Source of the DNA: Beijerinckiaceae bacterium
Lineage (GTDB): Bacteria > Pseudomonadota > Alphaproteobacteria > Rhizobiales > Beijerinckiaceae
Length of the DNA: 39,689 bases
Assembly: GCA_947452005.1 (NCBI GenBank)
Contig: CANGBC010000008.1
Location: 1-39,689, forward strand
Direction of reading: 5' to 3'
Shown one piece after another: positions 1 to 39,689 of the stretch. The notes under the pieces are model-generated. The model was given only the letters and a program-made list of their open reading frames with translations. It ran no database searches and was not told the origin of the DNA. A program made the position numbers and the translations under genes. Within the stretch, counting starts at the first letter, position 1. Every line of letters starts with the position of its first letter.

Positions 1-78
1 GGAAGCAGGACTCGAACCTGCGAAGGCTAAGCCAGCGGATTTACAGTCCGCCCCCTTTGCCGCTCGGGACATTCCCCC
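1..78 (-). tRNA. tRNA-Tyr (GTA), 3' end cut by window edge
   Basis: Read on the minus strand, the gene begins at 78 with acceptor strand GGGGGAA. It has a D-arm, an anticodon loop CTGTAAA with anticodon GTA (tyrosine), a long variable arm typical of class II tRNA-Tyr, and a T-arm with the TTCGAGT loop. The 3' acceptor strand TTCC is cut by the window edge, so the last few bases are missing. It is divergent from rlmB. Identity is certain from the anticodon and the long variable arm. Confidence 0.95.
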
Positions 79-84
79 GCCGAG

Positions 85-128
85 GGGCTTTCGCCCACTC
101 AAGAAAAAGCCCCGCGCGAAGACGGGGC
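85..128 (-). other. Two hairpins in the tRNA-Tyr leader, one terminator-like
   Basis: On the minus strand between a plausible promoter and the mature tRNA-Tyr 5' end there are two hairpins. The first (109-128) has a 6-bp stem GCCCCG/CGGGGC followed by TTTTT, the form of an intrinsic terminator. The second (85-96) is GGGC-GAAA-GCCC with a GNRA tetraloop. If transcription starts near 136, both are in the leader and would be removed by processing. The first could attenuate tRNA transcription, or simply block antisense transcription out of rlmB. Structure is seen; role is inferred. Confidence 0.5.
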
Positions 129-142
129 CAATCCGTGGGGCG

Positions 143-171
143 CTTATGGTGACAGCGCGTTCCCCTGTCAA
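143..171 (-). promoter_or_regulatory. Candidate sigma-70 promoter for tRNA-Tyr
   Basis: The minus strand carries TTGACA (171-166), a spacer of exactly 17 bases, then CATAAG (148-143). The -35 box is perfect; the -10 box matches the consensus at four of six positions. Predicted start is near 136, about 58 nt upstream of the mature tRNA. Confidence 0.55.
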
Positions 172-257
172 CCCAAAAAGCCCTAAATCCGCCTGATCGC
201 TCCCAAGATCAGCCCGCGCGCATTGCGTCCGGGCCTGTTTTACGACACACAGGCTGC

Positions 258-1214
258 ATGAGCCGCAAACGACCGCCCCACACCAACGACCGTCGCCCCG
301 AACGTGGCGAGAGCCGCCCGTTTCAAAAACCCCTCGAGCGACGCGGGGCCAACAAGACCAGCGAGCAACGCGACCCGCGCGAGGCGCAAAAGCCCCGTGA
401 GCCGCGCGAACAGCGCGAGCCGCGTGAAGCCTCTGGGCGCAGCGAACGCGCGCCCTTCCGGGGGCCGCGCGGACCAGCCCGTACCAGCCAGCCCAAACTG
501 CCCGCCGATATCGCGCTGATCTGGGGCTATCATGCCGTGCGTGAAGCCTTGCGCTCGGAGCGTCGCAAAGTGTTGCGCGTGGTCGCAACCGAAGCCGCAG
601 CTGAAAAGCTCAGCGGGGAAATTGCCAAAAAAGGTTTGCAGGCTGAAATCGTGCCCACCGAACAGATCGCGCTGCGTTTGCCAGCAGACGCTGTGCACCA
701 AGGCGTGTTGATTGAAGCGCGCCACCTGCCCGATCTCGACATTGAAGATCTGCCCGAAAATGCTTTCGTTCTGGTGCTCGATCAGGTCACTGATCCGCAT
801 AATGTCGGCGCGATTTTGCGCACCGCTGCAGCCTTCGGACTCGACGCGATTGTCACCACGGAGCGTCATTCGCCAGCCCTCACCGGCGTGCTTGCGAAAA
901 CAGCTTCAGGTGGCCTTGAACATGTGCCGATGGTGACAGTGACCAATCTGGCGCGTGCGTTGGAAAGCCTGGGCCGTCGCGGCTTTCAGCGCGTCGGTCT
1001 TGATTCTGAGGGACCGCGTTCCTTGGAAGAAGAAGTCCTGTCGCGCCCGCTCGCGCTTGTGGTCGGCGCTGAAGGCAAAGGCTTGCGCCGCCTGTCGCGT
1101 GAAAATTGCGATGTGCTCGCGCGCATCGACATGCCAGGCCCGATTAAAAGCCTCAATGTGTCGAACGCCTGCGCCGTGGCTTTAACCATCACGCGCATGA
1201 AATTGGGCACCTGA
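258..1214 (+). CDS. rlmB: RlmB-like 23S rRNA 2'-O-ribose methyltransferase (SPOUT family)
   Basis: This is a 318-residue TrmH/SpoU-family methyltransferase, expected to 2'-O-methylate a guanosine of 23S rRNA (G2251 in E. coli) with S-adenosylmethionine in the cytoplasm. Residues 1-80 form an Arg/Glu-rich, low-complexity extension common in alphaproteobacterial homologues. Residues 84-158 are the substrate-binding SpoU_sub_bind domain. Residues 168-315 are the SPOUT knot, with motif 1 DPHNVGAILRTA (N182, R188), motif 2 VVGAEGKGL (E272) and motif 3 SLNVSNACAVAL (N300). The ATG at 258 has only a weak AGG upstream. It is divergent from tRNA-Tyr, a pairing seen in related genomes. The family call is sure; the exact target nucleotide is inferred. 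Confidence 0.93.
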   Translation: MSRKRPPHTNDRRPERGESRPFQKPLERRGANKTSEQRDPREAQKPREPREQREPREASGRSERAPFRGPRGPARTSQPKLPADIALIWGYHAVREALRSERRKVLRVVATEAAAEKLSGEIAKKGLQAEIVPTEQIALRLPADAVHQGVLIEARHLPDLDIEDLPENAFVLVLDQVTDPHNVGAILRTAAAFGLDAIVTTERHSPALTGVLAKTASGGLEHVPMVTVTNLARALESLGRRGFQRVGLDSEGPRSLEEEVLSRPLALVVGAEGKGLRRLSRENCDVLARIDMPGPIKSLNVSNACAVALTITRMKLGT

Positions 1215-1252
1215 GCGGCCTTTATCCTCAGCTAGACGAAGGTTCATGTTGA

Positions 1253-1275
1253 ACGCGCGCCCCTGTGGCGCGCGT
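1253..1275 (+). terminator. Stem-loop downstream of rlmB (no U tract)
   Basis: An 8-bp perfect stem, ACGCGCGC/GCGCGCGT, with a 7-nt loop lies 39 nt after the rlmB stop. There is no T run, so it is a weak candidate for an intrinsic terminator and could equally protect the mRNA 3' end. Confidence 0.35.
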
Positions 1276-1349
1276 CTTCGCATGTGCAGCATTCTGCGCA
1301 CCATAACCGCCGACTGGTGAGAACGTGCTTTAAAAACGGGCTTTTTTGA

Positions 1350-1366
1350 ATATTGCATTGCAATAT
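1350..1366. promoter_or_regulatory. Perfect 8-1-8 palindrome, operator candidate
   Basis: ATATTGCA-T-TGCAATAT is a perfect inverted repeat in an AT-rich patch, 210 bp before the MFS transporter start. It is the only obvious regulatory-looking site in the 361-bp gap 1215-1575. A half-site of the same word, GAATATTGCAA, recurs at 3318-3328 after the transporter terminator. The binding protein is unknown. Confidence 0.4.
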
Positions 1367-1575
1367 AGAAAAGACAGAAGGCAGCAGAACGGTCGTATCC
1401 AAGTCCATCTGGCGCCAGTCTAATACCTTTTAATACGTTCCCCTCTCCCGCATCGCATCACATAGCTTGTGATAGTCGCCCAAAGCGGCCCTCCGCCATC
1501 ACGGCGGACGTCACCGAAGACAGCTGCGGGTCCAACCGCAGTGTCTCAGGCCAACAGGAAACCCGAGGGGTCAAC

Positions 1576-3243
1576 ATGAGTCTCGCTTCAGCGTCCGCCG
1601 GCCATGCCGTGCGGCCCATGACGGCGGAAGAGCGCAAAGTCATTCTGGCTTCGTCGCTCGGCACCGTCTTTGAATGGTATGATTTCTATCTCGCTGGCTC
1701 GCTCGCTGCGAATATTTCTGCCAATTTCGGCCCGGGTACTGACCCGACCGCCAACTTCATCTTCACACTGATGGGCTTTGCTGCGGGCTTTGCCGTGCGT
1801 CCCTTCGGCGCGCTGGTGTTTGGTCGTCTCGGCGATCTGATCGGCCGCAAATATACGTTCTTGGTCACCATGACATTGATGGGTCTTGCGACCTTCGTTG
1901 TCGGTCTGCTGCCAAGCACGGCCTCCATCGGCATTCTTGCGCCCATCGGCTTCATTCTCTGCCGTCTCGCCCAAGGCTTGGCGCTGGGTGGTGAATATGG
2001 TGGTGCAGCAACTTATGTGGCTGAACATTCGCCTAACACGCGTCGCGGTTTCTACACATCGTGGATTCAGACGACAGCGACGGTGGGGCTGTTTGCCTCG
2101 CTGCTCGTCATTCTGACGCTGCGCCTGAGCATGTCGCCGGAAGAATTCGCAGCCTGGGGCTGGCGCGTTCCCTTCCTCGTCTCGGTTATCCTGCTGCTTG
2201 TGTCGATCTGGATTCGTCTCCAGCTCGCTGAATCGCCGGCATTCCAGAAGATGAAGGATGAAGGCACGCTGTCGAAGGCACCGATTGGTGAAGCTTTTGG
2301 CCGCTGGGACAATCTGAAGATTGCGATCATCGCGCTTCTGGGCGGCACTGCCGGTCAGGCCGTGGTCTGGTATACAGGCCAGTTCTACGCGCTCTTCTTC
2401 CTCACCCAGACGATGAAGGTTGATGGCACCACCGCCAATCTTCTCATCACCTTCTCGCTGCTCTTGGGCACGCCGTTCTTCATCGTGTTTGGCACGCTGT
2501 CGGACAAGATTGGCCGGAAGCCGATCCTGCTCGCGGGCTGCCTGATTGCGGCGCTGACCTATTTCCCGATCTTCGGCAAAGTCGCCGAACTCGCGAATCC
2601 CAAGCTGATTGATGCCCATGCCAAAGTGAAGGTGACGCTGATTGCTGATCCCGCCACTTGCGGCAACGTGTTCGATCCGGTTGGTGTGCGCACATTCACA
2701 GCACCGTGCGACGTGTCGCGCCGCGTGATGGCTCAGACTTCGATCAAATATGACTTCTCGGCTGGCGCCGCTGGTTCGCCGACCAAGGTCATGGTTGGCA
2801 CGAAGGAAGTCGCCTTCAATGCGGACTTCTCGAAGAACATTGTGGCAGCCACTGTCGAAGCCGGTTACCCGAGCGTTGGCGATGCGACCATCCTGAAGCA
2901 GCCGACCATTGGCGGCCTGCTGAGCGATAGCCGTGGTCGTCAGGTGATCGGCCTGCTGTTCGTCCTCGTGCTCTATGTCACGATGGTCTACGGCCCGATT
3001 GCCGCGCTGCTCGTCGAACTCTTCCCGACGCGCATTCGCTACACCGGCATGTCCCTGCCCTACCACATCGGTAACGGCTGGTTCGGCGGCTTCCTGCCCC
3101 CGACCGCCTTTGCCATCGTGGCGGCGACCGGCGATATTTTCGCTGGCCTCTGGTACCCGATTGTGGTCGCGCTCATGACCTTCGTCATCGGCCTGATCTT
3201 CCTGCCGGAGACCAAGGATCGCGACATTTTCGCTGGCGACTAA
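1576..3243 (+). CDS. MFS transporter, metabolite:H+ symporter (MHS) type
   Basis: This is a 555-residue inner-membrane permease of the major facilitator superfamily, MHS/ProP-like branch (proton symport of osmolytes, dicarboxylates or similar). It opens with the characteristic FEWYDFYLAGSLA in TM1 (residues 32-44). It carries the duplicated MFS loop motif GRLGDLIGRK (83-92) and GTLSDKIGRK (306-315), and ends with LPETKDRDIF, typical of the branch. The usual twelve helices are interrupted by a hydrophilic insert at about 340-455 with two cysteines (C362, C378), which makes it longer than ProP. GAGGGG lies just upstream of the ATG. It is monocistronic, with a strong terminator after it. The substrate cannot be read from sequence. 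Confidence 0.9.
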   Translation: MSLASASAGHAVRPMTAEERKVILASSLGTVFEWYDFYLAGSLAANISANFGPGTDPTANFIFTLMGFAAGFAVRPFGALVFGRLGDLIGRKYTFLVTMTLMGLATFVVGLLPSTASIGILAPIGFILCRLAQGLALGGEYGGAATYVAEHSPNTRRGFYTSWIQTTATVGLFASLLVILTLRLSMSPEEFAAWGWRVPFLVSVILLLVSIWIRLQLAESPAFQKMKDEGTLSKAPIGEAFGRWDNLKIAIIALLGGTAGQAVVWYTGQFYALFFLTQTMKVDGTTANLLITFSLLLGTPFFIVFGTLSDKIGRKPILLAGCLIAALTYFPIFGKVAELANPKLIDAHAKVKVTLIADPATCGNVFDPVGVRTFTAPCDVSRRVMAQTSIKYDFSAGAAGSPTKVMVGTKEVAFNADFSKNIVAATVEAGYPSVGDATILKQPTIGGLLSDSRGRQVIGLLFVLVLYVTMVYGPIAALLVELFPTRIRYTGMSLPYHIGNGWFGGFLPPTAFAIVAATGDIFAGLWYPIVVALMTFVIGLIFLPETKDRDIFAGD

Positions 3244-3266
3244 GCCTCCAGCCAAATGCCATCAGG

Positions 3267-3296
3267 AAGGCCCCGCTCCGGCGGGGCCTTTTCTTT
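3267..3296 (+). terminator. Intrinsic terminator of the MFS gene
   Basis: A 10-bp perfect stem AAGGCCCCGC/GCGGGGCCTT with loop TCCG (3277-3280) is followed by TTTTCTTT, 23 nt after the stop codon. This is a textbook Rho-independent terminator. Confidence 0.92.
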
Positions 3297-3380
3297 GGGC
3301 CACAAGAATATCACAAAGAATATTGCAACCCGGCCTCAGGACTGGTAGCCAACTCCTCGCGCAGGGCTTGGTCCCTGCCT

Positions 3381-3455
3381 GCCGGATTAGCTCAGCGGTA
3401 GAGCAGCGGTTTTGTAAACCGAAGGTCGGGAGTTCAATCCTCTCATCCGGCACCA
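3381..3455 (+). tRNA. tRNA-Thr (TGT)
   Basis: A complete 75-nt cloverleaf with acceptor GCCGGAT/ATCCGGC, anticodon loop TTTGTAA (anticodon TGT, threonine), T-loop TTCAATC, discriminator A and an encoded CCA at 3453-3455. It sits 84 nt after the MFS terminator and must have its own promoter. Confidence 0.97.
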
Positions 3456-3607
3456 GTCTCCATCCCCCCTCGGCGCACCACCTCATCGCGTCGCTCGCCC
3501 CTGACCGAGTGACCGCGTCTGCGATAGACATAGGCATCAATCAGCAGCCCAACCGCCGGGGCGCCCACGATCCACAAGAAGAGCAGAAATCCATAACCGT
3601 CCGACAT
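3443..3607 (-). CDS. Small membrane protein, 54 aa, unknown
   Basis: The minus-strand ATG at 3607 is preceded by GGAGG with 5-nt spacing, a good ribosome-binding site, and this decides the start over longer alternatives. The product begins MSDGYGFLLFLWIVG. It has one hydrophobic segment (about residues 6-27) followed by a strongly basic, Arg-rich tail, so a single-pass inner-membrane peptide is likely. Its last four codons and stop lie antisense to the 3' end of tRNA-Thr, which is odd; the gene may be real but small, or the tail may be fortuitous. No family recognised. Confidence 0.5.
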   Translation of the reverse strand: MSDGYGFLLFLWIVGAPAVGLLIDAYVYRRRGHSVRGERRDEVVRRGGMETGAG

Positions 3608-3880
3608 AAGTGCCTCCATTTTTGAATGAAGGCTTCCAATCAGGCCGGGGCGAAATCGTTCCCGCATGCTCAAGTCCCGGATGCGTCATGACAATCCATG
3701 TGGATATCGCGCGCGTGCGCAAAAGCTGCCGCGACCGAATCCGCAAAACATGATCTTTTGCCTCTCGGCGGGCCGTGATGGGCTCTGCCGCCGTGGCCTT
3801 CGGGCCAAGCTTTGATGCTGGCGGCAGAGGCCCTTTGCCACGCTTGCGCGAATATCCTGATCGGCCCCATCATCGCGACC

Positions 3881-4252
3881 ATGCCGACCTTGCACACAAC
3901 CTTCGCCACACTCACCCGCCTCTGCCCTGCGGCCTTCTGGGGCTGCGTGGGCATCATTCTGTATCTGTCGCTAGTGCCGGGCACATTGCGCCCGCACAGC
4001 GGCGTCTCAGGTCATCTGGAGCATTTTGTGGCCTATGCCGGCACGGGCGCACTGTTTGCCGTGAGCGGGCGCACGCGGCTGGCACTCATGGGGGCTGCCA
4101 TCGGCCTGTCTTGGCTCAGTGGCGCGGTTGAAATCGCCCAGCTCTGGATCCCCGGCCGCACAGGCGAGATTGCGGGCTTTGTGTGGTCGAGCGCGGGCGC
4201 GGGACTGGGCTTGCTGCTCGGCTTCCGCATCTGGCGATTGATGACGCGCTGA
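3881..4252 (+). CDS. VanZ-like membrane protein
   Basis: About 123 residues from the ATG at 3881; an upstream TTG at 3812 would give 146. The protein has several hydrophobic helices and the VanZ-type signature around HLEHFVAYAGTGALFA, followed by VEIAQLWIPGRTGEIAGFVWS, which matches VanZ-like proteins (VEx2Q near the third helix, then a Gly-rich last helix). The VanZ name comes from a teicoplanin-resistance accessory; the biochemical role of most homologues is unknown and resistance should not be inferred here. No convincing ribosome-binding site precedes either start. Downstream, 4253-4385 holds nothing I recognise. Confidence 0.72.
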   Translation: MPTLHTTFATLTRLCPAAFWGCVGIILYLSLVPGTLRPHSGVSGHLEHFVAYAGTGALFAVSGRTRLALMGAAIGLSWLSGAVEIAQLWIPGRTGEIAGFVWSSAGAGLGLLLGFRIWRLMTR

Positions 4253-4385
4253 TCCATTTCGCGCCGCCCGAAAAACAGGCAATCCGCCGCCCATTTGATG
4301 CGAAAGACGCCCATTCGGGCAGGACTCTTTTTGCAGCGCACCACTAGGATCATGTCAGGTTCGCATCACGGATCAGGAGATGATC

Positions 4386-4601
4386 ATGGATCGAGGTGAC
4401 CGCGTAAAATTCAGGCCGGGCTCAAAAGCCAAGGACAATTGGCGCATCAATGACGAGGTCGCGGGCCTTGTTCTGGCCCGCTACCGAACCCCGCGCACTG
4501 GTGTGTCTGAGCGTGTCGATGTGAGCTTTGGCGCAGGCGTCATCGTCTGGGGCGAGCGCGCCACGGAATTTATCGAAGTCAACTCTGAAACGCTGCAATA
4601 A
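4386..4601 (+). CDS. Small conserved-looking protein, 71 aa, unknown
   Basis: Begins MDRGDRVKFRPGSKAKD at ATG 4386. That start is preferred over ATG 4380 because GGAG (4376-4379) is spaced 6 nt from 4386 and overlaps the alternative. The protein is soluble, rich in charged residues and beta-prone (VDVSFGAGVIVWG), resembling small barrel-like proteins. No family recognised. It converges with the histidine kinase gene, with 16 nt between the stops. Confidence 0.6.
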   Translation: MDRGDRVKFRPGSKAKDNWRINDEVAGLVLARYRTPRTGVSERVDVSFGAGVIVWGERATEFIEVNSETLQ

Positions 4602-4617
4602 GCGGCCTCACACCGGA

Positions 4618-6759
4618 TCAAGCGCGCACGCGCCTCTGGTGCAGACATTTGGCAACCGCCTGCGCCAGATCTGCCTCGCCAAAAGGCTTGGTCAGTCGCG
4701 GAACAGAGGCCGGCACATCGCCAGCCCGTTCTGAATGACCCGTCACAACCAAAGATGGAAGATCGGGTCGCAGACGTGCGACATGACGCAACAAATCAAC
4801 ACCGCTCATGCCCGGCATCACAAGGTCAGTGATCAAGAGATCGAACTCACTCGTCTCCAGCAAGTCCAGCGCCTCACGCGCTGATGAAACCTGCACGACG
4901 CAATGACCATGATCGACGAGCATATCGCCGGTGGCATGGCGCACAAGCTCATCATCATCCACCAACACAATGCGCGCCCCTTGTTTGGACGCCGTGACGG
5001 GCTCTGAAACCGGGACCGGGTCTGAGACAGGATGGCACGCGCGTGGCAGCCAGATTTCAGCACGCGTGCCGCGCCCCATTTCGCTCTCCAGACGAAATGC
5101 GCCACCCGATTGAATGGCCAGCCCATGCACCATGGACAAGCCAAGCCCCGTGCCCTTACCGACATCTTTCGTGGTGAAAAAAGGCTCGCTGGCGCGCGCC
5201 AATGTCTGCGTACCCATGCCTTCGCCATTGTCGGCCAGCGTGAGACAGACATAGTCACCAGCAGGCAGCGCCAAAGAATTGCCTTCATCCATAGGCGCCG
5301 CACGCAAATTCAAGATGATGCGCCCGCCCTGTGGCATGGCATCGCGCGCATTCACCGCCAGATTGAGAATGGCGAGTTCAAGCTGATTGGGATCAACAAG
5401 CGCAGGCGGCACATCGGCATCGAGATCTGCACAGATTTCGACGGTCGGCCCCAATGTGGATTGCAACAAATCCAAAACGCCGCGCACAAGAAGCGCCACA
5501 TCGACAGGAACCGGCGCGAGTTCTTGCCGCCGCGCAAAGGCAAGCAAACGTTGGGTCAAAGTCGCGCCACGCTCGGCCCCTTGCGTCGCCCGTTCCAGCA
5601 AACGCTCGGCGCGTTCGTTGCCGCGCACATGTTTGCCGAGCAAACTCAGATTGCCCAGCACAACGGAAAGAAGATTGTTGAAGTCATGCGCAATGCCGCC
5701 CGTGAGCTGACCAATGCTTTCCATCTTTTGGGATTGAAACAGCCGTTGCTCAGCCTGCAGCCGCTGCTCGCTCTGCAGACTTAAATCACGCAGCGCGGCC
5801 TGCTCTGCCTGTACATAACGCAAAGCCAGAAGCGAAAGCACCAGCAGAAAGACAGAGGCCGCACCTGCCACAGCCCCATAAAGGCGCAGGTTGGTAAACC
5901 AGCGCGCTTCCAACGCTCCATTAGACTGGCCAAAGACGACATAAAGGTCATAAGGCGCGACGCGCCGATACGCATAAAAGCCGTTCGTCCCATCAATGGG
6001 TGAAGGACCGCGAGACGTGCCTTGCACCGGTTGCGCGTCTATGGCGCGCATGAGGCCTGCGCTTGGCGAAAATTTTGGGAAAGGTCTTAGCGGCGGATCG
6101 AGCGCCAAGGCATATCCGTCAGCCCGCATCAGCATGGCCAGATGATTGCCTTCAGGCGCGACTTCACGAAACACGGAGGCAAAATAATCCGGACTCAGCG
6201 AGACATGCAAAATGCCATCAAACTCGCCTGTCTTGCTGACGCGCGCGCGGCTCACAGCGACCGAGGCGACATTGGTAGCACGGCCCACAAAGGCTTCGCT
6301 GATCTCGGTTTTTCGACTGCCATGTTGATGAACTTGAAAAAACGAGCGATCCGAAATCTGCTGGTTGGGGTCCCATGACTGGCTGCCTGCCAGCACCTGC
6401 CCATTCCGATCCGTGACCCAGACAGACACGGCTTGGGGCAGCGGCGCTTTGATCTCACGCAGAAAATCACTGCCGACGCTGGCACCCACACCTGCGCCGA
6501 TCAGATGATGCAAATGATCATCGATGCGCCCCAGCAACAGATCAACCGTATCAAACACTTTTCGCGCATGTTCATCGAGGATCGCGGTCGTGCGCTCAAT
6601 GCTGATCTCGCCTTCGCGCAGCACGGCACGCCTGTTTTCCAGCGCGGCAGCCAGAAACGTCGCAGCCGGAATGATAATGGCGGCGGCCACCAATGCGCGA
6701 TGAAAGATAATGGACGAACGAGCCACAGCGAATCCCAGCCCTACATGATAAGCCAGCAT
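4618..6759 (-). CDS. Membrane-bound hybrid histidine kinase with receiver domain
   Basis: This 713-residue sensor kinase has TM1 at about 20-40, a periplasmic PDC/Cache-like sensor at about 45-285, TM2 at about 293-315, and then a coiled-coil linker. The HisKA domain has the H-box GGIAHDFNN (phospho-acceptor H358). The HATPase_c domain has N466/N470, G1 box DNGEGMG (510-516) and G2 box GKGTGLGL (from 535). A C-terminal receiver domain (about 596-706) has the acidic pair D601/D602, phospho-acceptor D645 (ITDLVMPG), T673 and K691. All catalytic residues are present. The ligand and downstream regulator are unknown; no partner response regulator is adjacent. The kinase is divergent from the molybdenum hydroxylase gene at 6872, 112 bp away, so it may control the catabolic cluster, but that is a guess. 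Confidence 0.92.
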   Translation of the reverse strand: MLAYHVGLGFAVARSSIIFHRALVAAAIIIPAATFLAAALENRRAVLREGEISIERTTAILDEHARKVFDTVDLLLGRIDDHLHHLIGAGVGASVGSDFLREIKAPLPQAVSVWVTDRNGQVLAGSQSWDPNQQISDRSFFQVHQHGSRKTEISEAFVGRATNVASVAVSRARVSKTGEFDGILHVSLSPDYFASVFREVAPEGNHLAMLMRADGYALALDPPLRPFPKFSPSAGLMRAIDAQPVQGTSRGPSPIDGTNGFYAYRRVAPYDLYVVFGQSNGALEARWFTNLRLYGAVAGAASVFLLVLSLLALRYVQAEQAALRDLSLQSEQRLQAEQRLFQSQKMESIGQLTGGIAHDFNNLLSVVLGNLSLLGKHVRGNERAERLLERATQGAERGATLTQRLLAFARRQELAPVPVDVALLVRGVLDLLQSTLGPTVEICADLDADVPPALVDPNQLELAILNLAVNARDAMPQGGRIILNLRAAPMDEGNSLALPAGDYVCLTLADNGEGMGTQTLARASEPFFTTKDVGKGTGLGLSMVHGLAIQSGGAFRLESEMGRGTRAEIWLPRACHPVSDPVPVSEPVTASKQGARIVLVDDDELVRHATGDMLVDHGHCVVQVSSAREALDLLETSEFDLLITDLVMPGMSGVDLLRHVARLRPDLPSLVVTGHSERAGDVPASVPRLTKPFGEADLAQAVAKCLHQRRVRA

Positions 6760-6871
6760 GATGGCATCAAAAAGATACTATCCACCGGCAAACCTGCGCA
6801 GAGCTTGATGAAATCTTTACCGGAGCGCAAAATTCAAGTCCAAAAATTCAGGTTTCGCAGTCGAGGGTCAG

Positions 6872-9157
6872 ATGGGTGATGTTTTCAGGGGACGGCGCGA
6901 GGATCAGCGTCTGCTGACAGGCCAAGGTCTCTATGCCGCCGACCGCTCGCTGCCCGGGGAAGTGTTTGGCATTTTTCTGCGCTCCGATCGTGCTCATGCG
7001 GAGATTCTTTCCATCGACATCAGCCAAGCTCTGGCTTTGCCTGGCGTTCTGACGGTACTGACAGGCGCTGACACACGCGCCGCCGGTTTCGGCTCTGCCG
7101 CACCACTGGTGGCTTACCCCGGACGTGGCGGACAAATGATGCTTAATCCCCGCCGCCAGGTGATTGCCGAAGACCGCGTGCGCTATGTGGGCCAAGAAGT
7201 AGCGCTGGTTGTGGCGCAGACGCAGGAGCAAGCGCAGGCCGCATGTGATGCAATCCTCGTTGAGTATCGCGATCTGCCCGCCGTGATTGATCTTGATGCG
7301 GCGCTGTCGGACAGCGCGACCCTGCTGTACCCGGACATTGGCACCAATCTCGCCTTTGATTTTGATTATGGCGATGAAGCCAAGACGCAAGCGACATTAG
7401 ACAATGCCGCACATGTTGCGCGCGTTGAACTCGATCTGCCGCGCCTGATCGGCCATCCGATGGAGCCGAAGTCAGCCATTGTTTCCTATGAGGCCGAAAC
7501 AGACTGCTATCACGTCTATGCGCCAACGCAGGGCATCACGCTGATGCGTGACAGTCTAGCGAGCGGCACAGGCATTGCCGCTGGCCAGATCCTCATCCAT
7601 GCGCAAGATGTCGGCGGCGGCTTTGGTGTGCGCACCGAAGGCTATTCAGAATATTGCGCGCTAATGCTCGCATCCAAGCGCATCAAGCGCCCGGTCAAAT
7701 GGCCGGGCACGCGTGGAGAGACCTTTGTCTCCGATCATCACGCACGCGCGGGCAAATTGTTTGGCGAACTTGCGCTGGATGCCGATGGAACATTTCTGGC
7801 CATCCGCGTGAAATGGGTGGTGCATTGTGGCGGCTATCTTTCGCAGGCTGGCCCGCTCATCAACACCATGCCGCCGCGCGCACATGTGGCAGGGCTCTAT
7901 CGTATTCCCACCGTCTATGGCCGCCATCAGCTTGTGCTGACCAATACAACGCCCACCACAGCCTATCGTGGTGCGGGACGACCGAATGTCTCGCTGCTGC
8001 TGGAGCGTCTGGTTGATCAAGCCGCGCGCGACACCGGCCGCGACCGCATTACGTTACGGCGCCAGAATCTCATCGCCAAAGAGGCCTTTCCCTACACAAC
8101 ACCCGTTGGATCGGTTTATGATTCCGGTGACCCAGAAGGCATGCTCAACATTGCGGTGCGTGAATCGCGCTGGGGTGATTTTGAACAGCGCCGCATGCAA
8201 TCCGCCAAACATGGCAAGCTGCGCGGCATTGCCCTTTCAATGTTTGTCGAACCCTCAGGTGGTGGGCGCTCGGCTGCAGAACAAGGCGCGATCAAATTTG
8301 GCGACAGTGGCAACCCTGTTCTCTATTCCACATCGGGCCCATCTGGTCAGGGGCATGAAACCGCGTTTCCGGAAATCGTCGCCCGCGTGTTTGGGACAGA
8401 TCCGCTGAGCATCGAAAACAGATCAAGCGACCCTTACGGCCCCGCGCTGACGGGGGATGGTACGATTGGCTCGCGCTCCACCATGATGCAAGGCTCGTCG
8501 CTGTTTTCAGCGGCGCGGGATGTTGTGCGCAAGGGGCGCGATCTGGCGGCCAAACATTTGGAAGCCAGCGCTGACGATCTGGAATTTGTAAATGGCCGCT
8601 ACGCGGTTCGCGGCACGGACCTGTCCGTTGCACTTTACGATCTGGCCAAAGACAATCCTGGCACGCTCGATTCCACGGGTGAGACAAAAATCCACATCAC
8701 CTTCCCGGGTGGTGCACATGTGGCCGAAGTCGAGGTTGATCCGGACACGGGCGAGATTGCGCTGCTCGATTATGTGGCGGTGGATGATTGCGGTGTCGCG
8801 CTCAACCACAAGCTGATCGAAGGTCAGGTGCATGGCGGCATTGTGCAGGGTCTGGGACAGGTCATGTCCGAGCAATGTCTTTATGATCCTGAGAGCGGGC
8901 AATTGCTGACCGGCTCTTTCATGGATTACACCATGCCGCGCGCCGGGGATTTCGTCACCTTCCGGCTGTTTGATCATTCCGTGCCCTCCCCCAACAACCC
9001 GCTGGGCGTGAAGGGCGTGGGCGAGGCTGGCACCACGGGCGCCGTGCCCACCATGGTCAATGCCGTGCTCGATGCTTTGCGCATGGGCGGGGTCGATCAG
9101 CTCGACATGCCCTTCACCCCCTGCCGGGTTTGGGCGGCTCTGGCGCAGGGTCAATAA
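6872..9157 (+). CDS. Xanthine dehydrogenase-family molybdenum hydroxylase, large subunit (1)
   Basis: A 761-residue catalytic subunit of the xanthine dehydrogenase/aldehyde oxidase family, which binds molybdopterin cofactor and hydroxylates a carbon next to a heteroatom using water. The N-terminal a/b hammerhead domain (about 10-120) is followed by the molybdopterin-binding domain. Seen motifs are GGGFGV, the active-site loop AYRGAGR (364-370), the cofactor loop GQGHE (492-496) and the catalytic glutamate E718 in GVGEAG. The AYRGAGR loop marks the non-CODH (form II) type, because true CO dehydrogenase has AYRCSFR. The FAD and 2Fe-2S subunits normally beside this gene are absent here. GAGGG precedes the ATG at 6872. 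The substrate is unknown; an N-heterocycle or aldehyde is possible. Confidence 0.9.
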   Translation: MGDVFRGRREDQRLLTGQGLYAADRSLPGEVFGIFLRSDRAHAEILSIDISQALALPGVLTVLTGADTRAAGFGSAAPLVAYPGRGGQMMLNPRRQVIAEDRVRYVGQEVALVVAQTQEQAQAACDAILVEYRDLPAVIDLDAALSDSATLLYPDIGTNLAFDFDYGDEAKTQATLDNAAHVARVELDLPRLIGHPMEPKSAIVSYEAETDCYHVYAPTQGITLMRDSLASGTGIAAGQILIHAQDVGGGFGVRTEGYSEYCALMLASKRIKRPVKWPGTRGETFVSDHHARAGKLFGELALDADGTFLAIRVKWVVHCGGYLSQAGPLINTMPPRAHVAGLYRIPTVYGRHQLVLTNTTPTTAYRGAGRPNVSLLLERLVDQAARDTGRDRITLRRQNLIAKEAFPYTTPVGSVYDSGDPEGMLNIAVRESRWGDFEQRRMQSAKHGKLRGIALSMFVEPSGGGRSAAEQGAIKFGDSGNPVLYSTSGPSGQGHETAFPEIVARVFGTDPLSIENRSSDPYGPALTGDGTIGSRSTMMQGSSLFSAARDVVRKGRDLAAKHLEASADDLEFVNGRYAVRGTDLSVALYDLAKDNPGTLDSTGETKIHITFPGGAHVAEVEVDPDTGEIALLDYVAVDDCGVALNHKLIEGQVHGGIVQGLGQVMSEQCLYDPESGQLLTGSFMDYTMPRAGDFVTFRLFDHSVPSPNNPLGVKGVGEAGTTGAVPTMVNAVLDALRMGGVDQLDMPFTPCRVWAALAQGQ

Positions 9158-9171
9158 GCTCTTCACAGATA

Positions 9172-9197
9172 TGCGGGGGGACGTTGCATCCCCCGCA
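9172..9197 (+). terminator. Stem-loop after molybdenum hydroxylase 1
   Basis: TGCGGGGG/CCCCCGCA forms an 8-bp stem with a 10-nt loop, 15 nt after the stop codon and about 65 nt before the ABC substrate-binding gene. There is no U tract, so this may be an mRNA-end structure or a weak terminator separating the two genes. Confidence 0.4.
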
Positions 9198-9262
9198 AAC
9201 CTGTGGTCCGATCTTGTCCGAGCGGCCCCTTCAAAAACAAGGCCGCCGGGGAGGATTTTAGC

Positions 9263-10213
9263 ATGCACAAGAGTTCTGTGCTGGCCGCATCTCTGAGCGC
9301 GTTTTTGTCGGGCACCGCCTATGCCGAGACGCTGAAAGTTGCCTTGCCGCAAAAGGGCAATTGGGACACAGGCATTGTTGAATACGGCGTCAAGGCGGGT
9401 ATTTTCAAAGCAGCCGGGCTTGAGATCGACATCAGCTATACAGCGGGTGGCGCGGCCACTGTGCAGGCTGTCATTTCCGGCAGTGTCGATGTCGCCATGC
9501 AGACGGGCCTGCTCGGCCTGATCGGCGCTTATGCCAAGGGCGCGCCGGTGCGCGTCATTTCCGCGGCCATGACCGGTTCGCCCGATATCTACTGGTATGC
9601 GCGCGCCGACAAAGGCATCAAGTCGCTGAAAGATGCGACCGACAAAACCATGGGCTATTCCGCCGCTGGTTCATCGAGCCATTTGCTTGTCCTGTCGCTG
9701 CTCGAGCAGAACAAGATCAAGGCCAAGCCCACTGCAACCGGTGGCATTCCCTCCACTTACACGCAGGTGATGTCCGGCCAGATCGATATCGGCTGGGCAG
9801 TGCCGCCCTTCGGGGTGGAAGATACAAAAGCCGGAAAGATCAACATTGTCGCACGCGGCAATGATCTGCCTGAAATCCGCGACACGACGGTGCGCGTGAA
9901 TTTCGCCAACGCGGATTCACTCAAGACCAAGCGGGCGCTGTTTGTGAAATTTTCGGAAGCCTATGTGAAGTCGCTCGAATGGGCCTATGCCAATGACAAG
10001 GCCATCGACTATTTTGCCGAAAGCGCCGAAGTGCCACGCGCCATTGCGCTGGAATCGCGCAACGGCTTTTATCCCAAAGAAGCCATGCAGCCCTATGACG
10101 TGCGTGGGCTGAAGGTCTCGCTGCAGCAAGCGGTTGATTTCAAATTCATCCCCAAGCCGATGGATGAAAAGGAAATCGCTGGCCTGTTTGATATTCTTGT
10201 TCCGAAAAAATGA
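9263..10213 (+). CDS. ABC importer substrate-binding protein, NitT/TauT family
   Basis: A 316-residue periplasmic binding protein of the NrtA/SsuA/TauA (NMT1-like) type. ATG 9263 is chosen because GGGAGG lies 8 nt upstream and a signal peptide (about 1-21, ending SGTAYA) follows directly; a frame extension to 9203 adds a non-signal stretch. The mature part begins ETLKVALPQKG, and AGGAATVQAVISGSVDVAMQ is the family's ligand-lobe pattern. With the two permeases and the ATPase downstream it makes a complete importer. The ligand is not deducible; relatives bind sulfonates, nitrate, pyrimidine precursors or aromatic acids. Confidence 0.92.
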   Translation: MHKSSVLAASLSAFLSGTAYAETLKVALPQKGNWDTGIVEYGVKAGIFKAAGLEIDISYTAGGAATVQAVISGSVDVAMQTGLLGLIGAYAKGAPVRVISAAMTGSPDIYWYARADKGIKSLKDATDKTMGYSAAGSSSHLLVLSLLEQNKIKAKPTATGGIPSTYTQVMSGQIDIGWAVPPFGVEDTKAGKINIVARGNDLPEIRDTTVRVNFANADSLKTKRALFVKFSEAYVKSLEWAYANDKAIDYFAESAEVPRAIALESRNGFYPKEAMQPYDVRGLKVSLQQAVDFKFIPKPMDEKEIAGLFDILVPKK

Positions 10214-10218
10214 GATTG

Positions 10219-10240
10219 AGGCCCGGCACTGGCCGGGCCT
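10219..10240 (+). terminator. Intercistronic hairpin between binding protein and permease
   Basis: A 9-bp perfect stem AGGCCCGGC/GCCGGGCCT with loop ACTG fills the 36-bp gap between the binding-protein stop and the first permease start, with only a short T run after it. Such hairpins commonly stabilise the binding-protein mRNA end or partly terminate, giving more binding protein than permease. Confidence 0.6.
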
Positions 10241-10249
10241 TAAACTTTC

Positions 10250-11011
10250 ATGCTGGCCACACTCCTCAGACCGCCACCTGTCATTGCACGCATGGTGTTT
10301 TTCGCCGTGCTGTTTGGCGTATGGGAAGTGGCATCTTGGCTTGGCCTGTTCAGCCGCTTCATTGCGCCGCCCCCATCTGAAGTCATTCCCAGCATCGGGC
10401 TGCTCTATTCCGACAATGAACTCATCACGCGGTTCTTGCGCACCTTTGGCGAAGTCTTTGCGGCTGCCGGGATTGGATCGGGATTCGGCATTGTGATCGG
10501 CTGGTGGCTGCACCACAACAAAACGGCGGGGCGCGCCTATACCGATTGGTTCGCCGCCATTGCAGCAGCGCCGCTCGTTCTTCTCTTTCCGCTCTTCCTC
10601 GTGCTCTTCGGGCGCAATGCATCGACCATTATTGCGATGGGGGCGGTCGCCGTTTTGCCGGCGGTGATCCTGAAGACCAAGGAAGGCCTCGACCATGTGC
10701 CGACCGTCTTTATCCACGTGGGACGCACGTTTGGCCTGACGCGCTGGCAACAAATGCGCCTGATCATGCTGCCAGCCTCTCTGCCCACCATTTTCACAGG
10801 CTTGCGGCTTGGCCTTGTCTTCGCGCTCATCAATGTCGTCGGTGTGGAATATCTGATTGGCTTTGGCGGCATGGGGTTGATGATTGCCGAATTGGGAGAC
10901 CGTTTTGAAGTGGCTGGCATGTATGCCGCCATTCTCTTCGTAGTTCTGTGCAGCGCCTGTTTCTTCTGGGCGACTGCGCGGCTTGAAAAATGGCTCTTGT
11001 CGACACGATGA
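10250..11011 (+). CDS. ABC importer permease 1, SsuC/TauC type
   Basis: A 253-residue inner-membrane permease of the BPD_transp_1 family with about six helices. The cytoplasmic EAA loop that docks the ATPase is at about 160-185, in the region around HVGRTFGLTRWQQM and LPASLPTIFTGLRLG. The last helix is followed by a short basic tail. The gene overlaps the next permease (ATGA at 11008-11011) and is translationally coupled to it. No clear ribosome-binding site precedes the ATG; the hairpin is 9 nt upstream. Confidence 0.9.
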   Translation: MLATLLRPPPVIARMVFFAVLFGVWEVASWLGLFSRFIAPPPSEVIPSIGLLYSDNELITRFLRTFGEVFAAAGIGSGFGIVIGWWLHHNKTAGRAYTDWFAAIAAAPLVLLFPLFLVLFGRNASTIIAMGAVAVLPAVILKTKEGLDHVPTVFIHVGRTFGLTRWQQMRLIMLPASLPTIFTGLRLGLVFALINVVGVEYLIGFGGMGLMIAELGDRFEVAGMYAAILFVVLCSACFFWATARLEKWLLSTR

Positions 11012-11793
11012 CACAGACATTGCCCCCCACTCTGATCTCGCGAGTCATGCTCTATCGCGTGACAGCCGCGCTTGTGTTGCTGGGCCTGTGGGAAGCGGCG
11101 GGTGCATCGGGGCTCTTCTTCAAAGGCGTGCTGCCCTCCACCTTGCTGATCGGTAAATCATTCCTGCGGCTAATGGGGGACACGCTCTTCTGGTCGCATT
11201 TCAACGTCACCTTGTTTGAAATTCTCTCCGGCTTTGCGATTGGATCCACGCTGGGCATCATCGCAGGCCTTGCGCTGGGCATGAACCGCTATGCGGGGCA
11301 CGTGCTGGAGCCTGTGGTTGAATATCTGGCGGCGACGCCCAAAGTTGTGTTTCTGCCCATCCTGCTCATTCTGTTTGGCATTGGCGTGGGCTCGAAGATC
11401 AGTCTCGCAGCCCTCTCCTGTTTCTTCCCCATGTCATTATCGCTTGCCGCAGGCGTGCGCGGCATCAAGCCGATGTTCTTGCGCGTGGGGCAGACACTCA
11501 ATCTCACGCTCCTGCAGCGCATTCGCATGATTTATCTGCCAGCGCTTGTGCCACCGATTTCAACGGGGCTTCGCCTTGGGTTTGGTATTGCCACCGTTGG
11601 CTCGCTGCTCTCTGAAATCAAACTGTCAAACAAGGGCCTTGGCCATGCCGCCATGCAGGCCTATGCGCGTTTCGACATTCCCACCATGATGGCGATCCTG
11701 ATCGTCATTTTTGCGCTTGCCGGCATCGGCAATATGCTCATCGGGCGGATTGTGCGTCTGCCCGGCCCTCACACAAGACACAATGCGAATTGA
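11008..11793 (+). CDS. ABC importer permease 2, SsuC/TauC type
   Basis: A 261-residue second permease of the same family. ATG 11008 forms a 4-nt ATGA overlap with the stop of permease 1; an in-frame ATG at 10990 would add six residues. The EAA loop lies around LRVGQTLNLTLLQRIRM followed by LPALVPPISTGLRLG. Two different permeases imply a heterodimeric membrane domain, whereas many NitT/TauT importers use a homodimer. The gene ends 4 nt before the preferred start of the ThDP enzyme. Confidence 0.9.
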   Translation: MTQTLPPTLISRVMLYRVTAALVLLGLWEAAGASGLFFKGVLPSTLLIGKSFLRLMGDTLFWSHFNVTLFEILSGFAIGSTLGIIAGLALGMNRYAGHVLEPVVEYLAATPKVVFLPILLILFGIGVGSKISLAALSCFFPMSLSLAAGVRGIKPMFLRVGQTLNLTLLQRIRMIYLPALVPPISTGLRLGFGIATVGSLLSEIKLSNKGLGHAAMQAYARFDIPTMMAILIVIFALAGIGNMLIGRIVRLPGPHTRHNAN

Positions 11794-11797
11794 GACC

Positions 11798-13588
11798 ATG
11801 ACAAACAACAACGATCTCGAAAAGCCCGTCCCCTCCTCTGACAATGGCGTGTGGGGCAGCGATGTGATTGCCGACATGATGCGCCAGCTTGACCTGCCCT
11901 ATGTCGCGCTCAATCCCGGCGCGTCCTATCGCGGCCTGCATGACTCGCTCGTTAATCGTCTGGGCAATCGCGATCCGCAAATGCTGCTGTGCCTGCACGA
12001 AGAGAGTGCGGTCGCCATTGCGCATGGCTGGGCCAAAGTGAAAGACGCGCCGCTTTGCGCCATTGTGCATTCCAATGTCGGCCTGATGCATGCCACCATG
12101 GCTGTATTCAACGCTTGGTGCGACCGCGCCCCCCTTCTGCTGCTTGGTGCTACCGGCCCGGTCGATGCCGCCAAACGTCGCCCATGGATTGACTGGATTC
12201 ACACATCCAAAGATCAAGGCGCGCTGATCCGCGATTATACCAAATGGGACGACCAGCCAGCTTCCGTGCCTGCAGCCATCGAAAGCCTGCTGCGCGCCTG
12301 GCAGATCACGCAGACCGCACCGCGCGGGCCTGTCTATGTGTGCCTCGATGCCGCCTTGCAGGAAATGCGTCTCGACAAGGCACCCACACCGCCCGACATG
12401 TCGCGCTTTGCCCCACCCCCGCCTGCCGATCCGCCGCACCAGCTCTTGAGCGAAACAGCAAAGCTCCTCGCCCACGCCAAAAAGCCGTTGCTGATGATGG
12501 GCCGCGTCTCACGCTCTGAAAAAGATTGGGCGGCGCGTATTGCGCTGGCCGAAAAACTCGGCGCGCTTGTACTGACCGATATGAAAATTGCCGGCGCTTT
12601 CCCCACCACCCATGCGCTGCATGCCGCCCCGCCTTCGACCTTCCCGAGCGAAGCCGCCAACACGCTCATTCGTGATGCGGATGTCATTGTCGCTTTCGAC
12701 TGGGTTGATCTCGCGGGCACGCTGAAGAGCGCCTGTGGCGAACACGCTCCTTCCGCCAAGATCATTAATGTCACGCTCGACCAAGTGCTGCACAATGGCT
12801 GGAGCATGGATCACCAAGGCCTGCCGCCAGCCGACCTCTATCTCGCCGCCGATCCCGATGTAACCATTGCCGCGCTCAACCGTGCGCTGGCATCACACAC
12901 AAAGGGTCAGGTGTGGAGCGGCTGGCAGAGGCCTGCGCCCATCTCGCTGCCGGACGGCGAAGCGGGCAAGCCGCTCACTGTGCCTGTGCTCGCCAATGCC
13001 GTGCGCAAGGCGTTCAAGGGCAAGACAACCTGTCTCATGCGCCATCCCCTCTCTTGGGCGGGGCATATGTGGGATGTCGAACATCCGCTGGATTTTCTGG
13101 GTACCGATGGCGGTGGCGGCATTGGCTCGGGCCCGGGCACATGCACTGGATCTGCACTCGCTTTGCAAGGCACAGACCGCATCGCGCTGGCCATTCTGGG
13201 TGATGGCGATTTCCTGATGGGTGCCACCGCCATCTGGAGTGCGGTCCATTACGGCCTGCCGATGATTGCCTTCATCGCCAACAACCGCTCCTTCTACAAT
13301 GATGAAGTGCATCAGGAGCGCGTGGCAAAAATGCGCGATCGTCCGGTCGAGAACAAATGGATCGGCCAGCAGATCGCAGCCCCCGATATTGATCTGGCCA
13401 TGCTGGCCCGCGCACAAGGCGCCACCGGCATTGGCCCGGTGCGCGATGTCGAGGAATTGCGCGACGTCATTCCGCTCGCTATGGCCGCCTATGCGCGTGG
13501 TGAGACGGTCATCATCGATGTGCGCGTGGAGCCGGGCTATGATTCCGGCATGTCGAGCGCGCTGGTCAAACCGGTTGAGCGATCCTGA
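11798..13588 (+). CDS. Thiamine diphosphate-dependent enzyme (decarboxylase/acetolactate synthase-like)
   Basis: A 596-residue ThDP enzyme of the acetolactate synthase/benzoylformate decarboxylase fold. The N-terminal PYR domain carries the catalytic glutamate E68 in LHEESAVAIAHG. The central domain follows, and the C-terminal PP domain has the metal/ThDP motif GDGDFLMG (468-475) ending at N495/N496. ATG 11798 is preferred; ATG 11783 overlaps the permease by 11 nt and longer starts run deep into it. The gene is placed inside an ABC importer operon, between permease 2 and the ATPase (TGATG overlap at 13586-13590). It therefore probably acts on the imported compound, as a 2-oxo acid decarboxylase or carboligase. 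The substrate is not predictable. Confidence 0.88.
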   Translation: MTNNNDLEKPVPSSDNGVWGSDVIADMMRQLDLPYVALNPGASYRGLHDSLVNRLGNRDPQMLLCLHEESAVAIAHGWAKVKDAPLCAIVHSNVGLMHATMAVFNAWCDRAPLLLLGATGPVDAAKRRPWIDWIHTSKDQGALIRDYTKWDDQPASVPAAIESLLRAWQITQTAPRGPVYVCLDAALQEMRLDKAPTPPDMSRFAPPPPADPPHQLLSETAKLLAHAKKPLLMMGRVSRSEKDWAARIALAEKLGALVLTDMKIAGAFPTTHALHAAPPSTFPSEAANTLIRDADVIVAFDWVDLAGTLKSACGEHAPSAKIINVTLDQVLHNGWSMDHQGLPPADLYLAADPDVTIAALNRALASHTKGQVWSGWQRPAPISLPDGEAGKPLTVPVLANAVRKAFKGKTTCLMRHPLSWAGHMWDVEHPLDFLGTDGGGGIGSGPGTCTGSALALQGTDRIALAILGDGDFLMGATAIWSAVHYGLPMIAFIANNRSFYNDEVHQERVAKMRDRPVENKWIGQQIAAPDIDLAMLARAQGATGIGPVRDVEELRDVIPLAMAAYARGETVIIDVRVEPGYDSGMSSALVKPVERS

Positions 13589-14394
13589 TGAGCGATACAC
13601 CGACGCTGCGCATCAAAAATGTCTCGAAACATTTCGAGACAGGCAAAGGCCGGGTGACCGCCGTTGACGATGTGTCGCTCGACATTCGTCAAGGCGAGTT
13701 CATCTCGATCATCGGGCCATCGGGCTGCGGAAAATCGACGCTCATGAACATGATCGGTGGCCTGCTCACCGATTATGAGGGCGACATTCAGCTTGATGGC
13801 AAAAAGGTCAGCGGCTGCCAGCCTGAGATCGGTATGGTCTTTCAAGAGGAGTCGACCTTTCCCTGGCGCACGGCGATTGAAAACGTCACCTTTCCGCTCG
13901 AGGCTGCGGGCCTGCCCAAAGAAAAAAGGCTCGCCCGCGCGTATGAGCTTTTGGATCTGGTTGGGCTGTCGGGTTTTGAGAACCATTTCCCGTCAGAACT
14001 GTCGGGCGGCATGCGCCAACGCATCGCCATTGCGCGCACGCTCGCTTTTCAACCGCGCATCTTGCTGATGGATGAACCCTTTGCTGCACTCGACGAACAG
14101 ACGCGACATCTGCTCGGTGACAAAGTGGTGCAGATCCAGAACCAGCTGAAACAGACGACATTGCTGATCACGCATAATATTGCCGAAGCCGTGCAGCTGT
14201 CTGATCGCGTGTTGATCATGACCTTCAGGCCAGGACGCATCAAACGCGTGGTCGAAATTAATCTGCCGCGCCCGCGCTCGTCTGAAATGATCGGCTCAGA
14301 AAAGTTTTCTGCCTATGTCGCAGAGATTTGGGCGGACTTGCGACAGGAAGCATCAAAGGGCCTGAAAGAGACCGAGGCTGCCGCCGCGCATTAG
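13588..14394 (+). CDS. ABC importer ATP-binding protein, SsuB/TauB/NrtD type
   Basis: A 268-residue cytoplasmic ATPase. Walker A is GPSGCGKST (43-51), the Q-loop lies in VFQEEST, the signature is LSGGMRQR (138-145), Walker B is ILLMDEPF (158-165), and the switch histidine is in LLITHNIAE. All catalytic residues are intact. The start codon shares one base with the stop of the ThDP gene, so the two are coupled. It completes an operon of binding protein, permease, permease, ThDP enzyme and ATPase, followed directly by a palindromic repeat. Confidence 0.94.
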   Translation: MSDTPTLRIKNVSKHFETGKGRVTAVDDVSLDIRQGEFISIIGPSGCGKSTLMNMIGGLLTDYEGDIQLDGKKVSGCQPEIGMVFQEESTFPWRTAIENVTFPLEAAGLPKEKRLARAYELLDLVGLSGFENHFPSELSGGMRQRIAIARTLAFQPRILLMDEPFAALDEQTRHLLGDKVVQIQNQLKQTTLLITHNIAEAVQLSDRVLIMTFRPGRIKRVVEINLPRPRSSEMIGSEKFSAYVAEIWADLRQEASKGLKETEAAAAH

Positions 14395-14400
14395 CCACTT

Positions 14401-14493
14401 TCCCCTCTCCCGCTTGCGGGAGGGGGTGGGTGCAGCTGAACCGCCCTCATCCGCCCGCTCACGCGGGCACCTTCTCCCGCCAGCGGGAGAAGG
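14401..14493. repeat. REP-like compound palindrome
   Basis: Three adjacent hairpins, CTCCCGCTTGCGGGAG, GCCCGCTCACGCGGGC and TTCTCCCGCCAGCGGGAGAA, lie between two convergent genes. This is the dispersed extragenic palindrome type common in alphaproteobacteria and may act as a bidirectional transcript end. Confidence 0.75.
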
Positions 14494-14504
14494 GCGAACA
14501 CGCC

Positions 14505-15470
14505 TCAGATCTTCAGCAGCTTCTTCGCATTGCCGGACAACAGCTTCACCTTGTCCTCGCGTGAAATCTGCAAGGTCTCGACCCAATCCATTGCAGGCTT
14601 GTTGGCCACAAACGGCCAATCCACCGCAAACATGATGCGATCCATGCCAAGCTCGGTCATGGTGCACATCAGCGCGGGCGTTGAAAAATTGCCACTCGTC
14701 GTCACATGGAAATGGCGCGAGAATTGTTCGCGGAAGCTCATCTCTTCATGGCCCGGGCGCGAGAGCGCCTGATTGATGCGCCACAGAAGGAAAGGCAAAG
14801 TCTCGCCCATGTGGCCCAGAATGATCTGCAGATTGTCGTGCTTTTCAAACACGCGCGACAGGACGAGGCGAATGGCCTGCGTGGCGGCCTCGACCGTATA
14901 GCCCCAAGCCGCACGGATCACCTGCGGATATTCCTGCGCATAATCGGCGTAATAGGCTTTCATCACATCGGCATGCGGGAAAGACGGATGCAAATAAATC
15001 GGCACGCCCAGTTTTTCAGCGCGCGCAAAGATCGGCCAGAAGCGCTTGTCATCAAGCCACAGGCCATTGGTCAGGCCATGGATCATGGCGCCCTTGAACC
15101 CAAGCTCGCTCACGCAACGATCAAGCTCGTCAGCGGCCAGTTCGGGATGAACCGTCGGCAGAGCCGCAAAGCCTGCAAAGCGGGTCGGATGCAAGGCAAT
15201 GGCTTTGGCCAGGCGATCATTCACACGCTGGCAAAGGGCAACCGCAATATCTTCAGGCAACTTCTGGCCGGACGGTGCACCATGCGAGAGCAGCTGCATG
15301 TCGATGCCAACTTCATCCATTTCGCGAATGCGCACTTCGCCCAGATCATGCAGGCGCTGCAGCAGATCCTTGGAGCGCGTGCCTTCTGCACCCACCAGAT
15401 GCGAGACGAGTTCTGCATCCCAATAATGTTCTTCGAGCGCAATGACCGGGATCTTTTGCGACGTCGCCAT
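14505..15470 (-). CDS. Amidohydrolase-family aromatic decarboxylase-like (gamma-resorcylate decarboxylase type)
   Basis: A 321-residue TIM-barrel protein of amidohydrolase family 2 (ACMSD / gamma-resorcylate decarboxylase / LigW clade), which removes CO2 from hydroxylated aromatic acids with a divalent metal. The metal ligands line up in the family order: E13 and H15 in ALEEH, H161 in YLHPSFP, H220 in LGHMGE, and D284 in FAVDWPF. LGHMGETLPFLLWRI closely follows the decarboxylase subgroup rather than true amidohydrolases. The gene lies 28 bp downstream of molybdenum hydroxylase 2 on the same strand and so is probably co-transcribed. Hydroxylation followed by decarboxylation of one ring substrate is a reasonable but unproven pathway. 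Confidence 0.85.
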   Translation of the reverse strand: MATSQKIPVIALEEHYWDAELVSHLVGAEGTRSKDLLQRLHDLGEVRIREMDEVGIDMQLLSHGAPSGQKLPEDIAVALCQRVNDRLAKAIALHPTRFAGFAALPTVHPELAADELDRCVSELGFKGAMIHGLTNGLWLDDKRFWPIFARAEKLGVPIYLHPSFPHADVMKAYYADYAQEYPQVIRAAWGYTVEAATQAIRLVLSRVFEKHDNLQIILGHMGETLPFLLWRINQALSRPGHEEMSFREQFSRHFHVTTSGNFSTPALMCTMTELGMDRIMFAVDWPFVANKPAMDWVETLQISREDKVKLLSGNAKKLLKI

Positions 15471-15498
15471 GGCATTTCCTCTTGCTTCTTGGTTTTAC

Positions 15499-17814
15499 TT
15501 AATCTGCGGCGCGAATGGCCTGAAACAGGCGCAACGGCGTGGCTGGCATATCAACGGCTGGCACATTGTGGCGTGCCAGCGCATCCGTGAGGGCATTCAT
15601 GACCGATGTCAACGCACCCGCGCAACCCGCCTCCCCACAACCTTTCACACCCAGAGCATTGGTGCGGGCGGGCGAGGGTTTTGAGGCAAAATGCACATGT
15701 GGGGCATGCAGCGCACGCGGCATGGCGTAATCCATGAACGAGCCCGTGGCGAGCTGGCCATCCTGCGTGTAGAGCGTCTGCTCCAGAAAACACTGGCCAA
15801 TGCCCTGCACCACACCGCCCTGCACCTGACCTGCCACAATCAGCGGATTCACCAGCGTGCCAAAATCATTGACGCTGGTATAGGCCACGACCTGTGCTTC
15901 GCCCGTGTCAGGATCAATCTCGACTTCGGCAATATGCACGCCATTGGGATAGGTCGAGGGCGAGAGCTGATGGACATGGCTGACATCAAGCGGCATGCCT
16001 TTGGTGCGCGCCTGTGCTGCGAGTTCAAGCAAGGTGATCTCGCGATCCGTGCCTGCAACCCGCACCACACCATCGGCAAACTCAATATCGCCAACGCTTG
16101 CTTCAAACAGGTCAGCAGCGGCTGCGCGCGCTTTCTCGATCACCAGCGCGCTGGCTTCGGCAAAAGCATTGCCGCTGGCCATGATGCTTTTCGACCCGCC
16201 CGTGCCATTGCCTGTCACAAGCTGATCGGAATCCGTCTGCATCAGACGGATTTTTGCATTGGGGATTCCAAGACGATCTGCGACCACTTGCGCGAATGTC
16301 GTGCCATGCCCCTGCCCGTGGTCATGCGTGCCGGTTGAGAGAAGCACGCTGCCATCTTCGCAGAATTTGATATCGCCCAATTCGCTGGAACCCGGTGCAG
16401 TGACTTCCAAAAACTGCCCGATGCCAATACCGCGCCATTTGCCACGCGCTGCGCTCTCAGCCTCGCGTGCGGCAAAGCCAATGTAGTCGGCTTTGTCGAG
16501 CGCTTCATCGAGAACGGCAGCAAAATCGCCGGAATCATAAACCGAGCCCGATGGCGCCGTGTAAGGCAATTGCGATGGTGCGATATGATTGCGGCGGCGC
16601 AGCTCAACCGGATCAATCTTCATCTCGCGCGCGGCTGTCTCAACCAGACGCTCGAGATAATAATTGCCCTCGGGACGCCCCGCGCCACGATAGGCGGTGA
16701 TCGGCACAGTGTTGGTCAGCACGCATTTGGTGCGCACTTCGATGAGCGGTGTGCGATAGGTGCCCACAATATGTTTCATCACATTGAGTGCCGGGATCAG
16801 CGGACCAAAGCCTGTCAGATAAGCACCCAGATTAGCGCTGCCCGTTACGCGCACAGCGAGAAAATGCCCCTGGGCATCCAGCGCAAGCTCGCAGGTAAAT
16901 TCGTGATCGCGGCCCTGATGGTCCGAGAGGAAAGATTCTGAGCGCGTATCCACCCATTTGACCGGCCGCCCCAGCGCGCGTGCGGCATGCGCCACGCAAA
17001 CATATTCGGGAAAGAACGACGTCTTCATGCCAAACGAGCCGCCAACATGGCGAGCGACGATGCGGATATTGTCTGGCGACACATCGAGCACATCGCTTGC
17101 GGCCGCGCGCATGCCCATCACACTTTGCACCGGCAGATGCAGCGTGAAGCGGCCATCATCATAAGAGGCCACGCAAGCGCGCGGCTCCATGGGCGCGACC
17201 ACCAAGCGATTGTTGATGAGATGCAAGCGCGTGACATGCGCGGCCTGCGCAAAAGCGTCAGCCACTTTTGGCGCATCGCCATAATGATAATCGAGAATGA
17301 GATTGCCCGGCACATCGTCGTAAACAAGCGGCGCATCTGACTGCAGCGCAGCGCGCGAGTCCGTCACGCAAGTCAGCACATCAATATCGAGCACAATCGC
17401 TTCGACCGCAGCACGCGCCTGATCTTGCGTTTGCGCCACCACACAAGCCACGGGATCGCCAACATAGCGGACTTTGTCCGAGGCCAATGTTGTGCGCATA
17501 GGCTTTTGCATCGGCGTGCCGTCGGCATTTTTGAGCGGCAGCTTGCTTGTCTGCGCGCGATAGGCGGCGAGATCTGCGCCTGTATAGACAGCAACAACGC
17601 CGGGCATGGCACGCGCGGCATCCACCTCAATCTTGCGGATCACACCATGCGCATAGGGCGAGCGCAGCATGGCCAGATGCAGCACATGGTCTGGCGCGAC
17701 ATCAGCCGTGTAAGTGCCCTCGCCGCGCAACAGCACCGGGTCTTCACTGCGCGGCACCGATTGGCCGATACCGAATTTGAGGGTGGCGAGAGATTGGTCA
17801 AGATGGTTCATCAT
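15499..17814 (-). CDS. Xanthine dehydrogenase-family molybdenum hydroxylase, large subunit (2)
   Basis: A 771-residue paralogue of the enzyme at 6872. It has the hammerhead domain (about 20-130), the cofactor segments GGSFGM, AYRGAGRPEG and GQGHGT, and catalytic E728 in GCGEAG. It is also of the non-CODH form II type and also without adjacent FAD or 2Fe-2S subunits. The second codon is also ATG, so the start may be 17811. Together with the downstream amidohydrolase it forms a two-gene minus-strand unit facing the ABC/ThDP operon. A shared small-subunit pair elsewhere in the genome must serve both large subunits if they are active. Confidence 0.9.
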   Translation of the reverse strand: MMNHLDQSLATLKFGIGQSVPRSEDPVLLRGEGTYTADVAPDHVLHLAMLRSPYAHGVIRKIEVDAARAMPGVVAVYTGADLAAYRAQTSKLPLKNADGTPMQKPMRTTLASDKVRYVGDPVACVVAQTQDQARAAVEAIVLDIDVLTCVTDSRAALQSDAPLVYDDVPGNLILDYHYGDAPKVADAFAQAAHVTRLHLINNRLVVAPMEPRACVASYDDGRFTLHLPVQSVMGMRAAASDVLDVSPDNIRIVARHVGGSFGMKTSFFPEYVCVAHAARALGRPVKWVDTRSESFLSDHQGRDHEFTCELALDAQGHFLAVRVTGSANLGAYLTGFGPLIPALNVMKHIVGTYRTPLIEVRTKCVLTNTVPITAYRGAGRPEGNYYLERLVETAAREMKIDPVELRRRNHIAPSQLPYTAPSGSVYDSGDFAAVLDEALDKADYIGFAAREAESAARGKWRGIGIGQFLEVTAPGSSELGDIKFCEDGSVLLSTGTHDHGQGHGTTFAQVVADRLGIPNAKIRLMQTDSDQLVTGNGTGGSKSIMASGNAFAEASALVIEKARAAAADLFEASVGDIEFADGVVRVAGTDREITLLELAAQARTKGMPLDVSHVHQLSPSTYPNGVHIAEVEIDPDTGEAQVVAYTSVNDFGTLVNPLIVAGQVQGGVVQGIGQCFLEQTLYTQDGQLATGSFMDYAMPRALHAPHVHFASKPSPARTNALGVKGCGEAGCAGALTSVMNALTDALARHNVPAVDMPATPLRLFQAIRAAD

Positions 17815-17830
17815 GGCGCTCGTTATAAGC

Positions 17831-17915
17831 CGTCATTGCGAGAAGCGTAAGCGACGAAGAAATCCAGAGGCGACATGTGTGGCCTCTGGTTTGCTTCGCT
17901 TTGCTCGCAATGACG
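17831..17915. repeat. Dispersed palindrome, CGTCATTGCGAG family, copy A
   Basis: Begins CGTCATTGCGAG and ends CTCGCAATGACG, with inner complementary arms (GCGACGAAGAAATCCAGAGG and the facing CCTCTGG). It lies between the molybdenum hydroxylase and the Fnr-like gene. It is one of four family members in the window; the others are at 20116, 22007 and 27625. Confidence 0.85.
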
Positions 17916-17925
17916 ACAAGGAATT

Positions 17926-18696
17926 TCAGGATTCAGCCAGTGCCTCAATGCGCTTCACATCAAGCAGGCGCACGCCATCGGGGACGATCAGCAAGGCTTT
18001 TTCGCGCGCCAGGCGTGTCATCATGCGACTGACCGTCTCGACCGTCAGGCCCAGAAAATCACCAATGTCCTGGCGCGTCATCGGCAACGGGATCGTTACC
18101 GATTGCTGCGACAGTCGCGCCCAGCGTTTGCGCAGGCCAATCAGGAAGGCGGCGATTTTCTCTTCCGCTGTGCGGCGTCCCAAAATCACCATCTGCTCTT
18201 GCGCCATGGACAGCTCATGGCTGGCAAGCTGGTGCAGCTTGCGCAGCACATGTGGCTTGGCATCGACGAAATCAGAAAAAGCCTGGCGGGAAAATTGGCA
18301 CGCGGTGAGCGGCGTCAGCGCATCGGCTGAAAATGTGTTGCGCTCGGTGAGCGACAGGCCCAGAAAATCGCCCGGCAATGCAAAGCCAACAATCTGGCGA
18401 CGACCATCGGGCAAAAGGCGATAGAGCCGCGCCGATCCGGCCGTGATGTTGAAGACATTTTGCGCCAGCTCATCCTGCTCGAAAATCGTCTCGCGCGCGC
18501 TCAGGCTAAGCGGGCGTGACAGGCGATCGAGCTCGAACAGCTCATCAGGCTCCAGCGCCCCGCACAGCGACAGGGAACGCACCCGGCATTGTTCGCAATG
18601 GGTGGCGGCTTTGTTGTTGGGACAAAGCGTAAGCGGGGCCAAATTGGCGTCCGAATGGCTGGCCATGGTCAGTCCCCGCGCGGTTTTCTGGATCAT
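17926..18696 (-). CDS. Crp/Fnr-family regulator with Fnr-type iron-sulfur cysteines (FnrN/FnrL-like)
   Basis: A 256-residue transcription factor. Cysteines C34, C37 and C45 (C-x2-C-x7-C) plus C133 match the four ligands of the oxygen-labile 4Fe-4S cluster in FnrN-type proteins. The cyclic-nucleotide-like beta roll spans about 50-150, then the dimer helix. The HTH (about 206-235) contains E220, S223 and R224 of the E-x-x-S-R motif that reads TTGAT half-sites. It should activate genes under low oxygen. An internal ATG at codon 11 (18666) has a better GGGGA site, so the true start may be there. I found no exact TTGAT-N4-ATCAA site in the 238-bp gap upstream. Confidence 0.9.
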   Translation of the reverse strand: MIQKTARGLTMASHSDANLAPLTLCPNNKAATHCEQCRVRSLSLCGALEPDELFELDRLSRPLSLSARETIFEQDELAQNVFNITAGSARLYRLLPDGRRQIVGFALPGDFLGLSLTERNTFSADALTPLTACQFSRQAFSDFVDAKPHVLRKLHQLASHELSMAQEQMVILGRRTAEEKIAAFLIGLRKRWARLSQQSVTIPLPMTRQDIGDFLGLTVETVSRMMTRLAREKALLIVPDGVRLLDVKRIEALAES

Positions 18697-18934
18697 GGTT
18701 GAAATCTTATCACCATGATTACATAGCGAACAGGATTATTGATTTGCAATGTCACTTTAGCATTCTGCATGGCTCTGATATGGGGCGCAAGGTCGGGTTC
18801 AGACCCCCCAAAACGGGCGCAAGAAAAGCACAAAACCATGCTTGGCGTAGTAGCGCATAATGGGCAACGCAAGCTTTGCCGGTTGAAATAACAATAAAAC
18901 CTCACTAGCCTCCCGAACATTCTGGAGATCAATT

Positions 18935-19282
18935 GTGAGTGAAAAGAACGAACTTGCGGGTTTGGCCCGCTATGCGGCAAAGATGCTCAAATTGTTGGGA
19001 TCTTTGCGCACCCTCCACGGCCTCGATTTTGATGAAGTGCTGATTTTCTTCGCACTGGGCCGCCTGAACTTTGATCAGGCGCCTGGGCAACTCATGTTTG
19101 TGAAGCCGGCCAACATTGTCTCGCTGTCCGATTTTCTCGACGTGCCGCGCGAGACGCTGCGCCGCAAGTTGCTGCGACTGGAAGAGAAAGAGCTGGTCCA
19201 GCGCACAAGCTATGGCTTTGTCGTGAAGGACATCGACAGCTGGAAGCGCATTTCCGAAATGGCGGTTGAGGCCGAAGCCTAA
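18935..19282 (+). CDS. Small winged-helix-like protein, unknown
   Basis: A 115-residue soluble protein with GTG start at 18935; GGAG lies 7 nt upstream. Residues 60-95 (NIVSLSDFLDVPRETLRRKLLRLEEKELVQR) read as a helix-turn-helix with a following wing, as in MarR/GntR-like folds, and the N-terminal half looks helical. It is divergent from the Fnr-like gene and could be a co-regulated DNA-binding protein. No named family is recognised. The region 18697-18934 is the shared upstream region and holds only AT-rich sequence I cannot assign. Confidence 0.65.
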   Translation: MSEKNELAGLARYAAKMLKLLGSLRTLHGLDFDEVLIFFALGRLNFDQAPGQLMFVKPANIVSLSDFLDVPRETLRRKLLRLEEKELVQRTSYGFVVKDIDSWKRISEMAVEAEA

Positions 19283-19285
19283 GCC

Positions 19286-20071
19286 TCAAGTCCCGAATTG
19301 CTCGCGCAGGATTCGCTCATCGAGCGAATGGCCGGGATCATGCAAAAGCGTGAGACCGGTTGCATGATCCATGGCGATTTCAACGCGCGCGACATTGCGA
19401 ATCTCGAAATGATCTGCCACGGCGGCCACCGGCCTCTTGTCAGCTTCTAGGATATCTATGGTGACGCGCGCCTTGTCTGGCAGAAGCGCCCCGCGCCAGC
19501 GCCGTGGCCGGAAGGCCGAGATCGGCGTGAGCGCCATCAGCGGCGCGTCCAGCGGCAGGATCGGGCCATTGGCGGAGAGGTTATAGGCGGTCGAGCCAGC
19601 GGGCGTTGCCACCAGCAGGCCATCGGCGACCAGCTCAGCCAGCCGCTCCGTGCCATCGATGGAAATGCGCATTTTCGCCGCCTGGAAGGATGAGCGCAGC
19701 AGCGACACTTCATTGATCGCGCGGGCGGAAAACACCTCGCCCTGAACATCGGTGGCGGTCATGGTCAGCGGATGAACCTTGGAGGCCTCCGCCGCGCTGA
19801 GCCGCTCGCGCAGCCCCTCGCCTGAAAACTCATTCATCAGAAAGCCGACCGAACCCCGGTTCATGCCGTAGATCGGCTTTTTGCGGCCCATGAAGCGATG
19901 CAGAACCTGCAGCATCAGCCCATCGCCACCCAGCGCGACGATGACCTCAGCGCTTTCAGGATCGACATTGCCATAGAGGCCGACAAGCTCAGACAAAGCC
20001 CGATCAGCCTCTGGCGTGCCAGAGGACAAAAAGGCAATCCGCTCAAACCGGGATGTGGGAACGTGGCTCAT
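19286..20071 (-). CDS. nadK: NAD kinase
   Basis: A 261-residue cytoplasmic enzyme that phosphorylates NAD to NADP using ATP. The signature GGDG (48-51) supplies the catalytic aspartate D50. [12 protein letters not shown] (69-80), NE at 120-121 and the Gly-rich [17 protein letters not shown] (154-170) are the other conserved blocks. Length is normal for alphaproteobacterial NadK. It converges with the small winged-helix gene, with 3 nt between stops. No frame damage seen. Confidence 0.95.
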
Positions 20072-20115
20072 GAAGCCGTCTTAGCTGATTTCAGCCGCCA
20101 TTGCGAGGCGGGCCT

Positions 20116-20222
20116 CGTCATTGCGAGGAGCAAGGCGACGAAGCAATCCATGGCGTCACGCCTGACGCCATACACCCGACCATGGATTGCCGCGTCGGGC
20201 TAAAGCCCTCCTCGCAATGACG
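20116..20222. repeat. Dispersed palindrome, copy B
   Basis: CGTCATTGCGAG ... CTCGCAATGACG with inner arms GAAGCAATCCATGG/CCATGGATTGC. A partial extra unit CCATTGCGAGGCGGGC precedes it from 20098. The spacer word ACGCCTGACGCCA is shared with copy D, and both copies lie just beyond a porin terminator. Confidence 0.85.
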
Positions 20223-20224
20223 GA

Positions 20225-20282
20225 CAAAAGAAAAACCCCGGTGATTGCTCACCGGGGTTCTCGAAAAGAGAGGAAACCTCTC
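20225..20282 (-). terminator. Porin 1 3'-UTR: stop-proximal hairpin plus intrinsic terminator
   Basis: After the porin 1 stop codon the minus strand has GAGAGG-TTT-CCTCTC (282-268). Then comes an 11-bp stem AACCCCGGTGA/TCACCGGGGTT (259-234) with loop GCAA and tail TTTCTTTT. The two-hairpin arrangement recurs after porins 3 and 4. Confidence 0.92.
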
Positions 20283-20290
20283 AGATCAGA

Positions 20291-21700
20291 TCAGAACGTG
20301 CGCTCGACGCGGAGACGGCCGGTCAAACCGTTGTCCGTCTTGGACTCGGTGCCTGTCGTGTACTTCACGTCCTGCTTCACGCGGTTGTAGAGAACATCCA
20401 CGCCAATTTCGAAGTCCTTCGTGGGAATGAAGGCGTACTGCGCGCCAACGTTCCAGGTCGTGCCATCACCGAAGCCCGATGTGCCGGACCAAATGAGCGC
20501 CTTAGCCGAAGTCGGAGCCTTCCATGCGCCATAAGAAGCGAGGAACGACGTACGATGCTGCGGTGTGAACCAGTGCTGGAAGATACCCGCAAGGTTCCAA
20601 GACTTCACAGATTCAATGCCAGTGTTGTAAGCAACAATGGAAGGCGGGTTGATCACAAAACCGCCAGAATTGCGCTTCGTGTCTGACGACTTGAAAGAGC
20701 CCCAGTTGATCGTGTATTCAGTCATGCCATCGGCATAACCACCGTCAAACCACAGCGCATCACCAGCCGCGAGCTGCGGAAGGTTGATCTTGACGCCAGC
20801 GCCAGCCGCCCAAACCTGCTTGGACTTGCTATAGGCAACGGGGTCAACTGTACTTGCGCCATCAACAAGCTTGTAGCTGTTGGTTGCAGCCTTCACAGCC
20901 ACCGAACCCCATGACTGATCCCAGTCGAGGCGTGCGTTGATCTGGGGAACGCCACGATATGACGCATAGACATTCTTGCCAGTGACTGTGGTCACGGCAT
21001 CAACCGTAGGCTTGCCAGCGGTGTAAGCCGGATCCTGGAAGCCCAGCGTAGCGGAGAAGCCACCACCGAGAACCGCGGTGTACGAAATGCCGTTCGAGCC
21101 GTTGGCGAATGAAGCCCAGTGACCCGCGCCGTAGAAGATCGACGGCATGAACGAGAAGTTGTCCTTGGCGTTACCGAAAGTGAAACCAGCGAAGCGAATG
21201 TAGGACGCTTCGAGCGTTGCTGACGGAGCCGACGTGTTGATGGAGTTGTTCTTGGCGGGATCAGCCGGATCGGTCTGAACAGCCGAGTCCTGAAGGACGC
21301 CGGTGGTGCGAGCGAGACGAACCGATGTCACTGCCTGAACCGTGCCATAAGCCGTGGGGGTACGAGCATCGAGGTCAATACGACCACGAACTTCCGAACC
21401 GAACTGATTCTGGCTGCCCTTGTTCAGCTTCAAGACGGAAGTGCCCTGCGCAGTGCCAGCTGCCAGCTTGTCGTAGACGTCCTTCGCCTGCGAATACGAA
21501 TAGTCAGCACGCACACGGCCGCCGACCTTGATGCAGGTGTCAGTGCCGGGGATGTTGAAGAAGCCCGCGCCGTAGGCGTCGCAGACCTTCACGTAATTGA
21601 CGGGGGCGGCCTTCTTCGAGGGAAGATCGGCTGCGTTGGCGCCGGCAACCGCGACGAAGGCGGTGGCGGAACCGAGGAGAAGGCTCTTGGCGAGCTTCAT
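20291..21700 (-). CDS. Porin 1 (Porin_2 family outer-membrane porin)
   Basis: A 469-residue trimeric beta-barrel porin for passive uptake of small hydrophilic solutes. ATG 21700 follows GGAGG by 6 nt and starts a Sec signal peptide (MKLAKSLLLGS to GANA, about 1-23). The mature N-terminus ADLPSKKAAP precedes the two conserved cysteines in VKVCDAYGAGFF and GTDTCIKVGGR. The protein ends in an aromatic residue (RVERTF), the usual assembly signal for outer-membrane barrels. It is the closest relative of truncated porin 3 by shared internal blocks and identical terminator. An inverted repeat 19 nt before the ATG may affect translation or regulation. Confidence 0.95.
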   Translation of the reverse strand: MKLAKSLLLGSATAFVAVAGANAADLPSKKAAPVNYVKVCDAYGAGFFNIPGTDTCIKVGGRVRADYSYSQAKDVYDKLAAGTAQGTSVLKLNKGSQNQFGSEVRGRIDLDARTPTAYGTVQAVTSVRLARTTGVLQDSAVQTDPADPAKNNSINTSAPSATLEASYIRFAGFTFGNAKDNFSFMPSIFYGAGHWASFANGSNGISYTAVLGGGFSATLGFQDPAYTAGKPTVDAVTTVTGKNVYASYRGVPQINARLDWDQSWGSVAVKAATNSYKLVDGASTVDPVAYSKSKQVWAAGAGVKINLPQLAAGDALWFDGGYADGMTEYTINWGSFKSSDTKRNSGGFVINPPSIVAYNTGIESVKSWNLAGIFQHWFTPQHRTSFLASYGAWKAPTSAKALIWSGTSGFGDGTTWNVGAQYAFIPTKDFEIGVDVLYNRVKQDVKYTTGTESKTDNGLTGRLRVERTF

Positions 21701-21718
21701 GAAAAAACCTCCAAAAAA

Positions 21719-21735
21719 TGATTTCGAAAAAATCA
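21719..21735 (-). promoter_or_regulatory. Inverted repeat just upstream of porin 1
   Basis: TGATTT-CGAAA-AAATCA is a 6-5-6 perfect inverted repeat ending 19 nt before the start codon, next to the GGAGG. It could be an mRNA leader hairpin or an operator. No known site is recognised. Confidence 0.35.
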
Positions 21736-22006
21736 CTCGTTTCAATGAAAGGCCCTTGGGTCGTGCGCCTTGAAATGCGTGGCGCGAGACCAAAAGAGCC
21801 CCGATCCGACCCCTGCCCGCCCAACGGCACGCAGAACCCGAACGCCCCGAGGGAATCTCGGAGGCATGGCCAGAACGTAACCATGAGCTTTATGTTCGTC
21901 TCGGAGAAAGTGACGACTTTTTCTGGAACGGCCACTTTTCGACCACAAGCGTGGCCATCCGGCCACAGTTGGCGGTGGGTCATCCACAGGGGGGCGGATT
22001 CAGTTT
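21736..22006. other. Intergenic upstream of porin 1
   Basis: No credible gene is seen between porin 1 and dispersed palindrome copy C. The stretch should contain the porin 1 promoter, but no clear -35/-10 pair stands out. Several weak open frames overlap it and look fortuitous. Confidence 0.6.
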
Positions 22007-22117
22007 CGTCATTGCGAGGAGCAAAGCGACGAAGCAATCCAGGGCGCAACAGGCTGAGATCAGGGCCAAGACCCGTCAGTGGATTGCCGCGTCGGCCTAT
22101 GGCCTCCTCGCAATGAC
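22007..22117. repeat. Dispersed palindrome, copy C
   Basis: CGTCATTGCGAG at the left and CTCGCAATGACA at the right, with inner arms GAAGCAATCCA/TGGATTGCC. Its central spacer differs from copies A, B and D. Confidence 0.85.
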
Positions 22118-22160
22118 AATCGGCCCGGGATTTCGCCCGAGCCGCTTCGCAACCTCGTCC

Positions 22161-22181
22161 CCCTCCCCTCAAGGGGGAGGG
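22161..22181 (-). terminator. Hairpin after porin 2
   Basis: An 8-bp stem CCCTCCCC/GGGGAGGG with a 5-nt loop lies 12 nt beyond the porin 2 stop. There is no U tract. Unlike porins 1, 3 and 4, this gene lacks the standard porin terminator. Confidence 0.5.
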
Positions 22182-22192
22182 AGTCAAAAACC

Positions 22193-23650
22193 TCAGAACG
22201 TCCGCTCAACCCGCAGGCGGCCGGACCAATTGCCGGTCGTCTCGCGCGTCACCACGGTGGCTGGCACGCCCACGCCCACAGGGGCCGTGTTGGTGCGCCG
22301 GACATCCTGCCCGACGCGGTTGTAGAGAAGATCAACACCAATCTCGAAATCCTTCACCGGGATGAAAGCGAGCTGCGTGCCGATGTTCCACATGGTCTGA
22401 TTGCCAAACGCGCCCGATGTGCCAAACGGAATCGCCGACGTCAGATCTGATCCTTCCACACGACCACCCGACACAAGGAAGGAGTGGCGCCATTGCGGCG
22501 TCCAGAAATGCGTGTAGATCGCCGCCAGATTCCACGAGCGCAATGTATCAATGGTGATGTTGCCATTGGGCTCAAAACGATTGACCCATGAAATGCCATT
22601 GTTCACAAAGCCACCCGTGTTGCGGCGCGTGTCAGAGGATTTGAAATAGGTCCAGTTGACTGTGTATTCCGTCATGCCATTGGCATAAGCGCCATTGAGC
22701 CAGAGCACATCACCGGCGGCAATCATCGGCAGATTGATCTTCACGCCAGCACCCACAGCCCAGGTCGCTTTGCGATCATTCAGATCAGCGCCTGCGCCAG
22801 AAACGCCTGCGGCCGTGGTGGCAACCGCTTGTCCGACAGCCCCCATCACAGAGGCCGTGCCCCAGGTCTGATCCCAATCCAGTCGCAGATTGAATTGCGG
22901 AAGCGTGTTGTAGGCATATTGTTCAGCCGGCGTTGGTCCCGTCACAAAAAGTCCGGTGATGGGATTGATCGAGCCGACCGCATTGGTGCCACCCAATGTT
23001 GTGTCCGTGGCATCCTGCATGGCGAGTGTGGCCGACAGGCCACCACCCAGCACCGCCGTATAGGCAATCTGCTTGGCACCATTGGCGAAGGAGGCCCAAT
23101 GTCCTGCGCCATAAAAGGTCGAGGGCATGAAGGCGAAATTATCGCGCGCGGCACCGAAGGTGAATCCGGCAAAGCGAATATAGGCCGCCTCCAGCGTGGC
23201 TCCCGCCGAGCTGGACGAGAGGCCATAAGCCGTATCCAGAATGCCGGTTGTGCGCGCCAGACGAATGGCCGCCACCGCCTGCACCGTGCCCCAGCCGGTC
23301 TGCGTGCGCGCATCGAGATCGACGCGGCCGCGCGCTTCCCAGCCATAGACGTTTTCAGAGCCCGAGGAGGTGCCAAGTGTATTGGTCACCACGCCGGTCG
23401 CCGTATTGATGGTGGCGCCCGTGTAAATGGCCTGGCGCCCCGACATGGCAAAATCAGCCCGCACGCGCCCGCCGACCCGAATGCACGTATCCGTGCCCGG
23501 GATCACATAAAAGCCCGCCCCATAGGCGTTACAAACCCGGACATAGTCCACCGGCGCTGCCTTGCGAGAAGGCAGATCCGCAGCAGCGACGCCCGTCACG
23601 GCCACAAAAGCCGAGGCGGAACCGAGGAGAAGGCTCTTGGCGAGCTTCAT
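22193..23650 (-). CDS. Porin 2 (Porin_2 family outer-membrane porin)
   Basis: A 485-residue outer-membrane porin. The ATG at 23650 follows GGAGG with 7-nt spacing; a TTG two codons earlier is rejected. The signal peptide MKLAKSLLLGSASAFVAVTG is cleaved before ADLPSRKAAP. The two cysteines (VRVCNAYGAGFYVIPGTDTC) and C-terminal VERTF are present. It is more divergent from porins 1, 3 and 4 than they are from each other and has another 3' end, so it is an older paralogue. The gene lies 165 bp from the end of integrase 1. Confidence 0.94.
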   Translation of the reverse strand: MKLAKSLLLGSASAFVAVTGVAAADLPSRKAAPVDYVRVCNAYGAGFYVIPGTDTCIRVGGRVRADFAMSGRQAIYTGATINTATGVVTNTLGTSSGSENVYGWEARGRVDLDARTQTGWGTVQAVAAIRLARTTGILDTAYGLSSSSAGATLEAAYIRFAGFTFGAARDNFAFMPSTFYGAGHWASFANGAKQIAYTAVLGGGLSATLAMQDATDTTLGGTNAVGSINPITGLFVTGPTPAEQYAYNTLPQFNLRLDWDQTWGTASVMGAVGQAVATTAAGVSGAGADLNDRKATWAVGAGVKINLPMIAAGDVLWLNGAYANGMTEYTVNWTYFKSSDTRRNTGGFVNNGISWVNRFEPNGNITIDTLRSWNLAAIYTHFWTPQWRHSFLVSGGRVEGSDLTSAIPFGTSGAFGNQTMWNIGTQLAFIPVKDFEIGVDLLYNRVGQDVRRTNTAPVGVGVPATVVTRETTGNWSGRLRVERTF

Positions 23651-23697
23651 ATGCAACCTCCAGATATTAAGACCCGTCAGATCTTTAGTGTCTCTCT

Positions 23698-23719
23698 ATG
23701 TGATACGTATGTTTCACAT
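23698..23719. promoter_or_regulatory. Inverted repeat upstream of porin 2, operator candidate
   Basis: ATGTGA-N10-TCACAT is a 22-bp inverted repeat, with a nested TACGTA, centred about 58 bp before the porin 2 start. The half-sites look Crp-like (TGTGA/TCACA), but spacing is 10 instead of 6, so a classical Crp site is unlikely. Confidence 0.4.
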
Positions 23720-23815
23720 GCAGATAAGCTAACAGTGATCTGCGGACCCCGCACCCACCGAAAACGGGGATTTGTCGTATTCATTGGAGATTGTTGTTAA
23801 ATCGCAACAGGTTAG

Positions 23816-25003
23816 CTAAGGCTTGGGCGGTGTGGGGCTAGGGCTTGAGGCTGGGGTCCGGGCCGTTTTCCACATTTGGGGAAAGCGCACCAAAGCCCTG
23901 TGGACGGACGCGATTCCGGGTCGGCGAAAAAAGTTGATCGGATGCCTCACTAGGGTCGGCACCCCCATTTTGGACAGGTCTGACGCCCTCCCCCACCCCA
24001 ACGGACAAAAGCCTTTTGGACGCGGCACCTTGATCTTACGATCTGGTGCCAGATGGGCGTAGCGTTGTGTCGTCAAAACATTGGAATGGCCCAAAGCTTC
24101 CTTCACATCATAAATCGTCATGCCATTGTTGATCAGCGCGGAGGCAAAGGAATGGCGCAGGTCGTGGATGCGCACATCCGCCAAGCCGGCAGCGCGGCGG
24201 CAGCGGTTCCAGGCGTGGAAAATCGTTACATAAGGTTTGCCCGTTTCAGGACTGGGAAAAATCCACACAGCGCTGGCTGACAGATCCCGCACAGATTGCA
24301 GCACAGACAGCGCTTCATCAGACAAAGGCACGCTGCGTGGTTTTCCAGATTTCGTAAAGGGGATCGTCCATAGGCGGCGGGTCAAATCAATGTCGCGCCA
24401 GCGCGCATCCAAAGCCTCGCGTTTGCGCGCGCCCGTGAACAGCAGAAACGGCACGATATAGCGCAGCATATAACTGCCGCACGCCCGGATCTCGCGCATC
24501 AGGCGCTGCGCTTCTTCGGGCGACAGATAGCGCTCCATTTTTGGCGGATCTTTCAGCAGTTTCACGCCCCGCGCCGGGCTTTGCTTGAGGCCATCGACCT
24601 CCCATTCAATCGCCTTGGCGAGCGTCACTTTCAAAATCGATAATATGCGATTGACCGTACCTTTGGCGTAGCCGGCGGCTTTCTTCTCCGCCACCAGCGC
24701 CAGAATGGCGCTGCGGTCGATGCAGCCCATCGCGCGATCGCCAAAAGCGGGCAGCAAATGGCAGCGCAAAATAATGTCCTCCCAATGGGCGCTGCGTTTG
24801 GCAGCGCGCGCATAGGGCAAATAGCGCTGCGCAATGAAGGCGCGATAGGTCAGGCCCGATGGGGGCGGCACTGGATCGGGCGCGGCCTCGCGCGCCCTGA
24901 GCAACAGGTCGCTCACCACCTGACGCAAAGCCGAATTTTCGGCGCGCAGACGGGCGAGGTCTGGGCTGTCTGAAAATTCTCTCGTATTGCTATGGCTTTG
25001 CAT
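23816..25003 (-). CDS. Tyrosine recombinase (site-specific integrase) 1, altered C-terminus
   Basis: A 395-residue phage-type integrase. The N-terminal part (15-40) is a coiled-coil-like stretch (LARLRAENSALRQVVSDLLL), not the DUF4102-like arm domain of integrase 2. The SAM-like core-binding domain spans about 52-140. The catalytic domain carries R193 (TGARKRE), K218, H280 and R283 (HDLRHSF), H306 and nucleophile Y315 (TTQRYAHL). All catalytic residues are present. After residue 320 the similarity to integrase 2 stops, and a 75-residue Pro/Arg-rich tail continues that looks like read-through into non-coding sequence, so a lost original stop is likely. ATG 25003 is chosen over TTG 25006. Host-like G+C suggests long residence. 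Confidence 0.88.
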   Translation of the reverse strand: MQSHSNTREFSDSPDLARLRAENSALRQVVSDLLLRAREAAPDPVPPPSGLTYRAFIAQRYLPYARAAKRSAHWEDIILRCHLLPAFGDRAMGCIDRSAILALVAEKKAAGYAKGTVNRILSILKVTLAKAIEWEVDGLKQSPARGVKLLKDPPKMERYLSPEEAQRLMREIRACGSYMLRYIVPFLLFTGARKREALDARWRDIDLTRRLWTIPFTKSGKPRSVPLSDEALSVLQSVRDLSASAVWIFPSPETGKPYVTIFHAWNRCRRAAGLADVRIHDLRHSFASALINNGMTIYDVKEALGHSNVLTTQRYAHLAPDRKIKVPRPKGFCPLGWGRASDLSKMGVPTLVRHPINFFRRPGIASVHRALVRFPQMWKTARTPASSPSPTPPKP

Positions 25004-25032
25004 CAAGGCGGCCAGTTCTGTCGGTTGGCATT

Positions 25033-25096
25033 ACCGGAATTAAACGCCCGATGATGCCGCTTCAACAAGCTGCTAGCTTTGACCGGAATGAACGCG
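25033..25096. repeat. Imperfect direct repeats between divergent recombinase genes
   Basis: ACCGGAATTAAACGC (25033-25047) and ACCGGAATGAACGCG (25082-25096) repeat in the gap between integrase 1 and the serine recombinase gene. They could be binding sites for either protein or for autoregulation. Confidence 0.4.
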
Positions 25097-25217
25097 ACCC
25101 TATCGGACAGACTGTTGCAGACCGGGTTTTTTGAGAAATCTGGCTCACACAACAGATGCGCTGATTTTTGGACACTTTATTCTGGACACTTCTCTTGAAC
25201 CGGACGGTTTTGCGGAA

Positions 25218-25784
25218 ATGATGATCGGCTTTATGCGGGCGTTAGCTTCTCAGCCCGAACAGATCGAGCTCCAACAGCGCGCGCTTGAAGCGGCGGGCGT
25301 CGTGAAATTCTTCTCGGCCATCGGCGATATGACAATTGCAGAGCCCACGATCCATGGGCTGCTCGATTTTGCGCGCGAAGATGATGTGATTGTCATCACC
25401 AGTCTGGATCGCCTGGCGGGCACAGTGCGCCAGCTCTGCGATATTCAGGAAATTCTGGCGCGCAAGAACATCGCATTGCAGGTGCTAGACCTTGGGCTGG
25501 ACACGCGCACGCCAGAGGGGGCGGCGATGATGGGCTTTCTGCCGCATCTGCGCCTGATGCGCCGGCGTGGCTATCTGGACGCGCAACGCGAAGGCATTGT
25601 CGCCGCGCAAGCGGCGGGTCGGTACAAGGGCCGCAAGCCCACGGCGCGGGCCAAGACGCCGGACGTGCTCAATGCCTATCGGCTAGGCCGCACCGTGGCG
25701 CAAATCGTGCGCGATACAGGGATCGGGCGGGCCAGCGTCTATCGCATTCTGGAAGCCAATGGCCTGTGGGCGCGCCAGAATTAA
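25218..25784 (+). CDS. Serine recombinase-family protein with altered active site
   Basis: About 188 residues from ATG 25218; an in-frame TTG at 25131 is possible but adds a stretch unlike the family. The resolvase fold is clear from IGFMR near the N-terminus, SLDRLAG (normally KLDRLxR), TPEGAAMM, the long E-helix ending REGIVAAQAAGRYKGRKPT, and a C-terminal helix-turn-helix (AQIVRDTGIGRASVYRILEANG). In the usual YARVSTxxQ block the sequence is FMRALASQPEQ, so the nucleophilic serine aligns with leucine. The second arginine of DRLxR is glycine, and the catalytic glutamate region is RLMRRRG. Catalysis is therefore probably lost while DNA binding is kept. It is divergent from integrase 1. Confidence 0.8.
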   Translation: MMIGFMRALASQPEQIELQQRALEAAGVVKFFSAIGDMTIAEPTIHGLLDFAREDDVIVITSLDRLAGTVRQLCDIQEILARKNIALQVLDLGLDTRTPEGAAMMGFLPHLRLMRRRGYLDAQREGIVAAQAAGRYKGRKPTARAKTPDVLNAYRLGRTVAQIVRDTGIGRASVYRILEANGLWARQN

Positions 25785-27538
25785 CGCGCGCGCAGCTCCA
25801 GCAGAGCCGCGCGCATGTCTGCGAACACAGAGGCCCAATCACCGCGCTTGCCTTGCCGGAACAGGCGCGTGTTTTCATACCAGGGAGAGTCGGCGCGCGC
25901 ACACATCCATCGCCAATCGGGTACATGTTGAAGCGCAACCCAGCATGGTCGCCCCAAAGCGCCGGCCAGATGTGCAGTGGCCGTGTCAGACGTGATGACA
26001 AGATCAAGTTGACTCATCACCGCTGCCGTATCGAGAAAGGCCTGATCGCCTGAATCGAAATCCGCACCCAGTGTTTCGATGCGCAGGTCGGCGCAACGCG
26101 CCACATCTTCGCTGCCCTCATTTTTCTGCAAGCTGATCAGGCGCAAATCGGGCAGATCGGCGAAGGCCCGAAAAAAGTCGAGCGAAAACGAGCGGCCAAG
26201 ATCAACCTTTGCCGCCTTGTTGCCCTGCCAAGCTATGCCGATTTTAAAGCCTGTTTCGCCGAGCCGCGCACCCCATTGGTCGATGCGCGCAGGCTCAGCT
26301 GTCAGATAGGCTTTTGCATGCGGGATATTTTTGTCTGTCGCCCCAAACAGACCCGGCAGGCTCATGAGAGCCGCATGATAATGCGCGCTCGAGATCGCAT
26401 CCGTCCGGCTCACAACCGCGACGCGCGGATCAAGAGTGGCCAGAAGTGCCTGCAGTACAGGCTGAACGCGCAAAGTGACCTGCGCACCCAGATCAGCCAG
26501 AAGCGTGGTGTAGCGGCAAAATTGAATCGTATCGCCAAGTCCTTGTTCAGCCGAGACAAGGATTTTGCGGCCCTTGGCCTGATAGAGATGTTTCAGATCC
26601 GGATAGGGCGTGTCATTGGCACCCAAAGCGTCGCGTCCGCGCAATTTGCGGTTTTCAAACAGGGCCCAGCCGTCCTGAAACTGGCCCAGCAAGAGCAGCA
26701 GCAAGGCTTTGTTATAGGCGGGCTCCGGGCGGCCGGGTGCCAAGGCTTGCGCGCGGCTGTAACAGGCCAAAGCGTCATCAAAACGCCCGGCGTGAAACAG
26801 GGCATCGGCCAGATTGTTCTGAATTTCGGGCGCGTGGGGCGCAAGCGCGCTGGCATGTTCCAGCAAGGCGAGCGCGTCATCGATGCGGCCCAGATGGAGC
26901 AGAGACACAGCCAGATTGTTATGCGCTTCGGGGTAGGTCTGGTCCTCGCCCAAAGCTGCTTCAAACAAGACAGCGGCCTCAGCATAACGCCGCAACCCGT
27001 TCAACGCGCGGCCTTGCAAGATGCGTGTCTGTAGATGGTCGCGTTGCGCGGTCTCAGCTTGTGCAATGTCAGCCAGCGCCTCGTCATATTGCCCGCTCTC
27101 GATGAGGGCTGAGACGTAATTTTGGAAAATATCGAGCGAGTCGGGCGCGCGGGCGCGCAGTATCTTGAGTTCCTTGCTGGCCGCCAAGGCATTGCCGATG
27201 GCCATCAGGCAGGCGGCCAAATTCATCGCGGCGTGAAGATGGTCGGGCGCAAGGGCAAGTACCTGACGATAGGCCTGCACGGCTTGCGCATGGTGATGTC
27301 CCATATTGAGCGCCACACCCAGATTGTAAGACAGCTCTGGGTCATGGGGGCGAAGCGCTTGCGCGCGCGTCAGCATGTCGATGCAATCGGCCAGGCGGTC
27401 GGTGCGCACATAAATCTCGGCCAGCAGCAACAAGGCGTCTGCATTGCGCTTGTCGCGTTTCAGAATCAGGCGACAGGTCTTTTCTGCCGGGCCAAGGGCC
27501 CCCGATTGAAACTGTTGTCGCGCCTCAGCCACATTCAT
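25781..27538 (-). CDS. TPR-repeat protein with C-terminal glycosyltransferase-like domain
   Basis: About 585 residues from the ATG at 27538; upstream in-frame sequence runs back through a dispersed palindrome and is not coding. The first two thirds are tandem tetratricopeptide repeats (for example PEIQNNLADALFHAGRFDDA and similar units every 34 residues). The last 250 residues resemble the GT9/heptosyltransferase-like domain found after TPRs in many alphaproteobacteria, with SDTATAHLAGALGRPCW and QHVPDWRWM. Such proteins are thought to act in surface glycan or flagellin modification, but no acceptor is known here. It shares its stop region with the convergent serine recombinase gene. No signal peptide is seen. 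Confidence 0.85.
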   Translation of the reverse strand: MNVAEARQQFQSGALGPAEKTCRLILKRDKRNADALLLLAEIYVRTDRLADCIDMLTRAQALRPHDPELSYNLGVALNMGHHHAQAVQAYRQVLALAPDHLHAAMNLAACLMAIGNALAASKELKILRARAPDSLDIFQNYVSALIESGQYDEALADIAQAETAQRDHLQTRILQGRALNGLRRYAEAAVLFEAALGEDQTYPEAHNNLAVSLLHLGRIDDALALLEHASALAPHAPEIQNNLADALFHAGRFDDALACYSRAQALAPGRPEPAYNKALLLLLLGQFQDGWALFENRKLRGRDALGANDTPYPDLKHLYQAKGRKILVSAEQGLGDTIQFCRYTTLLADLGAQVTLRVQPVLQALLATLDPRVAVVSRTDAISSAHYHAALMSLPGLFGATDKNIPHAKAYLTAEPARIDQWGARLGETGFKIGIAWQGNKAAKVDLGRSFSLDFFRAFADLPDLRLISLQKNEGSEDVARCADLRIETLGADFDSGDQAFLDTAAVMSQLDLVITSDTATAHLAGALGRPCWVALQHVPDWRWMCARADSPWYENTRLFRQGKRGDWASVFADMRAALLELRAR

Positions 27539-27624
27539 CGCAATTGGTCCCGCAAAGCCCAAATAGATGGTCCGTGCGAGCGTTAGCGAAGCCACCTCGT
27601 CTTTGCAACTAGGGACGCGCGCCT

Positions 27625-27730
27625 CGTCATTGCGAGGCGCAAAGCGACGAAGCAATCCACGGCGGAACGCCTGACGCCACACATGCGACCATGGATTGCC
27701 GCGTCGGCCGACGGCCTCCTCGCAATGACG
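27625..27730. repeat. Dispersed palindrome, copy D
   Basis: CGTCATTGCGAG ... CTCGCAATGACG with arms GAAGCAATCCA/TGGATTGCC. The spacer ACGCCTGACGCCA plus CGACCATGGATTGCCGCG is nearly the same as in copy B. Both lie at the same place relative to a porin terminator, so the palindrome was duplicated together with the porin 3' flank. Confidence 0.85.
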
Positions 27731-27735
27731 GACAC

Positions 27736-27790
27736 ACAAAAAAACCCCGGTGATTGCTCACCGGGGTTCTCGAAAAGAGAGGAAACCTCT
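27736..27790 (-). terminator. Porin 3 3'-UTR: hairpin plus intrinsic terminator
   Basis: Same layout as after porin 1: stop-proximal GAGAGG/CCTCTC hairpin, then AACCCCGGTGA/TCACCGGGGTT (768-743) with loop GCAA and a TTTTTT-type tail. Confidence 0.9.
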
Positions 27791-27799
27791 CAGATCAGA

Positions 27800-29088
27800 T
27801 TAGAACGTGCGCTCGACGCGCATACGGCCGGTCCATGCACCGTCCGAACGCGAAGTCGTCGATGTCGCAGCTGCGGTCAGAGCCACATCCTGCTTCATGC
27901 GAGCGTAGAGAGCTTCCACGCCGATTTCGAAGCCAGCGGTCGGGAGGAAGGCGTACTGAGCGCCAACGTTCCAGACGGTGCCGTCGCCGAAGCCCTTCTT
28001 GCCGTCCCAGGCGAGAGCCTTGGCGGAAGTCGGAGCCTTGAAGCCGCCGTAGGTGGCAAGCAAGGTCGTGCGGTGCTGCGGAGCGAAGAAGTGCTGGAAG
28101 TTAGCAGCCAGGTTCCACGACTTCACGGTTTCGATGCCGTTTGCGTAATCGATCACGGAAGCCGGGTTGAAGCCCAGGCCCGCGATGTTGCGCTTGGTGT
28201 CCGAAGACTTAGCATTGCCCCAGTTGATCGTGTATTCGGTCATGCCGTCGGCATAGTTTCCTTCGAGGTAGAGAGCATCACCAGCCGCGAGCTGCGGGAG
28301 GTTGAACTTCACGCCTGCGCCAGCTGCCCAAACCTGCTTGGAATGCGAAGCCAGCGGCAGACCTGATGACAGCGTGCCGTCAACGAGTTCATAACGCAGT
28401 GTTGCTGCCTTCACAGCCACCGTACCCCACGACTGATCCCAGTCGAGGCGAGCGTTGATCTGCGGGATTGCGGTATAGCGGAAGAAGGGGTCGCCGGCGA
28501 CGCCGCCGTCGAGGGGCTTACCAGCGGTATAAGCCGCATCCTGGAAGCCGAGGGTCGCCGAGAAGCCACCACCGAGAACCGCTGTGTAAGCGATTGTGTT
28601 GGTGCCGTTGGCGAAGGACGGCCAATGTCCAGCGCCGTAGAAGATCGACGGCATGAACGCGAAGTTGTCCTTGGCGTTACCGAAAGTGAAACCAGCGAAG
28701 CGAATATAAGCAGCTTCGAGGGTCGCAGCAGCGGCCGAAGAGTTGATGGTGACAGCGGTGGTGCCGTCAGCCGGATCCTTCGCCATCGACGAATCAGCGA
28801 GCACGCCAGTCGTACGAGCGAGACGGATCGAGGTCACAGCCTGAACCGTGCCGTAAGGGGTGGGGGTACGAGCGTCGAGGTCAACGCGACCACGGACTTC
28901 CGAACCGAACTTGTTCATCGCGGAAGCGCCGGTCTTCAGCGCAACAGCGCCACCCGTGACGGTGCTGACGTCCTTAGCCTGCGAGTAGGAATAGTCAGCG
29001 CGAATGCGGCCACCCAGCTTCACGCAGGTTTCGGTGCCGGGGATGTTGAAGAAGCCCGCGCCGTAAGCGTCGCAAACCTTGACGTAAG
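27800..29088 (-). pseudogene. Porin 3, 5'-truncated porin body
   Basis: Porin_2 family coding sequence without a start, signal peptide or promoter. Reading from 29088 it begins at codons for YVKVCDAYGAGFF and continues intact to RMRVERTF and stop, closely resembling porin 1. Beyond 29088 similarity to porins stops abruptly, and an in-frame TGA appears nine codons upstream of the TAC of YVKV. An internal ATG at 29023 would give a 407-residue protein lacking export signals, so a functional product is unlikely. The break coincides with the end of a 31-bp repeat shared with porin 4. Joining to 34784-34886 would rebuild a complete 463-residue porin. Confidence 0.9.
29058..29088. repeat. 31-bp direct repeat, left copy (attL candidate)
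   Basis: GCGCCGTAAGCGTCGCAAAC followed by CTTGACGTAAG is identical to 34753-34783. It encodes the conserved YVKVCDAYGA segment of the porin. Divergence from porin 4 begins at the very next base (29089). Confidence 0.85.
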
Positions 29089-29176
29089 TCCTCAGGGAAT
29101 ATGCTCACTAAGTGTTTGAAAGAATCCAACAAATGTCAGCGTAGTGAATCAAGAAGTCTGATTCCGTCTGCAAAAT

Positions 29177-29281
29177 GGTCTCCAGAAGGCCCTCACAAGC
29201 CTCCTGAGAGGCGACACACAGCCTTGCTGATTGTGTGTGCCATATGTTGACACCGGTAGACGGGGGAAGCCTCTGGAGACC
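29177..29281. ncRNA. Multi-helix structured segment, candidate ncRNA or recombination site
   Basis: Closing stem GGTCTCCAGA (177-186)/TCTGGAGACC (272-281), 10 bp perfect, extended by GGC/GCC. It encloses the hairpin GCCTC-CTGA-GAGGC (199-212) and the hairpin ACACACA/TGTGTGT (214-220/232-238) with an 11-nt loop. Three perfect helices in 105 nt suggest a folded RNA or a DNA site with cruciform potential. Strand and function unknown. No credible open frame lies here; 29089-29528 otherwise holds only the inverted repeat at 29396. Confidence 0.45.
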
Positions 29282-29395
29282 TACATGCAAACAGGGCTGA
29301 GAGATATTGGCTCAGTTTTTGGTTCAGTCTCTGAAATTGGTTCTGGCAACGCAGGGTGAGGGAGGCTCAGGTGATCCCTTATGACCCCCTATTAA

Positions 29396-29486
29396 GGAGA
29401 GGGTGAACATAGGCATACATAGATCAATGATTATTGTTGTTACCTATAGACCTAACTGATGATGCTTACACATCTTCACCCTCTCC
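29396..29486. repeat. Long inverted repeat after the polymerase-like gene
   Basis: GGAGAGGGTGAA (396-407) and TTCACCCTCTCC (475-486) form a 12-bp perfect inverted repeat around a 67-nt AT-rich centre with a nested ATAGG/CCTAT. It lies 43-133 nt beyond the minus-strand stop at 29529. It may be a transcript end for that gene or part of a replication or recombination site. Confidence 0.45.
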
Positions 29487-29528
29487 CCCCTCACCTTAGT
29501 TCTTACCCCACTGTTTAGCTCATACCCT

Positions 29529-30860
29529 TCACTCTGTGCTGACTGGAATGTTCACTCCAGTTAACTCCAAGGCTACCTCCTCCATTATCTCCCGTGTCTG
29601 GTCTTCGAAGCTACAAGAGACAACCAACCCATCATGGATAGGGAGACCAACAATACCCTCCTGTTTCAGTCTGAGGAGGATTCCTACCATGATGCTGCTC
29701 TCAATGAATTGCAGCTTGTGGCAGATGGCTGTGCTGAACATAGGAATGAGCGCCGGGTGTCTCTCTGAGATATCGGCTATGAGTGTTTCTATCGGTCTTG
29801 GTGGGAGGAGGTCCTTAGTCCCCTGAGGTTTCCTCCTCAGTGGCTTCTCCGAAGACAGGAGAGAATTGAGAAGCTTCTTGATCCCCGGCCGGTAGACAGG
29901 GTGATAGTCCCCTAATTGGTAGAGATCACCTTCAGGTGGTTGAGCCTGTGACAAGCTGTATGCAAGGCGAACAGAGATTTGACCGAAGTCGAGACCTACC
30001 GTCTCTTCCTGATTGATGAGGATTGTGTATCGATCATCCTTCTTCATTTTCTGCCAGAAGCCACCGAATAGGCGGCCACCTGTCTCGAACGAGCCTCTAG
30101 TGAAGACCCTGCGTAGGCTTCTGTCTGACACTTGTGTGCGAGAGGCTAACTCTGGGTCACCGATTTCGATGTCAGCTTGTTCTAGCCAATCATTGATCTC
30201 GACTATCTGACTGCGGAGTGAACCTGTGAGATTGGTCTCCTCGTAGTCTAGGTATTGTCCTTCATCCCGATGGTCCTGCTTGGGAGCTTTCAGGACAACC
30301 AGTTCCTTGAAGGGTCTGCGTCCGATGTCATTGAGCGTGACACTGTAGAACTCAGTGCGATCAAGGATGCGCCACCCCGGCCAGATCAGGCTTCTTTGTC
30401 CACGGTTAGCAAAAGACTTCTCATGACCAAGCTCAAACCTGATGAAGTCTATCTCAGGGGTTGCCATGATCTTGACGATGTCAGGCAGCTTGCTGGAATA
30501 GACCGGTGAGCGATAGCGGGATTTCTTTTCCAACACGGTGTTCGACAGAGAAACAGCAGTCCCTCTTTGGTCTTGAGACAGGTGGGCAAAGACCATGTCG
30601 CAGATGATTGCCTCAACGGTCTGCTCAAAGGTTTCCTGATCCTTCGGTTTCCTCGCTCTCGTCCGAAGCTGAAAGTGTTTCTCGTAGCTGGCGACCATGC
30701 CTTGCGCTTCTTTGACGATAGCTTTCAGCTTGTCGCTATGGGCAATCCTCCATGGATCGAAGAACCGGTCTTTGGTGAGCTTGATGTCTCCATTGGCGTC
30801 GTATTCGACACCCTCTGGATCAGCTTTAGGCATGAGGGATCGTTTGGCTCTGGTGTCCAT
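29529..30860 (-). CDS. Divergent family-A DNA polymerase-like protein, unknown role
   Basis: A 443-residue soluble protein, not assignable to a named family by me. The C-terminal half has an ordered set of blocks: RRVFTRGSFETGGRLFGG (250-267); GLDFGQISVRLAY (289-301), like polymerase-A motif A (DxSQIExR); RPGIKKLLNSLL (324-335), where the O-helix R/K would be; LQFIESSIMVGILLRL (383-398); and LPIHDGLVV (406-414), like motif C (VHDE). The putative catalytic acids are D291 and D410. No exonuclease domain is visible. Such palm-like proteins occur on phages and plasmids, so a role in replicating the element is plausible. Start: ATG 30860 with AGG upstream. The low G+C and codon use fit foreign DNA. 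Confidence 0.6.
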   Translation of the reverse strand: MDTRAKRSLMPKADPEGVEYDANGDIKLTKDRFFDPWRIAHSDKLKAIVKEAQGMVASYEKHFQLRTRARKPKDQETFEQTVEAIICDMVFAHLSQDQRGTAVSLSNTVLEKKSRYRSPVYSSKLPDIVKIMATPEIDFIRFELGHEKSFANRGQRSLIWPGWRILDRTEFYSVTLNDIGRRPFKELVVLKAPKQDHRDEGQYLDYEETNLTGSLRSQIVEINDWLEQADIEIGDPELASRTQVSDRSLRRVFTRGSFETGGRLFGGFWQKMKKDDRYTILINQEETVGLDFGQISVRLAYSLSQAQPPEGDLYQLGDYHPVYRPGIKKLLNSLLSSEKPLRRKPQGTKDLLPPRPIETLIADISERHPALIPMFSTAICHKLQFIESSIMVGILLRLKQEGIVGLPIHDGLVVSCSFEDQTREIMEEVALELTGVNIPVSTE

Positions 30861-31052
30861 TTAAAACCTACCTGTGGGGCTTTAGGAGAGTCGGTGGCGA
30901 GCTTTGTTGCCCGTGGGGTCAAAGGGTGGCCGAGGACGAAATAGGCCGTCCTGAGTCAACTGTGGGGCTAGTTTTAGCTAAGTCTCTGATCTGAATCCGA
31001 GATCGCGTTTTTCAGTCAACTCTTGACTCAAAATGGGTGAAAAGCGTCTCGC

Positions 31053-31425
31053 TGTTAGTGGGACCTTTAGGCCCAGATCGGAGGCTTTTGCTGTCATAGT
31101 AGGCTGGAGGGTCGGCATCAGCACATGAAGCTGAATGGAGGCGTATCTAACCCCTGTCAGCTTTGTGCCGCTCTTGCCGACAAGGTTTCTGATCTAGTGG
31201 GATCGGTAAGCCCTTATGACTCAAAATGAGCGCCTAGCTTTTGCTGTTATAGTAAGGGGTTGTGGTCAGTCGTGTCTAAGCTGATCAGATTGTTATAGTG
31301 AGAGGGTAGCCTCATTGGATCAGCTTCCCACGCCCTCAAGTTTATTGGGGGCTTACGCTCAATCCAGCCTCTTGTTGTTAGTGGGAGGGGTCGTACGGCA
31401 GCGGTCGTGCGGTTAGTGGTAGGGG
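31053..31425. repeat. Iteron-like repeats in the polymerase/integrase intergenic region
   Basis: The gap 30861-31604 (744 bp) has no convincing gene. It holds six related words on the plus strand: TGTTAGTGGGACC (31053), TGTCATAGTAGGC (31092), TGTTATAGTAAGGGG (31245), TGTTATAGTGAGAGG (31291), TGTTAGTGGGAGGGG (31376) and GGTTAGTGGTAGGGG (31411). GACTCAAAATG also recurs (31025, 31218). The array resembles origin iterons or integrase/regulator arm sites, and it lies between divergent promoters. Confidence 0.55.
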
Positions 31426-31604
31426 TCGCGCTCCGTCCCTAAAAAATACCGCCTCGTTCAAGCGCACATGACTCAGATTGAGTCCCGTTCCCCAGAACGC
31501 CTGTGGATTTGATTCCAAATGATTCCCGCTGATTCCGACAGGGCTTGGCGAGTGAGTCTTAGCCCACCTAGTCTCGCTTCACTTTCCGACCCAAGGAGCC
31601 AGAC

Positions 31605-32762
31605 ATGGCGCAGAGCCTTTCCCAGTCCCTCGTGGACGCATTGTCGATTCAATCTGGTCGCCGCTTATTGGCAGACAGCGACTGCAAGGGTCTCTACCTT
31701 GATCTGCGACCACGAGGGAAAAGCTGGCGCTTCCGTTCAACAGGTGTGGGCGGAAAGCTCATCTCGATCACCATCGGAGATGCGGGGAAAATCAGTCTTG
31801 AGGCAGCAAGACGCAAGGCCCATCTGCTTGGCTTCCAGAAGTCCTCGAAACCTGTACTGCCTAGTTCAGGGGCTGAGGTGACTTATAGGGAGTTTGTCCA
31901 CTCTCGTTATCTCCCCTATGCCTTCGCGACCAAGAAGGCTGCCCCATGGGAAGAGATCATTCAGCGTGTTCACTTGCTCCCTGCCTTTGGAGATTATCCT
32001 CTGCATGAGATTAGCAAGGGCCTGATCAGCAGCTTCGTCATGAGTAAGCAGCAAGCTAGCTACAAGGCTGGCTCTATCAATCGAATGATCTCGATCCTGA
32101 AGGTGTCGCTCACCAAAGCAGTCGAATGGGAGGTGGGAGGTCTTGAGGCTAGTCCTGCCAAGGGCGTGAAGCTTCTCAAAGACCCACCCAAGCTAGATCG
32201 CTATCTCACGCCAGAAGAGGCCAAGAGGCTGCTTGGTGAACTGCGATCAAGCAAGGCACCAATGCTGCGCTTCATCATTCCCTTCCTTTTGTTCACAGGT
32301 GCAAGGAAGAGAGAAGCCTTGGATGCGCAATGGAAGGACATTGATTGGGCTAATCGCCTTTGGCTGATCCCTATCACTAAATCAGGTAAGCCAAGAGTGG
32401 TCCCTCTGTCAGATCAGGCCATACAGGTCTTGAACCAGACGAAGTCAGAGCTGGAGACACTTGGACTGGGTGATGTGAAGTGGGTCTTTCCCAATCCTGA
32501 CACAGCCAAGCCTTTTGTGGGCATTTTCCACTCGTGGAACAAATGCAGACAAGCGGTTGGTTTAGGTGAGGTTCGTATCCACGACCTTCGTCACTCATTC
32601 GCCTCAGCTTTGGTCAACAGAGGCATGACCCTCTACGACGTGAAAGAGGCGTTAGGCCACTCCAACATCCTCACGACCCAAAGGTACGCTCACCTATCCC
32701 CCCAGCGTTTGAGAGATGCTGTGAGGCAAGCAGGTGAACACTATGGGGATGGGATGAAATAA
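31605..32762 (+). CDS. Tyrosine recombinase (site-specific integrase) 2
   Basis: A 385-residue phage/island-type integrase. Residues 1-80 form an N-terminal arm-binding, DUF4102-like region (GLYLDLRPRGKSWRFR). About 92-180 is the core-binding domain. The catalytic domain has R234 (TGARKRE), K259 (TKSGKPR), H326 and R329 (HDLRHSF), H352 and nucleophile Y360 (TTQRYAHL); the set is complete. AGGAG 6 nt before ATG 31605 supports the start. The core and catalytic parts are well over half identical to integrase 1 at 23816, but the N-terminus is unrelated and the C-terminus short and normal. It probably mediates integration and excision of the surrounding element. The stop lies about 10 bp from a porin 3'-end remnant. 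Confidence 0.92.
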   Translation: MAQSLSQSLVDALSIQSGRRLLADSDCKGLYLDLRPRGKSWRFRSTGVGGKLISITIGDAGKISLEAARRKAHLLGFQKSSKPVLPSSGAEVTYREFVHSRYLPYAFATKKAAPWEEIIQRVHLLPAFGDYPLHEISKGLISSFVMSKQQASYKAGSINRMISILKVSLTKAVEWEVGGLEASPAKGVKLLKDPPKLDRYLTPEEAKRLLGELRSSKAPMLRFIIPFLLFTGARKREALDAQWKDIDWANRLWLIPITKSGKPRVVPLSDQAIQVLNQTKSELETLGLGDVKWVFPNPDTAKPFVGIFHSWNKCRQAVGLGEVRIHDLRHSFASALVNRGMTLYDVKEALGHSNILTTQRYAHLSPQRLRDAVRQAGEHYGDGMK

Positions 32763-32771
32763 CGGGATTGG

Positions 32772-32865
32772 ACAAAAGAAAAACCTCCGGTGATTTCTCA
32801 CCGGGGTTCTCGATCAGAGAGAGTAATCTCTCAAATCAGATGAGAACGTGCGCTCGACGCGCATA
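32772..32865 (-). pseudogene. Remnant of a porin 3' end and terminator
   Basis: About 90 bp nearly identical to the 3' end of porin 4 (33425-33515). It comprises codons for RMRVERTF, the stop-proximal GAGAG/CTCTC hairpin and the terminator arms. The porin stop codon TAA is changed to TCA and the terminator stem has mismatches, so this copy is decaying. Similarity ends at GCGCATA (32865). It now lies downstream of the ykgJ-like gene and may still end its transcript. Confidence 0.85.
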
Positions 32866-32895
32866 GGAACCGCTGGTTACAAGGGCGGCTGCAAA

Positions 32896-33399
32896 TTAAT
32901 CCGAGACGTCAAGCTCGTAGCTAATATCTCCGAGCTTGCGGACTACACGCAACGACACGTTTTTACCTTCGTCTTGGCTGGGAATATTGATCTCTCGATC
33001 AGGAAGCAAAAATAAAGACCGCTTACCGCATATGACTCGCATACTATTGTTCTTAGCAAGTAAGCTTGCCGATGCCTGAATCAGCGTTTGGTAGTATTTC
33101 GGCTGCCGCCATGCGAGAGGCGCAGATGGATCAGCCATCAGCACAACGTTGCCATTAGCCTTCAAATATAAATAGAACTTAGCTTCGCTGGGATGCCACT
33201 CTGGCCCAAGGCGTTCATCCCAAGTCCAAATGCAATAGAAACCACGGCAAGGCGTAGGTCTGTTCGGGTAGTTTTCACAACCTTTCCCGGGCTTGGCATG
33301 ACGGCACCACTTGCCCTGAGGTTTATTGAGTTCAGCTATCGAGGGCAGCTTACAACATAACATGCAGGTGCCACATGCGCGCTTATATGTTTCGGTCAT
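32896..33399 (-). CDS. YkgJ-family cysteine-cluster (zinc/iron-chelating) protein
   Basis: A 167-residue protein with an N-terminal cluster of eight cysteines: C9, C12, C15, C16, C32, C41, C51 and C56. The opening CGTCMLCC and later NRPTPCRGFYC are typical of the YkgJ/UPF0153 group, predicted to chelate zinc or iron. The remaining sequence is mixed alpha/beta with no signal peptide. GAGGGG precedes the ATG at 33399. The gene is boxed between two direct copies of a porin 3' end (32772 and 33425), as if captured there. The biochemical role of the family is not settled. Confidence 0.8.
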   Translation of the reverse strand: MTETYKRACGTCMLCCKLPSIAELNKPQGKWCRHAKPGKGCENYPNRPTPCRGFYCIWTWDERLGPEWHPSEAKFYLYLKANGNVVLMADPSAPLAWRQPKYYQTLIQASASLLAKNNSMRVICGKRSLFLLPDREINIPSQDEGKNVSLRVVRKLGDISYELDVSD

Positions 33400-33424
33400 G
33401 ACCCCTCATCCCTAACCTTAATCA

Positions 33425-33482
33425 AAGAAAAACCCCGGTGATTGCTCACCGGGGTTCTCGATCAGAGAGAGTAATCTCTCAA
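33425..33482 (-). terminator. Porin 4 3'-UTR: hairpin plus intrinsic terminator
   Basis: AACCCCGGTGA/TCACCGGGGTT (456-431) with a U-rich tail, preceded on the minus strand by the stop-proximal hairpin GAGAGA/TCTCTC. The closing pair of that hairpin is A-T here but G-C after porins 1 and 3, a compensatory change. Confidence 0.9.
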
Positions 33483-33488
33483 ATCAGA

Positions 33489-34886
33489 TTAGAACGTGCG
33501 CTCGACGCGCATACGGCCGGTCCAGTTGCCCTGCGAAACGTTTGCAGCTGGAGTGGCCGAGTTCGAGTTCGAAACGCGAGCGTAGAGAGCTTCCACGCCG
33601 ATTTCGAAATCCTTCGTCGGAAGGAAAGCGATCTGCTTGCCAATGTTCCAGACCTTGGCATCAGCATAACCGCCAGTAGTCGTGCCCCATGTAGCGGCAT
33701 TAGCCGTAGCAGGAGCATTGATGGAACCGTACGAAGCCAAGAAGGCCGAACGCCACTGCGGAGCCCAGAAATGGGTCATGACAGCAGCCACATTCCACGA
33801 CTTGAACGTTTCAATGCCAGCTGCGCCAGCGCCAAACGACGGATGGTTCGATACCACACCACCAACGTTACGAGCGGTATCCGACGACTTGAACGAGGTC
33901 CAGTTCGTGGTGTATTCGGTCATGCCGTCAGCATAAGCAGCGTTGAGCCAGAGAGCATCGCCAGCTGCAAGCATCGGCAGGTTGATCTTGGCGCCAGCGC
34001 CAACAGCCCAGACCTGCTTCGTCTTGTTGTAGGTGGTCGTGTCCTTAGCAGACGTCACCATCTGCACATTGGCAGTCGCGCCCATCACAGACAGCGTACC
34101 CCATGACTGATCCCAGTCGAGGCGACCGTTGATCTGCGGGATGCGGTTGTAGCTGTTCTGGATAGCTTCCTGCCAGCTGGTGCCGGTAGCTGCAGTAATA
34201 ATCGTCGACGAAGGCGAAGAGGCCGCAGTAGCGGCGACCTGACCAATGCCACCGAGGCCGGTGTAGCCATAGTCCTGCAGAGCGAGCGTGGCCGAGACGC
34301 CGCCGCCGAGGACGGCGGTATAGGCAACCTGGAACGCGCCGTTAGCGAATGAACCCCAGTGACCTGCGCCGTAGAAGGTCGAAGGCATGAATGCGAAGTT
34401 GTCCTTCGCGACACCGAAGGTGAAGCCAGCGAAGCGCATGTAAGCAGCTTCGAGCTGCGGCGAAGCCGAGCCAGCCTTGCTGTCAGCGCCAGTTGCAGCG
34501 AGAACGCCGCTGGTGCGGTGAACGCGAGTCGAGAAGACAGCCTGAACCGTGCCGTAAGCGGTCGGTGTACGAGCGTCCATATCGAGACGGCCGCGAGTTT
34601 CATTACCCCAAGTGGCCTGACCATCAGCCAAGGTAGCTACTGAGGTTGCGGACTTCGTGTAGGAGTCCTTGCTAGCTGAGTAGCTGTAGTCAGCGCGAAC
34701 GCGACCACCGACCTTGATGCAGGTGTCCGTGCCAGGAATCGTGTAGAAGCCTGCGCCGTAAGCGTCGCAAACCTTGACGTAAGAAACAGGCGCTGCCTTC
34801 TTCGAGGGAAGGTCGGCTGCGTTGGCGCCGGCAACTGCGACGAACGCGGTGGCCGAACCGAGGAGAAGGCTCTTAACGAGCTTCAT
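33489..34886 (-). CDS. Porin 4 (Porin_2 family), possibly chimeric
   Basis: A 465-residue intact outer-membrane porin. ATG 34886 is preceded by GGAGG. The signal peptide MKLVKSLLLGSATAFVAVAG is cleaved before ADLPSKKAAP. Cysteines VKVCDAYGAGFY and GTDTCIKVGGR are present and the protein ends RVERTF. Codons 1-35 lie outside the 31-bp repeat, and the rest lies inside the proposed element, so the 5' end, promoter and signal may belong to the host gene whose body is now porin 3. The body differs from porins 1 and 3 mainly in loop regions (about 85-110 and 190-230), where surface-exposed strands are expected. Confidence 0.94.
   Translation of the reverse strand: MKLVKSLLLGSATAFVAVAGANAADLPSKKAAPVSYVKVCDAYGAGFYTIPGTDTCIKVGGRVRADYSYSASKDSYTKSATSVATLADGQATWGNETRGRLDMDARTPTAYGTVQAVFSTRVHRTSGVLAATGADSKAGSASPQLEAAYMRFAGFTFGVAKDNFAFMPSTFYGAGHWGSFANGAFQVAYTAVLGGGVSATLALQDYGYTGLGGIGQVAATAASSPSSTIITAATGTSWQEAIQNSYNRIPQINGRLDWDQSWGTLSVMGATANVQMVTSAKDTTTYNKTKQVWAVGAGAKINLPMLAAGDALWLNAAYADGMTEYTTNWTSFKSSDTARNVGGVVSNHPSFGAGAAGIETFKSWNVAAVMTHFWAPQWRSAFLASYGSINAPATANAATWGTTTGGYADAKVWNIGKQIAFLPTKDFEIGVEALYARVSNSNSATPAANVSQGNWTGRMRVERTF
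34753..34783. repeat. 31-bp direct repeat, right copy (attR candidate)
   Basis: Identical to 29058-29088 and in the same orientation. Paralogous positions in porins 1 and 2 differ at several bases, and the porin 3/4 identity drops on both sides of the 31 bp, so the match is more than family conservation alone would require. Confidence 0.85.
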
Positions 34887-35236
34887 GTGAAACCTCCAAA
34901 TGTGAAAGACCCGATCCGGATGACAGGTGAAGTCCTGCCACCAGATCCGAAACGGGGGACAATTAGGGTTCAGACCCTCCGTATCGGTGATCGAACATTA
35001 GCGGCGGCTCTGTTTCATGATCTGTTACGCTACAGTTTAGCTGGGTTTTCGACTTGTTTGCCAAAGGCATGGTGCATTTGTGCAACATACTTAGGCACAA
35101 GCTAGCTGTTTTAGGGGGAATCGGAGGGGTTTTCCCGCGCCCTGCTGCCTTGGATGAGGCAAAATGCGCCCCCTCGGGCCGATGCTTTTATGAGCACAGG
35201 CCACGCCAACAGGCTTCGAATCGAAATGGATTTCGA
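34887..35236. other. Upstream region of porin 4
   Basis: 350 bp with no convincing gene. It must carry the porin 4 promoter. AT-rich stretches (for example GCAACATACTTAGGCACAAG at about 35079) are present, but no clear promoter pair or operator could be assigned. Confidence 0.5.
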
Positions 35237-36433
35237 TCAGCCAAAAACCGGGGAAAGGGGTGGCAACATGGGAGAATCGTCGGCCTCAGGCTCATGGCGA
35301 GCCGCCCATTGGCGCGAGGCGGCCCGCGCTGATTCCATTTCCAGCCGCCCCAATAAGACCAAAAGCCGTTGGCGCTGATCGTCAGGCAGATCTTCGGCGG
35401 CTTTGCGTGCCAGCGCGACGAGACGGGGCTGTGGGGCATCGCCCGGCGTGCTCGAGCTGCCGGCCAGCGCATTCAGCAAGGTGCGGAACACAGGGCGCAG
35501 ACCGTCTGGCAATTGCGAGCGCCCGTAGAGCGCGGCAAAGGACGTCGCATCCGGATCATCCAGTATCAGCATGACGCGCGGGAGAGATTGCTTGGTCAGA
35601 TCTGCCATGGCTGCGGCGAGCATCAGACGGTCTCCGCACACAAGCGAGCGCAGCAGCAAGCCCGGAGTGAGTTGTCCTTGCGCGCGCAAATGGCGCACGA
35701 GCGAAAGCGCAGCACCCGCCGCGCCGCCCTGCTCTTCGCCCGCATCCTGCGCATTCATGGAGACGATGAGTTTCTCGCGCGCATCGCGCAGCACGCGCTC
35801 GCCGCGCTCGGGTGCCAGCCATCCCGTTTGTTTGACGAATTCACCCAAGGCCAGGCTGACCGCCTCGGCGATCAACAGACGCACAGAGCGTGGTGTTTCG
35901 GGGCGCAGCAGCAATGCTTCACGCAGACGCCCATCACTGCCTGCCCGCTCCATCATGCGCAGCATGACATCTTCCGCCAGATCAGCTTGTGAATTGCGCG
36001 CCAGTTCGATCAGCACACAGGGCGCGCCGGTTTCCGCCAAAGCCAAAGCCACAGACGCCGACACATCCGCGCGCCGCGCAATCGCCATTTGCGCGCCCAC
36101 CGGGGCCGTCAAAGCCAGATCGCCGAGTTCCGCTTCCAGAAACAAATCGGAATGTTGCAGGACAATGGCGGCAATCTCGCTTTGCTCGGCCGCCAGCGCG
36201 TGAATGATATGACGCGGCGCGCGCGGCTCGCGTGCCAGCCCTTCGGCTATCGCGCGACGCACCAGAGGCGAGGCATCATCGAGCATAATGGTCAAAATGC
36301 TCTCGACCTCTGCCGTTTCGGCGTCTGTCAATTCCATATGCAAATAGTCACAGATCAAGGATGCGAGACCGGCGGCGCGCGCGGAAGCGGAGGCTTCACG
36401 GGCAAAGGCGAAGAAATCCTGGCTGATCTGCAC
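35237..36433 (-). CDS. DUF2336 domain protein
   Basis: A 398-residue soluble, almost all-helical protein with HEAT-like repeats (ASPLVRRAIAEGLA and similar). This is the DUF2336 pattern widespread in alphaproteobacteria, with no established function. The reading frame suggests GTG at 36433; no ATG lies upstream in frame, the next in-frame ATG would remove about 32 residues, and no strong ribosome-binding site is seen. It is divergent from the CitE-like gene. Confidence 0.82.
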   Translation of the reverse strand: MQISQDFFAFAREASASARAAGLASLICDYLHMELTDAETAEVESILTIMLDDASPLVRRAIAEGLAREPRAPRHIIHALAAEQSEIAAIVLQHSDLFLEAELGDLALTAPVGAQMAIARRADVSASVALALAETGAPCVLIELARNSQADLAEDVMLRMMERAGSDGRLREALLLRPETPRSVRLLIAEAVSLALGEFVKQTGWLAPERGERVLRDAREKLIVSMNAQDAGEEQGGAAGAALSLVRHLRAQGQLTPGLLLRSLVCGDRLMLAAAMADLTKQSLPRVMLILDDPDATSFAALYGRSQLPDGLRPVFRTLLNALAGSSSTPGDAPQPRLVALARKAAEDLPDDQRQRLLVLLGRLEMESARAASRQWAARHEPEADDSPMLPPLSPVFG

Positions 36434-36537
36434 CGAGGCAATCCATTGTCTTTAAAAAACCGCCCCCGGAAAAAGCCCGGGCTGGCGAAGGCCACATTTG
36501 ACGTGTGTGTCCTGCGCTTAGTCTTAATCGCGCCCCC

Positions 36538-37488
36538 ATGTGGTCTCAAGATGAAAAGCGCAAAGGGTGCAAAGATCGTGTGTCTGGAGACGGGCCTTTG
36601 ATCGCAGATTTCAGATCGCTTCTTCTTGTCCCCGCCGATTCACCGGCGCGGATCGCGGGTGCGCTGGCGAGCGGCGCGGATGCGCTGATCCTTGACCTCG
36701 ATGACATGGTCGCCAGTGAACATCGCTCAAAAGCAAGGCAGGCTGCAGCCAATACATTGATGAGGCTACGCCATAATGGCGACGCCCCATTGCTTTTTGT
36801 CCGCATCAGCAGTCTCGACAGCGACCAGCTCAACCCAGATCTCGCCGCCGTGATGGGGCATGGCCCCGATGCCATTATCCTGCCCAAGGCGCGCGGTGGT
36901 GCGGATGTCGAGCAGCTGGCCACACTTTTGCTGGCGCATGAAACCGACCATGGCCTGCCCGCAGGATCGACACGCATCCTGCCGCTTGTCACCGATACAG
37001 GTGCGGCCATGTTTGGGCTTTCAACCTATGCGGGTTGCTCGCCCCGTTTGCTCGCTGTTGCTTGGAGCGCGGAAGATCTCGCCAGCGACATCGGTGCGGA
37101 TGACACGCGCGAGGACAATGGCGATTGGTCTGCGCCTTTCGCGATGGCCCGCAATCTCGCGCTTTATGCGGCGGCGCATGCGGGCGTTCCCGCCATTGAT
37201 ACTTTGTTTCGGGATTTTGGTGACCGCACGGGCCTGCGCCATGAAGCCATGCGCGCTGAGGCCGACGGGTTTTGCGCCAAGATTGCCGTGCATCCCGATC
37301 AGATCGGCATTCTCAATCAGGTGTTCACGCCCCATGGCGAAAAACTGGATCGCGCCAATGTGCTGATCGCGGCCTTTGCCGCCAGCCCCCATGCGACCCA
37401 TGTCAGCATTGAGGGCCGCGTCTATGACAAAGCGCAATGGGCACGCGCGCAATTGCTTGTTGCGCGTGCCCGGCGCGGCCAGTCCTAG
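36538..37488 (+). CDS. HpcH/HpaI aldolase / citrate lyase beta (CitE-like) CoA-ester lyase
   Basis: A TIM-barrel lyase, 316 residues from ATG 36538. A TTG at 36598, preceded by GGAGA, gives a start (LIADFRSLLLVPADS) closer to the family norm. Family blocks are LLLVPADSPARIAGALASGADALILDLDD, FVRISS, IILPKARG, WSAEDLASDIGAD, IDTLFRDFGDRTGL, IAVHPDQI and a lid-like C-terminus. The metal-binding glutamate normally in TET is aspartate here (VTDTGAAMF). Homologues split or form CoA thioesters such as malyl-, citramalyl- or citryl-CoA; the substrate is unknown. It converges with the flavin reductase gene, sharing 4 bp. Confidence 0.85.
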   Translation: MWSQDEKRKGCKDRVSGDGPLIADFRSLLLVPADSPARIAGALASGADALILDLDDMVASEHRSKARQAAANTLMRLRHNGDAPLLFVRISSLDSDQLNPDLAAVMGHGPDAIILPKARGGADVEQLATLLLAHETDHGLPAGSTRILPLVTDTGAAMFGLSTYAGCSPRLLAVAWSAEDLASDIGADDTREDNGDWSAPFAMARNLALYAAAHAGVPAIDTLFRDFGDRTGLRHEAMRAEADGFCAKIAVHPDQIGILNQVFTPHGEKLDRANVLIAAFAASPHATHVSIEGRVYDKAQWARAQLLVARARRGQS

Positions 37489-38114
37489 CCGCCCGCCGCC
37501 TGATTGCCAGCACCCGCCGGACGCTTGATCGAAAATACTTTGTCGACGACCGAATAATCCTGATAGCCGCAGCGCGCGATGGGCTTCATCAACGTGATGT
37601 CCATCACACCATCGCGCAGATAGGCTTCATCCAGATGCACGCCGACGACCTGGCCCAGCACCAGATAGCGATCGGTCTGCACGCCTTCCAAAGCATCCAG
37701 CCGCACAACTTGCGTGACTTTGCATTCCAGCGAGGCGGGCGAGGCTTTCACGCGCGGTGCCTTCACCAAAACGCAATCAGCCATTTCAAGACCGGCATGG
37801 GCAAATTCGCTCGACCCGCGCGGCAGAGGTGCCGAGGTCGCGTTCATCTGGTCGCGCAAATCATAATTGGCGAGGTTCCAGACGAACTCGCCAGATTCCT
37901 GCGCTAGAAATGCGCTGTCCTTAAAACCTTCCGAACAAAAGCCAACGATGGGCGGCGCGCCCGAAAAGGCATTGAAGAAGGAATAAGGTGCAAGATTGAT
38001 CTCGCCCGTGCGACCCATTGTGGAAATCCAGCCAACAGGACGCGGCGAGATCAATGCTTTGAATGGATCATGGGGAAGCAAAGCGCGGTCGCGGGCGTGG
38101 GGTTCGTAAAACAT
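37485..38114 (-). CDS. Flavin reductase-like FMN-binding protein
   Basis: A 209-residue split-barrel flavoprotein of the flavin_reduct family. PRPVGWISTMGRTGEINLAPYSFFNAFSGAPPIVGFC at 24-60 is the typical FMN-binding N-terminus, and FVWNLANYDLRDQMNATSAPL follows. Members either reduce free flavin with NAD(P)H or use bound FMN; which applies here is unknown. The ATG at 38114 begins MFYEPHARD, a start common in this subgroup. The nitroreductase gene ends 15 bp upstream on the same strand, so the two may be co-transcribed. Confidence 0.87.
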   Translation of the reverse strand: MFYEPHARDRALLPHDPFKALISPRPVGWISTMGRTGEINLAPYSFFNAFSGAPPIVGFCSEGFKDSAFLAQESGEFVWNLANYDLRDQMNATSAPLPRGSSEFAHAGLEMADCVLVKAPRVKASPASLECKVTQVVRLDALEGVQTDRYLVLGQVVGVHLDEAYLRDGVMDITLMKPIARCGYQDYSVVDKVFSIKRPAGAGNQAAGG

Positions 38115-38129
38115 GAGCGGCGGCCTTTT

Positions 38130-38693
38130 TTAAAAATGCGTGACGATCTGCGCGAGATCAGGACGCGGACGATCCGCGGGCACCTGATCTGTGCGACCCA
38201 GATGAATGAAGCCCGCCATGCGCTCGCCCTCTTGCACGCCAAATTGTGCGAGGACCTCGCGATCATAGGAAAACCAGTTGGTCAGCCAGGAGCCGTCAAA
38301 GCCCAGCGCCTTGGCAGCGAGCAGGATGTTCATGCACACAGCGCCAGCCGACAATTCCTGCTCCCACGCTGGCACTTTCGCGCCCTCTTTGGCGGTGGAG
38401 ACAACCCCGATGATGAGCGGAGCCATGGTCATGCGTTTGGCTTCAGCGGCGATGCGCGCCTCATCGGCCTGCGGCTCGCGGCGCTTGAAACCATCTACGA
38501 TAAGAGCGCCAGCGCGCTCGCGCGCCTCGCCCTGAAAGACAATAAAGCGCCACGGTGCCAGCTTGCCGTGATCTGGCACGCGCGCAGCGATCGTCAGGAT
38601 CGTCTCGAGCTGAGCTTGATCTGGGCCAGGCCCGGTCAGCGCAACGGGGGCGACCGAGCGGCGGGTCGTGAGAAGCTGGAGAATGTCATTCAT
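38130..38693 (-). CDS. Nitroreductase-family FMN oxidoreductase, YdjA-like
   Basis: A 187-residue FMN-dependent NAD(P)H oxidoreductase. TTRRSVAP near the N-terminus holds the FMN phosphate-binding Arg/Ser, VPDHGKLAPWRF is the YdjA-type loop, and GAVCMNILLAAKALGFDGSWLT and GFIHLGR complete the fold. ATG 38693 is chosen because the protein starts MNDILQLLTTRRS as in relatives; longer in-frame extensions upstream (to 39128) lie over the divergent gene and are not coding. Probable role: reduction of nitroaromatics or other electron-poor compounds. The natural substrate is unknown. Confidence 0.88.
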   Translation of the reverse strand: MNDILQLLTTRRSVAPVALTGPGPDQAQLETILTIAARVPDHGKLAPWRFIVFQGEARERAGALIVDGFKRREPQADEARIAAEAKRMTMAPLIIGVVSTAKEGAKVPAWEQELSAGAVCMNILLAAKALGFDGSWLTNWFSYDREVLAQFGVQEGERMAGFIHLGRTDQVPADRPRPDLAQIVTHF

Positions 38694-38819
38694 GCTGGGG
38701 CTCTTTTTCAGTCTTTTCGCATGACAGAGGGAGGTCATCGGTCTTTTGACAAGTTCCGGCCGCCCCCGCAACCGCTCGCTTTGACAGCCGCCCCGGCATT
38801 GGGCAGAAGTCATTCCATT

Positions 38820-39689
38820 ATGACCAAACTCACCCGCACCGCCCTTCTGCTGCTGGCCTGCCTGATGGCGCCGGGCGGATTTGCTGTGGCGCAAAACAGC
38901 GCCCCGTCCCAAAGCGTGCGCCCTGCCCCCGGCACCATGCCTGTCCCCGGCTCTGGACGGCTGTTCCTCTCGGCGACCTTTGGCGGCGCGGCAACGACTT
39001 TGGTCAGTGGCGTGCGCTGGCGCCTGTATCAGGAGCGCGCCGAGGCCAATGGCCAACATGCCTTGGTGGCGGAATCGACCGAGCTGGCGCCCTCCTTCAC
39101 CCTGCCGGACGGCGATTACATCGTGCATGCTTCCTACGGGCTGGCGGCTGTCACGCGCCGGGTTGTGATCTCCAGCAACAATGTGAACGAGCGCATTCCG
39201 CTCAACGCCGGGGCATTGAAGATCTCCGGCAAACTGGGTGAGACCGACATTCAGGCCAACCGACTCAAGATCGACATCTATGTGCCAGAGCGCCCCGACC
39301 AGCGCGAAAAGCTGGTGGCAGCCAATCTAAAGCCCGACGAAATGATCCGCCTGCCGGAGGGCACCTATCGGATTGTCTCGACTTATCTCGATTCCAATGT
39401 GTCGCCTTCCGCGCCTGCGATTGCAGGCGTGCCGGCCAATGCGACCAATTCGGTGATCAACGCGGAAGTGCGCATTGATGCGGGCAAAATGACCGAAGCT
39501 GTGGTGCGCCATCGCGCCTCGGTCATCACATTGAAACTGGTCAATGCGCCCGGCGGTGAAGCGCTCGCCAACACGAGCTTTTCCGTGCTCACACCGGGCG
39601 GCGACGTGATCCGTGAAATGATCGGCGCGTTCCCGAGCCTCGTGCTGGCTGAAGGTGAATATACAGTCATCGCGCGCCGCGATGGGCGC
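38820..39689 (+). CDS. Exported protein, unknown, 3' end beyond window
   Basis: The frame stays open for 290 codons from ATG 38820 to the window edge. It starts with a Sec signal peptide (MTKLTRTALLLLACLMAPGGFAVAQ, about 1-25). The mature part is beta-rich with two or three repeated modules of the form RLPEGTYRIVSTY, TLPDGDYIVHASY and VLAEGEYTVIARR, i.e. carboxypeptidase-regulatory-like or Ig-like beta folds at about 110, 180 and 280. Likely periplasmic. No named family is assigned, and the C-terminus is unseen. Confidence 0.85.
   Translation, partial: MTKLTRTALLLLACLMAPGGFAVAQNSAPSQSVRPAPGTMPVPGSGRLFLSATFGGAATTLVSGVRWRLYQERAEANGQHALVAESTELAPSFTLPDGDYIVHASYGLAAVTRRVVISSNNVNERIPLNAGALKISGKLGETDIQANRLKIDIYVPERPDQREKLVAANLKPDEMIRLPEGTYRIVSTYLDSNVSPSAPAIAGVPANATNSVINAEVRIDAGKMTEAVVRHRASVITLKLVNAPGGEALANTSFSVLTPGGDVIREMIGAFPSLVLAEGEYTVIARRDGR

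Follow-up and report, generated by a model that had tools for sequence, protein, structure and literature searches.

We found, in a 39,689-nucleotide stretch of DNA (the window, a contig of a draft genome that is 58% complete), a proposed mobile element that probably integrates through its tyrosine integrase, int2, at a site in the 5' coding region of a Porin_2 gene, swapping the porin body behind the resident head. The features are listed in Table 1. In the mechanism that we propose, int2 would recombine a short site at conserved x-Tyr-Val codons (x|TACGT), and the excised circle would consist of an element end, the core, and a promoterless porin body. If this circle recombined at the core within a resident porin gene, the incoming body would be joined in frame behind the promoter, signal peptide, and head already in place, and the old body would come to lie at the far side of the element with neither start nor signal. 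Excision would restore the old porin gene. We infer that int2 is the active recombinase here and that swapping bodies changes binding to, or passage through, the porin. Porins often serve as phage receptors and as gates for solutes, and the element may serve superinfection exclusion or niche switching, as had been put forward in the original prediction.

Table 1. Positions in the window of the proposed element, its parts, and neighboring genes
Feature	Position	Strand	Remarks
Proposed integrated element	29089..34783		5,695 bp, one core copy counted in
31-bp core copy, head side	34753..34783	-	
31-bp core copy, old-body side	29058..29088	-	
Resident porin head (start codon, signal peptide, first codons)	34784..34886	-	103 nt, in frame with both bodies
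New porin body, element-borne (porin 4 minus head)	33489..34783	-	In frame
Old porin body without head (porin 3)	27800..29088	-	Open reading frame intact
int2, tyrosine integrase	31605..32762	+	385 aa, arm-binding domain
Four TGACTCA/TGAGTCA sites	30952, 31024, 31217, 31469 (30952..31475)		Candidate integrase arm sites
P0004, cargo gene	29529..30860	-	PHROG 4756
P0005, small gene	32896..33399	-	Weak PHROG 9155 match
Degenerate porin 3' end and terminator beside int2	32780..32865	-	95% to 33428-33513; stop codon lost
int1, paralogue of int2 (63%)	23816..25006	-	379 bp from porin 2; without arm domain region
Stretch at 3' end of int1	23880..24034	+	In G026 and G031, homologues flank headless porins
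DUF2336 gene	35237..36433	-	Flank of resident porin locus
Porin 2	22193..23650	-	Complete (context)
Porin 1	20291..21700	-	Complete (context), closest relative of porin 3 in the window

Repeat, reading frames, and integrase in the window

Porins 3 and 4 both belong to the Pfam family Porin_2 (PF02530), with scores of 164.1 and 140.5 bits against a curated cutoff of 22; no solved structure matched porin 4 at an E value of 1 or below. Porin 4 (33489-34886) is a complete 465-amino-acid open reading frame running across the core, that is, the coding sequence supplied by the element keeps the target gene intact, and the resident head is now predicted to drive porin 4. The exchanged part of 1,295 nt makes up about 93% of the porin and has diverged from the old body, with 246 of 409 residues identical. 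In the frame 5' of porin 3 there are stops and no porin head. As in an inversion switch, a single 5' end is accompanied by a headed porin (porin 4, predicted to be the expressed one) and a headless one (porin 3).

It had been predicted that a 31-bp sequence at the edge of porin 3 recurs in the same direction in porin 4, that the two flanks rebuild an in-frame porin gene of 464 codons, and that a complete tyrosine integrase is aboard, and all of this was borne out. With up to 3 mismatches allowed, the 31-mer has exactly two copies in the window, which are direct and show 0 mismatches. Joined, the flanks (103 + 1289 nt) form a frame of 464 codons, counting the stop, that is open throughout. A profile search of int2 returned both the catalytic Phage_integrase domain and the arm-binding Arm-DNA-bind_3 domain. 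We rejected a chance repeat: 0 copies were expected from 100 shuffled sequences, a control that makes the repeat look more surprising than it is, since each copy consists of porin codons, and the core is identical at 31/31 positions between porins 3 and 4 versus 27/31 for porin 1 against either of them (21/31 for porin 2). The core is common to porins 3 and 4, yet around it porin 3 resembles porin 1.

GC content is 50 to 53% from about 29.0 to 33.5 kb, compared with about 56 to 62% outside and 59 to 61% in both porin bodies. Integrases with Arm-DNA-bind_3 (P4-like) usually target tRNA genes; the window's sole tRNA gene lies at 3381-3455, and the element is not inserted in it. In the noncoding parts of the window and TNE-4 elements (see below), TGACTCA was the most shared 7-mer, at a level reached by 0 of 300 shuffles. 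In the window these sites are found on the integrase side only, with about 1.9 kb between them and the far junction, which counts against the element model.

Related integrases and headless porins

Searches of the genus and family yielded 14 related integrase loci at the cutoffs used. Thirteen of these integrases form one clade (support, 99/95) in a tree built without seven very long-branched or short sequences of an earlier tree; the G022 integrase, outside the clade in that earlier tree, falls inside it in the later one. A comparison of other genomes for the integrase next to porins, suggested in the original prediction, gave this association: a porin lies within 1.2 kb of the integrase in 11 of the 13 clade members, the other two of which abut contig ends, versus 0 of 34 other integrases. 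The remaining related integrase (G006), outside the clade and with no porin seen nearby, does not enter the 11/13 count and is a point against the element model. Farther afield, the integrases of eight class-level genomes shared 30 to 36% identity with int2 or its TNE-4 counterpart, and none had a porin beside it; in plasmid and phage collections the integrases were at most 37.5% identical among the matches listed (20 of 32 and 20 of 28 records). A scan of genome contigs with int2 alone found no relative. Among viral contigs, the only match from scans with A2, P0004, P0012, and the core pattern was an integrase of 24% identity.

Hyphomicrobiales bacterium TNE-4, which carries two such loci (#1 and #2), has independently the same layout, comprising a head with a new body, a convergent related integrase, cargo, and a headless old body. 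Its repeat is 81 bp long and begins at the same porin codon as the 31-bp repeat of the window. Such recurrence outside the window gives the element reading its strongest added support. At least nine headless porins start at one junction, x|TACGT, and none has a stop in its assembled part; this count excludes the headless-looking G030 (masked by N) as well as G445, G433, and G022:C226, which contig ends truncate. We therefore rejected a simple 5' decay of porin 3. Together with the reading frames in the window, TNE-4 and the int2 relatives beside headless porins support the earlier proposals that insertion occurs at conserved N-terminal porin codons and that the old body is stranded while the new one is in frame.

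Two ancient tandem porins, one of which lost its 5' end to an unrelated insertion, could also be imagined, the repeat then being mere conserved coding sequence. Both repeat copies are indeed conserved porin codons, and tandem porins are common in the genus, but the single breakpoint of the headless porins, the shared layout in TNE-4, the tie to one integrase clade, and a core identity exceeding the paralogue level make this very improbable. An assembly error that fused separate porin copies at a recurrent run of codons is scarcely credible: the genome is a draft and the porin contigs of several relatives end at or near the core codon, but the TNE-4 layout is located inside a 1.63-Mb contig whose record is not marked as a MAG, and inverted pairs of headed and headless porins lie within contigs of three further genomes.

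In these three genomes (G896, G865, and G831), the headed and headless porins are inverted relative to each other, putative recombination sites are present in inverted orientation, and the integrase is 74 to 235 bp from the headless porin. This is the layout of a DNA-inversion switch, and the bodies could be switched. The three integrases form a subclade with that of TNE-4 #2 (support, 97/87), and no direct-repeat partner of the core was found around these four loci in 10 to 60 kb scanned for each. The inverted layout therefore makes a resident porin switch a real rival, in which a chromosomal recombinase acts on an ancestral invertible pair or array of bodies sharing one head and the window is a rearranged, deletion-only product. 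A homologue of P0005 between tandem porins in G025 and the presence of int1 in the same porin cluster also speak for it. In the window the repeat is direct, and inverted sites around alternative bodies are absent. Against this rival, the segments of the window and TNE-4 #1 are both bounded by the repeat and differ in cargo; the backbone has a low GC content; relatives of P0004 adjoin unrelated integrases; and Arm-DNA-bind_3 is present in the TNE-4 #1 integrase as well as in int2 (a domain search did not find it in the G020 integrase ORF). We consider the resident switch an unlikely explanation of the window, which we read as an integrative member of a porin-docking recombinase clade.

We lean slightly toward a wider reading, in which a dedicated recombinase clade in this Hyphomicrobiales family docks at one Tyr-Val codon pair common to Porin_2 genes and serves both mobile elements that carry in new bodies and resident inversion switches that alternate them. 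Porin identity would then be modular and exchangeable horizontally and reversibly, with phages or solutes as plausible agents of selection. No exact empty site turned up among the relatives, a point against the element model. In one of them, G012, the DUF2336 orthologue adjoins a porin that is uninterrupted and shares the head and the 31-bp core with the window; its body matches neither porin, being no nearer to porin 3 than to porin 4. Contigs fork at the core in G026 and G020, a hint of two contexts.

Comparison with known systems

In Dichelobacter nodosus, outer-membrane-protein bodies reportedly alternate behind one expressed 5' end through site-specific recombination (the Omp1 DNA-inversion model). 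Alternative bodies could likewise be placed behind one 5' end in the window system, but its repeat is direct rather than inverted, element cargo is present, and the proteins are Porin_2; inversion layouts were seen only in G896, G865, and G831. Phage-encoded porins, such as Lc of phage PA-2, add a whole porin gene and possibly change phage sensitivity. The window element likewise introduces a porin with a possible effect on phage sensitivity, but here the new body is fused to the resident head and the old one is put out of use.

The dusA-associated integrases are a tyrosine integrase family whose target lies within the 5' end of a conserved protein-coding gene, and their islands bring replacement coding sequence that leaves the gene whole (PMC4482086). 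The window shares these features; a dusA island gives a housekeeping gene a new 5' end, whereas in the window the resident 5' end is kept and nearly all of a surface protein is replaced. At icd, replacement sequence in attP keeps the target gene working, with identity blocks of up to about 250 bp (PMC10111431). The window element also carries its replacement sequence, but unlike in the icd case, this sequence is 1,295 nt long and diverged, and related loci are inverted. PinQ inversion blocks T2 adsorption through a chimeric protein that blocks the receptor (PMC12529663). It connects site-specific recombination with the adsorption of phages at porins, as the window system may do, but PinQ is a serine recombinase and the porin is not exchanged, whereas in the window the porin itself would be. 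The window system extends the known replacement-sequence integrases (icd and dusA) and the outer-membrane-protein inversion switches.

If the proposed exchange is real, one recombination step alters the cell surface with regulation and export kept, and reversal is possible. It would help account for the wide variation of porin paralogues behind a near-constant head in this group, and one enzyme family would link integrative elements and inversion switches. Testable systems are available, TNE-4 with its two loci among them.

Cargo and remnants

Three of the seven other genomes having P0004 carry its relative next to another integrase. P0004 had no match in the phage collection and none among solved structures at an E value of 1 or below, neither P0004 nor P0005 matched the defense library, and the structure model of P0004 was uninformative (mean pLDDT, 32.4). 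By eye, P0004 has some likeness to family-A polymerases, for which we make no claim. The degenerate porin 3' end beside int2 suggests an earlier porin body and a previous exchange of body by the element itself. Lying between int2 and porin 4, this relic and P0005 mark a rearranged region; porin 4 may therefore have joined later through homologous exchange, a point against the element model. The paralogue int1 is probably an older relic of the same element type.

Porin genes and the interrupted locus

The window is contig C8 of a draft genome with 58% completeness, and it contains four Porin_2-like genes, all on the minus strand (Pfam was tested for porins 3 and 4). The original prediction held that porin 3 is cut at the end of a 31-bp sequence (the core) recurring in the same direction at the equivalent codons of porin 4, and a pattern search of the window found this repeat exactly as described. 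Joining the 103-nt head of porin 4 to the 1289 nt of porin 3 did rebuild an open frame of 464 codons, and int2, claimed as complete, is indeed a full tyrosine integrase and includes an arm-binding domain. Over the core, porins 3 and 4 agree at 31/31 bases, and porin 1 differs from both at four positions. By protein, porin 1 is the closest window relative of porin 3 (70-72%), and the two share a 32-bp exact run just downstream of the core. Porin 3 may thus be a mosaic joined at the core, as site-specific recombination predicts; gene conversion could give the same. The old and new bodies, of porins 3 and 4, are identical at 246/409 aligned residues. We consider it likely from the sequence that the window holds an integrative element which docks in porin codons and swaps the body, its movement being putative.

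Features of the window
Feature	Position	Strand	Remark
Porin 1	20291-21700	-	complete
Porin 2	22193-23650	-	complete
int1	23816-25006	-	paralogue of int2
Serine recombinase, resolvase family	25131-25784	+	adjoins int1
Porin 3	27800-29088	-	start absent
Core, first copy	29058-29088		direct repeat
Proposed element	29089-34783		5,695 bp
int2	31605-32762	+	tyrosine integrase
Degenerate porin 3' end with terminator	32780-32865		adjoins int2; stop lost
Porin 4	33489-34886	-	complete
Core, second copy	34753-34783		direct repeat
Porin head	34784-34886		start codon, signal peptide, first codons
DUF2336 gene	35237-36433		adjoins porin head

Relatives of the DUF2336 gene lie beside porin heads in G012 (87% identical), G020, G025, and G001 (37-47%), and G026 (58%). 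The porin continues past the core in the first four; those of G012 and G026 reach contig ends, in G026 just 129 bp on. The 31-bp core is present in G012 with 0 mismatches, and the porin body there does not resemble porin 3 more than porin 4. Because relatives have DUF2336-linked heads with the porin running past the core, this appears to be an old porin locus and the interruption to be derived. An exact empty site was sought in relatives beside the DUF2336 gene, and none was demonstrated. Two G026 contigs share a body start, which is preceded by the DUF2336-linked head in one and by a non-porin flank in the other; their identity begins exactly at the core and extends 129 bp to the contig end. 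In G020, a contig carrying a head shares exactly 149 bp with one end of a 12-kb contig, and the 12-kb contig begins one base before the core. These forks hint that one body start occurs in two contexts, either within a mixed population or as two genomic copies.

Recurrence of the integrase and of headless porins

Searches of 51 genomes of the genus (E<=1e-40) and 298 of the family (E<=1e-50) gave 14 related integrase loci (two in G000, the set with int1 and int2; two in TNE-4, also G837; one each in G006, G020, G022, G831, G850, G865, G884, G896, G898, and G948). They are related by descent, and counts among them are of non-independent events. In a 39-row tree, one clade holds 13 of the 14 (support 99/95), and the G006 integrase, ~0 kb from a contig end, falls outside it near a Pseudomonas fluorescens integrase. 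The proposed search for the same integrase beside porins in other genomes was borne out: a porin lies within 1.2 kb at 11 of the 13 clade loci (within 250 bp at 8), against 0/34 comparison integrases in the stretches examined, which for 26 of the 34 extend no further than ~1.5 kb to either side. The window's own genus supplies 12 of the 34. The 11 include int1, 379 bp from porin 2, and G850 is the weakest, with a porin fragment 1.2 kb off. The clade members with no nearby porin, G948 and G884, have integrases ~0.7 and ~0.2 kb from contig ends.

A profile scan of genome contigs with an alignment of three integrases gave four loci, one being the G020 contig and another from Rhizobiales bacterium TNE-4 (order Hyphomicrobiales). 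The order at this TNE-4 locus (#1) is complete porin, convergent integrase, 616-aa helicase-like gene, serine recombinase, and headless porin, the last on the same strand as the first. The integrase, 53% identical to int2, points at the complete porin's 3' end. An 81-bp perfect repeat common to both porins begins at the window's repeat codon, the element measures 6,536 bp, and the old body matches the new one at 201/384 aligned residues. We read this locus as an independent recurrence of the window layout, and grade anatomy and recurrence as strong. The window and TNE-4 both have a serine recombinase, beside int1 and in the element, respectively, compared solely through shared family matches.

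The junction x|TACGT starts all nine headless porins (window porin 3, TNE-4 #1 and #2, G896, G865, G831, G022, G026, and G031); the G031 breakpoint is less sure, as the bases immediately preceding it look head-like. Since none has a stop codon in its assembled part (G031 ends at a contig end), they would be recent, re-usable, or both. The one in G022 follows a related integrase at ~0.1 kb, and the genus search (E<=1e-40) found no such integrase in G026 or G031. Up to the core, the flanks of G026 and G031 show homology to the sequence at the 3' end of int1 (0/300 shuffles reach either score) and match each other more weakly (7/300). No such match to int1's stretch was found for the flanks of G022, the window element, or TNE-4 (61 to 293 of 300 shuffles).

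Two layouts and the proposed mode of exchange

In layout A (window and TNE-4 #1, with consistent parts in G020 and G898), the integrase is convergent with the porin 3' end, and the far end, where visible, is a headless body in direct orientation. In layout B (G896, G865, and G831), the integrase and a headless body, 74-235 bp apart, are divergent, the headed porin is inverted, and the cores lie 2.7-5.0 kb apart. Exact core identity is 59 bp in G896, 8 bp in G865 (GAGTACGT), and 10 bp in G831 (TTGAGTACGT); body identities are 279/355, 221/363, and 163/398, respectively. Layout A integrases group together (support 89/72), and those of layout B form a subclade with TNE-4 #2 (support 97/87), which has a headless body and integrase, with no partner core in the stretches searched around the locus. 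Inversion between layout B cores would trade bodies on the head. The main rival reading is a resident switch system of which the window locus is a rearranged member, and we regard it as rather unlikely. As integrative element or as switch, the locus is predicted to be a porin-body exchange device, and the swap mechanism seems well supported by analogy.

Element features and other surface proteins

The element backbone has 50-53% GC. TGACTCA, first spotted by eye, is the 7-mer most shared between the non-coding regions of the two elements, window and TNE-4 (in 0/300 Markov shuffles was any 7-mer shared as well as this). Inside elements lie 4/5 window copies and 4/4 in stretch L122, near the junction and at the integrase in TNE-4 and only near the integrase in the window; it is a candidate integrase arm site. 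The cargo gene P0004 has relatives in 7/100 other genomes, with an integrase close by in three (G033, G001, and G053). From the degenerate porin 3' end beside int2, followed by the gene P0005, which has a homologue between tandem porins in G025, we infer that the element formerly ended in another body and gained porin 4 and P0005 by homologous exchange.

Three places next to porin genes (20100-20230, 22000-22125, and 27620-27740) carry similar dispersed repeats of the 'cattgcgag...ctcgcaatgac' type. In G020 (C70; L064:2543-10625), genes resembling, by eye, tricarboxylate transporter subunits and cupin-type dioxygenases lie between porin bodies at the two contig ends, and a gene similar to that transporter gene follows the G022 headless porin.

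A search of open-licence literature gave, among the matches listed, no description of integrase-driven porin-body exchange, which is weak evidence. PMC4482086 describes islands replacing the 5' end of dusA, PMC12529663 reports that DNA inversion by a recombinase blocks adsorption of phage, and PMC5903667 cites a D. nodosus Omp1 inversion model. In P. fluorescens PS723 (G447:C29, about 27.2-70.8 kb; L125, L137, L138, and L149), a 42%-identical integrase adjoins a 5'-truncated surface-protein-like gene. On the same strand, ~41 kb off, a 585-aa DUF4214 gene carries the 5' part that is missing; the shared stretch starts abruptly, and the intervening genes are phage-like by eye. This locus may be a parallel case of body swapping in another surface protein, with an identical core of just ~13 bp. 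In a Burkholderiaceae MAG (L124:980-5817), a repeat-rich surface-protein-like ORF, possibly another headless gene, is divergent from a 43%-identical integrase, toward which its frame extends upstream, by eye, with no evident start. Another 43%-identical integrase (G129; L086:3972-9485) diverges from a 1171-aa surface-like ORF whose start seems intact.
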